A DNA stretch of 57,881 bases from Acidobacteriota bacterium (GTDB lineage: Bacteria; Acidobacteriota; Vicinamibacteria; Vicinamibacterales; CAVVIG01), in the NCBI GenBank assembly GCA_003222535.1, contig QHWJ01000334.1:1-57881 (forward strand). Reading direction: 5' to 3'. Both the position numbers and the translations under genes were made by a program. The first letter of the stretch is position 1, and every line of letters begins with the position of its first letter. Positions 1 to 57,881 of the stretch are shown here, in pieces. The notes under the pieces are model-generated. The model made no database searches. It was not told the DNA's origin and worked only from the letters and a program-made list of their open reading frames with translations.

Positions 1-161
1 GTGACGTGCGCCAGCTCCAGCATCGCCTCGACCACGTTCTGAGGCGTCGGGACGTACCTGACATCCGGCGGCCTGAGGCGCGTGATTTGCCCCGCGGTTG
101 ACGCCGCGACGAGCACGGCCATGGCGAGCAGAGTGGCGACGGCGGGGAATCGAAGCCGCAC
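1..161 (-). CDS. Exported class I SAM-dependent methyltransferase, N-terminal part only
   Basis: The 5' end of a gene that runs off the left edge of the window. Translation from a GTG at 161 gives an Arg-rich start, a hydrophobic stretch (VATLLAMAVLVAAST) typical of a signal peptide, and then PDVRYVPTPQNVVEAMLELA. The segment YVPTPxxVVxxMLELA is the usual opening of exported bacterial methyltransferases that precedes the SAM-binding fold. Its start lies two bases upstream of the stop of the preceding gene (163-510), so the two are probably translated together. The catalytic fold itself is outside the window, so the substrate cannot be judged. The family call rests on this short motif only. 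Confidence 0.55.
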   Translation of the reverse strand, partial: MRLRFPAVATLLAMAVLVAASTAGQITRLRPPDVRYVPTPQNVVEAMLELAHV

Positions 162-162
162 G

Positions 163-510
163 TCAACCTCGAGGCTTGGCCTCTTCAACCATGCGTTTGA
201 TTTTGTCGATGTTGTCGTTGCGCACGGGGCACGTGCTGTCGGTTGCGACACACTGCGCCAGCGTCATGCCGCACGTGCAGGTGCAGCGCGCACGATTCGC
301 CGCTTCGAGCGCGTTGTTCTTCTCCTTCGCGCTGAGCATCGAGAAATCCACGACCACGATATCGCGATCGGTGTACGCGATGCCCGACATCTGGGACACG
401 CCGTACACCACCAGCGCGACCGCGCCGGCCGTCACGATCCATTTGACAGGCCTGGGCAGTCGCGCCGTTCTCCTGCGGTCCTGCTTGTTACGAGGGGCTC
501 TCTTTACCAA
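163..510 (-). CDS. Small membrane-anchored Cys-rich protein, function unknown
   Basis: 115 residues. A basic N-terminus is followed by one membrane helix (about residues 23-45, WIVTAGAVALVVYGVSQMSG). The soluble part carries a Cys cluster, CTCTCGMTLAQCVATDSTC, which could bind a metal or form disulfides. The remaining C-terminus is charged and probably helical. I do not recognise the family. The best start is a TTG inside a CACCAATT/CACCAACT repeat; an in-frame stop lies just upstream, so the repeat supplies the start codon. It sits upstream of and practically overlaps the exported methyltransferase gene, and may share a function with it. Confidence is moderate for the gene and nil for its role. 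Confidence 0.6.
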   Translation of the reverse strand: MVKRAPRNKQDRRRTARLPRPVKWIVTAGAVALVVYGVSQMSGIAYTDRDIVVVDFSMLSAKEKNNALEAANRARCTCTCGMTLAQCVATDSTCPVRNDNIDKIKRMVEEAKPRG

Positions 511-538
511 TTCACCAACTCACCAATTCACCAACTAA
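503..538. repeat. Degenerate 8-bp tandem repeat between genes
   Basis: About four copies of an 8-bp word (CACCAATT/CACCAACT) fill the gap between the M28 peptidase stop and the downstream small membrane protein. The last copy provides the TTG start of that protein. It belongs to the short word-like repeats seen throughout the window. Confidence 0.75.
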
Positions 539-2133
539 TGTGATTCTCCCCTGGCAAACCGCTTGAAAAAGCTCGAGTCGTTCCACTTCGGCCGATCCGC
601 GCGGTTGGCGATGCGGACCGCCAGATCTCTCACGATCTCGACGTACTTCGCAGCCGCCGACCGATCGATCGGCTGATTCAGATCGTCGGACGGCGCATGA
701 TAGCGCTCGGCGATCCACTTCGCCGCGATGGCGGCTTCCGGCGTGTGCTCCTCGTACCCGACCTTCATCGCCAGCGCCGGGATGCCGAGCTTGATGAAGC
801 TGTACTGATCGCTCCGCACGAACCGGTTGCGCTGCGGCTCGGGATCGGCCTGAACAGCGACGCCGGCCGCCTTCGCCGTCTCGCGCGCGTCCCTGCCGAG
901 ATCGGATTCGTCCAGGCCCAGCACCATCAGCAGCCTCAGCGGGAACAGCGGCAGGAACATGTCGGTGTTGACGTTCGCGACGATGCGTGCGCGCGGGACG
1001 GTTGGATGCGCCGCGAAATAGCTGGATCCGAGCAGCCCCTTTTCCTCGCCGGTGACGGCGACGAACAGAATCGAGCGCGCCAGCCTGGCGCCCGATTCGC
1101 CGAGCGAGGCGGCGACCTCGAGGACCGCCGCGACGCCCGACGCGTTGTCCATCGCGCCGTTGTACAGCGAGTCGCCGTTGACGGCGCCGCCGATGCCGAG
1201 ATGATCCAGGTGCGCCGACAGGACGACGTACTCGTCGCGCAGCTTCGGATCGGCGCCGCGGAGGATACCCGCGACGTTCTGGGATTCGACGTTCGAGCGA
1301 TCGACCTTCGTGGTGGCGCTCAGGCGCGCGGGTAGCGCGAAGCCCGGCACCGGCTTGCCGGCGTCCACGAGCGCGAGCATCTCCGCGAAGGTGTGGCCCG
1401 ATCCGGCGAACAGTTTGTCCGCGCGGGCGGGATTCATCGTCACCGACAGCTTCTGCCCGGGCGCTTCGTCCAGCGACGCGTCGGCCAGCGACATCGACGG
1501 CTGCAGCCGCGCCAGCGTCGAGCGCGCCCACGGGATGTCCATGCTCTTCGGGTTGGCGATGCTGATGGTGCCGACCGCGCCGGCCGACTGGTACATCTTC
1601 CAGCGCTCGCCGGCGGATCCGAAATGCGCCTGCAGCGGGCCCGGCAGCGATCGCGGCGTCGACGCGATGTACACGGCGATGGCGTCTTTGAGACTCACGC
1701 CGGCGAAGTCGTTGATGCCGCGCTCGGGGATGTTCAGCCCGTAGCCGACGAACACGAGCGGCGCTTCCACCGTCGGCGCCGGATCGACGCGCAGGCTGAT
1801 GGTCGCGTCGTCGCCGAGCGTCAGCGGTTCGGTCTTGCCGTCGCGCACCAGTGCGAGGCTCGACTGCGCTTCGACGATGCGGCGCGACCTGAACGGCACG
1901 GGCTGGATGTAGCCGTCCACGCCGGCCGGCGCGAGCCCCGATTTCTTGAACTGGGCGGCCACGTACTCCGCAGCACGCTTGTGGCCGGGGCTGCCGGTGT
2001 TGCGCCCCTCCATGCCATCGTTGGCGAGCGCTTCGATGTGGGCAAACCATCGTCGGGCCGTCTTGTCGTCGGCGCGCAGCCCGATCGTGCCGGCGGCCAT
2101 CGCAACAACCGCGATCGTGAGCGTTCGGCGCAT
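535..2133 (-). CDS. Exported M28 family zinc aminopeptidase
   Basis: 532 residues starting at an ATG preceded by a good GGAGG site (reads AATCGGAGGTCACGATTC before the ATG on the minus strand). Signal peptide MRRTLTIAVVAMAAGTIGLRA. A protease-associated-like domain precedes the peptidase domain. The di-zinc ligands of M28 are visible: SAHLDHLG (His, Asp), YNGAMDNASG (Asp), VTGEEKGLLG (catalytic and ligand Glu pair), NVNTDMF (Asp) and a late His in RYHAPSDD. These indicate a periplasmic or secreted peptidase that removes N-terminal residues. Reading further upstream gives an Arg-rich sequence overlapping the divergent promoter, so the later start is preferred. Confidence 0.92.
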   Translation of the reverse strand: MRRTLTIAVVAMAAGTIGLRADDKTARRWFAHIEALANDGMEGRNTGSPGHKRAAEYVAAQFKKSGLAPAGVDGYIQPVPFRSRRIVEAQSSLALVRDGKTEPLTLGDDATISLRVDPAPTVEAPLVFVGYGLNIPERGINDFAGVSLKDAIAVYIASTPRSLPGPLQAHFGSAGERWKMYQSAGAVGTISIANPKSMDIPWARSTLARLQPSMSLADASLDEAPGQKLSVTMNPARADKLFAGSGHTFAEMLALVDAGKPVPGFALPARLSATTKVDRSNVESQNVAGILRGADPKLRDEYVVLSAHLDHLGIGGAVNGDSLYNGAMDNASGVAAVLEVAASLGESGARLARSILFVAVTGEEKGLLGSSYFAAHPTVPRARIVANVNTDMFLPLFPLRLLMVLGLDESDLGRDARETAKAAGVAVQADPEPQRNRFVRSDQYSFIKLGIPALAMKVGYEEHTPEAAIAAKWIAERYHAPSDDLNQPIDRSAAAKYVEIVRDLAVRIANRADRPKWNDSSFFKRFARGESH

Positions 2134-2220
2134 GAATCGTGACCTCCGATTATGCAAGGGGACGTGAAATGGTCGCCCTGCGTACGCGGATATAGAATAC
2201 GCGCTTCGGAGGTGGATCCG
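2134..2220. promoter_or_regulatory. Divergent intergenic region with candidate promoter
   Basis: Short region between the M28 peptidase (minus) and the broken M48-like gene (plus). On the plus strand a TATAGAAT-like -10 box lies about 30 bp before the ATG at 2221, which has an AGGTGG ribosome site. No clear -35 box or operator was found. The promoter call is by eye only. Confidence 0.3.
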
Positions 2221-2564
2221 ATGCTGCTGTCGCTGGTATTCGCGGTGATGGTCGGGGGCGGTCCCCTGGTCCCGGCCACGGGCGTGCCAGTCGACGTGCA
2301 GACGACAGCCGGGACGACCGATGAAAACGCGCCGGTCGCCGTGCCGCCGGCCGGCGAGAAGGCGATGTCGTATTACCGGAGCGGCAACGTGCTCTGGGTG
2401 ATCGACATCGTGTGGTCGATGGCGATGCTCGTTCTGATCCTCGCCACCGGCTTTTCGGCGACGCTCCGCGACTGGTCGCAACGTGTCGGCCGGCGCTCGT
2501 CAACGACTATCACCCGTGGCACGACGGCGGGGCGCTCACGTACGCGGACCGGTTCAAGAAGTGA
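2221..2564 (+). pseudogene. M48-like membrane peptidase reduced to its two ends
   Basis: The reading frame from the ATG gives a signal-like hydrophobic start, then EKAMSYYRSGNVLWVIDIVW and a second membrane helix ending GFSATLRDWSQRVGR. This resembles the N-terminus of Ste24-type M48 peptidases of this phylum. The frame then turns to Arg-rich nonsense. In another frame the sequence resumes as ALVNDYHPWHDGGALTYADR-FKK followed by a stop, which looks like a C-terminal tail of the kind found in the same family (inference). The HExxH active-site region is absent. The simplest reading is a large out-of-frame internal deletion near 2490. Loss of function seems certain; the family assignment is moderate. 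Confidence 0.45.
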
Positions 2565-2576
2565 GGATCGACGCAG

Positions 2577-2640
2577 GAAAGAGGTGCGAGGTGCGACCTA
2601 TGAGGTGCGAGATGCGGCGTGCGAGGCGCGACGTGCGAGC
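2577..2640. repeat. Degenerate GAGGTGCGA repeat at the S9 peptidase start
   Basis: Repeated words of the type GAGGTGCGA, GATGCGGCGTGCGA and GACGTGCGA. The repeat contains the candidate ATG starts (2600 and 2612) and may serve as the ribosome-binding region. It encodes the Arg-rich N-terminus of the S9 peptidase. Confidence 0.6.
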
Positions 2641-4747
2641 TCGTGTCGGTTGTGTGATTGCATGCGCGGTGTCTCTCGTCGCCCGCGGCGCCGCCGGTCA
2701 GGCTGGGCTTCAGAGCAGCGACCTCTTGAAGCTGCGATCGGTGTCGGCGGTCCAGGTGTCGCCGGATGCCACGCGTGTCGCCTACGTCGTCGACAACAAC
2801 GACGGCGCCGGACGGCCGTACGGCCAGCTCTGGGTGATGACGCTGGCGGACGGGAAGACGGTGCGCTTCGGCGGCGACAAGGAGTCGTCGGGCGGTCCGG
2901 AGTGGTCGCCCGACGGACAGTCGATCGCGTATCACGGCCGCGCCGGCGACAAAGCCGGGCTCGTCGTCGCGCGGCCCGATGGAACCGGCGTGCGATTCCT
3001 GGCGGAGACGTCCGGCACCAACAGTCCGCTGCCGACGACGGGGAAGTCGGTTGCGTGGTCGCCTGACGGCAGGCGCATCGCGTTCATCTCCGCGGTGCCG
3101 GGACCGGAAACCGCGGACGCGACCGGCGATCCGATCGTCATCACCCGGTATTTGTACAAACCGGACGCCGCCGAGGGCATGACGCGATTCAACGACAACC
3201 GCCGCCTGCACATTTTCGTCGCCGACCTCGCGTCGGGCCGCGTCGAGCAGCTCACCGACGGCGCGCACTACGAGCACTCGATCGACTGGTCGCCGAGCGG
3301 CGAGGAGATCGCGTTCATCTCGAATCGCGAGCCGAACGAAGATCAGTTTTTCAATTACGACCTGTTCACGCTGAAGCTGGCCGACAAATCCATCCGGCGC
3401 TTGACGTCAACGGAGAACGCCGAATATCGCCCGCGATGGTCGCCGGACGGCAAGACGATCGCCTACCAGGCGACCAGGCGCGGCCTCACCGATCTCGAGA
3501 CGACAATGGAGGACACGCACGTCTGGGCCATTAACGCGGACGGGACGAACCGCCGCGAGCTCGGGCGTGGGATCGACAACCGGCAGGGCGCGCCGGAGTG
3601 GACCTCGAACGGCGCGGCGGTGCTGTTCACGGTTCAGGAGCGGGGCAACACCCGTCTCTACCGTCTGCCCCTCTCGTGTGGGGCCGAGGCCCCCGGGCGC
3701 CGTAGCCTTGGCGAAGGCGGCTGCCCGGCGGAGCGGATCGTCGGAGACACGGGCACGGTCGGTTCGTTTTCGATTTCCAAGACCGTCCTTGCGTACACGC
3801 TGTCGACGCCGTCGGATCAGGCGGAGCTTTACGTCGCCGGCCGCAGGCTGACCGATCTCAACGCGGCGGTGCTGAGCGGGAAACGGATCGCCGACGTCGA
3901 AGCGTTCACCTTCGTGTCGAACGACAACAAGTTCGAGGTCGAGGCGTTCCTCACGAAGCCGCTCGGTCTGCCCTCAGGCGTTCCCACCTCTGACGTTCCA
4001 CACTCCGGCCTGTCACTCTCTGACGAGGCGTCCGGCTTCAGCCGGACCAGGTACCCGCTCATCGTCAACATCCACGGCGGGCCGCACGGGCAGCAGGGGC
4101 CGGCGTTCAACTTCAGGAACCAGGTCTACGCCGCGCGCGGGTGGGCGACGCTGATGGTGAACTACCGCGGATCGACCGGCTACGGACAGGCGTTTGCCGA
4201 CGCCGTGTTCGCGGACCAGAACGGCAACGAAGCGCAGGACGTGCTCTACGGCCTCAGCGCCGCGATGCGGCGATATCTGTGGATCGACCGCGATCGGCTC
4301 GGGGTCGAGGGCACGAGCTACGGAGGCCAGCTGAGCGCCTGGCTGATCACCCAGACGAACGTGTTCAAGGCGGCGATTCCCACCGCCGCGATCATCAACA
4401 TGATCAGCTACAACTACATGACGTACTACAACCAGTACGAGCAGATGGAGTGGGGCGTCTTCCCGCATCAGGGCACGCTGATGGACACCCTGCTGCAGCG
4501 GTCGGCCATCCGGCACGTCGCCAACGCGCACACGCCGACGCTGCTGATGCACGGCGAGAACGACAACGACGTGCCGATCGCGGAGGCGGAGCAGTTCTAC
4601 ATCGGGCTGCGCGACGTGGGGACCGAAGCCGTGATGGTCCGCTATCCGCGCGAGGGACACGGCATCCGCGAATCGAAGCACGTCGTCGATAGCATCGATC
4701 GGAGCATCCGGTGGTATGAGAAGCACTTTCATGGGGTGAAGGAGTGA
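2600..4747 (+). CDS. Exported S9 family (prolyl oligopeptidase type) peptidase
   Basis: 715 residues: signal peptide (VGCVIACAVSLVARGAAGQ), an N-terminal beta-propeller with several WSPDGxxIAF-type blades, then the alpha/beta hydrolase domain. The catalytic triad is visible as GTSYGG (Ser), GENDNDVP (Asp) and EGHGIRE (His); the oxyanion region is VNIHGGPHGQ. It should cleave peptides in the periplasm. Two segments look foreign to the family. CGAEAPGRRSLGEGGCPAE lies near 3680-3735. A low-complexity stretch lies just before YPLIVNIHGG near 3969-4053, and its DNA contains the palindrome GTCCGGCTTCAGCCGGAC. Both are in frame, so the protein should still be made. The start could be 2600 or 2612. 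Confidence 0.9.
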   Translation: MRCEMRRARRDVRARVGCVIACAVSLVARGAAGQAGLQSSDLLKLRSVSAVQVSPDATRVAYVVDNNDGAGRPYGQLWVMTLADGKTVRFGGDKESSGGPEWSPDGQSIAYHGRAGDKAGLVVARPDGTGVRFLAETSGTNSPLPTTGKSVAWSPDGRRIAFISAVPGPETADATGDPIVITRYLYKPDAAEGMTRFNDNRRLHIFVADLASGRVEQLTDGAHYEHSIDWSPSGEEIAFISNREPNEDQFFNYDLFTLKLADKSIRRLTSTENAEYRPRWSPDGKTIAYQATRRGLTDLETTMEDTHVWAINADGTNRRELGRGIDNRQGAPEWTSNGAAVLFTVQERGNTRLYRLPLSCGAEAPGRRSLGEGGCPAERIVGDTGTVGSFSISKTVLAYTLSTPSDQAELYVAGRRLTDLNAAVLSGKRIADVEAFTFVSNDNKFEVEAFLTKPLGLPSGVPTSDVPHSGLSLSDEASGFSRTRYPLIVNIHGGPHGQQGPAFNFRNQVYAARGWATLMVNYRGSTGYGQAFADAVFADQNGNEAQDVLYGLSAAMRRYLWIDRDRLGVEGTSYGGQLSAWLITQTNVFKAAIPTAAIINMISYNYMTYYNQYEQMEWGVFPHQGTLMDTLLQRSAIRHVANAHTPTLLMHGENDNDVPIAEAEQFYIGLRDVGTEAVMVRYPREGHGIRESKHVVDSIDRSIRWYEKHFHGVKE

Positions 4748-4913
4748 TGGTAATGCCTTCGCCTCGGGCCGCGCGGTTGATGCAAGTGTCAGTGGCCTGC
4801 AGTCGCCGCCACGACTCTGTTTCCGGCGACCGCCGGGGTCGCCACGGAAGAGTGCGTCTATCCAAGGTACTTGGCCAAGGCTAAGGGACGCTAGACTGGA
4901 CCCGGAGGCCGCC

Positions 4914-5156
4914 ATGAAGGTCAACATGCTGGAAGCGAAGAGCCAGCTCTCTCGGCTGGTGAAGGAGGCGCTCGGGGGCGAGGACGTTGTCATCGCCAGC
5001 AACGGAAAACCCATGGTCAGGCTGGTGCCGGTCGGCAGTACGGGCCGTCTTCGTGGTTGGGGCAAGCTGAAGAGGCTCGCAGCCGGCGTGGATCGGGCGT
5101 TCACGCCGGAGGTCGACGCGGATGTCGCCCGGAGTCTCGAAGATGAACCTGTCTGA
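4914..5156 (+). CDS. Phd/YefM-type antitoxin, orphaned
   Basis: 80 residues. MKVNMLEAKSQLSRLVKEAL, then VVIASNGKPMVRLVPV, is the classic Phd/VapB-associated antitoxin fold: an N-terminal DNA-binding part and a C-terminal toxin-wrapping tail. A GGAGG-like site precedes the ATG. Such genes repress their own promoter with the toxin as co-repressor. The adjacent toxin gene is reduced to 48 codons (see next entry), so this antitoxin has no intact local partner; it could act on a homologous toxin elsewhere or simply be decaying. The region 4748-4913 upstream holds no gene that I can see. Confidence 0.85.
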   Translation: MKVNMLEAKSQLSRLVKEALGGEDVVIASNGKPMVRLVPVGSTGRLRGWGKLKRLAAGVDRAFTPEVDADVARSLEDEPV

Positions 5157-5289
5157 GGCTCACCGCGATCCCTTCGACCGATTGCTGCTCAGCGTGGCCG
5201 AAGCCGAGCATCTAATCCTCGTGACCGCCGACACGGCGCTGATCGCGCTCGCGCGGAAGGAGCCTCGTCTGCCCCTGAGGAGCGCTTGA
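5143..5289 (+). pseudogene. VapC/PIN toxin with internal deletion
   Basis: The frame starts at an ATG overlapping the antitoxin stop, as expected for a Phd-VapC pair. It reads MNL and then jumps to SEAHRDPFDRLLLSVAEAEH, LILVTADTALIAL and a stop. The second part is the C-terminal third of a PIN domain, including the Asp-containing HRDPFDR and VTAD motifs. About 80 residues, with the first catalytic Asp and the central Glu, are missing. The remnant keeps start and stop, so a single internal deletion explains it. It cannot be an active ribonuclease. Confidence 0.7.
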
Positions 5290-5308
5290 AATCGCGACGT
5301 TCAAGGCG

Positions 5309-5452
5309 ATGGCGCACTCGTCGGCCGCCCCTCGTGGCAAATCGATCGTCCGGCATATCCGGGTGTTCGTCTCCTCGCCCAAGGACGTGGCCGAGGAGCG
5401 CACGCGTGGGCGGCAGGTCGTCGAGCAACATCACATCTGCTCGACTGTATAA
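5309..5452 (+). pseudogene. Truncated DUF4062-like N-terminal fragment
   Basis: 47 codons. After a short leader the product reads HIRVFVSSPKDVAEERTRGR, which matches the opening strand and helix of DUF4062/TIR-like domains found at the N-terminus of large NACHT, WD40 or TPR proteins. The frame runs into the convergent TraB gene and stops, so the rest of the protein is absent. It is probably the stub of a gene removed by deletion. Confidence 0.5.
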
Positions 5453-6441
5453 CCCCTGGCCTTGAGCATCTCGACGACGCCGTCGGGCCCGACGAGATGC
5501 GCCGCGCCGACCACGACGAGCGCGTGGCCCCGGCGGCTGAACAACGCTTCGATCTTGGGCAACCAGTTCTTGTTCCGATCGACGAGCAGACGCTGGTAAA
5601 GCAGCGGCTCCTGCTTGAGCTCCGAGAGCACGAGGCGCTCGACGTTCGGCACGTCACCGGTGCGCCACGCGTCGACGAGCTTCTTCGTGTTCGCCTGCTC
5701 GGTCTCGACGTCCTTCAGCGTTTCGGCCAGCAGATGATCCTGCTGCTCCATCGTCATGCCGTCGAAGCGCGCGATCTGGTACTCCGCGGTTTCCAGTCCC
5801 TGGACGCTTTTCCCATCGGTTTTCGCCTGGTCGTAGAAATGCTTGTCGATCCCGAGCTCCGGATCGAAGCCGGCTTTCTGCATCTCGAGGGCGGAGAGCA
5901 TCAGCGCCACGGCCCAGGGCTTCAGCATCTTGAACGGCCCGGCCGGCAGGCCGAGCGACGTGATGTGTTTGTTGAGCAGCGCGTAGGTCGCCGGCGAGAG
6001 CACCTTGTCGAGCGGCGTCGCCGAGGGCAGCATTCCCCGCGACAGCATCTGCAGCTGCGAGTCGGGGTTCAGCATCTCGGCAAGGTCGATCTCTTCGACG
6101 AGCAGGTCCGAGTCCTTGTAGGCCGACTCCAGCGCCGGGTTCAGCGGGTAGAAATCCTGCGACAGCAGATGGACGGAGCCGATGAGATACACGACGCCGC
6201 CCCTGCCCGTCGCCTTCCACGCAAACGTCTTTGCCTGCGCGGCCTGGGCCACCGCGAGCGCCGTGAGCAGCAGCAGCACCACGGCGCCGGGCCGGAGCTT
6301 GGCTGCCGGCCTCGTGAGAATGGAGGGCGAGCCGTTGGTACGAGCCGGGGCCGCTCGGCTGAAGCCTTCGCGCTCCAGAGAGCTGAATGCCTCGCGCTCA
6401 AGCCGCGGGGTTTCGAACGGCCGTCGCCGCGTCATTCTCAT
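5431..6441 (-). CDS. TraB/GumN family protein, exported
   Basis: 336 residues. A long N-terminal tail precedes the hydrophobic segment VVLLLLTALAVAQAAQA (residues about 50-66). The domain then begins KTFAWKATGRGGVVYLIGSVHLL with the two GxxH signature regions of the TraB/GumN family (YLIGSVH near the start, VVGAAHLVG near the end). Some members of the clan are metalloproteases; this one's substrate is unknown. The ATG overlaps the stop of the upstream FAD oxidase by 4 nt (ATGA), so it is translationally coupled. Residues 10-40 contain two LEREAFSS/LEREGFSR copies encoded by GAGCGCGAGGC-type words. This looks like a repeat inserted in front of the signal peptide. Confidence 0.82.
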   Translation of the reverse strand: MRMTRRRPFETPRLEREAFSSLEREGFSRAAPARTNGSPSILTRPAAKLRPGAVVLLLLTALAVAQAAQAKTFAWKATGRGGVVYLIGSVHLLSQDFYPLNPALESAYKDSDLLVEEIDLAEMLNPDSQLQMLSRGMLPSATPLDKVLSPATYALLNKHITSLGLPAGPFKMLKPWAVALMLSALEMQKAGFDPELGIDKHFYDQAKTDGKSVQGLETAEYQIARFDGMTMEQQDHLLAETLKDVETEQANTKKLVDAWRTGDVPNVERLVLSELKQEPLLYQRLLVDRNKNWLPKIEALFSRRGHALVVVGAAHLVGPDGVVEMLKARGYTVEQM

Positions 6442-7841
6442 GAATGGGCCTCGCTGATCATCTTCCCTGGGTTCATCCGATTGTCCGGGTCGAGCGCCCG
6501 CTTGATCGTGCGCATGACGTCGAGCGCCGGACCATGCTCCGCCTGGAGATACTTCATCTTGCCGGTGCCGACGCCGTGCTCGCCGCTGCACGTCCCCCCC
6601 ATTGCCAGCGCGCGAAGCACCATCCGCTCGTTCAGCCGGCCGGCTTCCTCGATCTCCGCGGTGCTCGATGGGTCGAGCACGTACATCAGGTGAAAGTTGC
6701 CGTCGCCCGCGTGGCCGACGAGGCAGATCGGAAACGGCGCGCCGGCGTGGTCCTTCCTGGTGTCGACGACGCACTCGGCGAGACGGGAAATCGGGACGCA
6801 GACGTCGGTGGTCCACGCACGGGCGCCGGGACGCAGCGCGACGGCCGCGTAGAACGCATCGTGCCGCGCCTGCCACAACCGCTCGCGATCCTCGAGCCGT
6901 GTCGCCCACTCGAAGCCGCGGCCGCCTCGCTCCGACGCCAGCGCCTGCACGGCGTCCACCTGGTCCGCCACGTGACGTTCGCTGTCGCTGTGGAATTCGA
7001 AGAACAGCGTCGGCGCGACGGGGTAGGTCGTCTTCGAATAGCGGTTGACGGCGTCGATCTGGGCTTCATCGAGCAGCTCGATGCGCGCGATCGGCACGCC
7101 GAGCTGAATCGTGGCGATGACCGTTTCGACCGCGCCCTGAATCGAATCGAACCCGCAGACGGCGGCCGACACCGCCTCGGGGAGCGGATGCAGCCGGAGC
7201 GCGATCTCGGTGATGACGCCGAGCGTGCCTTCCGAGCCGACGAAGAGGCGCGTCAGGTCGTAGCCGGCGGACGATTTGCGCGCGCGCGTGCCGGTCTTGA
7301 TCACCGTCCCATCGGCCAGGACGAGGGTGAGGCCGAGGACGTTCTCGCGCATCGTGCCGTATCGCACCGCGGTGGTGCCGGAGGCGCGCGTCGCCGCCAT
7401 GCCGCCGATCGTCGCATCGGCGCCCGGGTCGATCGGAAACATGAGGCCCGTGTTCTTCAGCGCCTTGTGCAGCTGCAGTCGCGTGACGCCGGCTTCGACC
7501 GTCGCGTCGAGATCGTCCACGCCGACGCGCACGATCCGGTTCATGCCACGCAGATCGATCGTGATGCCACCATGGATCGCGTTGACGTGGCCTTCGAGCG
7601 ACGTGCCGGCGCCGAACGGAACGACGGGCAGGTGAAATCGCGCGCTGATCTTCAGGATGTCGGCGACCTCGGCGGTGTCCCGCGGAAGACAGACCACATC
7701 GGGAGCCGCGGACGGGTGATACGACTCGCCGCGGCTGTGATGCTCGCGGATGGCCTGCGTGTCGTTCGCGCGCGGGCCGAGCCGCAGCTTGAGCGCGTGG
7801 ATCGCCTGCTCCACCGGGGACGTGGTGCCCGGGCTCGCCAT
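6438..7841 (-). CDS. FAD-linked oxidase, D-lactate dehydrogenase/glycolate oxidase GlcD-like
   Basis: 467 residues, full length. The N-terminal PCMH-type FAD domain shows VPFGAGTSLEGH, IDPGADATIGGMAATRASGT and FVGSEGTLGVITE, all FAD/pyrophosphate-binding signatures. The C-terminal cap contains GHAGDGNFH and CSGEHGVGTGK, which line the active site. Enzymes of this family oxidise D-lactate, glycolate or other 2-hydroxy acids and pass electrons to the quinone or cytochrome pool. It lies two bases downstream of the cysteine dioxygenase-like gene and overlaps TraB, forming a three-gene run. Confidence 0.9.
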   Translation of the reverse strand: MASPGTTSPVEQAIHALKLRLGPRANDTQAIREHHSRGESYHPSAAPDVVCLPRDTAEVADILKISARFHLPVVPFGAGTSLEGHVNAIHGGITIDLRGMNRIVRVGVDDLDATVEAGVTRLQLHKALKNTGLMFPIDPGADATIGGMAATRASGTTAVRYGTMRENVLGLTLVLADGTVIKTGTRARKSSAGYDLTRLFVGSEGTLGVITEIALRLHPLPEAVSAAVCGFDSIQGAVETVIATIQLGVPIARIELLDEAQIDAVNRYSKTTYPVAPTLFFEFHSDSERHVADQVDAVQALASERGGRGFEWATRLEDRERLWQARHDAFYAAVALRPGARAWTTDVCVPISRLAECVVDTRKDHAGAPFPICLVGHAGDGNFHLMYVLDPSSTAEIEEAGRLNERMVLRALAMGGTCSGEHGVGTGKMKYLQAEHGPALDVMRTIKRALDPDNRMNPGKMISEAHS

Positions 7842-7843
7842 CG

Positions 7844-8419
7844 CTATTCGTGGTAGCAGAGGGGACGCTCTTTGCGCACGTACCGGCCATCGGCGGCCGG
7901 TACGAACACGTGACAGGTCGTCATCTCGCCGCCGTACACGTGCAGCGTGATCGACGGCTCGTCGAGCGCGTTGGCGAGGACGTGATACTCGAACGGCGGG
8001 ATGAGGCAGCCGGCGGTTCCGACGGCCGCGTGCACGCAGCCCTTTTCCTCGAACCGGTAGGTGGCGGCCCGGGCGTCCGCTTCTCTTTCTTCCTGAACCA
8101 GGTCGTACTGCGTGACGTCCATCCGTCCTTCGACGACCCCTTCGACGCACCAGATGCCGGCGTGATCGTGGAGCGGCGTCGCCTGGCCCGGTCCCCACGT
8201 CATGACGACCGCCGTGTAGCCGAGGTCGTGGTTGCGGTGCAGCAGCCGGCGGGCGTAGCCCTCGGGCCGCACGCGACGGAACCGATCGGGCAGCGCAATC
8301 GTCCGGGCGCGGATGGCATCCTGCAGCTCCCGCTTCACCTGCAGCGTGATCGCCTCGGGATCCGGCATCTGGACGGCTTCGTCGATCCGGGCGATGAGCT
8401 GGGCCACGCCGTCGGACAT
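7844..8419 (-). CDS. Cysteine dioxygenase family cupin
   Basis: 191 residues. The cupin motif TPLHDHAGIWCVEGVVEGRM supplies two iron-binding His residues; the third is probably in GCVHAAVG. YHVLANALDEPSITLHVYGG completes the barrel. Cysteine dioxygenases oxidise cysteine, or a related thiol, to the sulfinic acid using Fe(II) and O2. Bacterial relatives also include 3-mercaptopropionate dioxygenases, so the exact thiol is open. It is the first gene of the run ending with TraB/GumN. Confidence 0.85.
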   Translation of the reverse strand: MSDGVAQLIARIDEAVQMPDPEAITLQVKRELQDAIRARTIALPDRFRRVRPEGYARRLLHRNHDLGYTAVVMTWGPGQATPLHDHAGIWCVEGVVEGRMDVTQYDLVQEEREADARAATYRFEEKGCVHAAVGTAGCLIPPFEYHVLANALDEPSITLHVYGGEMTTCHVFVPAADGRYVRKERPLCYHE

Positions 8420-8454
8420 CGGGATCCAGTATAGCCAGGAAGCCGGCAGAGGAC

Positions 8455-8515
8455 GGTCTTCACACCACTCCCGCGAAACGCACGAAATTCACGAACAAGA
8501 AAACTAGAAGGTGTG
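8455..8515. repeat. Word-like repeat between genes (ACGAA words)
   Basis: The short gap contains repeated words such as CGAAACGCACGAAATTCACGAA. Similar ACGAAGGCACGA words recur around 52200-52260 and 52610-52650. No terminator-like hairpin was found. Confidence 0.4.
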
Positions 8516-8526
8516 ATCGCCGCGTG

Positions 8527-9639
8527 TCAGGGCGCGGCCTGGAAATCGGCGAAGGATTGCTGGATGCGGTGGAGAAATGCCGTCTCGAAGTCGATGCCCT
8601 CCCCGAGATCGCGCAGCAGATTGGCGATCGCGAAGCCGCCGGCCTGCTGGAGCAGCCGCCACACGGCGAGCGCACTTGCCGCGTATGCGATCTGCGCCTG
8701 ATCGCCGGTCAACCGCCCGAAGCCCGACTGCAGCGCGCCGAGGGACACGCGCCCGGTCGTGAGCCCCATGCGCTTCTCGGCCCACGCCAGATCGCCCGTT
8801 TCGAGCGCGGTCGCCAACCCTTCGTTCAACCACGTCGGCACGCCGCGCGAGGCGAGGCTTCGGACGAGGGCATGTGTGAACTCGTGTGACAGGACACGGT
8901 CGAGCTCCTCCGGTTTCTCGAGCGCGCCGCGCATCGGGACGCGGATGATCCCGTCGTACGCCGCGGCGGCCCACTCCGGCGACCGCGTGATGTCGCGAAA
9001 CTGCTCGCCCGTGTACAACACGACGCGCACAGGTTCGGTCGGATACGTGCCGAGCAGCTGGCCGATGCGCCAGTAGGCGCGGTCCAGCACGTCGAGCGCC
9101 TCCGACGCAACCCGCGCTTCCGCCGGCCCCTCGAACGACACCGTGAAGTGCGAGCCGATCGCCTGCTGCATCCGATCGTGCAGCTCGGCCTCGCGCTGCC
9201 AGCGATCGAGCGTCGCCTTCGCCTCCCGATCGTCCGGCGTCATGGTGAGCAGCGTGTCGTAGGTCCGGATGGCCCCCGTGATGTCCCCCATGCGACGCTG
9301 AATCTGTCCGAGCAGCGCGCGCGCCTCGATCAGCTTCGCGTCGAGCGCGAGCGCGCGCTCGAGCGCATCTTTCGCGTCGCCGTCGCGGCGTTCGAGCGAG
9401 GCGGCCATTCCGGCTCCGAGGTGCAGGCGCGCGTTCTTCGGGTCGGCGGCGATCGCTTCGCGGAAGGCTTCCGCCGCCGCGTGCGCCTGGCCCGCCCTCA
9501 GCGCACTCCATGCACCCCGCTCGATCAGGGCGGTCCGTGGATCGATCTGGGCCAGGAGCGTGCAGGAGAAACGGGAACACGCTCCTGGCAGCACCGCGAA
9601 GCCGACCGTCAGCACGAGCGCTAAGCAGTTGCGTTTCAT
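8527..9639 (-). CDS. TPR protein with peptidase-MA-like (HExxH) domain
   Basis: 370 residues, starting at an ATG with a GGAGA site. A signal-type N-terminus (LALVLTVGFAVLPGACSRF) is followed by about three tetratricopeptide repeats (residues about 45-150). A gluzincin-like domain then carries LSHEFTHALV, matching HExxH zinc-protease motifs, and PTWLNEGLATALE, the downstream Glu-containing motif. Such proteins are exported and probably act on cell-surface proteins, but the substrate is not known. Confidence 0.82.
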   Translation of the reverse strand: MKRNCLALVLTVGFAVLPGACSRFSCTLLAQIDPRTALIERGAWSALRAGQAHAAAEAFREAIAADPKNARLHLGAGMAASLERRDGDAKDALERALALDAKLIEARALLGQIQRRMGDITGAIRTYDTLLTMTPDDREAKATLDRWQREAELHDRMQQAIGSHFTVSFEGPAEARVASEALDVLDRAYWRIGQLLGTYPTEPVRVVLYTGEQFRDITRSPEWAAAAYDGIIRVPMRGALEKPEELDRVLSHEFTHALVRSLASRGVPTWLNEGLATALETGDLAWAEKRMGLTTGRVSLGALQSGFGRLTGDQAQIAYAASALAVWRLLQQAGGFAIANLLRDLGEGIDFETAFLHRIQQSFADFQAAP

Positions 9640-9809
9640 CACGTCTCCAAGAATAATGAGTCGCCAACCGCCTGCCGTCGAACGGCGCTCATATGCCTGC
9701 GTTCCGGGAACGGGACCACTCACGCCAAAACGTGATGCGCTCATCTGTCTGCATCCTAATTCATTTATCGTTTCCTCACAGCCAGATGCTATTCTTGCCA
9801 ACTTTATCC

Positions 9810-10073
9810 ATGCCTCAGCCGGCCTCGACCCTGATCGAAGAAGGCGTGCTCGACGTGCTCCAAAACGTCAGTCGCAGACCGATCGAACCCACGCTCGAGA
9901 GCGATCTGGTCGCCGACCTCGGGTTCGATTCGCTGCAGATCCTCGAGGCGATCGCCGAGCTGGAAGATCGCTTCGACATCTCGATTCCGCTCAACGACGT
10001 TCCCGCGACGCGGACGGTCGCGCAGGTGGTGACACAGGTCGCCCGCCTCGTCGACGAGCGGCCGAAAGCCTGA
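9810..10073 (+). CDS. acpR: Acyl carrier protein, ceramide-pathway type (AcpR-like)
   Basis: 87 residues. The phosphopantetheine attachment site is the Ser of LGFDSLQ, followed by the usual acidic helix (EAIAELEDRFDISIP). The gene is immediately followed by an acyl-AMP ligase and a serine palmitoyltransferase-like gene. That is the context of the dedicated acyl carrier protein used in bacterial sphingolipid synthesis, where the loaded acyl chain is condensed with serine. Its stop overlaps the ATG of the next frame (TGATG), so the genes are coupled. The ACP call is firm; the sphingolipid role is inferred from neighbours. Confidence 0.85.
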   Translation: MPQPASTLIEEGVLDVLQNVSRRPIEPTLESDLVADLGFDSLQILEAIAELEDRFDISIPLNDVPATRTVAQVVTQVARLVDERPKA

Positions 10074-10216
10074 TGTCCGGATTGCGGACGTTGCCCGAGG
10101 CGCTGGCTCAGGCCGCGCGCACCGACGCAGGCTATTGCTTCGTGTCGTCGGACACGGACACCTGGTGTGCGGCGATCTCGTCGCGCTGGTGCTTCCAGAC
10201 GCCCGACAGTTTCTGA
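10073..10216 (+). pseudogene. N-terminal piece of the acyl-AMP ligase in a different frame
   Basis: The ATG overlapping the ACP stop opens a frame reading MSGLRTLPEALAQAARTDAG-YCFVSSD, which is how fatty acyl-AMP ligases begin. The main ligase frame picks up at CGDLVALVLPDARQF, so about 30 residues (the usual TYAELxxRA segment) are missing between the two and the frame changes near 10160. This could be a real deletion or an assembly error. Confidence 0.55.
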
Positions 10217-11691
10217 CGACGTTGTTCGGCGCATCGATTGCGGGCGTCACGCCCGCGTCGCTCTCCCCCCCGGCCACCGGCGACTTGACGCGCTACATGG
10301 AGCTCACGGCCGGCGTCCTGCGCGCGTCCGGCGCCCGCGCGGTGATCACGACCGGCGCGCTCGCGCCCTCGTTCAAGGAGGCGCGCGCCATCTGTCCAGA
10401 GCTCTCGCTCGTCCTGTGCCGCGAGAGCCTCGACGCGCCGGCGCTCGACCCCGACGCGCTCCCGTCGCTCGACGACATCGCCTTCGTGCAGTTCACCTCC
10501 GGATCGACGTCGTTGCCGAAAGGCGTGGCGCTGACGCACGCGAACTTGTCGGCCAATATCGATGCGTTCGGTGGACCCTCGGGCGTCGCCGCTTCCGCCG
10601 AGGACGTCGGCGTGAGCTGGCTGCCCCTCAATCACGACATGGGCCTGGTCGGCATGGCGCTCGGGGCGGTCTATACCGGGCGGCCGTGCGTGCTGTTGTC
10701 CCCGCACGCCTTTGTCAAGCGTCCGACCGAATGGCTGCGTGCGATGACGCGTCATCGCGGCACGATCAGCTTCGCGCCGAATTTCGCCTACGACCTCTGC
10801 GTTCGCCGCGTGAAGGATCTGGAGGGGCTGGACCTTTCGAGCTGGCGAGTCGCCGGCTGCGGCTCGGAACCGATCCACGCCCCGACGCTCGCCGCCTTCG
10901 CGGGGAGATTTTCCTCGGCCGGATTCCGCGACACGAGCTTTCTTCCGTGTTACGGGCTTGCCGAGCACGTGCTGGCGGCGACGTTTCCGCCGCGCGGCCG
11001 CCGGCCACGGACCGACCACGTGTCGGCCGACGAGCTGACCGGGCCGCGCCTCGCCGTGCCGCGGGACGGCGGGCACCTCTCGCTCTCGTTCGTGAGCTGC
11101 GGATCCGCGCTGCCCGGGCACCGGATCCAGATCGCCGGGGAGGACGGCCGGCCCCTGCCGGAGCGTCATGTCGGCGAGATCTTCCTCGCTGGCCCGTCGG
11201 TCATGCTGGGCTACTATCGGCAGGAAGCGCTGACGGCTCAGACGCTTCGCGACGGCTGGCTGCGCACTGGCGATCTCGGTTACCTCTCGGGGGGCGAACT
11301 GTTCGTCTGCGGCCGCACGAAGGACACCATCATCGTCAACGGCCGGAAGTATCATCCGCAGGATCTGGAATGGGCCGTGGACGCCCTCGGCGGAGTGCGC
11401 CGCGGACGCGTTGTGGCATTCGGCGCCGCCGAGAGCGGGAGGCCGGACCGCGTCGTGATCGTCGTCGAGCCGAGCGGGACGGTGCCGGCCGACGTGCTCA
11501 CCGACAGTATTCGGCGCCGGATCGGGGACCTGTTCGGCCTCTACGTGGACGATGTGGCAGTCGTGCGCAGCGGAACCGTCGGCCGCACGACGAGCGGGAA
11601 AGTGCAGCGCGCGGTGACCAAGGCTCGCTACGAACGCGGTGAGCTCGCCTGCGAAGGGCTCAGGGCGCAGGGCCTGGGGCGCAGCGCTTAA
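10135..11691 (+). CDS. Fatty acyl-AMP ligase / acyl-ACP synthetase-like adenylating enzyme
   Basis: 518 codons from a TTG, with no convincing ribosome site there; the natural start is probably the ATG at 10073 in another frame. ANL-superfamily motifs are clear: the P-loop FTSGSTSLPKGV, SWLPLNHDMGLVG, YGLAEH, WLRTGDLGYL, GRTKDTIIVNGRKYHPQDLE and a C-terminal TTSGKVQR with the catalytic Lys. These enzymes activate a fatty acid as acyl-AMP and load it on an acyl carrier protein. Position between ACP and serine palmitoyltransferase suggests it primes the sphingoid base pathway. If the N-terminal frameshift is real, the protein lacks about 70 residues. Confidence 0.82.
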   Translation: MLRVVGHGHLVCGDLVALVLPDARQFLTTLFGASIAGVTPASLSPPATGDLTRYMELTAGVLRASGARAVITTGALAPSFKEARAICPELSLVLCRESLDAPALDPDALPSLDDIAFVQFTSGSTSLPKGVALTHANLSANIDAFGGPSGVAASAEDVGVSWLPLNHDMGLVGMALGAVYTGRPCVLLSPHAFVKRPTEWLRAMTRHRGTISFAPNFAYDLCVRRVKDLEGLDLSSWRVAGCGSEPIHAPTLAAFAGRFSSAGFRDTSFLPCYGLAEHVLAATFPPRGRRPRTDHVSADELTGPRLAVPRDGGHLSLSFVSCGSALPGHRIQIAGEDGRPLPERHVGEIFLAGPSVMLGYYRQEALTAQTLRDGWLRTGDLGYLSGGELFVCGRTKDTIIVNGRKYHPQDLEWAVDALGGVRRGRVVAFGAAESGRPDRVVIVVEPSGTVPADVLTDSIRRRIGDLFGLYVDDVAVVRSGTVGRTTSGKVQRAVTKARYERGELACEGLRAQGLGRSA

Positions 11692-11774
11692 CAGCCCGTG
11701 GTGAAAGTCCCGGCGTCGCACCGAGGCCGGCGAGGCGCCCCGAATGCAGCCGGACTTTCACCACGGGCTGTTAA
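11688..11774. terminator. Long perfect inverted repeat at the ligase stop
   Basis: Two 23-bp arms, perfectly complementary, separated by about 41 bp. The left arm contains the TAA of the acyl-AMP ligase and the core GCCCGTGGTGAAAGTCC. RNA from it would form a very stable hairpin, so it could terminate transcription or protect the mRNA end. It could equally be a small mobile palindrome. Confidence 0.6.
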
Positions 11775-11812
11775 AGTCGGAAGTGAAATGAGACGTGACT
11801 GTAGAACTTAGA

Positions 11813-11871
11813 GCTGACCAACTGGCAGCTCGCAACTAGCAGCTAGCAACTAGCAACTAGCAACTCAGTAA
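11813..11871. repeat. 7-bp tandem repeat (CAACTAG) before serine palmitoyltransferase
   Basis: At least four copies of the heptamer CAACTAG with variants (CAGCTAG, CAACTGG) end about 12 bp before the ATG of the serine palmitoyltransferase gene. The repeat occupies the position expected for promoter or leader sequence. Confidence 0.8.
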
Positions 11872-11883
11872 CAATGTGAAGTG

Positions 11884-13077
11884 ATGGACCTGCTCGACAA
11901 GCTGCGGGCGGTTGAGGAGCGATGCTCGACCATTACGGACCGGTCCGCGATCCCCGGCCTGACGATCATCGACCGTGTGCTCGGTCCGTGCGAAGTTGTC
12001 GTGCAGGGGCGGCCGACCTTGATGTTCGGCTCGAACAACTATCTCGGGTTGACGCTGCATCCCGACGTGATCGAGGCGTCGCGCCGCGCGGTGGTCGAGT
12101 ACGGGACGGGCACCACCGGCTCGCGAACCGCCAACGGCACGCTGGCGATCCACGCGGAGCTCGAGCGCACGTTCGCCGACTGGTTCGGCAAGCGCCACGC
12201 GATCATCTTCAGCACCGGCTATCAGGCCAACCTGTCGTTGATCGGAGGCCTGTGCGGCGCCGGCGACGTCGTCCTCATCGACAGCGACAGCCACGCCAGC
12301 ATTTACGATGCCACACGGCAGACCGCGGCGCAGGTCATCGGCTTCCGGCACAACTCCGCCGAAAGCCTGCGGAAGAAGCTCGAGCGGCTGCCGGGCGGCG
12401 GACGCAACCGGCTCGTGGTCGTGGAAGGGCTGTATTCCATCCGCGGCGACGTCGCACCGCTCCGCGATATCGTCGCGGTGTGCCGCGCGCACGGCGCGTA
12501 TCTGCTGGTGGACGAAGCGCATTCGCTCGGGACCTACGGGCCCAACGGCCTGGGCTGCGCGGAAGATCAGGGCGTCCTGCACGACGTCGATTTCATCGTC
12601 GGCACGTTCTCGAAATCGCTGGCCGGAATCGGCGGCGTCTGCGTGTCGGACCATCCCGAGTTGCGCGCGCTGCATTTTCTCGCGCGAGCGTACGTCTTCA
12701 CGGCGTCCGGATCGCCGTCGAACATCGCGAGCGTCGGCGCCGCACTCAACGTCGTGCGCCGGCACCCCGAGCTGCGCGATCAGCTCTGGGCGAACGTTCG
12801 CCGCCTGCGCCAGGGCCTGCGCGATCTCGGCTACGTGATTGGCGAGACGGAGTCGCCGATCGTGCCGATTCTGACCGGCGACGAAGAGCGGACCGTCGCG
12901 CTGTGGCAGCGTCTGCTGGCCGACGGGCTGTACGTGAACCTGATCGCGCCGCCGGGTTGTCCGGTGGACGAATGCGTCCTGCGCGCGAGCTGTTCCGCCG
13001 CCCACACCTCCGAGCAGGTCGTTCGAGCGCTCGGCATCTTCGCGCACGCCAGCCTGCAGATGCAGTCCGCCGTCTGA
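11884..13077 (+). CDS. spt: Serine palmitoyltransferase-like alpha-oxoamine synthase
   Basis: 397 residues, PLP-dependent fold type I. Diagnostic segments are FGSNNYLGLTLHPDVIEA, GTGTTGSRTANGTLAIHAELE, the cofactor-binding VDEAHSLGTYGPNG and the Schiff-base lysine in VGTFSKSLAGIGG. The family condenses an acyl thioester with an amino acid (AONS, KBL, ALAS, SPT). Adjacent ACP, acyl-AMP ligase, CerR-like and bCerS-like genes favour serine palmitoyltransferase, making 3-oxosphinganine from acyl-ACP and serine. KBL or AONS remain formally possible on sequence alone. A GTG three bases upstream is an alternative start. It is convergent with the CerR-like gene. Confidence 0.85.
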   Translation: MDLLDKLRAVEERCSTITDRSAIPGLTIIDRVLGPCEVVVQGRPTLMFGSNNYLGLTLHPDVIEASRRAVVEYGTGTTGSRTANGTLAIHAELERTFADWFGKRHAIIFSTGYQANLSLIGGLCGAGDVVLIDSDSHASIYDATRQTAAQVIGFRHNSAESLRKKLERLPGGGRNRLVVVEGLYSIRGDVAPLRDIVAVCRAHGAYLLVDEAHSLGTYGPNGLGCAEDQGVLHDVDFIVGTFSKSLAGIGGVCVSDHPELRALHFLARAYVFTASGSPSNIASVGAALNVVRRHPELRDQLWANVRRLRQGLRDLGYVIGETESPIVPILTGDEERTVALWQRLLADGLYVNLIAPPGCPVDECVLRASCSAAHTSEQVVRALGIFAHASLQMQSAV

Positions 13078-13095
13078 CCGCGCCGCTCGGCTGAG

Positions 13096-13194
13096 GAGCG
13101 CGTGAAAAAATCTCGGTAGTGTCCGCCTTCAGGCGGACTCTATCGGGTGCGGCTGAAGCCGGACACTACCAGAGACGCGATTTTTCACGCGCTC
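13096..13194. repeat. Inverted-repeat element, copy A (GAGCGCGTGAAAAAATC ends)
   Basis: Ends GAGCGCGTGAAAAAATC and its exact complement enclose an inner imperfect palindrome (GGTAGTGTCCG ... CGGACACTACC), itself containing GTCCGCCTTCAGGCGGAC. It lies between the convergent spt and cerR genes and could act as a bidirectional terminator. The ends resemble those of two elements at 32417-32530 and 48577-48696. Confidence 0.7.
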
Positions 13195-13227
13195 TGAGGC
13201 CCTCGCGCTCCAGGCGAGCCGGTAGTC

Positions 13228-14271
13228 TCACAACCACCGTTTCTGTCTGTACCAGGCCGCAGTCTGGGCGAGGCCTTGCGCCAGATCGACTTCGGCGACG
13301 ATCCCGAGACGGTCGCGCAGCCGGTCGACTCGACAGACGAATCCTTCCGCCGACAGCTCGACGTAGCGCGTTCCGTTGAGGGCGAGCGGACGTCCGCGGA
13401 TGGCGCCGCCGATGTCGCCGGCGATGGCGGCGAGGCGCACGAGCGCCAGCGGCACCCTGAGGATCAGAGCTGTGCGGCCGGCGGCCGATCGCACGCCTTC
13501 GAGCAGCTCGCGACCGGTGGCGGGGTGCGGATGGCCGGCGAAGACCGTCTGGCGATCGGCGCTGTCGAGCGCGGCCACGATCGTTCTGATGAGATCGCTG
13601 ACGTGGATCATCGTGTACGCGGCACCCGCCCGTCCGACGAGCGGCAGCACGCCGTGCGCCGCGAGCTGAAACAGAGGAAGCATCGCGCGATCACCGGGGC
13701 CGTACACGATGCCGGGCCGCAGGACAATCCAGCGCAGGTCGGGCATCGCCGCGAGCACGCGTTCGCCTTCGAGCTTGCTGCGGCCGTACGGCGTCACGGG
13801 TGCGGCCGGATCATCTTCCGATCTCGGACGGCCGGCTGACGCGGGACCGGCGGCGGCGAGGCTCGACACGTGGATCAGCCGGACGCCGGCCGCTCGCGCG
13901 GCGTCTGCGACCGCGCGCGTGCCCCCGACGTTGACGTCGAAGAGCTCCCGCTCGCGGATCGTTGAGACGACGCCCGCCAGATGCACGACGGCGTCGACGT
14001 CCCGAAACGCGTCGGCCAGCGCGGCACGTTCGAGCCCTGTGCGGACGACGGTCAAGATGCGGTGGGGTGAGCCGGGTGGGTCGGGGTCGGTTAGGTGGAG
14101 TGGGGCGCGTAGGTCGGGTAGGTCAGGTGGGGCAGCAAGTGTGTGAAGATGGGCGGCGACAGACGAGGGGCGTACGATTGCGCGCACCTCCACGCCGCGC
14201 TCGACGAGGTTCGCAACGAGGTGGGTGCCGATGAAGCCGGTCGCCCCCGTCACGGCGACGCGTCTCGTCAT
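13228..14271 (-). CDS. cerR: NAD(P)-dependent epimerase/reductase, CerR-like
   Basis: 347 residues, extended SDR. VTGATGFIGTHLV binds the dinucleotide; HVSSLAAAGP and PYGRSKLEGE give the Ser and YxxxK catalytic residues. In bacterial ceramide pathways a protein of this family (CerR) reduces the 3-oxo group of the sphingolipid intermediate. It sits beside spt and the bCerS-like gene, supporting that role. Residues about 47-72 (rich in Pro, Asp and Leu) interrupt the region between beta-strands 2 and 3. The DNA there (14056-14133) is made of GTAGGTCGGGTAGGTC-type words like an intergenic repeat at 50955-51003, so this is an in-frame repeat insertion in a loop. Confidence 0.82.
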   Translation of the reverse strand: MTRRVAVTGATGFIGTHLVANLVERGVEVRAIVRPSSVAAHLHTLAAPPDLPDLRAPLHLTDPDPPGSPHRILTVVRTGLERAALADAFRDVDAVVHLAGVVSTIRERELFDVNVGGTRAVADAARAAGVRLIHVSSLAAAGPASAGRPRSEDDPAAPVTPYGRSKLEGERVLAAMPDLRWIVLRPGIVYGPGDRAMLPLFQLAAHGVLPLVGRAGAAYTMIHVSDLIRTIVAALDSADRQTVFAGHPHPATGRELLEGVRSAAGRTALILRVPLALVRLAAIAGDIGGAIRGRPLALNGTRYVELSAEGFVCRVDRLRDRLGIVAEVDLAQGLAQTAAWYRQKRWL

Positions 14272-14348
14272 TCAATCACCCATCACCCGAACACCCCGAA
14301 CACACCAATTAACCAATCCAATTACTCGATTACCCGATTACCCGATAC
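14272..14348. repeat. Degenerate tandem repeat (CGATTACC and CACCCGAA words)
   Basis: Words CGATTACC, ACCAATTAACCAATCC and CACCCGAACACCC are repeated between the bCerS-like and CerR-like genes. The repeat contains the stop codon of the former and ends exactly before the ATG of the latter. Confidence 0.75.
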
Positions 14349-15450
14349 TCTTTTCGTATATCCGATACGTCTTGTAGCGGCGCGCGCCGGCCAGTTCGGC
14401 GGTCTGGTTGATGTTGCGGTTGTCCTCGAGCACCCACGAAAACTCGGCGCGCCGGTACCGGCCGCCTTGCACTCGCCGGTGCAGCTCGATGAGCAGCAGC
14501 GGATAGAGGCCGAGCGCTCGATAGTTGGCCTCGACGCCCAGGATCAGCAGCCGCACCTGATCGACGTAGCCCTTGCGCATCAGCAGCCGTATCAGCCCCA
14601 GAGGAAAGAGCCGCCCGTTGGTGCCTTTGAGCGCCTGGTTGACGTCGGGAATCGCGATCGCGCACGCGACCGCGCGTCCCTCGACTTCGGCGCACACGGC
14701 GCACCGGGGATCGAAGATCGGCTTCAGCTCGGTGGCGAGCCGGCGGAACTCGTCTGCCGTGGGCGCGACGAAGCCCCAATTGTGCTCCCAGGCCCGGACA
14801 TAGATCAGCCGCAGCCGCTCGACCTCACGGGTGAACTCGGCGAGGTTCAATGCGCGGACAACGATCCTGTGGCGATCGCGGGCGCGTTCGGCGAGCCTGA
14901 CGAGCAGGGGCAGCGGGTCCCGTTCGAGGTCGTACAGCCACGCAAACAGATCTTTCACCTTCTGATAGCCCGCCGACTCGATGTGCGCGGCGTATGCGCG
15001 CGGGTTGTGCGGCATCATCACCATCGGATCGCTGTCGAACCCGTCGATGAGCAGGCCGGCGCTCTCGTTCAGCGAGGGATTGATCGGGCCTCGCACGCGC
15101 GCGCGGCCGCGCGCCTTCGCCCATCCCTCCACCGCGCCGAGCAGCGCGCGGGCGGCCTCCGCGTCCTCGGCCTCGAAAAAACCGAACATGGCCGCGTTGT
15201 CGTGGTGTGTCTCGTTGTGCAGGCGGTCGTCGATGGCCGCGACGCGCCCGACGATCGTGTCGCCGCGCCTGGCGAGCAGGAGCTCGACGTCGGCGTGCGC
15301 GAAAAACGGATTCTTCTTCGGCGTCAGCCGCTCGCGCTCCGCCAGGCGGAGCGGCGGCACCCAGCGCGGATCGCCGGCGTTCCGCTCGTACGCGTAGTCG
15401 ATGAACCGGCGGAAGTCGCGCCGGCCGCTGACAGGTCGGATCTCCGTCAA
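14338..15450 (-). CDS. bcerS: GNAT-fold N-acyltransferase, bacterial ceramide synthase (bCerS)-like
   Basis: 370 residues from a TTG that overlaps an upstream stop (TTGA). Characteristic segments are GDPRWVPPLRLAERERL, NPFFAHADVELLLARR, a central AMFGFFEAEDAEAARALL, RGPINPSLNESAGLLIDGF and VMMPHNPRAYAAHIESAGY. This is the roughly 370-400-residue family to which the Caulobacter ceramide synthase belongs; members N-acylate the sphingoid base. Such proteins are often annotated only as N-acetyltransferases. It lies directly upstream of the CerR-like gene on the same strand. The family match is from memory of its motifs and would need a profile search. Confidence 0.72.
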   Translation of the reverse strand: MTEIRPVSGRRDFRRFIDYAYERNAGDPRWVPPLRLAERERLTPKKNPFFAHADVELLLARRGDTIVGRVAAIDDRLHNETHHDNAAMFGFFEAEDAEAARALLGAVEGWAKARGRARVRGPINPSLNESAGLLIDGFDSDPMVMMPHNPRAYAAHIESAGYQKVKDLFAWLYDLERDPLPLLVRLAERARDRHRIVVRALNLAEFTREVERLRLIYVRAWEHNWGFVAPTADEFRRLATELKPIFDPRCAVCAEVEGRAVACAIAIPDVNQALKGTNGRLFPLGLIRLLMRKGYVDQVRLLILGVEANYRALGLYPLLLIELHRRVQGGRYRRAEFSWVLEDNRNINQTAELAGARRYKTYRIYEKSIG

Positions 15451-15550
15451 TGCGACAGCCGGACGACGCGGTTGAACAGCGTCACCTTGCCGTCGCCGTC
15501 GGTGGCCCCGATGAAATCGTCTCCCACCACGCGACATACGTTAGCATCAC

Positions 15551-16366
15551 GTGGGGCGTCGCGACGTGCGTTCTTCGGAGTGGCTTTCGTTCGCGTACTT
15601 CGGCCTATTGATCGCGCTCGCCTGGATGCGCCCGCTGCCGGCGATCCGCCGCCTGCAAATCGCGGCGATCGGTCTTCCGATGTGCGGCGCCATCCTGTGG
15701 ATGGCGCGAAACGCCGGCACGTCGGTCCGCGACTGGGCGCCGGCGGCGATCATCCTCGTCGGCTACTACCTGTCCGGCCGCTTCTTCGTGCAGCCGTCTC
15801 CAACCCTTGAACGCCGGCTCGCGGAGTGGGACCGTCGTCTCCTTGGCGATCCGGCGCCGAGCTTTGCACGCTGGCCGCGCCCCCTGCTCGCCTTCCTCGA
15901 GGTTGTCTACATGGGCTGCTTTCTCCTCGTGCCGGCCGGGTTTGCCGCGCTGGCCTTGACCGGCCGCGCCGCGCAGGCCGATCGCTACTGGACGCTGGTC
16001 GTCGGCGCGGAATTCGGCGCCTTCGCGCCGCTGAGCTTCGTCCAGACGCGCCCGCCCTGGGCGCTCGAGCGGACGGCTGCGCCGCCGCGCGGCGTTGACG
16101 GGGCCGTCCACCGCCTCGCGTCGCGAGCGGTCCGCGACTTTACGATCAACGCCAACACGTTTCCGAGCGGACACGTCGCCGGTTCGCTCGCCGTCGCGTT
16201 CGCCCTGCTCGGGCCGATGCCGTGGGTCGGCGCGATCGTTCTGCTCCTGGCCGCCAGCATCAGCGTCGCCTGTGTCGTGGGGCGCTACCATTACGTGGTC
16301 GATGCGCTTGCCGGCGGCGCGCTGGCGTTGGTCATCTGGGGAATCGTGAACGCAGCCGGACTGTAA
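15551..16366 (+). CDS. PAP2-family membrane phosphatase/phosphotransferase
   Basis: 271 residues with about six membrane helices. The PAP2 active-site motifs are NTFPSGHVAGS (motif 2) and VVGRYHYVVDALAG (motif 3, with the His/Asp pair); a weak motif 1 may be FVQTRPPW. The first Met codon is a GTG. PAP2 proteins dephosphorylate lipid phosphates or, in the Aur1-like branch, transfer phospho-inositol to ceramide. Position next to the ceramide genes, divergent from the bCerS-like gene, makes a head-group or sphingolipid phosphate role attractive but unproven. Confidence 0.85.
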   Translation: MGRRDVRSSEWLSFAYFGLLIALAWMRPLPAIRRLQIAAIGLPMCGAILWMARNAGTSVRDWAPAAIILVGYYLSGRFFVQPSPTLERRLAEWDRRLLGDPAPSFARWPRPLLAFLEVVYMGCFLLVPAGFAALALTGRAAQADRYWTLVVGAEFGAFAPLSFVQTRPPWALERTAAPPRGVDGAVHRLASRAVRDFTINANTFPSGHVAGSLAVAFALLGPMPWVGAIVLLLAASISVACVVGRYHYVVDALAGGALALVIWGIVNAAGL

Positions 16367-16448
16367 CGGCCGAGCTGCGGACAGACTCGCCCTCCATCCA
16401 CGCTCTACCGGTTCGTCGCGCTGGACACCGCCGTATCGACGGGCGACA

Positions 16449-18929
16449 ATGGGTTTTCCCCTGTTTCGAATGTTTCGAGCCTTCTCTCTTCTCCTCGTCA
16501 CCAGCCTGTTGGCTCCGGCAGCCGTGACCGCACAGACGCGCGCGGCCGGAGCGGGTGTCATCGACGGCGTCGTCTCGACGCAGGGCGGTGCCATTCGCCT
16601 CGGCGGCGTCCAGGTCGCCGTGCGTGATGCGACCGATCGCGAGATCGCGACGGTGCTGAGCGACGGTGATGGCCATTTCCGCCTGGTCGCATTGCCCGAC
16701 GGCAGATACCGCCTCGTCGCCGGGCTCGCGGGCTTCGAGACGACCACGCTGGTCGCGGTCGTGACGGCGGGGAAAACCAGCGACGTCTCGCTCGATTTGC
16801 CGATCGCCGCCATCTCGCAGACCGTCGAGGTGGTCGGGAGCGCCGTGGTATCGAGCGCCGGGACGCTTGCCCCGAGCGATGCCATCAGCGGCACGGAGCT
16901 CGATCAGTACGCGCCCGGCGGCGGCCTCCAGGCCGCGCTGCGACTGCTCGCGAGCATCGTCGAAGTGCCGGGTGGCGTCAGCATCAAGGGCGGGCGTCCG
17001 AGCCAGTCGAGCGTCCAGCTCGGACCGGGCACACTCGTCGATCCATCGACCGGCCTGACGCAGGTATCGCTCCCCGAGGGTGCGATCGATTCGGTGGCGG
17101 TGCTGCCGAACCCGTACGCGGTCGAGTACGGCCGGTTCTCATCGGGGCTCGTCGTCATTCAAACGCGGCGTGCCGGCGACCAGTGGAAAACGCGGTTGAA
17201 CAACCTCGACCCGACGTTCCGGACCCGGCGCGGAACGATGTTCGACATCACGGGCATCGGCGCGTTCGGCCCGCGGCTCGAGACCGGCGGACCGATCGTC
17301 AAGGATCGGCTGTTCATCGAGCAGACGGCGCAATTCCGCTACGGCACCAGCGACGTGGCGAGCCGTCCGGAAGACGAGCTGCGCACGACGAAATGGTTCA
17401 GCTCGTTCACGCGCGCCGACGCGAACCTCTCGCCGCGCCATTCGCTGGTCGCCACCGGCGGTCTGTTTCCGAGCGTCACGACGCTCGCGACGCTCGGCAC
17501 CTTCATTCCGCCCGACGCGACGGCCGACATCCACTCGCACGTCAATCACGCCGGCGTGACGGAGCGCGCGCTCTGGACCGACTCGGTCTTCAGCGAGACG
17601 ACGGTGCAGGTGCACGAATTCCTGACCGACGTGGTCCCGCAGGGTGCCGCCGCGATGGTGCTGCGGCCGGAAACGACGCTCGGCAATTTCTTCAACACGC
17701 AGCACCGCAGCACGTCGACGTATCAGGTGGTCGAAGCGGTGTCCGGATCGCGCAACGTGCTGGGCGGACTGCACCTGTTCAAAGCCGGCCTCGACCTGCT
17801 GCACAGCCGGTACAACGGCACGAGCGCGAGCAAGCCGGTGTTGATCGAGCGCGTCGACGGCAGCCTCGCCCGGCGGCTCGACTTCGCGTCCGAGACGGCG
17901 CAGTCGGTCGGAAGCACCGATGTGGCGCTGTTCGTGCAGGATCGGTTTCAGCCGAATACGCGGTGGTTCCTCGAGTTCGGCGGCCGCATCGATCGCGACG
18001 GCATCGTCGATCGATTCAACGTGACCCCGCGGGTCGGGACCGCGGTGCTGCTGAACCGCCCGGGCAGCGCGGTGCTGCGCGGCGGGTTCGGTCTCTTTTA
18101 TGAACGGACACCATCGACCGTGGGCACGTTCGATCAGTTCGAGAGCGCTCTCGACACGCGCGTGGCCGCCGACGGCATCACGCCGCTCGGTCCTGCGACG
18201 CGCTTCGTGCACGTGAAGATGCCGAATCTCGACACCCCGCGCAGCCGCACCTGGGACGTCGGTTACGACCATCGTCTCAACCAGACGGTGTCGCTCCACG
18301 CCGGCGTGATCGCCAGATCGGGCGACGACGAGCTGATTGTCGATCCGACCCGGACCGGGGCGACGGGCGGCGAGCTGCTGCTCTCGAGCAGCGGGCGGTC
18401 GAGCTATCGCGAGGCGGAAGTGGGCGCGCATCTGACGCACGGGCCGGCGTGGGATCTCAACGTGTCGTACGTGCGATCGACGGCGCGCGGCGATCTCAAC
18501 TCCCTCACGAACTACTTCGACGCGGTGATGTGGCCCGTCGTGGGGAAGAATGCGTACGCGCCGCTGAACGCCGATGTACCGCACCGTCTCCTCGCGCGTG
18601 CCCGGGCGATGCCGGCGCCGAAGTGGCTGCTGCTCGTCACGGCCGACTGGCGCACCGGCATGCCGTATTCAACGGTCGATGACGCGCTCGACTTCGTCGG
18701 GCTCCGCAATGAAGGGCGCCGTTTCCCGACCTACCTGCGGCTGGAGCTCGGCGTCGAACACCGTTTCAGGATCTTCGGCCTCGAGCCGTGGATTGGCGTG
18801 CGCGCCTACAACGCGTTGAATGCCTTTCTGCCGACCGACGTCCAGGCCAACACGAGCTCGCCGCGCTTCGGATCGTTCTACAACTCCGAGTACCGCCAGT
18901 TGCGTCTCCAGGTCCGATTCGAACGTTAA
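16449..18929 (+). CDS. TonB-dependent outer-membrane receptor with carboxypeptidase-regulatory domain
   Basis: 826 residues. Signal peptide (LLLVTSLLAPAAVTAQ), a beta-sandwich regulatory domain (GVIDGVVSTQGG to DVSLDLPIAAISQTVEVVG), a plug (SIKGGRPSQSSVQLGPGTLVD, PNPYAVEYGRFSSG), then a long beta-barrel ending in Arg after an aromatic/Leu-alternating strand. This is the acidobacterial type of receptor, for uptake or export of an unknown large ligand across the outer membrane with TonB energy. The fabZ-like gene follows after 6 bp, so they are probably co-transcribed. The gap 16367-16448 shows nothing definite. Confidence 0.88.
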   Translation: MGFPLFRMFRAFSLLLVTSLLAPAAVTAQTRAAGAGVIDGVVSTQGGAIRLGGVQVAVRDATDREIATVLSDGDGHFRLVALPDGRYRLVAGLAGFETTTLVAVVTAGKTSDVSLDLPIAAISQTVEVVGSAVVSSAGTLAPSDAISGTELDQYAPGGGLQAALRLLASIVEVPGGVSIKGGRPSQSSVQLGPGTLVDPSTGLTQVSLPEGAIDSVAVLPNPYAVEYGRFSSGLVVIQTRRAGDQWKTRLNNLDPTFRTRRGTMFDITGIGAFGPRLETGGPIVKDRLFIEQTAQFRYGTSDVASRPEDELRTTKWFSSFTRADANLSPRHSLVATGGLFPSVTTLATLGTFIPPDATADIHSHVNHAGVTERALWTDSVFSETTVQVHEFLTDVVPQGAAAMVLRPETTLGNFFNTQHRSTSTYQVVEAVSGSRNVLGGLHLFKAGLDLLHSRYNGTSASKPVLIERVDGSLARRLDFASETAQSVGSTDVALFVQDRFQPNTRWFLEFGGRIDRDGIVDRFNVTPRVGTAVLLNRPGSAVLRGGFGLFYERTPSTVGTFDQFESALDTRVAADGITPLGPATRFVHVKMPNLDTPRSRTWDVGYDHRLNQTVSLHAGVIARSGDDELIVDPTRTGATGGELLLSSSGRSSYREAEVGAHLTHGPAWDLNVSYVRSTARGDLNSLTNYFDAVMWPVVGKNAYAPLNADVPHRLLARARAMPAPKWLLLVTADWRTGMPYSTVDDALDFVGLRNEGRRFPTYLRLELGVEHRFRIFGLEPWIGVRAYNALNAFLPTDVQANTSSPRFGSFYNSEYRQLRLQVRFER

Positions 18930-18935
18930 ACACGG

Positions 18936-19415
18936 ATGGATCTGACGCTGCCGCTCGATCACGCCGCGATCGAACGCATCCTCCCGCACCGCTATCCGTT
19001 TCTCCTGGTCGACCGCATCGTCGAGTTCGAAGCCGACAAGCGCATCGTCGGGATCAAGAACGTGTCGCTCAACGACCGCTACCTGTCGCCGGCGACGGCT
19101 GGCGGGATGCCTGCGATGCCGAACACGATTCTCACCGAGGCGGTTGCGCAGGTCGGGGCCATCATGATTCTGGCGAAGCCGGAGAACCAGCAGTCGCTCG
19201 TGCTCTTCGGGGGCATCCAGCGGGTGCGCTACCGCCGGGCGGTTCATCCCGGCGATGTGGTTGTGATCGAAGCCGAGGTGCTGCGATTGCGCCGCAGCAT
19301 GGGGAAGTTCAGGGGCGTCGCGCGGGTCGACGGCAGGATCGTCCTCGAAGGCACGATGACGTTCGCGCTCAGTCCGGCGCAGGCTGCGCCGGTATCGGGC
19401 AGCGGACGCTCTTGA
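18936..19415 (+). CDS. Hot-dog fold 3-hydroxyacyl-ACP dehydratase (FabZ-like)
   Basis: 159 residues. ILPHRYPFLLVDRIVEFE is the FabZ opening with the catalytic His region, and NTILTEAVAQVGA carries the catalytic Glu helix. The usual HFPGxPVMPG loop is replaced by LSPATAGGMPAMP, so the active site is divergent; a thioesterase or non-catalytic role is possible. The last residues (APVSGSGRS) are encoded by a degenerate tRNA-like sequence, so the C-terminus may have been rebuilt by an insertion event. Confidence 0.82.
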   Translation: MDLTLPLDHAAIERILPHRYPFLLVDRIVEFEADKRIVGIKNVSLNDRYLSPATAGGMPAMPNTILTEAVAQVGAIMILAKPENQQSLVLFGGIQRVRYRRAVHPGDVVVIEAEVLRLRRSMGKFRGVARVDGRIVLEGTMTFALSPAQAAPVSGSGRS

Positions 19416-19719
19416 ATCTGCTGGTTCTCGGTTCGATCCCCACCCGGTTCACCATCTTTTCATCAGTACTCTCGGAAGGCGCCAAGTAGTTGAAAAGTGG
19501 TGCCGTTGCGGCGGTTCGATTGAATCGATTTCCGTCGAACGCGATGCCTTCCGGGAAAAACAACTCCTGCAGGCGCTGCTTGTAGTCGAGCGACGCCTGC
19601 ACCCACAGGTCTGAGGCGCGCGGCAGAATGCGTTCTGCGAACGCCAGGATGCCCTCTACGTCGAGTTCGTCGACGGCCTCGGTGTGACGGTCGATCTTGG
19701 CGGGCGTCAGTTTGCACAT
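19369..19719 (-). pseudogene. C-terminal fragment of a serine recombinase
   Basis: LDVEGILAFAERILPRASDL, WVQASLDYKQRLQELFFPEG and IAFDGNRFNR are typical of the C-terminal region of large serine recombinases (site-specific integrases/resolvases). The N-terminal catalytic Ser domain and zinc ribbon are absent. The frame continues into the tRNA-like sequence (reads MVNRVGIEPRTSR), as happens for integrases beside tRNA attachment sites. It is a remnant of a mobile element. Confidence 0.55.
19375..19454 (+). pseudogene. Degenerate tRNA-like sequence (tRNA-Lys-like 3' half)
   Basis: GCTGC...GCAGC resembles a D-arm around GGTATCGG. It is followed by GCGGACGCTCTTGAATCTGC, which looks like a Lys(CUU) anticodon arm with two extra bases, then GGTTCGATCC (T-loop like) and an end TTCACCA. 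The T-stem does not pair well and the acceptor stem pairs only partly, so it cannot be a working tRNA. It overlaps the end of the FabZ-like gene and borders recombinase remnants, which suggests an old integration site. Confidence 0.4.
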
Positions 19720-20156
19720 CGCGCTGTTGCCACATGCGATACAGGGCCTCGAACCGCGCTGCGCCGAACTTCCGAGCGGCCGTCACGAGGTCGAGATCGC
19801 GGTCGCGCGACGGACAGACCACCTCGCCGCGACGCGCTCGGAAGTACCAGTCGAGCTCGTCGACCTGGCGCGGGGTCAACGGCATCATGAAGGCGTCGCG
19901 GTACCGATGGAGCGCCGCGGCCTTGCGGAATCGCCGCGGCAGGAGGACGCGAATGGCCCATTCATCGACCGGCTTGAGGAGGTCCGCATGCCGCAGCAGA
20001 AACACCCGGAACTCGGTGGGCCCTTCGCGGGTGGCGAGGTAGAGGAACACGTGGCGCCGCTCGCCTTTGAGCGGCACGCCGATCGGGGGCTTGTCGGGAA
20101 AGAACCGCGTGGTTTTCTCCGCCGAAGGTGAGATGCGGATACCAGTGGTCCGGCAA
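19707..20156 (-). pseudogene. Unrecognised mobile-element-associated protein fragment
   Basis: In the frame ending inside the recombinase remnant the product reads RRHVFLYLATREGPTEFRVF, LLRHADLLKPVDEWAIRVLL and MPLTPRQVDELDWYFRARRG. It looks like genuine protein sequence (balanced composition, amphipathic helices) but I cannot name the family. The 5' part is in a shifted frame and the 3' part ends abruptly at the recombinase fragment, so it is a broken gene, probably from the same lost element. The stretch 20160-20430 shows no gene I can support. Confidence 0.3.
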
Positions 20157-20429
20157 CTCCTTTTACAACGCTTCGCGAAAATACGTCCGGGAAGCGGACC
20201 TATCAGCCGGTAGCTGAGATCGCCACGGCCATCGGAACGCGGCTATCGAAGACAGTGAACGCAGCATTGAAAGCACACTGCATCGCGACCGCGCGCCGCT
20301 CTCATAGAATTCACGCATAGTTCCGAGTCCTCGACATTTTGGGCAACCGGAGACACCGCGAACGCGCCTTCAGTCGGGCGCTGGCCGTAGCCGTTCCATG
20401 CCACTGCCCGCCAGCGATTCCTGATATCC

Positions 20430-20669
20430 ATGTCTCTCGACGCGATTTGGCTTCCGCTGCCGCTCGATCCATCTGAAGATCCGCCCGGCAGCCTCGACCC
20501 TCTAGGCACGCTTGCGCACGCCGAGCGGCTCGCGGAAATACTGCTGCCGGGTTTCACAGTCCGGATGTGGCGCGCCGGGCTTCTTACGATCGCAACCGTC
20601 GCAATTACTGTCGCTGACCGAGCGGATTCGCTCATGGGATCGCCAAGAGTCGTGTCGAGGACTATGTGA
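20430..20669 (+). pseudogene. Possible N-terminal fragment of an unknown protein
   Basis: 79 codons. DPLGTLAHAERLAEILLPGF then TVRMWRAGLLTIATVAITVA has the look of a real protein start, but it ends soon after and abuts the convergent ABC permease. No family recognised. It is probably the truncated start of a gene cut by rearrangement. Confidence 0.3.
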
Positions 20670-20701
20670 TCGCAAAAAGAGCCGCGCGTCCAACCATGTC
20701 C

Positions 20702-23140
20702 CTATTCGGCTCGAAGGGCGACAGCTGGATCGATGCCGGTCGCCCTTCGCGCGGGGATATAGCTCGCGAGCATGGCGGAAAAGAGCATGAAGCCCGACGC
20801 GAAAACAAACGACGCAGCGTCAGCCGGCGCGACACCGTACAGAAGGCTTGCCAGCGTTCGGGCCAGTGCGAAGGCAACTGCGACTCCTATTGCCACACCG
20901 CCGACTGCCAGCCACATGCCTTCGCCGACGATCATCTTGACCACGTCGCTCGCGGTCGCTCCCAACGCCATGCGGACCCCGATCTCCGTCGTACGCTGGG
21001 ACACGGAGTACGAGACAACGCCGCACAAACCAACGGCTGCCAACGCCAGCGCGAGCCCGGCGAGAGCGGCGAACAGCAGCGTACGGAAGCGCGGCTGCGC
21101 TGCCGCCTCGGACACCACGTGATCGAGCGTGCTTACGGCGGAAACGGCGATGGCGCGATCGACGTCGGCAATCTGACGTTGAAGTGTCATCCGAAAGGCG
21201 GCCGTATCTCCGTCCGTGCGCGCCACTAGAAAAATGTTCGGCCACGGTTGTTGTGCGAACGGACGATAGATGGCGCTGTCTGGCGCTCGGTCGAGTCCCG
21301 AATACTTCACGTCGCCAATGATCCCCACCAGCGTGATAGTGCCTTGACCCGTCACTCCATCCCTAAACACGGGCAATGAGAGCGTGCGGCCGATGGGATC
21401 GCCGTCGCCGAAAACGTGTCGGGCCGTGCCGGAGCCCATGATCATGACCGCCGGATGATCGCCGGTGTCGGCATCGGTAAAAAACCGCCCCTTCAGCAGG
21501 CGTATCCCAAGAGCCGAGAAATAGCCTGGTGACGACGGAATGGCGGCCGCTTGATAGTCGATCGCGCCGGCTCCCCTGAGCGTGAGAAGAAGTCGACTTT
21601 CCCTTGGGGGTAAGCTCGTGCCGACGCCGACGGACGTGACCCTCGGCAGGGCACGCATGCGCTCCAGGACACGATCGACGAGCGCGATCTGCTGCGCGGC
21701 GTTCAGCTCTCGATCGAGCGCGAGGCTCAGTGACGCGGTCGCGACGCGACCTGTCTCGACGCCGACGTCAGTATTCATCAAGCGAACGAGACTGCGCCCG
21801 AGCAGGATGGCACCGACGAGGAGTACGACCGAGACGGCCAACTCGGCGATCATCAACGCACGGCGCACACGAGTGCCGCTCGAACCGCTCGTCACGCCCT
21901 GACCGCCAATTCTCAGCGATTTGGATGGGTCTGACTGCAGCGCCGGCAACAGACCGGTGACCAGCGTCACCAATGCTGTCGCCGCGACGGCGAAGACAAG
22001 AACGGGGCCGTCCACGCGAACAGCGTCGAGCCGTGGCAGCTCCGCCGGCGCGAGGCGTCGGAGCGCCTCGACCATGCCCGCCGCTAGCGCCATCCCGGCA
22101 GTGCCTCCGAGTGTCGCCAGCAGCCCACTCTCGACGACGGATTGCGCGACGAGTCGACCGCGGGAGGCTCCGAGCGCCACACGAACCGAGCTCTCGCGCG
22201 CTCGCGCGACGTTGCGCGCGAGCACGAGGTTCATCACGTTTGCACAAGCGACGATTAGCACCAGCCCTACCGCCGCCAGCAGAATCAGCAGCGACGACCG
22301 CACGGCCCGCACGAGGTGTTCGTGAAGGCCGACGGCCCTGACTCGGAGACCGGCATAGGCCCTGGCATTCGTAGTGCTCAACGTATGCGCCACGGCGTTG
22401 GCGTCCGCGCTCGCTTGGTTGAGCGTGGCGCGAGGCTTCAGTCGTGCAACCGGCAGGAACGAGCAGCACCTCGGACTCACAGTGCGAACAAGTCCCGCGG
22501 GCGTCCACACGTCGATTTGGGGGCTTGGAAACTGAAAGGTGGCCTCGGCAACGCCAACGATCGTGAACGGGATGCGGCGCCATGTCGCGCGCTGACTCCC
22601 ATCCCCACGCGTTGAGTTCAGGGTCACGCGCTGGCCCAGTACGTCTGGGGAACCGCCAAAGGCGCGCCGCCAGACGCGCTCGCTGATGACGAGGGAAGGC
22701 GACATGTCGTCAGAGGGACCAAGCGCCCGTCCGAGCCTCACTGCTCCACCAAGCGTCGAGAAGAACGCGTCGGAAACGGTCGCGAAATCGACGCGTTCGG
22801 CTCCTCGGTCGTTCGAGAGGACACCCTCATCCGTCGCATAGAAGGCCACGGATTCGAACGAAGAGAATCGCGCCCGGAACATGTCGAGTTCGGGCAGAGG
22901 GAAGTAGGTGCGCATGGGTTCCCGCGTGCCGCCCACGTCGCGTTCCGCCTCGACCAGCACAAGACGCTCGGCGTCCCGGTACGGCAGGGGCCTGAGGAGA
23001 ATGCCGTAGACGATGCTGAAAATGCCCGTATTGGCGCCGATGCCCAACGCCAGCGTGACAACGGCTGCAACGACAAAGCCGGGCCTCTTGCGCAGCGTGC
23101 GCGCCGCGTAGCGAACGTCCTGTGTGAGTCCATCCAACAT
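20702..23140 (-). CDS. FtsX/MacB-type ABC transporter permease (acidobacterial ADOP type)
   Basis: 812 residues starting at MLDGLTQDVRYAARTLRKRPGF, the standard opening of this family. A first membrane helix (residues about 20-45) is followed by a periplasmic MacB-like domain, three central helices, a second periplasmic domain and three C-terminal helices (VGLCGVVSYSVSQRTTEIGVRMALGA, ending TGIDPAVALRAE). Such proteins act with a separate ATPase in mechanotransmission-type export or lipoprotein transport, and are strongly expanded in Acidobacteriota. No ATPase gene is adjacent, so the partner is elsewhere. The unusual CCSF in the first periplasmic domain is noted without interpretation. Confidence 0.9.
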   Translation of the reverse strand: MLDGLTQDVRYAARTLRKRPGFVVAAVVTLALGIGANTGIFSIVYGILLRPLPYRDAERLVLVEAERDVGGTREPMRTYFPLPELDMFRARFSSFESVAFYATDEGVLSNDRGAERVDFATVSDAFFSTLGGAVRLGRALGPSDDMSPSLVISERVWRRAFGGSPDVLGQRVTLNSTRGDGSQRATWRRIPFTIVGVAEATFQFPSPQIDVWTPAGLVRTVSPRCCSFLPVARLKPRATLNQASADANAVAHTLSTTNARAYAGLRVRAVGLHEHLVRAVRSSLLILLAAVGLVLIVACANVMNLVLARNVARARESSVRVALGASRGRLVAQSVVESGLLATLGGTAGMALAAGMVEALRRLAPAELPRLDAVRVDGPVLVFAVAATALVTLVTGLLPALQSDPSKSLRIGGQGVTSGSSGTRVRRALMIAELAVSVVLLVGAILLGRSLVRLMNTDVGVETGRVATASLSLALDRELNAAQQIALVDRVLERMRALPRVTSVGVGTSLPPRESRLLLTLRGAGAIDYQAAAIPSSPGYFSALGIRLLKGRFFTDADTGDHPAVMIMGSGTARHVFGDGDPIGRTLSLPVFRDGVTGQGTITLVGIIGDVKYSGLDRAPDSAIYRPFAQQPWPNIFLVARTDGDTAAFRMTLQRQIADVDRAIAVSAVSTLDHVVSEAAAQPRFRTLLFAALAGLALALAAVGLCGVVSYSVSQRTTEIGVRMALGATASDVVKMIVGEGMWLAVGGVAIGVAVAFALARTLASLLYGVAPADAASFVFASGFMLFSAMLASYIPARRATGIDPAVALRAE

Positions 23141-23300
23141 GGCTGATCGATGCTGACAATAGTCAGAACGGCAATCGATGATCAATGGCTTTCGCTTTTC
23201 CGATCTCGAGCGCCAATCTCATGCGATCAGCCGGCGTGCCTAGCCGTCGGCGTTCGGGTGGGATCGCTGCGCGCGTAGCGCGCGTGCTACACTGCCGGCA

Positions 23301-23555
23301 ATGAGTCGACGGATCACCCAACGTGAGCTCCGCAACGAAAGCGGGCGAATCATGCGGGCCCTGGACAAGGGGAAGGCATTCATCGTCACACGCAATGGCG
23401 TGCCTGTTGGTGAGCTGATTCCTCTGCGACAGCGGGTGTTCGTGCCGACCGAAGCTGCCCTTGCCGCTTTCGCGGGCGCTCCACGCGTTGCGCCCGGACG
23501 TTTTCGGAAAGACGTAGACGCCAGAATCGATCAGGATCCAATGCCGCGTGGCTGA
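23301..23555 (+). CDS. Phd/YefM-type antitoxin of a VapBC-like pair
   Basis: 84 residues. RRITQRELRNESGRIMRALD then AFIVTRNGVPVGELIPLR is the Phd fold with the DNA-binding N-terminus; the C-terminus is basic and Asp-rich. It overlaps the PIN toxin frame that follows. A TACACT box lies just upstream of the ATG and could be the -10 of a self-regulated promoter; a GCGCGCGTAGCGCGCG palindrome next to it is a candidate operator. Confidence 0.87.
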   Translation: MSRRITQRELRNESGRIMRALDKGKAFIVTRNGVPVGELIPLRQRVFVPTEAALAAFAGAPRVAPGRFRKDVDARIDQDPMPRG

Positions 23556-23959
23556 TCCACGCCATCCCCGCCGGTCTCATCGACACGTCCGTGGTCATCG
23601 ACCTGGTGCTGATCGAACCGGCCGATTTGCCCGCGGAGATCGCCGTCTCTGCGATCACCATGGCCGAACTTGCGGCGGGACCGCACGCGACGACCGATCC
23701 GGCAGAACGCGCCCGGCGTCAGGACCGGTTGCAGCGAGCCGAGGCAACGTTCGAGCCGTTGCCGGTGGATAGGGCCGTGGCTCGTGCGCACGGCCGGGTC
23801 CACGCCGCCGTCGGCGCGGCAGGCCGCAAAGCGCGAGGCCGGCGCGCGGTGGATCTGTTCAGTGCGGCCACCGCAGCGGCGGCAGGTCTGCCCCTGTACA
23901 CGCGCAACCCGGCCGATTTCGCTGGCTTGTCAGAGATCCTTGAAATCGTCGCGGTCTGA
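23552..23959 (+). CDS. VapC-type PIN domain ribonuclease toxin
   Basis: The frame reads AGLIDTSVVIDL (first catalytic Asp), AITMAELAAG (conserved Glu), RAVDLFSAATAAAAGLPLYT (second Asp) and TRNPADFAGL (final Asp), so all PIN-domain acidic residues are present, at normal length. It should cleave RNA unless bound by the upstream antitoxin. The only conventional start (GTG at 23591) lies after the DTS motif, so the true start must be upstream. The frame is open there but has no ATG, GTG or TTG; CTG at 23552 is the listed guess. Confidence 0.8.
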   Translation: MIHAIPAGLIDTSVVIDLVLIEPADLPAEIAVSAITMAELAAGPHATTDPAERARRQDRLQRAEATFEPLPVDRAVARAHGRVHAAVGAAGRKARGRRAVDLFSAATAAAAGLPLYTRNPADFAGLSEILEIVAV

Positions 23960-24108
23960 TCGGGCCGGGGATGAGGCACGCGCCTGCTGGCTGGCGAGAG
24001 TGGCGTCCCGTTGTCACAGTTGCCGGAATTCCTCGGCAGGTTCAACTGTCGCTGAAGCTGGCCTTCTGAAGGTCCCTGGGAACATGCAGTCGCTCATCGG
24101 CGACGCGG

Positions 24109-24867
24109 CTATCCGCGTCCGATGAACGGCATCGCCGTCGCCATCACCGTCATGAACTGCACATTCGCATCCGGCGGAAGGCTGGCCATGTAGATCACCG
24201 CTCGCACGACGTGCGCGACGTCCAGGCGCGGCTCCACGGCGGTCCGGCCGTTGGCCTGCAGCACTCCGGTCGCGAACGTCGCCGTCATGTCCGTGGCGGC
24301 ATTGCCTATGTCGATCTGCCCGCACGCGATGTTGAATCGTCGGCCATCGAGCGACGTGGATTTCGTCAGGCCGGTGATCGCATGCTTGGTCGCGGTATAG
24401 GGCGCAGAATGCGGACGGGGTGAATGCGCAGAAATCGATCCGTTGTTGATGATGCGTCCGCCCTGCGGCTGCTGATCCTTCATCAGCAGGATCGCCTGCT
24501 GCGTGCAGAGAAACGCGCCTGTCAGGTTCACGTCCACCACCGACTTCCACTGGTCGAGCGTCAACTCCTCTATCGGAACGCCGTGCGTGGTCACACCCGC
24601 GTTGTTGAACAACAGGTCCAACCGTCCGAACATGTCGCGCGTCGCCGCGAACAGCGCTCGCACCGCTGCGGGATCGCTCACGTCCGCCGGCACGACGCGC
24701 GCGCGCGCGCCCTGCGCGCCCGCGGCCTCGACCGTCTGTTCCAGCAAGGCCGCGCGCCGGCCCGCAAGCACGACGGAGTAGCCGTCCTCGAGGAGCCCGA
24801 TCGCGACGGCTCTGCCGATGCCGGTCCCGGCCCCCGTGACAATTGCCACCTTCGGTCGTGTGCTCAC
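24109..24867 (-). CDS. Short-chain dehydrogenase/reductase
   Basis: 252 residues, classical [19 protein letters not shown] binds NAD(P), [12 protein letters not shown] is the NNAG motif, GSISAHS supplies the catalytic Ser, and [10 protein letters not shown] the YxxxK. An Arg pair after beta-2 ([10 protein letters not shown]) favours NADP. Substrate unknown. The C-terminus is hydrophobic with no special motif. The gap 23960-24108 upstream of its stop contains nothing recognised. Confidence 0.9.
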
Positions 24868-24892
24868 GTGGGCACGCTAGCATGGAACGGGC

Positions 24893-25100
24893 ATGAAAAT
24901 ACTCGTCACCGGAGCCGCGGGATTTCCGGGCCGTCGTCCCGCCGGGGCGCTGCTCGCAGGCGCCGGGCCTTCCGGAGGCGTCGACGCTCGCGGCCGTCGA
25001 TGCCGCGGCGTGCTCGATCGGCCATCCTCGAGTGGACTGCAGATCCGGGACGATCACGGGCCCGCGCTTCACACGCTCTGCGGGCACACGCCATCGCATC
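24893..25100 (+). pseudogene. Degraded NAD-dependent epimerase N-terminus
   Basis: MKILVTGAAGF-PGRRPAGALLAG is a clear Rossmann-type opening, with an unusual Pro where Leu is expected. The frame then degenerates; a second frame carries LAAVDAAACSIGHPRVDCRS, which could be the next strand. The rest of the enzyme is missing. A recent frameshift plus deletion is the simplest explanation. Confidence 0.5.
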
Positions 25101-25244
25101 GCATTACTATGTTGAGGAGCGCCCCAAGAGGCGTTGAGAACGAAAACGTTGGATTGCGCTCGTGCCGGTCATCGCGGTCGTGGCGATCTTGATTTGGGCG
25201 CGGGCATCCGCTCCATCAACCTGACCACCCGGCACCTGCTTCAA

Positions 25245-25949
25245 ATGCGATCGATCCTTCTCACGCTCGCGAGTCTGCTCAGCTATACGGTGGTCTCGGC
25301 AACCGCGGATACAAGCCAGCTCGAACATCTCGAGAGAGCGGTGATGGCGGAACCCGAGAACCTGCAGGTCGCGGCCGAGTACCGCCAGCGCGCGATCGCT
25401 TCCGCTGATTTCGACCGGCCGATTGCCGTGCTTGGCAAGCTCGCGAAGCGCGCGAACAGCGGTCCGAACATTCACATCAGCCTCGCGCTCGCTTACGTCG
25501 ACAAGGTGCCGTCGTCTGGCGACATCAGACGGCTGTACCTCGGGCGCGACGCGATGAACGCGTTGACGCGTTCCATCGCGATGCGCCCGACGGTGCTGGC
25601 GTATTACATCCGCGGCGTGATCAATCTGTTCTACAACTCCTTCATTTTTCATCGCACCGACAAAGGCGTGGCCGACCTCACGCGCGCTCTCGCGATGGCC
25701 AATCCCGACACGCCGCCGCCGCTCGTCCTCAGCCTGTACGCCGCGCTTGGCGACGGGTACTCGCGTCTCGAGAATCTCGCCAAGGCGCGCGAAGTCTGGG
25801 CCACGGGCCTCGCGAAGTTTCCCGACGCCGCCGGGCTCACGACGCGATTGACGAAACAGGGCGTGGAGCTCGAGGACGTCGTGACGACGGCGCTAACCGC
25901 GAGCCGGCGTATGGACACGACCCTCAGCGGGTTCCTGCCGGTTCGGTAG
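25245..25949 (+). CDS. Exported TPR-like helical protein
   Basis: 234 residues with signal peptide MRSILLTLASLLSYTVVSATA. The mature protein is helical with several tetratricopeptide-like units (LEHLERAVMAEPENLQVAAE; LYAALGDGYSRLENLAKARE). Function unknown; such proteins usually mediate protein-protein contacts. A hydrophobic segment (WIALVPVIAVVAILIWA) is encoded upstream in another frame and ends at a stop, perhaps the remains of a membrane anchor or of another gene. Confidence 0.7.
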   Translation: MRSILLTLASLLSYTVVSATADTSQLEHLERAVMAEPENLQVAAEYRQRAIASADFDRPIAVLGKLAKRANSGPNIHISLALAYVDKVPSSGDIRRLYLGRDAMNALTRSIAMRPTVLAYYIRGVINLFYNSFIFHRTDKGVADLTRALAMANPDTPPPLVLSLYAALGDGYSRLENLAKAREVWATGLAKFPDAAGLTTRLTKQGVELEDVVTTALTASRRMDTTLSGFLPVR

Positions 25950-26096
25950 AGTCCCTGGTGCCTGGTCCTTCGTACCGGGTTCGTCCAACGCCCCTCGTTC
26001 GTTCGTGATCCGTGGTCCGTGGTCCTTGGACGCGGACCAGGGACTATGGACCAGGGACGGACCGAGCACCAGGAACGAAGGACCAGGGACGGCGCG
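25950..26096. repeat. Word-like repeat around GGACCAGGGAC / GTCCCTGG
   Basis: Many variants of GTCCCTGG, GTCCGTGGTCC and GGACCAGGGAC fill the gap between two convergent genes, with the two halves in opposite orientation so that the RNA could fold back. The repeat runs into the 3' end of the GINT1-like gene and supplies its last residues and stop. Confidence 0.75.
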
Positions 26097-27726
26097 TCCA
26101 CGCCTTCAGCCACAGCAGATAGTCGAACCGCTGCTTCTTCCCGTCGAGATACACGCGAGTCCCGTCGATGACGAGGTGATGACGGCCATCGGGATACGGG
26201 CTGCTCGGATCCGGCTCGAGACGCAGCGCCGGCGTTTCCCGGAACGCCGTCGGCGTGAGCGCCTCAACCTTCATCACCGTGACTGCGCCCCCGTACGTCT
26301 GACTGCAGTCCTGAGCCGGCCGATAGAGGCATCCACCCAACGTGAACGGCCGGCCCGCCGGCCGCGCCGACGCCAGATCCGACTTCAACGGGTTGAGCGC
26401 GTGCGCAGTCCACGGTCCGGCGAGCGTATCAGCGTGATAGCCGTGTAAGATCAGGTTCCCGATCTTGTCCCGATAATCGGTACACAGCAGCCACCAGCGG
26501 CCGTCATGCTGAAAGAACGTCGGGTCCACGACCTGTCGGCCCCGCAGCACATGATGTAACGGCCGCCACGATCCATCGTCCCCAAGGCGGTAGACGATGC
26601 AGCCATCCTCCTGATGGATTTCCGGTGCGCAGAGGACATGCGAGCCGTCCTCGAACGTGTACGGATAGGACAGATGGCTGTCGCACGTGATCGCCGGGAC
26701 GAGCGCCGGCGACGATGCATCGACGGCATCGACCCGCGAGATGCGGCCGCGCATCCCTTTGGGATGTCCGTACTCTTCGACGAGCAGCCAGTCGCGGCCG
26801 TCCTGGCGGTAGGGAAACGGATCGGCGAGATAGTAAAGCGATGGCCGCGCCGGGAGCCAGCGGACTGCGCCAAGTGATTCGAGCTGCCGGAGATCGGTCA
26901 GCGGTCCGTCGAGCGCGGCGATCCCGACGTTCCAGGTATCGTACCGCGCGGCCTCCCGCCACCAGTGCCAGAGACGGCGCGCCGGTTGGGAACACAACCA
27001 GCGCAGCAGCTCAGCGTCCGGGGGATAGCGCTCTCGGCCTGAGGAACGCACGGACGAGTATTGCGGATCCGGGGCTGCGGATTGCGGAGTGATGCGGGCC
27101 GGGCGCCGCGTCAGCTCGCCCCATCCGCCGGACTGAATCTCAGCAGCGGCACGAGCCGGCCAACCGGCGAGCACATCGTGCAATCGCCGCTCGGTCACGC
27201 GATAATCGAGCGCGGCCGGCAACCAGCCGTCCTGCAGGACGACGCGCTCGCTGGCGACATGGGCGAAGAGCGTTGCGCGTACCGAGGGTCGGCCCCGCGT
27301 CGCCGATCGCCAGCCGATCGGCGGACCACCCTGCACTTCGAATCGCCAGATCCCGAACGGCGGCGGATCGAGGGCCGCGATCGCCGATGCGGGCGTCGCA
27401 AAGCACAACACGAAGTCCACCGGCGATCGATCCGTGACGTGAAGCGCACGGCTCCACCAGTCGGGCGCGTCGTCACGTAGGGCGACGCTTTCAGCGTCGC
27501 CGCGGCGAGCCTGAAAGGCTCGCCCTACATCAAAGCGCCGCAAGTACGCGCGCCACAGCCACGAAGGCGAGACGCCGACATCGCTCGGAGCCGCCCACGC
27601 CGGCCGGCCACACCCGGCGGCCTGGAGGCCATCCAGACAGGCGCGCTGCCACGCCGGAAGCGTCCCGTCGGGTGACGAAACGACCCCAAATCGCCTAAGC
27701 TGCCCACGTGCCAGGTTTGAGCCCAC
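26044..27726 (-). CDS. GINT1-like (glucosamine inositolphosphorylceramide transferase family) protein
   Basis: 560 residues from a GTG. The N-terminal third begins LRRFGVVSSPDGTLPAWQRA, similar to formyltransferase-like companions. The C-terminal half is a five-bladed GH43-like domain with YYLADPFPYRQDGRDWLLVE, DSHLSYPYTFEDGSHVLCAP and FFQHDGRWWLLCTDYRDK. This domain is shared with the plant glucosamine inositolphosphorylceramide transferase and occurs in bacterial glycan clusters; activity here is unknown. Residues about 67-84 are encoded by a CTTTCAG palindrome pair (27477-27528), and the tail (SFVPGARSVPGP) by the GTCCCTGG repeat, so both are repeat additions. The exact start is uncertain. 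Confidence 0.72.
   Translation of the reverse strand: MGSNLARGQLRRFGVVSSPDGTLPAWQRACLDGLQAAGCGRPAWAAPSDVGVSPSWLWRAYLRRFDVGRAFQARRGDAESVALRDDAPDWWSRALHVTDRSPVDFVLCFATPASAIAALDPPPFGIWRFEVQGGPPIGWRSATRGRPSVRATLFAHVASERVVLQDGWLPAALDYRVTERRLHDVLAGWPARAAAEIQSGGWGELTRRPARITPQSAAPDPQYSSVRSSGRERYPPDAELLRWLCSQPARRLWHWWREAARYDTWNVGIAALDGPLTDLRQLESLGAVRWLPARPSLYYLADPFPYRQDGRDWLLVEEYGHPKGMRGRISRVDAVDASSPALVPAITCDSHLSYPYTFEDGSHVLCAPEIHQEDGCIVYRLGDDGSWRPLHHVLRGRQVVDPTFFQHDGRWWLLCTDYRDKIGNLILHGYHADTLAGPWTAHALNPLKSDLASARPAGRPFTLGGCLYRPAQDCSQTYGGAVTVMKVEALTPTAFRETPALRLEPDPSSPYPDGRHHLVIDGTRVYLDGKKQRFDYLLWLKAWTRRPWSFVPGARSVPGP
27477..27528. repeat. Composite CTTTCAG palindrome inside a coding region
   Basis: GGCGACGCTTTCAGCGTCGCC followed by GGCGAGCCTGAAAGGCTCGCC, the whole flanked by GTAGG/CCTAC. 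It lies in frame within the GINT1-like gene. Each half is a near-perfect hairpin, like REP units, and matches intergenic copies elsewhere in the window. Confidence 0.8.
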
Positions 27727-27729
27727 GAT

Positions 27730-27812
27730 GAACGAACTACCGGTCGCAGGCGGCGCGCCGCCGACTTTCAGCCTCGTACGGAGTCTACCGGCTTTCAGGC
27801 CGTAGTTCGTTC
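27730..27812. repeat. Inverted repeat in a divergent promoter region
   Basis: GAACGAACTAC and its exact complement are 83 bp apart end to end, enclosing GCGGCGCGCCGCC and two CTTTCAG words. It fills the space between the GINT1-like gene (minus) and the DUF1647 gene (plus), so it may affect transcription of both. Confidence 0.7.
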
Positions 27813-27840
27813 AAGTGGTGCGCGTGGTGGGGGATCCCTC

Positions 27841-28629
27841 GTGAGTGCGGGCCTGATCGTCGTCACCGCCGCCTCGACCAACCACTTCGGACCGCTGCAG
27901 TATCTGCTCCGCTCGCTGCGTGCGCTTCGCGCGCGCGTCGAGTGCTACGACATCGGGCTCACCGCCGCGGAGGTCGCCGCCCTCCCCCGGTGGGACGGCT
28001 TCCTGTATCACATGTTCGATTTTGCCGCGCATCCGGCGCACATGAACGTGTCGATCAACGCCGGCGAGTACGCCTGGAAACCGGTGATCGTCGCCGACGT
28101 CGTCGATCGCGTGCGCGCCTCCGGCCAGGCCGCGGACGTGCTGTGGGCCGACGCGGGCACGTACTTTCACACGCTCGATCGCATCGCCGATCGGGTTCGG
28201 GGGAGCCGCGGCCTCTGGGTGCGGGCGTCGAGCGGCACAATGCGGCAGTGGACGCATCCGCTGATGTTCGAGTACCTCGCCGCCGATCCGGCGCTGTACG
28301 CTGATCGATCGAACGCCGATGCGACGCTCGTCGGCTTCGCGACCGGCAGCGCGGACGCCGGGGCGCGCGAGGCGCTGTATCGCGACGTCGTGCAGCCGTG
28401 GAAGGCGTGCGCGATGGCGAAGGCGTGCATCGCCCCCTCCGGATCGTCGCGCGGAAACCATCGGCAGGATCAGGCGGTGCTGTCGTACCTGGTTCATCAC
28501 GCCGGTTATCCATTCGCCAGCGACACGCGCCGGACGCTGGGCGTCCGGTGCAAGTGCGACCGCTGGTTTTACCGGTACGTCGGCTTTCACGTGCCCACGC
28601 CGGTGTATGCGCGGTGCTGCCTCTATTGA
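27841..28629 (+). CDS. DUF1647-type glycosyltransferase-like protein
   Basis: 262 residues. VTAASTNHFGPLQYLLRSLR, CYDIGLTAAEV, MFDFAAHPAHMNVSINAGEY-AWKPVIVADVV and VLWADAGTYF match the DUF1647 family, which has a glycosyltransferase-A-like fold with an acidic motif (WADAG). RGNHRQDQAVLSYL is also typical. The stop overlaps the start of the next glycosyltransferase, so the two are coupled. It probably adds a sugar to a surface glycan; donor and acceptor are unknown. Confidence 0.7.
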   Translation: MSAGLIVVTAASTNHFGPLQYLLRSLRALRARVECYDIGLTAAEVAALPRWDGFLYHMFDFAAHPAHMNVSINAGEYAWKPVIVADVVDRVRASGQAADVLWADAGTYFHTLDRIADRVRGSRGLWVRASSGTMRQWTHPLMFEYLAADPALYADRSNADATLVGFATGSADAGAREALYRDVVQPWKACAMAKACIAPSGSSRGNHRQDQAVLSYLVHHAGYPFASDTRRTLGVRCKCDRWFYRYVGFHVPTPVYARCCLY

Positions 28630-29516
28630 TCGAGATCTCCCTGTCCACGCATTACGAGCTGTACCACGACTGGCGGAAGGCGCTGGCGTTCTGCCGCACG
28701 CTGCCCGACGTCGGCCCGGGCGAACCGATCGCCTTTCATTTCTTCTGGCGCGAGCGAACCGACCGCTTCTGGCCGAAGGTGCGGCGCTTCGGCCGCAAGC
28801 AGGCGCTGCCGGTGAAGGCGTTTTTCGCAACACAGGATCTCTCGACGTGCTCCCTGGTGCTCTGGTCCGATCGGGACCTGTCGGCGAACGAGTGGCTGCG
28901 GCCGTTTCTGCCGCGGCTCACCCTTCGCGTGTACGATCCGGCCGCCGAGGCGCGCGGTACGCCGCTCGAGGCGCATCCCGGGATCTACCGCGAACGTGAC
29001 TCACGTGTGTACCGCGACGGCGACCTGTTCCGCATTCTCGTGCTGCACAACTACGGCGGCGTCTACGCCGACATGGACACGGTGTTGCTCCGCAGCCTCG
29101 GCGTCTTTCTGGATCAGGAGTTCGTTTATCAGTGGGACCGCTTCGACGACCTCTACGCCCCCGCGTTGATGCGGCTGCGCAAGGGGAGCACATTCGCCCG
29201 TGAGCTCGTTCAGGGGATCATCGAAATTCCGCCGGGCAAGTACAACTGGGGCCGCGAGAACGTGCGGCGCGCCATTCAGCTCGGCCGGTCCATCACCGTG
29301 TTTCCGTCGCCCTTCTTCAACACAGAATGGCAGGCCGACCCCGGCTTCAAGCCGTTCAGACGCACGCCGCAGAGCGCGAATCTCTACGAGGGCGCGTTCG
29401 CCTGGCACTGGCACAATCAGTGGGACGCGGCCATTGAGGAGGGCAGCAAGTTTCAGCTGCTCGAAGCCCATTTCGACCGGAGGCTCGACGTGTTGGTTCT
29501 GGTGTCGTGCGTCTGA
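28614..29516 (+). CDS. DXD-motif glycosyltransferase (OCH1/alpha-1,4-GlcNAc/Gal transferase type)
   Basis: About 300 residues. LVLWSDRDLS and FRILVLHNYGGVYADMDTVL contain the DXD metal/nucleotide-sugar motif of Gly_transf_sug enzymes; the C-terminal GAFAWHWHNQWD is the usual acceptor-side His/Trp motif. Start may be GTG 28614 or TTG 28626, the latter overlapping the upstream stop. Part of the glycan island, next to an exporter. Confidence 0.78.
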   Translation: MLPLLIEISLSTHYELYHDWRKALAFCRTLPDVGPGEPIAFHFFWRERTDRFWPKVRRFGRKQALPVKAFFATQDLSTCSLVLWSDRDLSANEWLRPFLPRLTLRVYDPAAEARGTPLEAHPGIYRERDSRVYRDGDLFRILVLHNYGGVYADMDTVLLRSLGVFLDQEFVYQWDRFDDLYAPALMRLRKGSTFARELVQGIIEIPPGKYNWGRENVRRAIQLGRSITVFPSPFFNTEWQADPGFKPFRRTPQSANLYEGAFAWHWHNQWDAAIEEGSKFQLLEAHFDRRLDVLVLVSCV

Positions 29517-29529
29517 CGGTTAGTACACT

Positions 29530-29596
29530 CGCTCGTCCTGAGCTTGTCGAAGGACGAGCGGTTTGGCTCGTGGTTCGACAGGCTCACCACGAGCGG
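29530..29596. repeat. Widespread palindromic repeat (CTGAGCTTGTCGAAGGACG type)
   Basis: CGCTCGTCCTGAGCTTGTCG then AAGGACGAGCG forms one hairpin, and GGCTCGTGGTTCGACAGGCT then CACCACGAGC a second. Essentially the same two-part palindrome is known from intergenic regions of many unrelated bacteria. Here it lies directly upstream of the ABC exporter. Confidence 0.8.
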
Positions 29597-29634
29597 ATTT
29601 CCAGGTATCTCGCTCGCAACCGAGCAGGTACCCG

Positions 29635-31386
29635 ATGAACGCCACCGCCACACAGCTGCGCCGCATCGCGGCGGTCGTCTGGTCGGAACGCCGGTTGTAT
29701 CTGACCGGCTCGATCTTCGTCGCGGTCAGCATCGGCACCGCGCTCGCGTACCCGCAGGTCATCCGTCTCATCATCGACGATGCGATTGCCGGGGGGCAGA
29801 CTCGCCGGCTGAACCAGCTCGCCTCGATCATGATCGGCGTCCTCCTGCTCGAAGCGGTCTCGACCTGCGTTCGGGACTACTGTTTCAATCTCGGAGCCGA
29901 GCGCGTCGCCGCGGCCCTGCGGCGGCTCGTGTTCGGAGCGCTGCTCCGGCAGGACGTGCAGTTCTTCGACCGCCGCGACACCGGCGAGATCACCACGCGG
30001 CTCTGGGCCGACGTGCCGGCGCTGCAGCACGTGCTCGGCGAGGAATTCGCCGACGCCCTGCGGTTTTCGGTCTTCGCGGTGTGCGGGACTGTCCTGCTGT
30101 TCTACACCTCACCGCTGCTGACGCTGCTGACGCTGCTCGCCGTCCCCCCGATCGTGATCGCGACGTCGGTGCTCGGCCGCCGCGTCCGGAGTCTGTCCAG
30201 CGACGTCCAGCAGGCGCACGCCGGCGCCGGGGCCGCCGCGGCGGAAGTGATCGGCGGCATTCGCACGGTGCGCGCCTTTTCACAGGAGAGGGTCGAGGCA
30301 GCCCGGTATGAACGCCAGACGGCGCGCGCGCTCGAGCTCGCCCGCCGCAAGATCGTCGCGGCGTCGGCGCTCGGCGGCGTGTCGCTGGTCGCGGGCGAGT
30401 GCGCCGCCCTTCTCGCCATCTGGGTCGGCGGCCACCTGATCGTCGCCGGCAGGCTGACGACGGGGTCGCTGATTTCGTTCGTGCTCTACGCGCTCCTCGT
30501 CGCCCGCGGGTTCCGGAACGCCTCGCGGTTCACGGCGGAGTCGATGCGCGCGGCCGGCGCGACAGAATGGATTTTCGATCTCTTGTCCCGTCAGCCGTTG
30601 ATTCCAATTGAAGGCGGGCCCGCACCCGGCGACTTCGACGGCTCGGTCACGATCGAAGCGGTGCGCTTCTCGTATCCCACGAGGCCGGAAGTGGAGGCGC
30701 TGCGGGGCATCGATCTGCGCATCGCGCCGGGCGAGGTCGTCGCGCTGGTCGGCAGATCCGGGTCCGGCAAGTCGACGCTGCTGAATCTGATTCTCCGGTT
30801 CTACGATCCCGGCGAAGGGCGGGTCCTCATCGGCGGTCACGACATCCGGCACCTGGATCCCGCCTGGTTTCGCGCGCACGTGGCCACCGTTCAGCAGGAT
30901 CCGGTGCTGTTCTCGCGCACCATCGCCGAGAACATCGCCTACGGAGTCGCGGGCGCGGGTGCGACGGCCGATGCCGCGCGGATCGAGGCCGCAGCCGCGC
31001 TGGCCTGCGCCGACGAGTTCATCCACCGCCTGCCCGGCGGCTACGATGCTCCGATCGGCGATCGCGGCGTGCAGCTGTCGGGCGGACAACGTCAGCGCCT
31101 GGCGATCGCGCGCGCGGTGCTTCGGCGTCCGGCGATCCTCATCCTGGACGAAGCCACCAGCGCGCTCGACTCCGAGCTGGAGTCGGTCGTGCAGGACGCG
31201 CTCCGCGCCATTGACTATCGTCCGACCACCATCATCATCGCCCACCGCCTGTCGACCGTCGCCAACGTCAATCGTGTCGTCGTCCTCGACCGGGGCGCCA
31301 TCGTCGAGAGCGGTACCCACGACGAGCTGCTGCAGACGTCGCCGTTCTACCGGCAGCTCGTGAATACGCAGCTCGTCGCACAATGA
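29635..31386 (+). CDS. MsbA/LmrA-type ABC exporter (fused membrane and ATPase domains)
   Basis: 583 residues. Six membrane helices in the first 320 residues, then an ATPase with Walker A GRSGSGKST, Q-loop VQQDPVLFSRTIAENI, signature LSGGQRQRLAIARAVL, Walker B ILILDEATSALD and H-loop IIAHRLST. It should work as a homodimer flipping a lipid, lipid-linked glycan or peptide outward. Position between glycosyltransferases suggests export of the product of this island. The next gene starts in its stop codon (ATGA), so translation is coupled. Confidence 0.92.
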   Translation: MNATATQLRRIAAVVWSERRLYLTGSIFVAVSIGTALAYPQVIRLIIDDAIAGGQTRRLNQLASIMIGVLLLEAVSTCVRDYCFNLGAERVAAALRRLVFGALLRQDVQFFDRRDTGEITTRLWADVPALQHVLGEEFADALRFSVFAVCGTVLLFYTSPLLTLLTLLAVPPIVIATSVLGRRVRSLSSDVQQAHAGAGAAAAEVIGGIRTVRAFSQERVEAARYERQTARALELARRKIVAASALGGVSLVAGECAALLAIWVGGHLIVAGRLTTGSLISFVLYALLVARGFRNASRFTAESMRAAGATEWIFDLLSRQPLIPIEGGPAPGDFDGSVTIEAVRFSYPTRPEVEALRGIDLRIAPGEVVALVGRSGSGKSTLLNLILRFYDPGEGRVLIGGHDIRHLDPAWFRAHVATVQQDPVLFSRTIAENIAYGVAGAGATADAARIEAAAALACADEFIHRLPGGYDAPIGDRGVQLSGGQRQRLAIARAVLRRPAILILDEATSALDSELESVVQDALRAIDYRPTTIIIAHRLSTVANVNRVVVLDRGAIVESGTHDELLQTSPFYRQLVNTQLVAQ

Positions 31387-32414
31387 GCCGCGCCGTCGAG
31401 TGGTACCGATCGAACGCGCCCACGAGGAGCGCGAGCCTTTCAGGCGAGCGGGCTCCGTCCCCGCGTCCTTCGATCAGCCGGGCGATCCGGAATTGGCTGC
31501 GCGATCGCCTGCCGGAGCCGGACGTCCGCGACAGGACGCTCGTGCTGTATGCGCGGCGGGGACTCCCGAAGCTGTCGTCGTGGGCGGGGATGTTTTCCGA
31601 GTTTCACTCCGTGCTGGGCGCGCTGGCGTACGCCGAGATGCGCGGCGCGGCGGGCGTCTGCGTCGATTTTCGGAGCGCGCCGTACGTCGATCCCGAGCGT
31701 GGACCGAACTGGTGGACGTACTTTTTCACGCGGGCAGATATGGCAGTCCGGTCGTCGCCGTCCCTAGCAGCCGAGCTCCACCTGAACCGCGTGGTTGCGA
31801 AGTACGGCAGGCACGGAGGATTCTGCGACCTGGTCAACGGCGTCACGCCGTATCTGTATCCGATGACCTGGGGCGTGAGCCGTTCGGAGCTGCATCGCCT
31901 GGTGACGACGCACATTGAAGTGAGGCCGGAGATCCGGGACGAGGTCGATCGGATCGTCGCGGCGTCCTTCGAGCCGGGCGCCTACATCGTGGGTGTGCAT
32001 TATCGCGGCACCGACTCGACGCACGGCCTGGCGGGTTCGTTGGTCGATTATCGAACCCATCGGATTCCTTACAGCGTCTACGCCGACGAGATGCGGCGGG
32101 TGCTCGCGGTGGCCGCGCCGCGCCGCTACCAGGTGCTGGTGGCGACCGATGAAATCGAGTTCCTCGACTTCATGCGCCGCGAGCTCGGCGATCGCGCGCT
32201 GTACCTGCAAGATGCCCCGCGCGTGCGCGCCGGCGGCGCCGCGATTCACTTCGACGACACGCTCCAGGTGTCGAACTACCAGAAGGGGAAGTCCGGCCTT
32301 GTGGATTGTCTGCTGCTCGCCGCCACGAGCTACCTCGTGAAAGGGCGATCAAATCTCTCGGACGCGTCGCTGGCCTTCAACCCGCGGCTGCCGTATTCGT
32401 TTTGCGTCCGCTAA
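31383..32414 (+). CDS. Fucosyltransferase-like (NodZ/FUT8-type fold) glycosyltransferase
   Basis: 343 residues. YIVGVHYRGTDSTHG resembles the HxRRTD GDP-fucose-binding motif of alpha-1,6- and O-fucosyltransferases, and VLVATDEIEFLDFMRRELGD plus YQKGKSGLVDCLLLAATSYL fits the C-terminal Rossmann half. The ATG overlaps the exporter stop. Residues about 13-28 are encoded by GAGCGCGAGCCTTTCAGG-type repeat, an N-terminal addition. The sugar donor is an inference. Confidence 0.68.
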   Translation: MSRAVEWYRSNAPTRSASLSGERAPSPRPSISRAIRNWLRDRLPEPDVRDRTLVLYARRGLPKLSSWAGMFSEFHSVLGALAYAEMRGAAGVCVDFRSAPYVDPERGPNWWTYFFTRADMAVRSSPSLAAELHLNRVVAKYGRHGGFCDLVNGVTPYLYPMTWGVSRSELHRLVTTHIEVRPEIRDEVDRIVAASFEPGAYIVGVHYRGTDSTHGLAGSLVDYRTHRIPYSVYADEMRRVLAVAAPRRYQVLVATDEIEFLDFMRRELGDRALYLQDAPRVRAGGAAIHFDDTLQVSNYQKGKSGLVDCLLLAATSYLVKGRSNLSDASLAFNPRLPYSFCVR

Positions 32415-32416
32415 TT

Positions 32417-32530
32417 GTGAAGAAATACGACGTTGAACGCAGAACTCGCAGAACTCGCGGAAAGACCCTAAGCATTTTTCTCTGCGGGTTCCGCGGTCTC
32501 TGCGTTGTACGTGATTTCTTCACAGGCTCT
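32417..32530. repeat. Inverted-repeat element, copy B
   Basis: Ends GTGAAGAAATACGACGTTGA and a near-complementary TACGTGATTTCTTCACAG; about 90 percent identical by eye to copy C (48577-48696). It fills the gap between two convergent genes exactly and supplies the TGA stop of the UPF0104 gene. It resembles a small non-autonomous palindromic element or a shared bidirectional terminator. Confidence 0.85.
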
Positions 32531-33287
32531 GAACCCTTCGCGCTACGACGTCCTGCAAACGGTCTTGACGCCCGCGCAGGATCCCGCGGCCGCCGAGCAG
32601 CGCCAGCGCGACGGCGCCGGCCGCCGTGCTGACGCCGTACGAAATCACGCGCCCGACGATCGTGATGGCGGCGGCGGCCTCGACGGTCGCGCCGAACAGC
32701 ATCAGCCCCGCGACCATGCTGCCGTCGATGGCGCCGACGCTCCCGACGGTCGGCACGAAGCCGCCGACGATGCCCATGATCGTGATCGTCGCCGATTGTT
32801 GAATCGTCAGCGGCACGCCGAACGCCGCGGCCACGACGATTTGCCGCGCGATGGTTTCCACCTGAGCGAGCGTCGCGCAGCACACGGCCCGCGCCGCCGG
32901 CGCGGGGCCGATGCGCAGGTGCCCGGTCCGCGTCCAGATCGAAGCGACGTGCGCACGCAGACGATGGCGCGCGAGCCAGGCGATCGCCATCCCCACGACG
33001 ACCGCCGCTCCCGTCACGATCAGCGCGGTGTGCGATCGCCTGACCAGGCTTGCGATCGCCGGCGTCGAGAGCGCGACGACGACGGCGAGCGGCGGCACCT
33101 CCGACAGCCGGACGTAAGCAAACGAGGCCGTCGCCCGCGCGAGCGGGACGCCTTCAGCCCGCAGCAGCGCAATCCGGCTCGCGTCTCCGCCGAGACCGGT
33201 CGTCGGCGTCGCATTGCGTACGAAGATGCCGGCGAGGTTGATGAGCGTGGTGCGGGAGAGCCGCAGGGGGCTGCCGAGCGCCGCCAC
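32520..33287 (-). CDS. YbhN/UPF0104-type (lysylphosphatidylglycerol synthase-like) membrane protein
   Basis: About 255 residues with six to seven membrane helices. NLAGIFVRNATPTTGLGGDA-SR and FGVPLTIQQSATITIMGIVG with GGFVPTVGSVGAIDG are typical of this family, which is related to the flippase domain of MprF. Homology appears to continue upstream of the GTG (LALNGIGLVITGERWRGVV), but no conventional start codon exists there, so the N-terminal helix may be lost or the start is unusual. A role in lipid or polyprenyl-glycan translocation is possible. Confidence 0.75.
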   Translation of the reverse strand: MAALGSPLRLSRTTLINLAGIFVRNATPTTGLGGDASRIALLRAEGVPLARATASFAYVRLSEVPPLAVVVALSTPAIASLVRRSHTALIVTGAAVVVGMAIAWLARHRLRAHVASIWTRTGHLRIGPAPAARAVCCATLAQVETIARQIVVAAAFGVPLTIQQSATITIMGIVGGFVPTVGSVGAIDGSMVAGLMLFGATVEAAAAITIVGRVISYGVSTAAGAVALALLGGRGILRGRQDRLQDVVARRVQSL

Positions 33288-33391
33288 GACGCCGCGCCAG
33301 CGCTCGCCGGTGATGACGAGCCCGATACCGTTCAGCGCCAGCGCGCGCGCATCCGATTGCGAAGGTCGGGCAGTTCCTGATTCTGTTCCGC

Positions 33392-35353
33392 GTGGCGGGA
33401 CTCGCCGTCCGGTACCTCGTGCAGCCGACCGGATCGGCAGGCGCGCGCCTGGAGCTGTTTCTCCCCGCCGCCTCGGCGCATGTCGGCGCGCTGCTGATCA
33501 TCGTCTCGTCGCTGCTGCTTCTCGCGAAGCGGGCGCCCGCGATCCGCCCTCCGATCGTGTTCGCGTCGTGCGTCCTGTGTGCCGTTCTGATGATCGCAGG
33601 CCAGGCCGATTTCACAGTCTCCGCGGTTACGGGGGCGCCGCTGACGCCGACGGTGTTCCGCACATTCCGGGGGATCCGCGTCATCAGGTCGAACGAGTTT
33701 CTCGAGCCGCTGAAAGCGCATCTCGCGCTGGTCGCAGGTGGGGTTGTATTCCTGGCTGGTGTGCTCGGGTGGATGGCGACCGTGATCTGCCGCGATCGCG
33801 GCGCGGATCGCGCCCGCGATCCCTCGTGGACGCGCCTGATCGCATGCCTCGCCGCGGGTATCGCGCTGCTGTGGCTGCCCACGCTCGTGACCTGGCCCGT
33901 GCCGCCGCCGCCGATTGAGGCCGCGTTCGCAGGAGAGTACCTCGGCCTCGACCAGACGCGGCTTCGCGGATCAGAGCAGGAAGCCATCCGTGACCTCCGC
34001 GAGCTCCTGGGGCTGCCTCCGCGGATGGCGTGGCTGAGCGACGACTACCCGCTGGTGTACGGTCCCGCGGAATCGGTCCGGCTCGACACCACGGGAACGG
34101 CGGTGATGGCGTCGCGTCGCAAACACGCAGTCCGTCTCACGCCGGACACCCGCGACGCCTTGCGCCGCGACCGGCCGGACATCGTCGTCGTCATGATCGA
34201 GAGTCTGAGGGCCGAGGATCTCGCGCTGGTCACGGGCGCGCGCGAGTCCGGGAGCCCCAACCTGGACGCGCTGGCCGCGCGCGGCGTGGTGTTTCCGGCG
34301 TTCACGTCCAACGGCTTCCCGAGCGCGCCGTCCGTGCTGTCGTTTCACTGCTCCGCCTGGCCGCACCGGCGGAAGGAAATCATCACGGATTTCGCGGACC
34401 GCCGTTTCGACTGCATCCCGTCGCGCCTGCGCGATGCCGGCTACGAGACGATATACGTCGGCGCCGACCCAGGCTTCGACAACCAGGATCGGTGGCTGCC
34501 GCAGTGGTATTCGACCGTGATCGATCTGGTCGCCCAGGGCGTGGCGGCCACGGATCACAACATCGTGACGCGCATGATCGGCGAGATCCGCCGGCATGAC
34601 GCGTCCTCGCCGTCGAACCCGCTCTTCGCGTTCGTCTCGACCTACAGCACCCACTTTCCATTCCGCCTGCCCGACGATGCGGGAGAGCCGGCGCTGCCTT
34701 TGTCCGCGAGCTTGTCCGATCGATATCGGCAGGCGCTGCGCTACACGGATCGCGAGGTCGGCACGCTGCTGTCGTTTCTCGCCGCGCGGCGCCGCCACGA
34801 ACGTACGGTGACGATCGTCGTCGGCGACCATGGCTTCTACACAGATTTGCGACGGACGTCGGGGCTCCCGGAGAACGACAACATCTGGACGGCGGCGATT
34901 TTTGCCGGACCGCCGGATTTCGTGGGACCGCCGCGCCGGATCGAGGGACCGGCGAGCCACGCGGACATGTTGCCGACGATCCTGGCGCTCGTCGGAGATG
35001 CCCGTCCGTCGGCGGCGCTCGGCGCCGATCTCTTCGGCGCGCCGCGCGGCGGCGGACGAAGCGCCGTGGCGATCCGCCCAGGAGGTGTGCGGTTTGATCG
35101 CGATGGGTATTCGGTGCTGGTCGATGCACGAACGCCGAACGTCTTTGCGACGGGCGTGTCGTTTCCCGGGCTGCTGCGGGCCGGCGCCCGGCCGTTGATC
35201 GATCGCGCGCGCGTGATGCGGCTGGTCGGCCAGGTGACCACCTGGTCGTACCTCATCGAGAAGAACCGGGTCTGGAATCGATCATTCCTGCTGTCGAATG
35301 GAGCGCGAGATGGGTCGAATGGAGCGCGAGATGTTCGAATGGAACGCGAGTAG
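33392..35353 (+). CDS. Membrane-anchored sulfatase-fold protein (LTA synthase-like)
   Basis: 653 residues. Three to four N-terminal helices, then an alkaline-phosphatase-superfamily domain with VVVMIESLRAEDLAL (metal Asp/Glu), FTSNGFPSAPSVL (nucleophile region; Ser or Thr), TYSTHFPF and VVGDHGFYTDLRR (late Asp/His). Such enzymes transfer phospho-glycerol or phospho-ethanolamine to surface glycans or hydrolyse sulfate esters. The C-terminal SNGARDGSNGARDVRMERE comes from three 19-20-bp repeats (TCGAATGGAGCGCGAGATG). GTG is the only usual start, and it sits after a hydrophobic stretch, so the N-terminus is uncertain. Confidence 0.82.
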   Translation: MAGLAVRYLVQPTGSAGARLELFLPAASAHVGALLIIVSSLLLLAKRAPAIRPPIVFASCVLCAVLMIAGQADFTVSAVTGAPLTPTVFRTFRGIRVIRSNEFLEPLKAHLALVAGGVVFLAGVLGWMATVICRDRGADRARDPSWTRLIACLAAGIALLWLPTLVTWPVPPPPIEAAFAGEYLGLDQTRLRGSEQEAIRDLRELLGLPPRMAWLSDDYPLVYGPAESVRLDTTGTAVMASRRKHAVRLTPDTRDALRRDRPDIVVVMIESLRAEDLALVTGARESGSPNLDALAARGVVFPAFTSNGFPSAPSVLSFHCSAWPHRRKEIITDFADRRFDCIPSRLRDAGYETIYVGADPGFDNQDRWLPQWYSTVIDLVAQGVAATDHNIVTRMIGEIRRHDASSPSNPLFAFVSTYSTHFPFRLPDDAGEPALPLSASLSDRYRQALRYTDREVGTLLSFLAARRRHERTVTIVVGDHGFYTDLRRTSGLPENDNIWTAAIFAGPPDFVGPPRRIEGPASHADMLPTILALVGDARPSAALGADLFGAPRGGGRSAVAIRPGGVRFDRDGYSVLVDARTPNVFATGVSFPGLLRAGARPLIDRARVMRLVGQVTTWSYLIEKNRVWNRSFLLSNGARDGSNGARDVRMERE

Positions 35354-35409
35354 GGCGACCCTTTCAGGGTCGCCGGTAGCGCCACCGGCACCGCTGAAGC
35401 GGTGCCCTA
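35352..35409. repeat. CTTTCAG palindromes after the sulfatase gene
   Basis: GGCGACCCTTTCAGGGTCGCC followed by a second hairpin GGCACCGCTGAAGCGGTGCC. This pair just after the stop codon could terminate transcription and matches copies at 42316-42431 and 52664-52690. Confidence 0.8.
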
Positions 35410-35458
35410 GCACTTTAATGTAATGAGGAAGTAGGAATCTGGAATTGAGAATGCGTAG

Positions 35459-35501
<43 letters not shown>

Positions 35502-35510
35502 AAAGGCCTG

Positions 35511-36533
35511 ATGATCGCGAGCCCTTCGTACGGTCTCGCGAACCGCTTGCGGCTGATGGGGAGCGCCAAGATCATCGCCGACGTGCTCGCGAAGGAGTTT
35601 CGCTTCATCTGGGAACAGAACGGGGACATGCCCGACACCCGTTGGCACGACCTCTTCGAGCCCTCGCCGGAATTCGTGGAGCTCGAGCTGCGGGGTCTCC
35701 GCGGCTGGCTGACGAAGGTGCTCTGGCGTTCGCCTTTCGCCGGCCCCGATCGCCTGCATGCGCTCGGGGGGTTGCCGGGCGATCGGTGGGCGGCGCACGA
35801 GAAGCTCCTCGGCTTCATCACCGACGAGAACACGCCGTACGCCTGCGTCTATCCGGGCCAGACCAAGCCCTGTTCGACGCACGCGGAATGCTCCGTCGCG
35901 CTCGATCCGCTCTGGAAGCACGTTGGACTGCGGGGGCAGTTCAACTACAAGCTCGTCGACATGAGCGACGAAGAGTACGTGCGGCGCATGCGCGCGTTCT
36001 ATCGCGAGCTCCGGCCCGTTGCGGCCGTCACCGGAATCGTCGATCGCCTCACGCGCGACTTCGCCCCGCAGGTGCCGATCGAGAACGACGGGGACGTGGC
36101 GATCGCCGGCCCCGGGGGGTCGGCGCCGGTGACCGTCGGCGTCCATTTCCGGCAGACGGACAACACACACTTCTACGAAGGCGCCATTCCGCCCGCGGCC
36201 TACCACGCGCACATGGACTGCGTGATCGAGCGATTCCCGAACGCGCGGTTTTTTGTCGCGGCCGATACGGTGCAGGCGCGCGACGTGACGCGCCGCCGGT
36301 ACGGAGAACGGATTCTGACGCACGTCACCGAATCGCCAGACGTGGATCCCCGGCTTGGCGACCGCTACGCTCGCCTCGGGCAGCAGGCGGCGCTCGCCGA
36401 TCTGATCGCGTTGTCGAGGACATCCATCATCATCGGCACGCGCTTCTCGTCGTTTTCGTACGTGCCGGCGGTGTGGGGCGGCGTGCCGGTCATCGAGACC
36501 GGTCGGCATCTCAGGGTCATCCCGTGGACGTGA
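35511..36533 (+). CDS. Fucosyltransferase-like glycosyltransferase (second)
   Basis: 340 residues starting MIASPSYGLANRLRLMGSAK, the N/R-rich donor-binding start seen in NodZ-like proteins. TVGVHFRQTDNTHFYEG is the HxR motif, FFVAADTVQARDVTRRRYGE and TRFSSFSYVPAVWGGVPVIE the C-terminal half. It resembles the gene at 31383 in fold but not closely in sequence. Likely a GDP-sugar-dependent transferase of the same glycan island. Confidence 0.68.
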   Translation: MIASPSYGLANRLRLMGSAKIIADVLAKEFRFIWEQNGDMPDTRWHDLFEPSPEFVELELRGLRGWLTKVLWRSPFAGPDRLHALGGLPGDRWAAHEKLLGFITDENTPYACVYPGQTKPCSTHAECSVALDPLWKHVGLRGQFNYKLVDMSDEEYVRRMRAFYRELRPVAAVTGIVDRLTRDFAPQVPIENDGDVAIAGPGGSAPVTVGVHFRQTDNTHFYEGAIPPAAYHAHMDCVIERFPNARFFVAADTVQARDVTRRRYGERILTHVTESPDVDPRLGDRYARLGQQAALADLIALSRTSIIIGTRFSSFSYVPAVWGGVPVIETGRHLRVIPWT

Positions 36534-36539
36534 GCGAGA

Positions 36540-36594
36540 GAAAGTCAGAAGTCAGAAGTCAGAAGTCAGAAGTCTGAAGTCTGAAGTCTCAAGT
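36540..36594. repeat. 7-bp tandem repeat AGAAGTC
   Basis: About six copies of AGAAGTC drifting to TGAAGTC, right after the stop of the glycosyltransferase. It is followed at 36605-36625 by GGAGCGCGAGCCTTTCAGGG, a word of the CTTTCAG class. The rest of the gap to 36702 holds no gene. Confidence 0.88.
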
Positions 36595-36701
36595 ACCGAC
36601 GAGCCGGAGCGCGAGCCTTTCAGGGTGCGGACGGATATCAGCTTCATCACCCGTCAGGGCTCCACAGGGTGTCCGCAGGCGGGACCGGGATCCCGACGAG
36701 C

Positions 36702-37871
36702 TTATTTCGCTGGAGACACCGACGCCCTGTACGATTGTCGCGCGCGCACTCGCTGCTGACCGTCGACTTCAACCCTGATACCGTGCAGCGCGTCGTCGTG
36801 GAGAGTCTCGGGCGCATACCCGAGCAGATACTGGTGCGAGAGCTCGTCGAGCAGCTCGTCGAAGGCGTTGTGCAGCTCCTCGATCTTCTCCGTGAAAAGT
36901 GCGCGGCCGCCGGTCGGCTGCGCGAGCCGTTGCATCACCTTTTTCAGACGGTCCATCGACGTGCCGCGGCCCTGGCCGATCATGTAGAGCGTGACGTCGC
37001 TCGCCTGCAGGCGGCGCTCGACCTCCTCGATGGGCGCGTGGCTGCCTTGATCCTCGCCGTCGGTGAACACGATGAGCGATTTGCGTCCGGTCTCGCGTCC
37101 GAGCATCTCGGTGCTGCGGATGATGACGTCGTACAACGCGGTCGATCCCCACGGCATGAGCCGATCCACCGCCCTGGCGCGTTCCGCCGGATCGGTCGTG
37201 CGTCGCGTGAGCGCGAAGATCGTGTCGTTGAATCCGAGCAGCGTGACCGACGCCTGGCTCGGCACGGCGGTCAGAAATTGCTTGACGGCCGTCTTCACAT
37301 TCGGCATCGCGGTCGTCATGCTGCCGCTGATGTCGAGCGCAACGATCAGCTCGAGCGGAACGTGTTCCGACGCGAAATGCGAGATGGCCTGCGGGCGCCC
37401 GTCCTCGAAGACGTGGAAGACGTTCTTCGGCAAGCCCGTGACGAAATGTCCTTTCCTGTCGACGACTGTCGCAGTCACCTGGACGACGTCGACGTCCACC
37501 GATTCTGCGTACGCGACGCCCTTGGTTCGAGCGGTCTGAGCGATGCGGCCGCCGCTCGCCAGATTCGCGACGACGCGTACCTGATGCTCCGCGACGGTCG
37601 GACCGGCATTCCAGTCGCAGTCAAACGGCGCATGCGTCAGAACGCAGATCTGTTTGCCATCGACATAGAACACCACCATCGATGCCGACCCTGCGGGCTC
37701 CACCCGGGCGCTCAGCATGGTCGTGCCGCTCACATACGCGTCTTCCCTGGGCGAGACAATCTCCAGACGCGGCTCGGCCGGTGCCGGACGGCCCTGCGCC
37801 GCGTGAACGATCGCAACCGACAGCGCGGCGAGCAGCACCACGATTGAGATGGAGACACCGGCGCGTCTCAT
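36702..37871 (-). CDS. Exported VWFA-domain protein (acidobacterial VWFA-related type)
   Basis: 389 residues. Signal peptide ISIVVLLAALSVAIVHAAQ, a beta-sandwich (IVSPREDAYVSGTTMLSARV), a second strand-rich region ending VFEDGRPQAISHF, then a von Willebrand A domain with the MIDAS residues DISGSM, a Thr in TDPAER-to-STALYD (WGSTALYDVI) and VFTDGEDQG. The C-terminal HQYLLGYAPE is typical for this family. It binds metal and probably a protein partner outside the cytoplasm. Its ATG overlaps the stop of the 1046-residue gene by 4 nt, so the two are coupled. Confidence 0.85.
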   Translation of the reverse strand: MRRAGVSISIVVLLAALSVAIVHAAQGRPAPAEPRLEIVSPREDAYVSGTTMLSARVEPAGSASMVVFYVDGKQICVLTHAPFDCDWNAGPTVAEHQVRVVANLASGGRIAQTARTKGVAYAESVDVDVVQVTATVVDRKGHFVTGLPKNVFHVFEDGRPQAISHFASEHVPLELIVALDISGSMTTAMPNVKTAVKQFLTAVPSQASVTLLGFNDTIFALTRRTTDPAERARAVDRLMPWGSTALYDVIIRSTEMLGRETGRKSLIVFTDGEDQGSHAPIEEVERRLQASDVTLYMIGQGRGTSMDRLKKVMQRLAQPTGGRALFTEKIEELHNAFDELLDELSHQYLLGYAPETLHDDALHGIRVEVDGQQRVRARQSYRASVSPAK

Positions 37872-40800
37872 TTCGGCCCATCCGGCAGGGCAGTCGTGAC
37901 GGGGACGAGCGGTCCGCCGACCGCCGTGAGGGCGGCGAGGTAGTCTTCAATCCGCTCCTTCGAGACCGCCTGCGCGGCTCGCACGAGCGCGAGCCAGTCG
38001 TTCCCATGGACCGGCTTCACCTCATCGATGTAGTCCTGGGTAGCCGCGGCGAGAACCCCGCTTGCGAGCGCTGCCGGCAGCCGCAACTCGCGAAGCGTCG
38101 TCGCGATGCGCAGGGTCAGATCGGCGACGTGTGCGGCCAGGAAGCCTGCCCGCATACGACCAATCGTGAGGATCCAGCCGCCAGGCGGCTGCAGCTTCGT
38201 GCACACGCAGCCATCGAACGCCACCCCCGACACGCCCCACTCGTCGAGCGCGGCGGTCTTCTCCGGGTGCCCGAGATACAGCAATTCCGTGAGCGAAAAG
38301 AACGACGCGACGCGCGGCGCGTCGTTCTCGAGAGTCCATTGCGCGGCTCGACGCCGCCATTCATCCATCCGGATTTCATCCGCCAGCTCGGCGAGTCGCT
38401 CTCCACGGGCGGCGAGCGCCTCGACACGCGCGCGGCCGCGGGCGATCGCGTCGGCGATGGCGTCGCGGTCGGCATCACGGAGCTCGAACGGATTCAGCAG
38501 AACGACGGTCTCGCTGAACGTGGTGCGCTGATTGATCGTGAGCACCGGCGGATCCAGGATCCTGTCCGTTGCGATTCGCCGGAGGGCGAGCGGTGCCAGC
38601 GCGAGATCGAGCCCGAGCAGCGAGCCGCTGACGTGCCACGGCACGCCAGGGCTGACGATCTGCTGCGGGCTTTCCCACGCGGCCCGCAACTTTGTCTCGC
38701 CGCCGCCCTGCTTGTCGAATCCGAAATCGTGACGCCGCCCGACGTTGCCGGCGAGAAGTGCAGTACCGTCCGGATCCCCAAGGCTGAGCGCGTAGGCGAG
38801 CGACATCAGCCCGTCGGTCAGCAGTGTGTCGACCGCCGCGAAGAGGGGGCTGGCGTCGTGCGAGGCTTTTTTCACGTCCTTGGGCTTGCCGATCTTCGAC
38901 AGCTCCTCGATCGCCCTTGTCACGATCTCGCGCGGGCTCTTCTGCGCCTCGACGCCGGGCGGCAGGATCGTCGCCGACGGCTCCTTCTTTTTCGCCCGCT
39001 GCGCCAGCCTGCCCGACAGGTTCTTCAGGTCGGCGACGCCCGCTTTGATGTCGTCCGTCGAGATGTTCTGGGCGGAGAGCCTCTCGGCAATCCGCTCGAG
39101 GTCGAGCGCCAATCGGAGGGATACGCCGCCCAGCTTCTCGCGCACGCTTGTCAGACGGTGAAGCTCGGGAGCCACGAGATCCAGGCGGTAATTCCGACTC
39201 TCCCATGAAACGATCGCCGCCGTTTCCTTCGTCCCGCCGCCGCGCGATCCGGCGAGGGCCATCGCGACCGCCGCATCGATATCGTCCACATGTGGCAGCG
39301 TCGGACCGAGCGTCCCCTGCACCCATCGCGCGACGCCGCCGGCGTAGCGTCCGTCCTCGTTTGGCGCGACGGCCGATAGACTCGCCACGAGCGACTCGAT
39401 GTTCGCGGCGTCGAGGCTGCGTACGCGCGCCATGCCGGCCAGCAGCGCGACAACACCCTGGAACTGGCCGAGCGCGGCGAATCCGCGGTTCGCATCCAGA
39501 CTTGACAACGCGCTTGCGCGCCACGCCGCCCCCGCATACACCGCTGGAGTCTTCACACCCATGCGCTCGAGCGTGAGCATCAGCATGCGGTAGCGCTGAA
39601 ACCCGCGGACGGCCACCAGCGCGTCGGGCAACGCCCCTTCGTCCGCCGACCCGAAGACGCGCTGCCCGAAGGCGAACTGATCGAGCCGATCGGCGCGACC
39701 GGTGTTGTCCGTGCTGAGCTGGGCGTCGGCAAGCCATGCCGCGTCGATCGTGCCCTCGTGGTCGAAGCTCCTCAGCTGCCGCGCTGGATTGTCCGGCAGG
39801 TCGGTGCCGTCGAATGCCCGCGACCAGAAGAGCCGCCAGGCAGGCCGCATCGGGGCGCCGCTGGGCTCCGCCCGCACACGCGCGAGGAGCATCATCGGAT
39901 CGTTCGCGGGGCGCGTGAACACGCGCGCGTTGATATCCCACTCCTTGATGCCGACTGCCGCGGACATGAGCGCGTTGAATCGATCCACACGGGAACCGCT
40001 CTCCTTGATCCACAGTCCCAGCGCAAACGCCGCGCGCGCTGAATCGAAATGCGCCAACGCGTCGTACACGTACGCGAATCGTCCATCGTCACGCCCGAAC
40101 AGTTCGCGAATGAACCGGTCGGGGCGGCTCACTTTTTCATCGAGCGCTGCTTCCCACAGCCCAACGGCGGCCTCACCGCCCGGCACCACGATGTGGCCCT
40201 GATGGACGTGCAGGCTGCCACCGAATGCGGCAAAGGCTCCGGGTGTGTGCTCGTAGAGTCTCGTGATGACGGCTGGGTGCTCGATGAGGAATTGCAGCGT
40301 CTCGTCATCGACAGCGGCGAGCCCATGGGAAAGGAGCGCCGCCTGGCGGTCGGTGACGAGCGCCGAGAACAGTTCGGAGCGCGGAATCTGCCGGTGAAAC
40401 ACCGCCTCGCTCCAGACGAGTGCCGACAGCGGGACGGGGACGATCTCTGTTGGCACCTCGACCTGAACCGATTCGCCGGCGTTCAAGCGCGTGGCGAGCC
40501 GCGTCAGGTCAATGCCCAGGTCGGCGAGGAGCCGGAGGCGCTCCGCGGCTTGCTTGTTGTCGGTCTTCTCGACGGTAAACGCCTTGTTCTTCGCGCGCAG
40601 CTTCAGGCCGACAAGGTCGAGGAAACCCTTCAGGCGATTGCGATCGTTTTTCTGGGTGGCCATCTTCAGCGAGACGTTGCCACCCGGCGGCTGAACCTCG
40701 GCAAGCGCAGACTGGAAACGGCCGACGACGTCGAGATGCTTCACGAGCTGTTGCACCATCGAGTCGGCGGTAGCGCTCTTTCCTTCCGGAGCGTCGTAGA

Positions 40801-41008
40801 TGACGCGTGTCAGCTCAACCACGAAACTGGCGCGATCGGGAACGGCTGAAAGACCGAGCGCGCGCGCCAGCGGCGCGGTGCCTCCTGGAATTGGCACGTT
40901 CTCGGACGTCGCTGGGGCGGCGCCCGCCGCGCCGTGAGCGATCACGGCTGCCGCGATCCAGACGGACAGCGCCGCACGCAAGCCGTTCACCGATCGACAT
41001 GTTGTCAC
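37868..41008 (-). CDS. Large exported protein of unknown function, coupled to VWFA protein
   Basis: 1046 residues with a signal peptide (LRAALSVWIAAAVIAHGAAG-A). The mature part is almost wholly predicted-helical with long amphipathic stretches and no membrane segment. Two Cys occur close together in FDGCVCTKLQPPGG, and GGG/GRRHDFGFDKQGGGETK marks a loop. I recognise no domain. In this phylum similar giant exported proteins occur beside VWFA genes, but I cannot name a family. The 4-nt overlap with the VWFA gene and the length suggest they form a complex in the periplasm. The gap 41009-41129 contains nothing seen. Confidence 0.75.
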   Translation of the reverse strand: MTTCRSVNGLRAALSVWIAAAVIAHGAAGAAPATSENVPIPGGTAPLARALGLSAVPDRASFVVELTRVIYDAPEGKSATADSMVQQLVKHLDVVGRFQSALAEVQPPGGNVSLKMATQKNDRNRLKGFLDLVGLKLRAKNKAFTVEKTDNKQAAERLRLLADLGIDLTRLATRLNAGESVQVEVPTEIVPVPLSALVWSEAVFHRQIPRSELFSALVTDRQAALLSHGLAAVDDETLQFLIEHPAVITRLYEHTPGAFAAFGGSLHVHQGHIVVPGGEAAVGLWEAALDEKVSRPDRFIRELFGRDDGRFAYVYDALAHFDSARAAFALGLWIKESGSRVDRFNALMSAAVGIKEWDINARVFTRPANDPMMLLARVRAEPSGAPMRPAWRLFWSRAFDGTDLPDNPARQLRSFDHEGTIDAAWLADAQLSTDNTGRADRLDQFAFGQRVFGSADEGALPDALVAVRGFQRYRMLMLTLERMGVKTPAVYAGAAWRASALSSLDANRGFAALGQFQGVVALLAGMARVRSLDAANIESLVASLSAVAPNEDGRYAGGVARWVQGTLGPTLPHVDDIDAAVAMALAGSRGGGTKETAAIVSWESRNYRLDLVAPELHRLTSVREKLGGVSLRLALDLERIAERLSAQNISTDDIKAGVADLKNLSGRLAQRAKKKEPSATILPPGVEAQKSPREIVTRAIEELSKIGKPKDVKKASHDASPLFAAVDTLLTDGLMSLAYALSLGDPDGTALLAGNVGRRHDFGFDKQGGGETKLRAAWESPQQIVSPGVPWHVSGSLLGLDLALAPLALRRIATDRILDPPVLTINQRTTFSETVVLLNPFELRDADRDAIADAIARGRARVEALAARGERLAELADEIRMDEWRRRAAQWTLENDAPRVASFFSLTELLYLGHPEKTAALDEWGVSGVAFDGCVCTKLQPPGGWILTIGRMRAGFLAAHVADLTLRIATTLRELRLPAALASGVLAAATQDYIDEVKPVHGNDWLALVRAAQAVSKERIEDYLAALTAVGGPLVPVTTALPDGPK

Positions 41009-41129
41009 GCCTGAACGTTCCAGGATGTGCAGGTTTATACACCCGCGCGTGTCAGCAGCAGCCGCGTCTGTCGGTGAACGCGCTCGCCGGCAAGGTCGGA
41101 AGCGACGTCAGGCGACTGCAGCCGAGGTG

Positions 41130-42455
41130 TCAACCATCGCGTTCCTGGAGATGGATCGGATCGCGCGGAGCACGGCGCCCGGCGACTGGACAAACTGACC
41201 CGCGCGTAATTGGGGTCGCGACACGCCGATAGATCTCTTCGAGCCGTGCGGCGATGCTGCGGCAGTCGTAGTCACGCGCGCGCGCAGCGCCGCGGGCTCC
41301 GAGGAGACGGCTGTGCGGCCGGTCGTCGAGCAGCGGGCAGAGCGCTGCGGCGATGGCGTCGGCGTCTGCCGGCGTCACCAGACGTCCACAGTCGGCGCCG
41401 CCAACAAGCGCCTCGTACCCGTCGATGCGGCTCGCGACGATCGCGGTACCGGAAGCCATCGCCTCGAGCAACACGACGCCGAAGCTCTCCCCGCCCAGCG
41501 CGGGGGAGCAGACGACGTCGGCGGACTGGTAGTATGCGGGCAGATCCTCGTCGGCGACGCGACCGCAGAAGTGCGCCGCGGCACCGAGGTCGGCCGCGAG
41601 CCTGGTCAGCCGCGCGCGATCGGCGCCCTCGCCGATGACGAGCAACGTGGCGTCGCGCACGCGCTGTTGCACGAGCGGCATCGCGCGGATCAAGTACTCG
41701 ACCCCTTTGCGCGGCTCCAGCCGGCCGACGTACAGGACGATGCGCCGGTCCGCCGGCATGGCCCCAGGCCGTGGCCGTGGGATGCGAAACGTATCCGTGT
41801 CGATTCCGTCCGGCACAATCTCGTACTCGGCGGGGAAGTGCGCGGCAACGGTACGTCGCGCGGCGTCGGACACCGCGACTCGCGCGCGCAGCCGGCGCGC
41901 AAGCGGCTGAAGCGCCCACCCCCACGCCGCGTAGAGCCGATGACCATCTTCCCGATGCACGTGGAACGTGCCGACCAGCGGCGCGTGCGCGCGCATGAGC
42001 ACCATCCAGGGCACGAGCGGCGTCAGCGGTTCGTGGATGTGGACGACGTCGAACGCCCGCTGCAGGAGGCGGCCGACGGCTCGCAACGCGCGAGGGTCCA
42101 CGCCGAGCCCCGATTCAGTTCCACCGAGCGTCACCGCGACGGAGCCGCCGAGCGACAGCTCGCCCTCTTGAAGGGGTCCGGACGCCGGCCCGGCGACCTG
42201 GACGACGTGTCCGAGGCCTCGCAGGGCCCGGGCCTGTGCACGGATCTGGTTGTTGATCCCGCCATCAGCCGACAAATCGTAGGGCGCGATGATCGCGATC
42301 CGCAGCGGGCGATTCGGCGACCCTGAAAGGGTCGCCCTATGTTCATCGTTCGGCGACGCTGAAAGGGTCGCCCTAGGTTCGTCCTTCCCCGTGCGTTCGT
42401 CGTTCTGCGACGCTGAAAAGGTCGCCCCAGGTCCGTCGATCGGAGGCCCCGTCAT
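41130..42455 (-). CDS. GT4 family glycosyltransferase (PimB/mannosyltransferase type) with repeat-expanded N-terminus
   Basis: 441 residues. The GT-B fold begins at RIAIIAPYDLSADGGINNQI, followed by VHIHEPLTPLVPW, VPDGIDTDTF, YVGRLEPRKGVEYLIRAMP and the EX7E motif region GGESFGVVLLEAMASGTAIV. The C-terminal VCPVAGRRAPRDPIHLQERDG may be extra. The ATG overlaps the upstream stop (ATGA). Residues about 9-49, between this start and the first strand, consist of three translated CTTTCAG palindromes (ATFSASQNDE, ATLSASPNDE, ATLSGSPN). GT4 enzymes use GDP-mannose or UDP-sugars; it probably adds a sugar to a lipid or glycan. Confidence 0.88.
   Translation of the reverse strand: MTGPPIDGPGATFSASQNDERTGKDEPRATLSASPNDEHRATLSGSPNRPLRIAIIAPYDLSADGGINNQIRAQARALRGLGHVVQVAGPASGPLQEGELSLGGSVAVTLGGTESGLGVDPRALRAVGRLLQRAFDVVHIHEPLTPLVPWMVLMRAHAPLVGTFHVHREDGHRLYAAWGWALQPLARRLRARVAVSDAARRTVAAHFPAEYEIVPDGIDTDTFRIPRPRPGAMPADRRIVLYVGRLEPRKGVEYLIRAMPLVQQRVRDATLLVIGEGADRARLTRLAADLGAAAHFCGRVADEDLPAYYQSADVVCSPALGGESFGVVLLEAMASGTAIVASRIDGYEALVGGADCGRLVTPADADAIAAALCPLLDDRPHSRLLGARGAARARDYDCRSIAARLEEIYRRVATPITRGSVCPVAGRRAPRDPIHLQERDG
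42316..42431. repeat. Three CTTTCAG palindromes in frame at a gene start
   Basis: Copies GGCGACCCTGAAAGGGTCGC, GGCGACGCTGAAAGGGTCGC and TGCGACGCTGAAAAGGTCGC are spaced about 40-50 bp, joined by variants of GTTCGTCGTTC. Their translation accounts for most of the N-terminal tail of the GT4 gene. Confidence 0.88.
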
Positions 42456-44452
42456 GGTGCGGTGGCCGAGCATCGCCGGCCGGACGTGGACAGAACCTCG
42501 GCGTAATTTTCGATGAGGTATCGCGAGTGGGCCTGCCACCGCTTCCCGATTGCCTCGAGCGTCGTGGCCAGCGCCTGATGGCTGCTCGACACGTCAGCGC
42601 GCTCGTCCGGATCGTGCTCGACGTCGAACAGCTCGTTGACGCCCGTCTCCCCCCAGTGGACCAGCTTCCACCGGCCCGCGCGCACGCCTACCTGCGACAG
42701 CGGCGGCCGCGTCGCGAAGATGACGACGCGCGGCGCGCGTCCGCGCGTGAGATCGCGTCCCTTCATCGTCGCGGGCGGCTCGATTCCGAGCAGGCCGAGC
42801 AGCGTCGGCGCGATGTCGATGTGTCCGGTCGGCAGCGTGACCGCGCCGGCCGCGCCGGCGAGCTGAGGCCCCGTCACGACGAGTGGCACGTGCACCGACC
42901 CCTCGTAGATCGACGCGTCGCGGATCCGTCCCATGCCCGCGCGCCCGGAGCCGGGACCGTGATCGGAGGCAATCGCGATGAGCGTCGAGTCGAGAAGATT
43001 CTGCCGCGTGAGCCCGGAGACGAGGTCGCGGAGCCTGTCGTCCACGAAGCGGAACGTCGCCCGCTGCGCGGCCGTTTCCGCGTCGCGATCGAGCCACCGT
43101 TCCGACGGTGACCCCGGGTACTCGAACGGGTGATGGCCCGCGGCCATGTTGTAGGCGGCGAAGAACGGCCGCTCGGGATGCTCCCGGCGCTGGCGCGCGA
43201 TCCAGTCGAGCGTTGCGCGCACCGTGACGCGCTCGTCGAGACCCCACGCGTTTTCCCACGCGCCCTCACGGCCCGGCATGTCGTTGCGGTCGGCCATGAA
43301 ATCGATCCGGCGGTGCCGGAGAAACCGAATCTGTCGATCGAAGGCGAAGTCGGCCGACGTCAGGAGCGCGGTATCGTAGCCGGCCGCCTTCAGCGCTTCC
43401 GTCAGGCTCACGCACGGAATCGCCGGGTTCACGTACGTGATCGGGGGGTAGTCCGGGTGCGGCAGCTCCGAGCACCAGATGCTGAACGCCGCCTTCATCG
43501 TCTGCGCCCAGTGCGTGTAGTGATTCTCGAACCGCACGCCGCGAGACGAGCGCCCGATCTCCTCGAGAAACGGCATCGGCGTGGGAGCGCCCGCGGAGGC
43601 CGCCAGGCCGCGAGCGCTGATCGATTCGAGGATCACCAGCAGCAGGCTGGTTTTCCCCGGCGCAGCCGTGACGAGCGGATTGCCGCCGTCAACCGGCACG
43701 GGCGAGCCGAGATCGAAGCAATACGGATCCGCTGGAACGGGATCACCCCTCCGCAGCGCGCGCAGCGGTCCTCGCAGGTAGGACGCGGCGAGCATCGTCA
43801 GCGGGCTGCGTTCCAGACCGAACGTGTGAACGGCGAGCAGACCGTTGGCGAGTCCCGGAACGGCGAAAAGCGTCAGCAGCACGAAGGTGCAGAGCGCCAC
43901 GACGGTTCGGCGGCCGACGACGCGATCGACGTCGTGGCGCCGGAGCAGCCAGACGAGCAGCGCGGGTGCGAGCACAACCACGACGATCGCTTCGATCCTG
44001 AACGTGGGCGTCAGGTACGGCGCAACCGAATCAGTCATCGGCGTGCCACTTCGGCCGGGCGTGGCGTTGTACAGAAACAGAAGGTCGATGGCGGCCTTAT
44101 CGAGCGGCGCGCCGACGACCAGCGCGACGTGATAGCTGACGAGGAGGAACGCGGCGTAGATCGCCTGCGCGGCCATCGACCATGCGACCGCCAGGCCGGG
44201 CAGCCGGAATGGCAGTGGCGCTGCAACGAGCGTGGCGATCGCCGCGACGATCGCGGCCGACAGCACATCCCACCCAAGGCACAGCAGGATGCGCGGCCAT
44301 ATGAGCAGTGCGGATGTCGCCCCTTCGGCCCCTGACGCCGCGTACTCGAACAACGCGGCCTTGAAGACAAGCGTGGCGGCGAGCGCGGTGAGGAAATTCG
44401 CGACCGCCAGCGAGGTGGCGCGCCCGTCAACTCTCAACGGGTCAACTCTCAA
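42452..44452 (-). CDS. Membrane sulfatase-fold protein (LTA synthase/phosphoethanolamine transferase-like)
   Basis: 666 residues. Five to six N-terminal helices, then the alkaline-phosphatase fold: LLLVILESISARGLA (metal-binding Glu), HYTHWAQTMKAAFSI (nucleophile Thr/Ser region), ASDHGPGSGRAGMG (Asp/His) and VHVPLVVTGPQ. The last 60 residues resemble sulfatase C-termini (RAGRWKLVHWGETGVNELFD). The TTG start sits in a TTGAGAGTTGAC repeat. It and the GT4 gene overlap by 4 nt and form an operon. Confidence 0.85.
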   Translation of the reverse strand: MRVDPLRVDGRATSLAVANFLTALAATLVFKAALFEYAASGAEGATSALLIWPRILLCLGWDVLSAAIVAAIATLVAAPLPFRLPGLAVAWSMAAQAIYAAFLLVSYHVALVVGAPLDKAAIDLLFLYNATPGRSGTPMTDSVAPYLTPTFRIEAIVVVVLAPALLVWLLRRHDVDRVVGRRTVVALCTFVLLTLFAVPGLANGLLAVHTFGLERSPLTMLAASYLRGPLRALRRGDPVPADPYCFDLGSPVPVDGGNPLVTAAPGKTSLLLVILESISARGLAASAGAPTPMPFLEEIGRSSRGVRFENHYTHWAQTMKAAFSIWCSELPHPDYPPITYVNPAIPCVSLTEALKAAGYDTALLTSADFAFDRQIRFLRHRRIDFMADRNDMPGREGAWENAWGLDERVTVRATLDWIARQRREHPERPFFAAYNMAAGHHPFEYPGSPSERWLDRDAETAAQRATFRFVDDRLRDLVSGLTRQNLLDSTLIAIASDHGPGSGRAGMGRIRDASIYEGSVHVPLVVTGPQLAGAAGAVTLPTGHIDIAPTLLGLLGIEPPATMKGRDLTRGRAPRVVIFATRPPLSQVGVRAGRWKLVHWGETGVNELFDVEHDPDERADVSSSHQALATTLEAIGKRWQAHSRYLIENYAEVLSTSGRRCSATAP

Positions 44453-44522
44453 GTCTCAACGTTCAGTCTCAACGCTGACAGTGAGCCTTGACTTGAGCCC
44501 TGAGCCTTGAGCCCTGAGCGCT
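44430..44522. repeat. Word-like repeat between divergent genes (TCTCAAC and TGAGCCC words)
   Basis: TCAACTCTCAAGTCTCAACG is repeated on the left and TTGAGCCCTGAGCC on the right. The array contains the TTG starts of both the sulfatase-fold gene and the Kup gene, so both may use repeat-derived start regions. Confidence 0.8.
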
Positions 44523-46429
44523 GTGAGTGGCGTGGCACGAGGAAACCGGATGTTAGCATAGGCATTCTGGGCACGCGACGCCGCTCACACTTCCTGCTCC
44601 TCGCCGCGCTGGGTGTCGTTTTCGGCGACATCGGCACCAGCCCGCTGTACGCGCTGCGCGAGTGCTTCGACGGCATTCACGCGATTCCCGTCTCCACCGC
44701 CAACGTGCTCGGCGTCCTGTCGCTCATTGTCTGGTCGCTCGTCATCACCGTGTCGGTGAAGTACGTGCTGTTCGTGATGCGCGCCGACAACGGCGGCGAG
44801 GGCGGCATCCTGGCACTCGTCGCACTGGTGAGGAGCAAACCGGGCGTGTCGTCCCGCCGTGCGCTGATCGCGATCGGCCTCTTCGGCGCGGCGCTGTTGT
44901 ACGGCGACGGCATGATCACTCCGGCGATCTCCGTCCTGAGCGCCGTCGAGGGGCTGAGCGTCGCGACGCACGTCTTCGAGCCGTTCATCGTGCCGATCAC
45001 GGTCGTCATCCTCATCCTGTTGTTCGTCCTCCAGCATCGCGGCACCGGCGGCATCGGCGCCATCTTTGGGCCGGTCATGGTCGGGTGGTTTCTGACGATC
45101 GCACTGCTCGGCCTGCCGCCGATCGTCCGCAAGCCGGACGTCCTCTCCGCGCTGAACCCGTGGTACGCGTACACGTTCTTCGCGGCGCACCGGTTCGGGG
45201 CGTTCGTCACGCTCGGATCGGTCTTTCTCGCGATCACCGGCGCCGAGGCGCTCTACGCCGACATGGGACACTTCGGAATCGGGCCGATTCGGACCAGCTG
45301 GTTCGTTGTCGTGCTGCCGACGCTCGTCGTCAATTACTTCGGCCAGGGCGCGCTGCTGCTCGCGAGGCCGGAGACCGCTGTGAATCCGTTCTTTCACCTG
45401 GCACCGGCGTGGGGACTCTATCCGCTCGTGTGCCTGTCGACGATGGCGGCCGTGATTGCGTCGCAGGCGATCATTTCCGGTGCCTTCTCCATGACCCAAC
45501 AGGCCGTGCAGCTCGGCTACTCGCCGCGCTTCGACATCCAGCACACGTCGGCGCACGAGAAGGGACAGGTGTACATTCCGGAGATCAACTGGCTGCTGAT
45601 GGCGGCGACCGTCGGCCTCGTGCTCGGCTTCCGCTCGTCGACCAACCTCGCCGCGGCGTACGGCATGGCCGTGACGGCGACGATGGTGATCACGACAATC
45701 CTGGCGTATGTCGTCGCGCGCGAGCAGTGGCGCTGGAGCGTCTGGCTCGCGGGGGGAGTGGCGGCGGCGTTTCTTTCGATCGACCTCGTCTTCCTTGGCG
45801 CCAACCTGATCAAAATCCGGCACGGCGGGTGGTTCCCGCTGGTCGTCGCGGCCGCGGTCTATGCGGTGATGTCGACCTGGAAAAAAGGCCGCGAGCTCGT
45901 CGTCGAACGGCTCCACGCGACCGAAGTACCGCTCGACGCTTTCTTTCGCCAGCTTGCGTGGCAGCCACCGGTGCGCGTGCCGGGCACGGCGGTCTTCATG
46001 ACGGCGCGGTCCGAAGGAGCGCCGCCCATCCTCGTCCACCATCTCAAGCACAACAAGGCGCTTCACCAGCAGGTCGTGCTGTTGACCGTGTCGGTGCTGA
46101 ACACCCCGTCAATCGGCGATGAGCAGGCGATCGAAGTCAACCCGGTGGGCGCGGGATTCGTCAGGGTGATCGCGCGGTTCGGCTTCATGGAGTCGCCCGA
46201 CGTGCTGTCAGCGCTCGCGAGCGCGCGTGAGCACGGTCTCGACTGGCGCGACGAGGACACGACGTTCTACCTGGCGCACCTGACGCTCCTCGCTGACGCG
46301 GGCCTCGGCATGTCGGCGTGGCGGGACAACCTCTTCATCTTCCTGTCGCGCAACGCCCGGCGCGCCACGAGCTTCTTTCAAATCCCCGCCGACCGGGTCG
46401 TCGAGATCGGCATTCAGATGGAAATCTGA
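44507..46429 (+). CDS. kup: Kup-type potassium uptake protein
   Basis: 640 residues, twelve membrane helices. LLLAALGVVFGDIGTSPLYA, RADNGGEGGILALVALVR, GDGMITPAISVLSAVEGL and FGQGALLLARPETAVNPFF are hallmarks. The soluble C-terminal domain follows from about residue 450. It transports K+ with protons. No ATG exists before the first helix; a TTG within the repeat (44507) or a downstream non-ATG codon must serve. Confidence 0.93.
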   Translation: MSPERCEWRGTRKPDVSIGILGTRRRSHFLLLAALGVVFGDIGTSPLYALRECFDGIHAIPVSTANVLGVLSLIVWSLVITVSVKYVLFVMRADNGGEGGILALVALVRSKPGVSSRRALIAIGLFGAALLYGDGMITPAISVLSAVEGLSVATHVFEPFIVPITVVILILLFVLQHRGTGGIGAIFGPVMVGWFLTIALLGLPPIVRKPDVLSALNPWYAYTFFAAHRFGAFVTLGSVFLAITGAEALYADMGHFGIGPIRTSWFVVVLPTLVVNYFGQGALLLARPETAVNPFFHLAPAWGLYPLVCLSTMAAVIASQAIISGAFSMTQQAVQLGYSPRFDIQHTSAHEKGQVYIPEINWLLMAATVGLVLGFRSSTNLAAAYGMAVTATMVITTILAYVVAREQWRWSVWLAGGVAAAFLSIDLVFLGANLIKIRHGGWFPLVVAAAVYAVMSTWKKGRELVVERLHATEVPLDAFFRQLAWQPPVRVPGTAVFMTARSEGAPPILVHHLKHNKALHQQVVLLTVSVLNTPSIGDEQAIEVNPVGAGFVRVIARFGFMESPDVLSALASAREHGLDWRDEDTTFYLAHLTLLADAGLGMSAWRDNLFIFLSRNARRATSFFQIPADRVVEIGIQMEI

Positions 46430-46439
46430 CCCGCCCGAC

Positions 46440-46931
46440 CTACAACAGTTTCTCCATGATCACCACGTCCACCCACTTTCCATCGAGCTGACCTTGCTCG
46501 CGGTAGATGCCAACGCGCGTGAATCCCGTGCGGGCGTAGAGCGCAAGGCCCGCGATGTTGTGCGCCATAGCCGCGAGCACCATCTTGTGATAGCCCGCGT
46601 CGCGCGCGCACGCGATCAGGCGGTCGAGGAGCTGCCGGCCGACGCCCTTTCCGCGCCACTCGCGCTCGACGTAGACCGAAAAGTCGGCAACGTGGTCGTA
46701 CGCCTGGCGCGGGTTGAATCGGTTCAGGCTGGCCCAGCCGACGACCAGCCCCTCGAGATCCGCGACGAGCACGGGATGGCGCAGCCCGCGCTCCTCGAGC
46801 CAGGCCCTGCAATCGTCCGTGGTGCGCAAGATCGTGTCCAGTGTTGCGATGCGGTCGACGATGCCCTGGTTGTGAATCGTGCAGATGGCTTCCACGTCGG
46901 CCGCCGTCGCGGCCCGGACCGTGACCTTCAT
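46440..46931 (-). CDS. GNAT acetyltransferase, phosphinothricin/arsinothricin resistance (ArsN1/Pat)-like
   Basis: 163 residues. The opening VRAATAADVEAICTIHNQGI-VDRIATLDT, the acetyl-CoA loop WRGKGVGRQLLDRLI and the C-terminal GKWVDVVIMEKLL are typical of Pat/ArsN1 enzymes, which acetylate the amino group of phosphinothricin-like amino acids. No arsenic genes are nearby, so the natural substrate may be another amine. Convergent with kup. Confidence 0.85.
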   Translation of the reverse strand: MKVTVRAATAADVEAICTIHNQGIVDRIATLDTILRTTDDCRAWLEERGLRHPVLVADLEGLVVGWASLNRFNPRQAYDHVADFSVYVEREWRGKGVGRQLLDRLIACARDAGYHKMVLAAMAHNIAGLALYARTGFTRVGIYREQGQLDGKWVDVVIMEKLL

Positions 46932-46987
46932 TTCGCGAGTCTATACCCCGGACCTTGCTAGAATGACCGTGCCTTGGGAGGTGTCAG

Positions 46988-48553
46988 ATGACCGTCTCGC
47001 GTCAATCCATCCGGTTCGGTCTCATCGTGGCCGTGGCAGTCGCCGTGCCGACCGTCAGTGGGCCAGTTCAACGCGCGGGGGCGCAGCCGCCGTCCGCGAG
47101 CCAGCTCGGCACGATCAGCTTTCCGACGTCGGCGAAGCCCGCCGCGCAAGCGCCGTTCCTCACGGGAACCAAGGCGCTGTACAACTTCGAGTTCGATCTG
47201 GCGGCCGACGCCTTCCGCGAGTCGCAGAAAGCCGATCCCGCCTTCGCGCTCGCGTACTGGGGCGAGGCGATGAGCTACAACCACCCGCTCTGGGCGGAAC
47301 AGGATCAGGCGGCCGCGCGCCGTGTGCTCGAGCGGCTCGCGCCGACGGCCGCCGGGCGCGCCGCGAAAGCGCCGGCCGGAAAGGAACGCGACCTCGTCGA
47401 AGCGGCCGACGTACTGTTCGGTGCCGGGGACAAGCTGACGCGCGACATCGGGTACGCCGGCGCGATGGGGCGCATGCACGCCAGGTATCCCGCCGACGAC
47501 GAGATCGCGTGTCTCTACGCGCTCTCGCTGCTCGGCACGGCGCGGGCCGGCGAGAAGAGCACCCGCAACTCGATGCAGGCGGCGGCGATCGTCCAGGACA
47601 TCTTCCAGCGTCACCCGCAGCACCCTGGCGCCGCGCACTACATCATTCACGCGTTCGACGATCCCGATCACGCAATCCTTGGCCTGCCTGCCGCGCGCGC
47701 GTACTCCAGGATCGCGCCGTCCGCGGCGCACGCGCTCCACATGCCCTCGCACATCTTCGTGCAGCTCGGGCTCTGGGACGACGTCGTCGCGTCGAACGTC
47801 GTGGCGTACAAGGCGGCCAACGATCTCGCCGATCTCAAGAACCTGCCGCGCGGCCGTGAAGACTTCCATACGCTCTCGTGGCTGCAATACGCCTATCTGC
47901 AGCAGGGCAAGTTCGACGAGGCCGACACGGCCGTGACGACGGCGAAGGCGGTGGCCGACAAGGACACGAGCCCGCGCGTGCGCGACGGCTACGCGTCGAT
48001 GAAAGCGCGCCAGGTGGTCGAAACGGCGAAGTGGGAGAAGCTGGCGCTGCCGAACGGTCCGGTCAAAGACGGCGGCGCGCCGGGCTACGACGGCAGCGCG
48101 GCATACGTGCTCGCGGCCGGCCTCGGCGCGGCGAAGCTCGGCGATACGGCGACGGCGAACCTGGCCCTCGAAAAGCTGAAGGCGATGCGCGTGCAGGCGG
48201 AGTCCGGGTCGAACGCGTACCGCGCGAAGCCGTTTGCGATCATGGAGAAGGAAGTCGGCGCGGCGCTCGCGTCGGCGCAGAAGGACACGGCCGCGGCCGA
48301 ACGGCTGTTGAAGGACGCGACGGCGATCGAGCTTTCGCTCGACGCGCCGTCCGGGCCGGCCGAACCGATCCAGCCGTCGTTCGAGCTGTACGGGGATCTG
48401 CTGATCGAGCTGCACCGGCCCGCGGAAGCCGCCGCCCAGTTCCAGCAGGCGCTGCAGCGGATGCCGAATCGCCGCGCGTCGCTACGCGGGCTCGAGCGCG
48501 CTAGCGGGCAGAGGCCAACGACGGCTGGCCAGCCGGCGGGCGCTAGTCAGTAG
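46988..48553 (+). CDS. Exported TPR protein
   Basis: 521 residues with signal peptide (FGLIVAVAVAVPTVSGPVQRAGAQ). About eight tetratricopeptide units follow, e.g. ALYNFEFDLAADAFRESQKA and FVQLGLWDDVVASNVVAYKA; conserved His residues in HPGAAHYIIHAFDDPDHA and AHALHMPSHIF are typical of this acidobacterial family and could bind metal. Role unknown. A GGGAGG ribosome site lies before the ATG. Confidence 0.82.
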   Translation: MTVSRQSIRFGLIVAVAVAVPTVSGPVQRAGAQPPSASQLGTISFPTSAKPAAQAPFLTGTKALYNFEFDLAADAFRESQKADPAFALAYWGEAMSYNHPLWAEQDQAAARRVLERLAPTAAGRAAKAPAGKERDLVEAADVLFGAGDKLTRDIGYAGAMGRMHARYPADDEIACLYALSLLGTARAGEKSTRNSMQAAAIVQDIFQRHPQHPGAAHYIIHAFDDPDHAILGLPAARAYSRIAPSAAHALHMPSHIFVQLGLWDDVVASNVVAYKAANDLADLKNLPRGREDFHTLSWLQYAYLQQGKFDEADTAVTTAKAVADKDTSPRVRDGYASMKARQVVETAKWEKLALPNGPVKDGGAPGYDGSAAYVLAAGLGAAKLGDTATANLALEKLKAMRVQAESGSNAYRAKPFAIMEKEVGAALASAQKDTAAAERLLKDATAIELSLDAPSGPAEPIQPSFELYGDLLIELHRPAEAAAQFQQALQRMPNRRASLRGLERASGQRPTTAGQPAGASQ

Positions 48554-48576
48554 GTCTTCGGAGCGCGAGGGTTTTA

Positions 48577-48696
48577 GAGCCTGTGAAGAAATACGACGTT
48601 GAACGCAGAACTCGCAGAACACGCAGGAAAACACTCAGCATTTTTCTCTGCGGGTTCCGCGGTTTCTGCGTTGTACGTGATTTCTTCACACGCTCT
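48577..48696. repeat. Inverted-repeat element, copy C (GAGCCTGTGAAGAAAT ends)
   Basis: Left end GAGCCTGTGAAGAAATACGA, right end TCGTGATTTCTTCACACGCTC-like. The inner part is almost the same as copy B at 32417-32530. It lies 24 bp after the TPR gene stop and is preceded by GGAGCGCGAGGGTTTTAG. Both copies keep a GCATTTTTCTCTGCGGGTTC core. Confidence 0.85.
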
Positions 48697-48754
48697 TTAG
48701 CCGTTGCGAGCTGCGAACGCACAGGGGGACGGGACATCAATCGTCAGTTGTAAT

Positions 48755-48896
48755 GCGGACCTCGAAAATTGCGAATCTCGCAATTGCGGATCTCGGATTG
48801 CGGGTTGCGGATTGGATTGCGGATTATCGCTTCCAATCCGCAATAAAATCCGCAATCGAATCCGCAGTCCGCAATCCGCACTCCGCAATACTCGAG
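48755..48896. repeat. 7-bp words ATTGCGG and CCGCAAT forming a large inverted array
   Basis: The left half repeats ATTGCGG (GATTGCGGGTTGCGGATTGG) and the right half the reverse complement (CCGCAATCGAATCCGCAGTC). The RNA could fold into a long hairpin. It ends about 17 bp before the ATG of the S9 fragment, which has an AAGGAGG site. Confidence 0.85.
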
Positions 48897-48912
48897 CCGA
48901 AGGAGGTTTGCC

Positions 48913-49155
48913 ATGAGGCGATTTGCTGTGGCGCTCGTGATCGCCGCGATGGGCGGCGCTGGCCTGGTGGCCCAGGAAACGCGATCGGCGACGCTGCTGA
49001 CCACCGAGCACTGGCTCGACTGGGAGCGCGGTCTATACGCGGCAGACCGTCAACCAGCTCGAGGACAAATGGGAATCGTCGCTGTGGATCCTGAACGCGG
49101 ACGGATCGCAGCACCGGTTCCTGGTGAAGGGATCGGCCGCGCGCTGGTCGCCTGA
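48913..49155 (+). pseudogene. N-terminus of an S9 peptidase, separated by a frameshift
   Basis: Strong start (AAGGAGGTTTGCCATG), signal peptide RRFAVALVIAAMGGAGLVAQ and TLLTTEHWLDWER, the usual opening of this S9 subfamily. After that the frame is nonsense. The main frame continues at VYTRQTVNQLEDKWES from about 49030. About 14 residues of the first blade (the DPQISPDG type segment) and the frame are lost between them. Confidence 0.65.
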
Positions 49156-50944
49156 CGGCAAGCGGCTGATGTACCTGGCGGAAGGGGAGCCGAAGGGATC
49201 GCAGATCTTCGTCCGCTGGGTGGACGCCGGCGGCCCGGCCACGCAGGTCACTCGCGTCGTCGAGGCGCCGCGCAACGCCCGCTGGTCGCCCGACGGCAAG
49301 TCGATCGCGTTCTCCATGTTCGTCGCGGATCAGGAGAAATGGACGATCAGCATGCCGGGCGAGCCCAAAGGGGCCAAATGGACGCCGGCGCCGCGCGTGG
49401 TGGGCGCGATTCACTACCGCCAGGACCAGGTCGGCTTTCTCGAAGACGGGTTCACGCATCTCTTCGTCGTGCCGGCGGACGGCGGGACGCCGCGAGCGCT
49501 GACGACCGGCAGGTGGAGCGTCGGCGCGGGCGAGCTGCGCGGCGGCTCGTCAATCGACTGGACGCCCGACGGCAAGTCGATCGTGTTCGACGGCAACCGG
49601 TCGCCTGACGCCGACATGCAATACGAGACGTCGAATCTGTATGTCGTCGACGTCACCACCCTGTCGATTCGGGATCTCGTGTCGAAGCCGGGCGCGTGGG
49701 GCAGACCGGCGGTGTCGCCGGACGGCCGGACAGTCGCGTTCACCGGCCACGCGCCAACGGGACGCTCGCATACGGTCAGCGATCTTTTCGTGATTCCGCT
49801 CGCCGCCGGCAGTGCCGACATGCGGAAGATCACCGGCGACTTCGACCGCGATCCGATCAACCTTCGCTGGGCGCCGGACGGCACCGGGCTGTATTTCGAC
49901 GCCGACGATCACGGCACGCGGAACGTCCAGTTCGCATCGATTGTCGGCGGCGTCAAGCCGGTCACGACCGGCAGGCAGATGCTGACGTTCGATTCGGTAT
50001 CGAAGGATTTGATCGCAGCCGGGACGTCGGCCGACGTCGACCATCCGCAGGACGTCGTGCGCGTCAACCTGAAGGCGCCCAGGCAGATCGTGAAGCTGAC
50101 CGACGTCAACGGCGACGTGCTGCAGGGAAAACAGCTCGCGAAGATTGAAGAGGTGAATTACACCTCGTCCGGCAACGCCAAGGTGCAGGGCTGGATCGTG
50201 AAGCCGCCGTCCTTTGACGCGTCGAAGAAGTACCCGCTGATCCTCGAGATCCACGGCGGACCGTTCGGCAATTACAACGTCGGCTTCAACTACATGTTCC
50301 AGAACTTCGCGGCGAACGGGTTCGTCGTCCTTTACGTAAACCCCCGCGGCAGCACCGGCTACGGGAGCGACTTCATCAACGGGATCGATCATAACTACCC
50401 GGGCCCCGACTACGACGATCTCATGGCCGGCGTCGATGCCGTCGCCGGCAAGGGCTACATCGACACCTCGCGCATGTATGTGTCGGGCTGCAGCGGCGGC
50501 GGCGTCCTTTCGAGCTGGGTCATCGGACACACCGATCGGTTTGCTGCGGCCGCGGTGCGCTGCCCGGTCATCGACTGGATGAGCATGGCCGGCGAGACGG
50601 ACATCCCGCTGTTCACCTACAGCTTCTTCAAGAAGCCGTTCTGGGAAGATCCGTCGGACTGGCTGGCGCACTCATCGCTGATGTCGGTCGGCAAGGTGAC
50701 GACGCCAACGCTGCTGATGACCGGCGTGCTGGATCGCCGGACACCGATGCCGCAGACCGAGGAGTACTACGCGGCGCTGAAGATGAAGGGTGTGCCGGTC
50801 AAGCTGCTGCAGTTCAACGAGGAATATCACGGCACCGGATCGAAGCCGTCGAACTACATCCGAACGCAGCTCTACATGATGAGCTGGTTCAATAAGTACA
50901 CACGGGCCGCTGGTGGTCGTGTGACGAGTACTTCGCAGCCCTGA
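49124..50944 (+). CDS. S9 family (prolyl oligopeptidase type) peptidase, main body
   Basis: 606 codons as listed from a GTG; its frame in fact reaches back to about 49030. Propeller blades have RWSPDGKRLMYLA, RWSPDGKSIAFSM and RWAPDGTGLYFDA. The hydrolase domain shows LEIHGGPFGNYNVGF, the nucleophile in YVSGCSGGGVLS (usually GGSYGG), Asp in GVLDRRTP and His in EEYHGTG. The signal peptide is in a different frame (48913-49155), so without repair the enzyme would not be exported. Whether this is decay or sequence error is unresolved. Confidence 0.82.
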   Translation: MKGSAARWSPDGKRLMYLAEGEPKGSQIFVRWVDAGGPATQVTRVVEAPRNARWSPDGKSIAFSMFVADQEKWTISMPGEPKGAKWTPAPRVVGAIHYRQDQVGFLEDGFTHLFVVPADGGTPRALTTGRWSVGAGELRGGSSIDWTPDGKSIVFDGNRSPDADMQYETSNLYVVDVTTLSIRDLVSKPGAWGRPAVSPDGRTVAFTGHAPTGRSHTVSDLFVIPLAAGSADMRKITGDFDRDPINLRWAPDGTGLYFDADDHGTRNVQFASIVGGVKPVTTGRQMLTFDSVSKDLIAAGTSADVDHPQDVVRVNLKAPRQIVKLTDVNGDVLQGKQLAKIEEVNYTSSGNAKVQGWIVKPPSFDASKKYPLILEIHGGPFGNYNVGFNYMFQNFAANGFVVLYVNPRGSTGYGSDFINGIDHNYPGPDYDDLMAGVDAVAGKGYIDTSRMYVSGCSGGGVLSSWVIGHTDRFAAAAVRCPVIDWMSMAGETDIPLFTYSFFKKPFWEDPSDWLAHSSLMSVGKVTTPTLLMTGVLDRRTPMPQTEEYYAALKMKGVPVKLLQFNEEYHGTGSKPSNYIRTQLYMMSWFNKYTRAAGGRVTSTSQP

Positions 50945-50954
50945 CAACGGATCG

Positions 50955-51003
50955 GCCGGGCAGGTCGCGTCGGTCTGGTAGGTCGGGTAGGTCGAGTAGG
51001 GTT
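50955..51003. repeat. GTAGGTCGGGTAGGTCGAG word repeat
   Basis: Words GGTAGGTCGGGTAGGTCGAG repeat after the S9 stop. The same words occur in frame inside the CerR-like gene (14056-14133), linking intergenic and coding copies. Confidence 0.7.
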
Positions 51004-51019
51004 TGAGAGCGGAGGTTCC

Positions 51020-51260
51020 AGGCGACGCGTCGCGCCCTCGTTCGTGCTGTGCGCGCTCATCGGCGTCACGCTCCCGGCCCAACAACCACCGCGGGGGTGA
51101 CGGCGATCCGCGCGGGGCGCTTTCTCGATCCCGAGGGCGGTCGGATGCTGGCGAACCCGGTGATCCTCGTCGAAGGCACGAGAATCCGCGACGTCGGACC
51201 GGACGTCGCGATTCCAGCGGGCGCGCGGGTGATCGATTGATCGATTTGTCGCGCATGACG
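51020..51260 (+). pseudogene. Amidohydrolase N-terminal remnant
   Basis: A signal peptide (FVLCALIGVTLPAQQPP) in one frame is followed in another by TAIRAGRFLDPEGGRMLANP and VILVEGTRIRDVGPDVAIPA, the entry beta-sandwich of imidazolonepropionase-type amidohydrolases. The metal-binding domain is absent. At 51276-51370 an opposite-strand stretch (MDPLAALVDGKATSLIDMSL) looks protein-like but was not identified, and 51487-51590 (RIVTSTSAAARLAAARAFLS) may be the start of a nuclease/helicase-type protein. All are fragments. Confidence 0.5.
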
Positions 51261-51597
51261 TGCCGCTGATTCGGCTTCAGCACCGGAGCCGACACGACCT
51301 GAGCGCCCATCAGCGACATGTCGATGAGGCTCGTCGCCTTGCCGTCCACAAGGGCGGCCAGCGGATCCATGAACGGGGAAGTCGCGCTTGAACTTCTTCG
51401 CGCTTCGTTCTACCTTCTGACGGTCAACGCGGCGTGGCGCCGCGTTCATGTGATGGTCCGGCAAGGCGTCCGGAAGGAGCTCGCGCATGCGCATCGTCAC
51501 CTCCACATCCGCGGCGGCACGACTCGCCGCCGCGCGCGCGTTCCTCAGTACCCGGCCCCCAGCCACCGAGCTCGTGATCGTCGCCGCGTCGCAGTCG

Positions 51598-51797
51598 ATC
51601 AGCATTCAGCTCGCGTGGAACTGGGTGCGCTGGCAACCCCACAGCGCCCTCACGACGTGGTACCGCGAGCAGTTCGGGAAAGGAAGCGAGCGCGCCGGAT
51701 TGGGATTGTGGCGGTGGCGCGCAAGCTGGTGATTGCCCTGTGGCGATATGTCACGACCGGAGTGATCCCCGCGGGCGCGATCCTGAAAGTCGCGTAG
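51598..51797 (+). pseudogene. IS110-family transposase C-terminal remnant
   Basis: In two frames the sequence reads LAWNWVRWQPHSALTTWYRE then ARRIGIVAVARKLVIALWRY, VTTGVIPAGAILKVA and a stop. This is the characteristic C-terminus of IS110/IS1111 transposases. The catalytic N-terminal DEDD part is missing and a frameshift splits the rest. The following 51800-52200 stretch has no gene that I can support and is probably the non-coding end of the element plus flank. Confidence 0.65.
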
Positions 51798-52308
51798 ATT
51801 GGGATGGTCGTCGACGCGTTTCACGCGCGCTGTACGCACGGTTTTGTGAAGGGTCGTTTCACGCGACCGCCACGAAGAAGGTGCTGCAGCACTCCTGTCC
51901 GGACTGAGACTGCATAGTCTCCGGGGGCCGCGCGATCCGCGCGAGCCCGGATAGAAGACGCGCGCTGGGTCACGAACCCAGGCTTTGAGCCGGACCCGCG
52001 TGAGATGGGCGAAGAAGAGACACGGCGGTGTGGCGCGCCGGGCAGTGCGCACGACACAAAGCCGTTCACGCTCATTCGACGGCCGCCTCCGCCGGCCCCG
52101 CTCTTGGGCGGGGGCCTGCTTCGGCGGCAGCTGGATTCGACACGGTACTCGTTGAGAACGAAAGACGAACGTCGTCGCATAGTTGGAGCTTGATAGCGGC
52201 CGGAACATAGAAGACACGAAGGCATGAACAACCAAAGGCCTTCTTCGTGCCTTCCAGCCTTCGTGGTTGCATTTTTTCTCGCGGAGTAAGGTCAAAGAGG
52301 AAGCGGTT

Positions 52309-52602
52309 ATGCCGAAAGCAAGCTGGTTCGACGACAAAGCAGAACACCCGATGCTGCAGGAGCACGCGACCAAGCTCGACTCGTTCACGAGCGCGCTCGC
52401 CGACGGCGTCGTCTCGAAACGCGAGCTCGAGAGTCAGGAGCAACGTCTCGCGACGGCGATGAAAGCGCTCGAACCCGAGTTGAGCGATGCGCTGCACGCG
52501 AAAGTGACGACGGTTCTCGTCGAGCTCTCGGCGTACAACGTGATGCGCCTGCTGCACGAGCTGCAGACGCAGCGGGCGAAGATGGCGTTCCACAACGCGT
52601 GA
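52309..52602 (+). CDS. Conserved small helical protein, function unknown
   Basis: 97 residues, mostly helical and charged: PKASWFDDKAEHPMLQEHAT, then ADGVVSKRELESQEQRLATA and VTTVLVELSAYNVMRLLHEL. An AGAGGAAGCGG ribosome site precedes the ATG. I recall similar small proteins from other phyla (start ASWFDDK, end near MRLLHELQ) with no assigned role. It lies alone between repeats. The upstream gap 52200-52268 carries CACGAAGGC words. Confidence 0.65.
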   Translation: MPKASWFDDKAEHPMLQEHATKLDSFTSALADGVVSKRELESQEQRLATAMKALEPELSDALHAKVTTVLVELSAYNVMRLLHELQTQRAKMAFHNA

Positions 52603-52609
52603 GACGGTT

Positions 52610-52690
52610 CATCACGAAGGCACGACGAGCACAAAGCGCACGAAGGACGTCTTGTACAAAACTGTAGGGCGGCCCTTTCAGGGCCGCCGA
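52610..52690. repeat. ACGAAGG words and a CTTTCAG palindrome
   Basis: ATCACGAAGGCACGACGAGC and GCGCACGAAGGACG followed by GGGCGGCCCTTTCAGGGCCGCC. It sits between the small protein and the convergent peroxidase-like gene, where it may terminate both. Confidence 0.7.
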
Positions 52691-52707
52691 TCGCGGGCCT
52701 GACCGCT

Positions 52708-54271
52708 CTACGGACAGCCCTGGAACTGGAGGACTGGCGACCCGCTCGGCACCGATCGCGGGACGAGCTTGCAGAGATGTTCCCTTCTGGCGCGCTCGTC
52801 CAGTAGCCCGTCTCTGACGAACGCAACCAGATCCGAGAATTCGGTCCGGTTTAATTCGATTGGATTTCTCAGCTTGCGATCGAGCCGGCCCAGTACTGGT
52901 TCGATCGGGCCAAGACGATGAGTGAGGTCGAGAGCCACACCGGCGGCGACGGGATTGTAGTGGCGAGCTGATTCGTCGACGTCCAGATGATGTCGGATGG
53001 CATCCTCTAGCCTGGTGAATGCGCCGTTGTGGAAGAATGCCGGCGCGACGGCAAGATTTCTCAGCGGCGCTGTCCGGAATTTGTAGCGGTCGGCGCGGTT
53101 GCCGGTGACTTGCTCGAGACCAAAGTCCTCGTCCTGTCCCGGGCCGTCGAAGATCATGTTGCCCGTTCCGACGCCGAAGTACGGCGCAACCTGCGGAACG
53201 CCAACAACACGATTCTTGACATCAGTGAACATCTCGTTCGCGTCGCCGGCCACGGCATGGCACGTCACACACCTGGCTCTTCCGAAAAAGAGCAGCGCGC
53301 CGCGTTTCTCCGAGTCGGTCATCGCATCGCGCTGACCGCGTGCGAACCGGTCGATCGGCGCGTTCGCAAACGTCAGCGTGAGCTCGAACTCAGCGATCGC
53401 AAGTCCGAACATCGTGAAGTCGATCGGCTTGCCGCCGGCGACTTCAGGGAAGAGCTCACCGAACAACCGCCGGTACTCGGGATCGTGGTTCAAAAGCTCG
53501 AGACCTTTCCGTCGAATCGGCTTGTTTCGAAAGCCTGTTGCGTCTGGTGACGGCACAATCTCGCCGAGTCCATCATCGAACTGGCAGAACAGGGTTCCGT
53601 CCGAGGTCGTTGGAACGGCAGACTCCGGTAAACCCGGCAACTTCGACCATCTCCGTCGGCGGGATGTGAGCCTGCGCCTGTAACAAGTGGCGGAACACAG
53701 GCGAGCCGGGCGGAAACCGTGCGTCATCTTCCGGCGGTGGAAAGTGGAATCCGAGTGAGTTGTCGAACGGATCGCCGGACGGCGCGCTGAACCGGCCGTT
53801 CCACATCAATGCGGACAGGAAGGCCGTGTTGATGACGAGCGGGGACCGCCGCTGGTTGCGCGGTCCCGCGCGATTCGGTCCCACGAAACCATTGTTCTGA
53901 ACGCCGATCGCCATACCCTGCGAATCGCCGAATCCATTCGTCGGCGAATGGCAGCCGCCGCACGTGTTGTCGTGGTGCAGCGAATGGAGCGTGTCGAACT
54001 CGAATCCGACCGGGTTGAAGCCGCTGTCGAACGTCACTTTCGCTCTCAAGAGCGTGGAGAACCCATTTGCCACGCCCGTGCCCGTCAGCGTGAACGTATC
54101 AACCACGACTCCCTGTCCTGGGATCTGCGCCGGCTTCGTGAACCTCAGTTGATAGCTGAAGTTGTAGCGGCCGCCAAGGTTGTCCGTGGCCGTCCCGCTG
54201 ATTCTCCATAACAGCCGGCCGCGAAGGCTGACGCGTCCATCCTCCTCATCCCTGCATTCGATCTCGGTCAC
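52708..54271 (-). pseudogene. MauG/cytochrome c peroxidase-like di-haem protein, frameshifted and possibly chimeric
   Basis: Two overlapping frames together give one protein. The upstream frame (53573-54271) has the first haem site NTCGGCHSPTNGFGDSQG and RSPLVINTAFLSALMWNGRF; the downstream frame (52708 to about 53640) has the second, GRARCVTCHAVAGDANEMFT, and ending PVLQFQGCP. The frame changes near 53600, between AHIPPTEMVEVAGF and DGTLFCQFDDGLGE. The first 90 residues (DNLGGRYNFSYQLRFTKPAQ and VVVDTFTLTGTGVANG) look like an unrelated beta-sandwich joined just before the first haem site, and there is no signal peptide. It is probably a broken fusion; normal relatives are periplasmic electron-transfer enzymes. 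Confidence 0.6.
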
Positions 54272-54576
54272 CTCGTTCGGGATGGGTCAGGATGCCATCT
54301 GGCTGCACGATCGCCGAGGCGATCGTTCTCTCTCGTCGGAAGGCACCGTCATCAATCGGATGGGGGCAGCCTCGCTCCCGTCGGTTCTCGCCCAACGGCC
54401 GATACGTGCACTATCTGCGTGAGTCGACTGGATCTGTACGGGAGCTGTGGCGCGCCGACATCGAATCGGGCAGGAATGAACCGGTGTTACCAGGCATCGC
54501 GATTGTGTCCTATGTGTCCATTGTGTTTGATCAACGTAGTGAATCAGGCAAGCCGCTGACGAGGAACAAGCTCTAA
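54270..54576 (+). pseudogene. C-terminal propeller remnant of a protein kinase/TolB-like protein
   Basis: In two frames: GQDAIWLHDRRGDRSLSSEG, then RFSPNGRYVHYLRESTGSVR and ELWRADIESGRNEPVLPGI. These are typical blades at the C-terminus of acidobacterial serine/threonine kinases with WD40/TolB propellers. A frameshift near 54350 splits them and neither the kinase domain nor the end is present. Confidence 0.5.
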
Positions 54577-54609
54577 GATTAGCGTGCTTCGTACGAGAAC
54601 GTGAGCTGA

Positions 54610-54692
54610 GAGGATAGTCCGCATTAAGGCCGTGCCGCCACACCGGATTTACGAAAGATCCCTTATCAAACCGTGCCTCGCCGTCTCCGACA
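54610..54692 (+). repeat. Direct repeat, copy 1
   Basis: GAGGATAGTCCGCATTAAGG then CCGTGCCGCCACACCGGATT and, after a small gap, CCTCGCCGTCTCCGACAGC. About 90 percent identical to copy 2 at 57194-57275. The two copies bracket the NHL fragment and the DUF6351 gene. Confidence 0.9.
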
Positions 54693-54966
54693 GCAACGGC
54701 TCGGTGTGGGACGTGACGTCTCGCACGACGCGCCCCAGACCCGGCTCTACAACGCCGACGGCGAGAACAACCACGTAGAGACGCTCCTGCGCGAGAGTGG
54801 CAAAGTCCTCGCGAAGTTCGGGCGCAACGGGCGCCAGGCGGGTGAGTTCGACCGGGTGCACAACCTCGCCGTGGACTCTCGGGGCAACATCTACACGACC
54901 GAGGTGGACACCGGGAAGCGCGCGCAGAAGTTCGTCTTCACGGGCACGTTCCCCGTCGAGGAGTGA
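54673..54966 (+). pseudogene. C-terminal NHL-repeat fragment
   Basis: 97 codons. The part VLAKFGRNGRQAGEFDRVHN then LAVDSRGNIYTTEVDTGKRA-QKFVF is a complete last NHL blade plus terminus. The preceding part (TRLYNADGENNHVETLLRES) is less clear, and the Arg-rich first residues come from the direct repeat. The rest of the propeller is missing. Confidence 0.6.
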
Positions 54967-54988
54967 CCGCGCGCCCGCCTGACGCTGG

Positions 54989-57193
54989 TTATTCCCTGCC
55001 GCTGGCGTGCAGCGTGCGCGGCCGCCCCGCGTCGCCCTTCGTATAGTCGCAGACCCCGTCCGGGAAGATCTGCCGGAGGCGTGACACCTGCTCGGGCGTC
55101 GGCGTCCACGGCGCGTACAGCCCGCGATCGACTGCAGCGTCGACCGGTTGGAGGAAGCACTTGAAGATGCCGCCTTCGGTCGGGCCGCCGGTCACGATCC
55201 TCGACGTCGCGTGGATCGGGAAGAGTTGCGTGCACGCGCCCGGGGGGCGCTCGTCGAGGATCCCCGCCCAGACGTCGTCCCCCGCGGCGATCAGCGACCC
55301 GTCGGTGGCGAAGCAGCTGTCGACGGCCGCGGCCGGCTTGTTGTCGGCGACGCCGCGCTCGGGGTGCGCGCGGATGTTGGTCATCCACTCGTCGATGACG
55401 CGCAGCGCCAGTGGCGTCTGGTCGAACTGCGGGCCGGCCGGCCGCGCGTCGGTGAACCAGATCACCTGGTTCGCCGCATCGCCGCCGTGGTTCAGCATCC
55501 GCTGCCGCGCCGCGAACGACTGGTGCGAGTGGTGCATGTCCAGGAACGGCTCGAGGTAGTGCCGCCAGTCGATCAGCGGGATGTCGATCTTCCCCCGGAA
55601 GACCATGCCGGAACGGTACGCCGCATGCTGGGCCTGGCGGTCGCCCCGGCGCCGCGGCGCCGGCGTCAACCCGCCGTCGGGCGAGAGGTTCATGTTGCCG
55701 GCGCTCCAGACGTCCACGTCGACGGGGCAGGCCGTAAGGATGTACGGGCAGCCTTCCTGCACCATGTCCTTCGCCTCCTTCCACGACCCGACGCTCGCGT
55801 TGAGGTCGAGGAATTCGTCGAAGGAGATCCGACCGTCCCGCAGCGCCTGGAGCCCGTACTGGACGCCGACATTGTCCCACGGGTTCCGGGCGAAGCCGGT
55901 CGCGTCGCGCCCGTAGATGTTCACAAGGTCCGCCCAGTGCGTCCACTCGACCGAGGCCTGCTGCTCGGGCGTGATCCCGGGCGCCGTGCCGAAGTGGGGA
56001 TTGAGGGTCAGCGGCGAGAGCCCGCGCCACCCGTTGATACACTCCGTCGAGCCCGGCGTCGGCATGTACGGCATCAGCGGCGCAAACGGGTTCGGGGCGG
56101 CGTCGGACGTGTTGAGACCCTCGACCAGGCGGCGGTTGGCCCACGTGCGCCACATCGAGAGCGGGTCGGCGATCGCCTTCGAGTCCAGCCAGCGCTCGAG
56201 CAGCTCGCAGTCGCCGATGTGGATCGTCTGGGTGACCATGTCCGGGTACGAGTACTGCGGCACGCCGGCGTCGATGAGGCCCGGGTGGTTCTGGCCATAG
56301 ACGTACTGCTGGATGGCGCCGCCGGAGCCGCCCACGCCGACGGTGTATTCGGGCTCGGCATAGGCCGTGACGAAGCGGCTCTTGACCATGATCGCCGTCT
56401 CGCCCCCGAGCTGGAGGTTGTAGTGCGTGCCTGTCTTGGTACCGGTCGAGTTCCACGCCGAGAGGTCGGGCACCGCGGCGCCCCGGCCTCCCGGCGACAG
56501 CATCGCGATCGAGTAGATGAAGCGGTTGATCGTCCCCCGCTCCCAGCGGATGACGAAGTCGACCGTCCGCCCGTCGAGCGTTGTCACCGTCGCCATGTCC
56601 GCAGGCCGCGGGGCGCTCGGGTGGAACGGCTTCCACGGATTCGACGTCGGCGCCGTGGTCGAGCGGTAGAAGAACCCCACCCGCGTCTCGGCGCTGCAGG
56701 TCTCCGTGTCGGTGATGAGGCCGAGCAGCGCGATGGCGCGGTGGCCCTCCGTCGCGCACAGGAAGACCTCCTGTCGCGGCCCGGAGAACATGGGGCCCGT
56801 GATCGGATGATTCACGATCGCGAGCTTGACCCGCTTCGGGCGCGCCTTTCCCCGACCGGGGACGCGCGCAACGAGCGTGCTCTCGCCGAGCGGCAGGGGG
56901 GTGAGGACGCCCTTGAGCTGATGGTTGCCCTCGGGATCCGGGCCGAACGCCGCCGTCACGTCGATCCCATTGAGCTTGACCGTCACGTCGGCGAGCGCGA
57001 CCCCATCGGGGACTGCCACATTCACGCGCGCGGCACCGCCCGACACGAGGCGCGGCGGGCTCGACACCACGCGCAACGCGAGTGCGCCGTGGTGACTGGG
57101 TGACGGTCCCTCCGCGGCTCCCGCAGGCAGGTTGAGCACGGCCACCGCCATAGCGAGCGCCGCACCGAGTGTCCATCGATGGCATCGACGCAT
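54989..57193 (-). CDS. Exported DUF6351-type protein
   Basis: 734 residues from an ATG immediately beside direct repeat copy 2. Signal peptide WTLGAALAMAVAVLNLPAGAA, an N-terminal beta-sandwich (VVSSPPRLVSGGAARVNVAV; NGIDVTAAFGPDPEGNHQLK), then a long domain that looks like an alpha/beta hydrolase with GVGGSGGAIQQYVYGQNHPG (possible nucleophile elbow GGSGG). DUF6351 proteins are secreted, function unknown; depolymerase activity has been proposed for relatives with similar folds (inference). It is the only clearly intact gene in the last 6 kb and its codon use is very GC-rich like the rest. Confidence 0.8.
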   Translation of the reverse strand: MRRCHRWTLGAALAMAVAVLNLPAGAAEGPSPSHHGALALRVVSSPPRLVSGGAARVNVAVPDGVALADVTVKLNGIDVTAAFGPDPEGNHQLKGVLTPLPLGESTLVARVPGRGKARPKRVKLAIVNHPITGPMFSGPRQEVFLCATEGHRAIALLGLITDTETCSAETRVGFFYRSTTAPTSNPWKPFHPSAPRPADMATVTTLDGRTVDFVIRWERGTINRFIYSIAMLSPGGRGAAVPDLSAWNSTGTKTGTHYNLQLGGETAIMVKSRFVTAYAEPEYTVGVGGSGGAIQQYVYGQNHPGLIDAGVPQYSYPDMVTQTIHIGDCELLERWLDSKAIADPLSMWRTWANRRLVEGLNTSDAAPNPFAPLMPYMPTPGSTECINGWRGLSPLTLNPHFGTAPGITPEQQASVEWTHWADLVNIYGRDATGFARNPWDNVGVQYGLQALRDGRISFDEFLDLNASVGSWKEAKDMVQEGCPYILTACPVDVDVWSAGNMNLSPDGGLTPAPRRRGDRQAQHAAYRSGMVFRGKIDIPLIDWRHYLEPFLDMHHSHQSFAARQRMLNHGGDAANQVIWFTDARPAGPQFDQTPLALRVIDEWMTNIRAHPERGVADNKPAAAVDSCFATDGSLIAAGDDVWAGILDERPPGACTQLFPIHATSRIVTGGPTEGGIFKCFLQPVDAAVDRGLYAPWTPTPEQVSRLRQIFPDGVCDYTKGDAGRPRTLHASGRE

Positions 57194-57275
57194 GAGGATA
57201 GTCCGCATTAAGGCCGTGCCGCCACACCGGATTTACGGAAGATCCCGGACTGCGCCTCGCCGTCTCCGACAGCGC
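57194..57275 (+). repeat. Direct repeat, copy 2
   Basis: Same as copy 1 at 54610 apart from a few changes (ACGGAAGATCCCGGACTGCG in place of ACGAAAGATCCCTTATCAAA). It starts exactly at the ATG of the DUF6351 gene, so it forms the upstream region of that gene. The gap to 57392 holds no gene. Confidence 0.9.
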
Positions 57276-57391
57276 GGATTAGCCGCTTCGCCGGACCGGA
57301 TCATGCCAGATCGACGCGCGCCATGCCCAGATAAATCGGCCTCGACGAGGGAGGAAAAGCGGTGGCGAGGGACACGGGTGCCGATGCGCGC

Positions 57392-57871
57392 TCAGAAGGT
57401 CACGTCGCTCGTCGCGCTCAATTGACAGGCGACATCATCGACGCGCGGCGGCGGGGCACGAGCGGGCCGCGGCTCCGGCCGGTCCGTGGGCAGGCCCAAA
57501 TGCCAGAGGATGCGTTCCACAATGCGCGTGCGCTCGATCAGCGCGAGCAACCGCAGCCGGCCGCCACAGCGCGGGCAGTCGAGCACGTCGATCCCAAACG
57601 TCCGCCGCATGAGCTCGGCCATGCAACGCAATTCCTGCACCGCCGAAAGCGCGCATCGATCGCAAATGCTTGACGACGATTGATGATCGAGCCATGTCGT
57701 CCGCCAAATCCGTGGTGTTGCGAGATGCATTCGGGGGAAGAGCGGACGCGTGTTGGTGGCTGGGCCCGTCGGTGCGTGAAGACTAAACCCGATGAGACAA
57801 GTCGGACGAAGGGCGCGTGGGTTAGACCGGTGGTGTCGCCCGACGGCCGCACGGTTGCGTTCACCGGCCAC
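57392..57871 (-). pseudogene. IS91-type transposase C-terminal remnant
   Basis: The last two thirds reads MAELMRRTFGIDVLDCPRCG then GRLRLLALIERTRIVERILW and HLGLPTDRPEPRPARAPPP, matching the end of IS91-like (Y1) transposases, including the CPRCGG metal knuckle. The catalytic Tyr region is absent; the first 60 codons look unrelated. Confidence 0.65.
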
Positions 57872-57881
57872 GCGCCAACGG
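57815..57881 (+). pseudogene. Fragment homologous to the S9 peptidase at 49124
   Basis: The last 67 bp read VVSPDGRTVAFTGHAPT in frame and match 49690-49765 almost base for base (GTTCACCGGCCACGCGCCAA is identical). It joins unrelated DNA at about 57815, so it is either the edge of a second S9 gene or a duplicated piece. The window ends inside it. Confidence 0.7.

Follow-up and report, generated by a model that had tools for sequence, protein, structure and literature searches.

An in-frame array of GTAG-tagged REP palindromes, probably translated as a disordered N-terminal tail, in a PimA-like glycosyltransferase gene of an Acidobacteriota bacterium

The 57,881-nt contig QHWJ01000334.1 of an Acidobacteriota bacterium (assembly GCA_003222535.1), referred to below as the window, carries a glycosyltransferase gene with three short palindromes between its start codon, which is coupled to the preceding gene, and the first strand of its GT-B core. 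The locus raises the question of how such repeats came to stand in an open reading frame, whether they are translated, and whether the enzyme uses the resulting peptide. The kind of event is already known. Rickettsia palindromic elements (RPEs; Ogata et al. 2000, 2002) are described in passages of PMC10969869 and PMC2229807 as lying in frame in functional genes, and the main text of Di Nocera et al. 2013 (PMC3733652) reports GTAG-tagged REPs with copies inside genes, including DnaE2. The present array is an unusually clear case of this kind, and its features are collected in Table 1.

Table 1. Features of the glycosyltransferase locus, with positions in the window
Feature	Position	Strand	Remark
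PimA-like GT4 family glycosyltransferase gene (assigned by similarity), 441 aa	41130..42455	-	ATG start within ATGA overlap
Sulfatase-family gene, upstream of the glycosyltransferase gene	42452..44452	-	4-nt overlap with the glycosyltransferase gene
KUP-type potassium transporter gene, divergent	44507..46429	+	Named from sequence; adjoins the glycosyltransferase gene in G014 and G017
Lineage-specific N-terminal extension, 50 residues	42306..42455	-	Orthologue comparison and predicted model
CTG (Leu51), candidate non-canonical start	42303..42305	-	Several orthologues have a TTG, GTG or ATG start here
REP copy 1 (GGCGACCTTTTCAGCGTCGCA), degenerate, read GATFSASQ	42406..42426	-	5' tag CTGG instead of GTAG
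REP copy 2 (GGCGACCCTTTCAGCGTCGCC), read RATLSASP	42352..42372	-	5' tag CTAG
REP copy 3 (GGCGACCCTTTCAGGGTCGCC), perfect consensus, read RATLSGSP	42316..42336	-	5' tag ATAG

The ATG of the glycosyltransferase gene (42455-42453) and the stop codon of the sulfatase gene (42454-42452) form an overlap that reads ATGA, and among the called genes of this genome the 4-nt overlap of this type is by far the most frequent close junction, with 41 cases. The encoded protein, whose N-terminus reads MTGPPIDGPGATFSASQNDERTGKDEPRATLSASPNDEHRATLSGSPNRPLRIAIIAP, has a GT-B core made up of the Pfam domains Glyco_transf_4 and Glycos_transf_1, with which the predicted model agrees. In the comparison with PimA (PDB 2gej/2gek, GT4), the whole core was aligned from residue 48 (E 3e-62), whereas the N-terminal tail had no counterpart in the alignment. 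The EX7E region was conserved, with E323 and E331 being invariant. Judged from its sequence, the enzyme belongs with the PimA-like GT4 glycosyltransferases, and by the same similarity it may transfer mannose to phosphatidylinositol.

Re-reading of the locus confirmed what the initial annotation had stated about three in-frame palindromes between the coupled start and the first GT-B strand, including their coordinates, their frame, and their spacing by multiples of three (54 nt and then 36 nt between cores). Its description of all three as CTTTCAG repeats held for copies 2 and 3, which have the exact core, copy 2 with one change from the consensus in its stem; copy 1, however, has TTTTCAG, a broken end, and a damaged stem. 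The tags CTGG, CTAG, and ATAG of the three copies are decayed. As a single strand, copy 1 folded no better than shuffled sequence (z -0.9), and the stretch holding copies 2 and 3 folded well (z -3.5 against shuffles). The derived reading SAS is common to copies 1 and 2, and GAACGAYGAAC is common to the spacers of the array, which suggests that copies were duplicated locally and then drifted. The idea that the spacer belonged to a longer mobile unit was rejected, as GAACGAYGAAC adjoins none of the other REP copies in the sample described below. Across the window, CTTTCAG occurs 15 times against 2.95 expected, a count reached by none of 100 shuffles.

The repeat is widespread in this genome. Throughout the 8.06-Mb assembly, the 21-mer pattern gave 150 forward and 147 reverse matches at no more than two mismatches and none in the control read backward; because the pattern is nearly self-complementary, this corresponds to about 150 sites. 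With 60 relatives compared, the pattern was abundant only here and in G009, a member of the same family but of a different genus; 1 to 11 matches were found in a few others and none in most. A census was then based on 1.52 Mb of the 8.06 Mb, a sample enriched for copy-bearing contigs, in which a home-made gene caller relying on codon usage assigned 84% of the sequence to genes. In this sample, the stem-aware scan detected 84 copies in which the core is exact and six or all seven of the stem pairs are present, and none in the reversed control. The 5' tag before the stem was GTAG in 74 of the 124 stem-scored copies, and GTAG with the hairpin occurred 78 times, compared with 1-31 times for eight other tetranucleotides. 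The consensus GTAGGGCGACCCTTTCAGGGTCGCC forms a 9-bp stem with the three-base loop TTC (-11.2 kcal/mol as DNA, z -7.5); the stem variants GGCGACG, GGCGAGC, GGCGAGG, and GGCGGCC remain self-complementary, and REP pairs in opposite orientation (+-) are mostly 22-28 nt apart. The view of these repeats as intergenic in type was borne out, since 91 of the 126 sampled copies lay outside called genes, 29 lay inside about 20 genes, and 6 straddled a gene end. Random placement would put most copies into genes, and the binomial tail against it is about 5e-45, a value calculated from non-independent copies in the enriched sample. Given its tag, short palindrome, copy number, intergenic bias, and opposite-orientation dimers, the CTTTCAG repeat is a GTAG-tagged REP. 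Two further GTAG hairpin families are present in the same genome, one of which adjoins its only Y1_Tnp transposase gene.

As described in the main text of Di Nocera et al. (PMC3733652), the GTAG REPs of 2013 share with the present family the tag at the foot of the hairpin, the high copy number, the mainly intergenic location, and the opposite-orientation dimers, as well as in-frame copies, error-prone DnaE2 included, and grouped repeats coding for tens of residues. They differ from the present locus, where a direct triplet stands at a coupled N-terminus and no canonical start follows it. Neither the CTTTCAG family nor its lineage was found in that main text. RPEs likewise are palindromes in frame in unrelated genes that yield similar peptides and are mostly tolerated, according to the descriptions in PMC10969869 and PMC2229807; by these descriptions they measure about 100-150 bp, against 25 bp and a GTAG tag here, and no sequence relation is claimed.

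REPs of this kind would have been spread by a RAYT-type transposase. The single Y1_Tnp (RAYT-like) gene, in L122 (G000:C216), is flanked by GTGG-tagged CCGGCTTCAGCCGG repeats, which constitute a second REP family; its pattern was matched 47 times in the 1.52-Mb sample. The genome thus shares with known REPtrons a Y1_Tnp gene beside its REPs, but for the GTGG family; no RAYT gene with CTTTCAG-family REPs on its flanks was found in the assembly, which is 95.5% complete. We rejected the Y1_Tnp gene as the cognate RAYT of the array, as it adjoins a different REP family.

The N-terminal tail had been described as 40 added residues, but the extension before the first strand comprises about 50; ATLSASPNDEHR is part of it as translated from the ATG. 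In the predicted model, most of the core, the first beta strand of which occupies residues 52-56, had a pLDDT above 90, against about 34-48 for residues 1-40; the tail is predicted to be disordered and to lie outside the GT-B core. A true start after the repeats, which the initial annotation had named as evidence to the contrary, was excluded for ATG, GTG, and TTG by codon-by-codon reading. None of these codons occurs in the stretch from the repeats to the first strand, and the next in-frame canonical start after 42455 is a TTG at 42275, within the conserved PYDLSADGG motif. Because no ATG, GTG, or TTG separates the array from the first strand and the 4-nt overlap is the commonest close junction, translation likely begins at the ATG and passes through the array. 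Since the RATLSGSP frame of the repeat has no stop, chance alone could account for a reading frame that stays open across the array.

Conservation of the tail, the other point on which the initial annotation could have failed, was not seen when the gene was aligned with its orthologues. The tail was absent from eight orthologues at 53-61% identity whose start is clear; they have 0-12 residues ahead of the core, and several of them begin exactly at the Leu51 position with ATG, GTG, or TTG. In a ninth orthologue (G025), the previous stop leaves room for no more than about 21 residues, and there is neither a repeat nor a canonical start. In G011 and G012 the starts are coupled (GTGA and ATGA, respectively) and lie about nine codons before PLRI, the Leu at the same position is not the start, and the upstream gene is other than the sulfatase gene. 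In G014 and G026 the glycosyltransferase gene precedes the sulfatase gene and begins at the Leu51-equivalent residue, and in G014 and G017 the KUP transporter gene is the divergent neighbor of the glycosyltransferase gene. The order in the present genome is KUP, sulfatase, glycosyltransferase, so that the latter two are swapped with respect to G014 and G026 (window 41130-46429, L308, L008), and the REP array lies exactly at the resulting lineage-specific junction. For this reason, capture of a repeat-bearing spacer when the glycosyltransferase gene came behind the sulfatase gene is no less likely than insertion into coding DNA, and we favor it. The earlier wording that the repeats were colonising a coding region fits their in-frame reading in this gene and in some 20 others; as to insertion into coding DNA, the swapped gene order allows for a captured spacer instead. 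The tree of the glycosyltransferase core did not separate the relatives around this genome or pick out the nearest one, and in G012 the two genes are on separate contigs, with the sulfatase gene at a contig end, so that a site without the array is not readable there. The relatives included no repeat-free genome of this genus in which the state before the array could be seen. Between the KUP and sulfatase genes (window 44420-44520), short and degenerate tandem tracts (TTGAGCCCTGAGCC / TCAACTC type) were observed, at the opposite end of the rearranged block from the REP array.

The 29 copies inside genes were confined to the four stop-free frames of the element, RATLSGSP, VGRPFQGR, GDPERVAL, and ATLKGSPY (with counts of 8, 8, 9, and 4 for the four frames), a restriction partly forced because a called gene must be open. 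In about 10 genes the copies are interior, so the choice of start is irrelevant. These genes include an error-prone DNA polymerase (1224 bits against a cut-off of 939), an Lhr-type helicase, a penicillin-binding protein 1C, an acetaldehyde dehydrogenase, an AmiC-type amidase, an AddB-like nuclease, a hydroxybenzoyl-CoA reductase beta-like subunit, and an ABC exporter. In the genes compared with orthologues, the in-frame copies were missing from the counterparts, as in RPE-like protein-coding palindromic insertions. Orthologue alignments of four genes (error-prone polymerase, Lhr, aldehyde dehydrogenase, and amidase) placed the REP peptides in variable linkers, and the ABC exporter, when aligned with PDB 5mkk_B, had an insertion with the REP peptide at residues 460-503, in the nucleotide-binding domain. 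In-frame copies within genes lie mostly in inter-domain linkers and termini. The spacings of same-orientation copies within genes (33, 36, 54, 54, and 54 nt) were all multiples of three, with the exception of a same-direction pair in L195, 32 nt apart, whose gene call is doubtful. In G009 the same pattern was seen more rarely: of 62 copies sampled there, 3 lay in genes. A second REP array at an N-terminus was noticed in L174 (10190-11170), where a PhzF-family protein carries GRDPERFGDAERSGDPERSGDPERVAL in frame, preceded by a short N-terminal segment and followed by the domain.

We consider it probable, though by no means certain, that a GTAG-tagged REP array at a new junction was captured as a spacer and is translated as a tolerated, disordered tail of about 50 residues. 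Members of the REP family would have built up a small direct array by local duplication, and the glycosyltransferase gene would have come to lie directly behind the sulfatase gene with the array at that junction. Ribosomes would then reinitiate at the ATGA overlap and translate the array in its stop-free RATLSGSP frame, by which the enzyme would gain its tail while the GT-B core would stay untouched. The alternative that the REPs truly inserted into an existing coupled N-terminus of about 10-12 codons and were duplicated in frame seems distinctly less probable to us, though it deserves to be taken seriously. The coupled starts of G011 and G012, about nine codons before PLRI, resemble MTGPPIDG...NRPLRI here, and interior insertions into existing coding regions are clear in other genes of this genome; against this, the gene upstream in G011 and G012 is not the sulfatase gene, and G014 and G026, with the gene preceding the sulfatase gene and starting at the Leu51 position, point to a lineage-specific coupling in which the gap may once have been spacer.

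Whether the array is translated at all bears on both of these readings. CTG can start translation, and if the enzyme started at the CTG (42305), the REPs would form a structured leader that may affect mRNA stability or translation. The RNA of the array region does fold better than shuffles (z -2.6), orthologues start at the same position with TTG, GTG, or ATG, and, as the main text of Di Nocera et al. (PMC3733652) cautions, many apparent N-terminal REPs are extragenic, as translation starts downstream. We nevertheless regard such a start as unlikely: no purine-rich site precedes the CTG, the corresponding Leu codon is not the start in the coupled orthologues G011 and G012, and the in-frame ATGA overlap and an ORF open through three copies would have to be coincidence. 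CTG starts are also rare. A tail kept by selection, for example for membrane contact, oligomerisation, or regulation, is very improbable. PimA-type enzymes work at membranes, and the three units hold the frame and yield similar peptides; the tail, however, is absent from all orthologues and predicted to be disordered, copy 1 is decaying, and the same element gives four different peptides in unrelated proteins. No sign of the tail being used was found. Because the element is read in all four open frames in about 20 genes, mostly in linkers and termini, the captured tail would be tolerated rather than selected.

With about 20 in-frame REP insertions in four frames of one genome, tolerance of extra residues can be separated from selection for a peptide. 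The recurrence in the error-prone polymerase, the Lhr helicase, and the AddB-like nuclease agrees with the statement in the main text of Di Nocera et al. (PMC3733652) that repair genes are often hit by GTAG REPs. For annotation, the warning follows that peptides coded by repeats can be mistaken for conserved motifs.

In the Lhr linker (L182 7392-11780; L250), two REP families stand side by side, with VRLKPDAT next to RATLSGSP, and the same linker of the G009 Lhr contains EKGSYPFSAEKGVRPLFPE, apparently a further palindrome that is read in frame. A broader reading, on which we place little weight, would be that REPs in this lineage are a steady source of disordered protein segments, entering linkers and termini in any of the four stop-free frames that suits; that, as the Lhr linker suggests, different repeat families have independently struck one and the same linker in different genomes; and that arrays mark or promote gene-order junctions at which repeat and coding DNA are then fused, as in the sulfatase-glycosyltransferase pair. 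Other simple in-frame repeats at protein ends or in linkers, such as QPSAISPQPSAITISPQPSALSH and QKSEVRSQKSEVRSERAEVRS, were observed in L186 (10349-12454) and L198 (1-2472).
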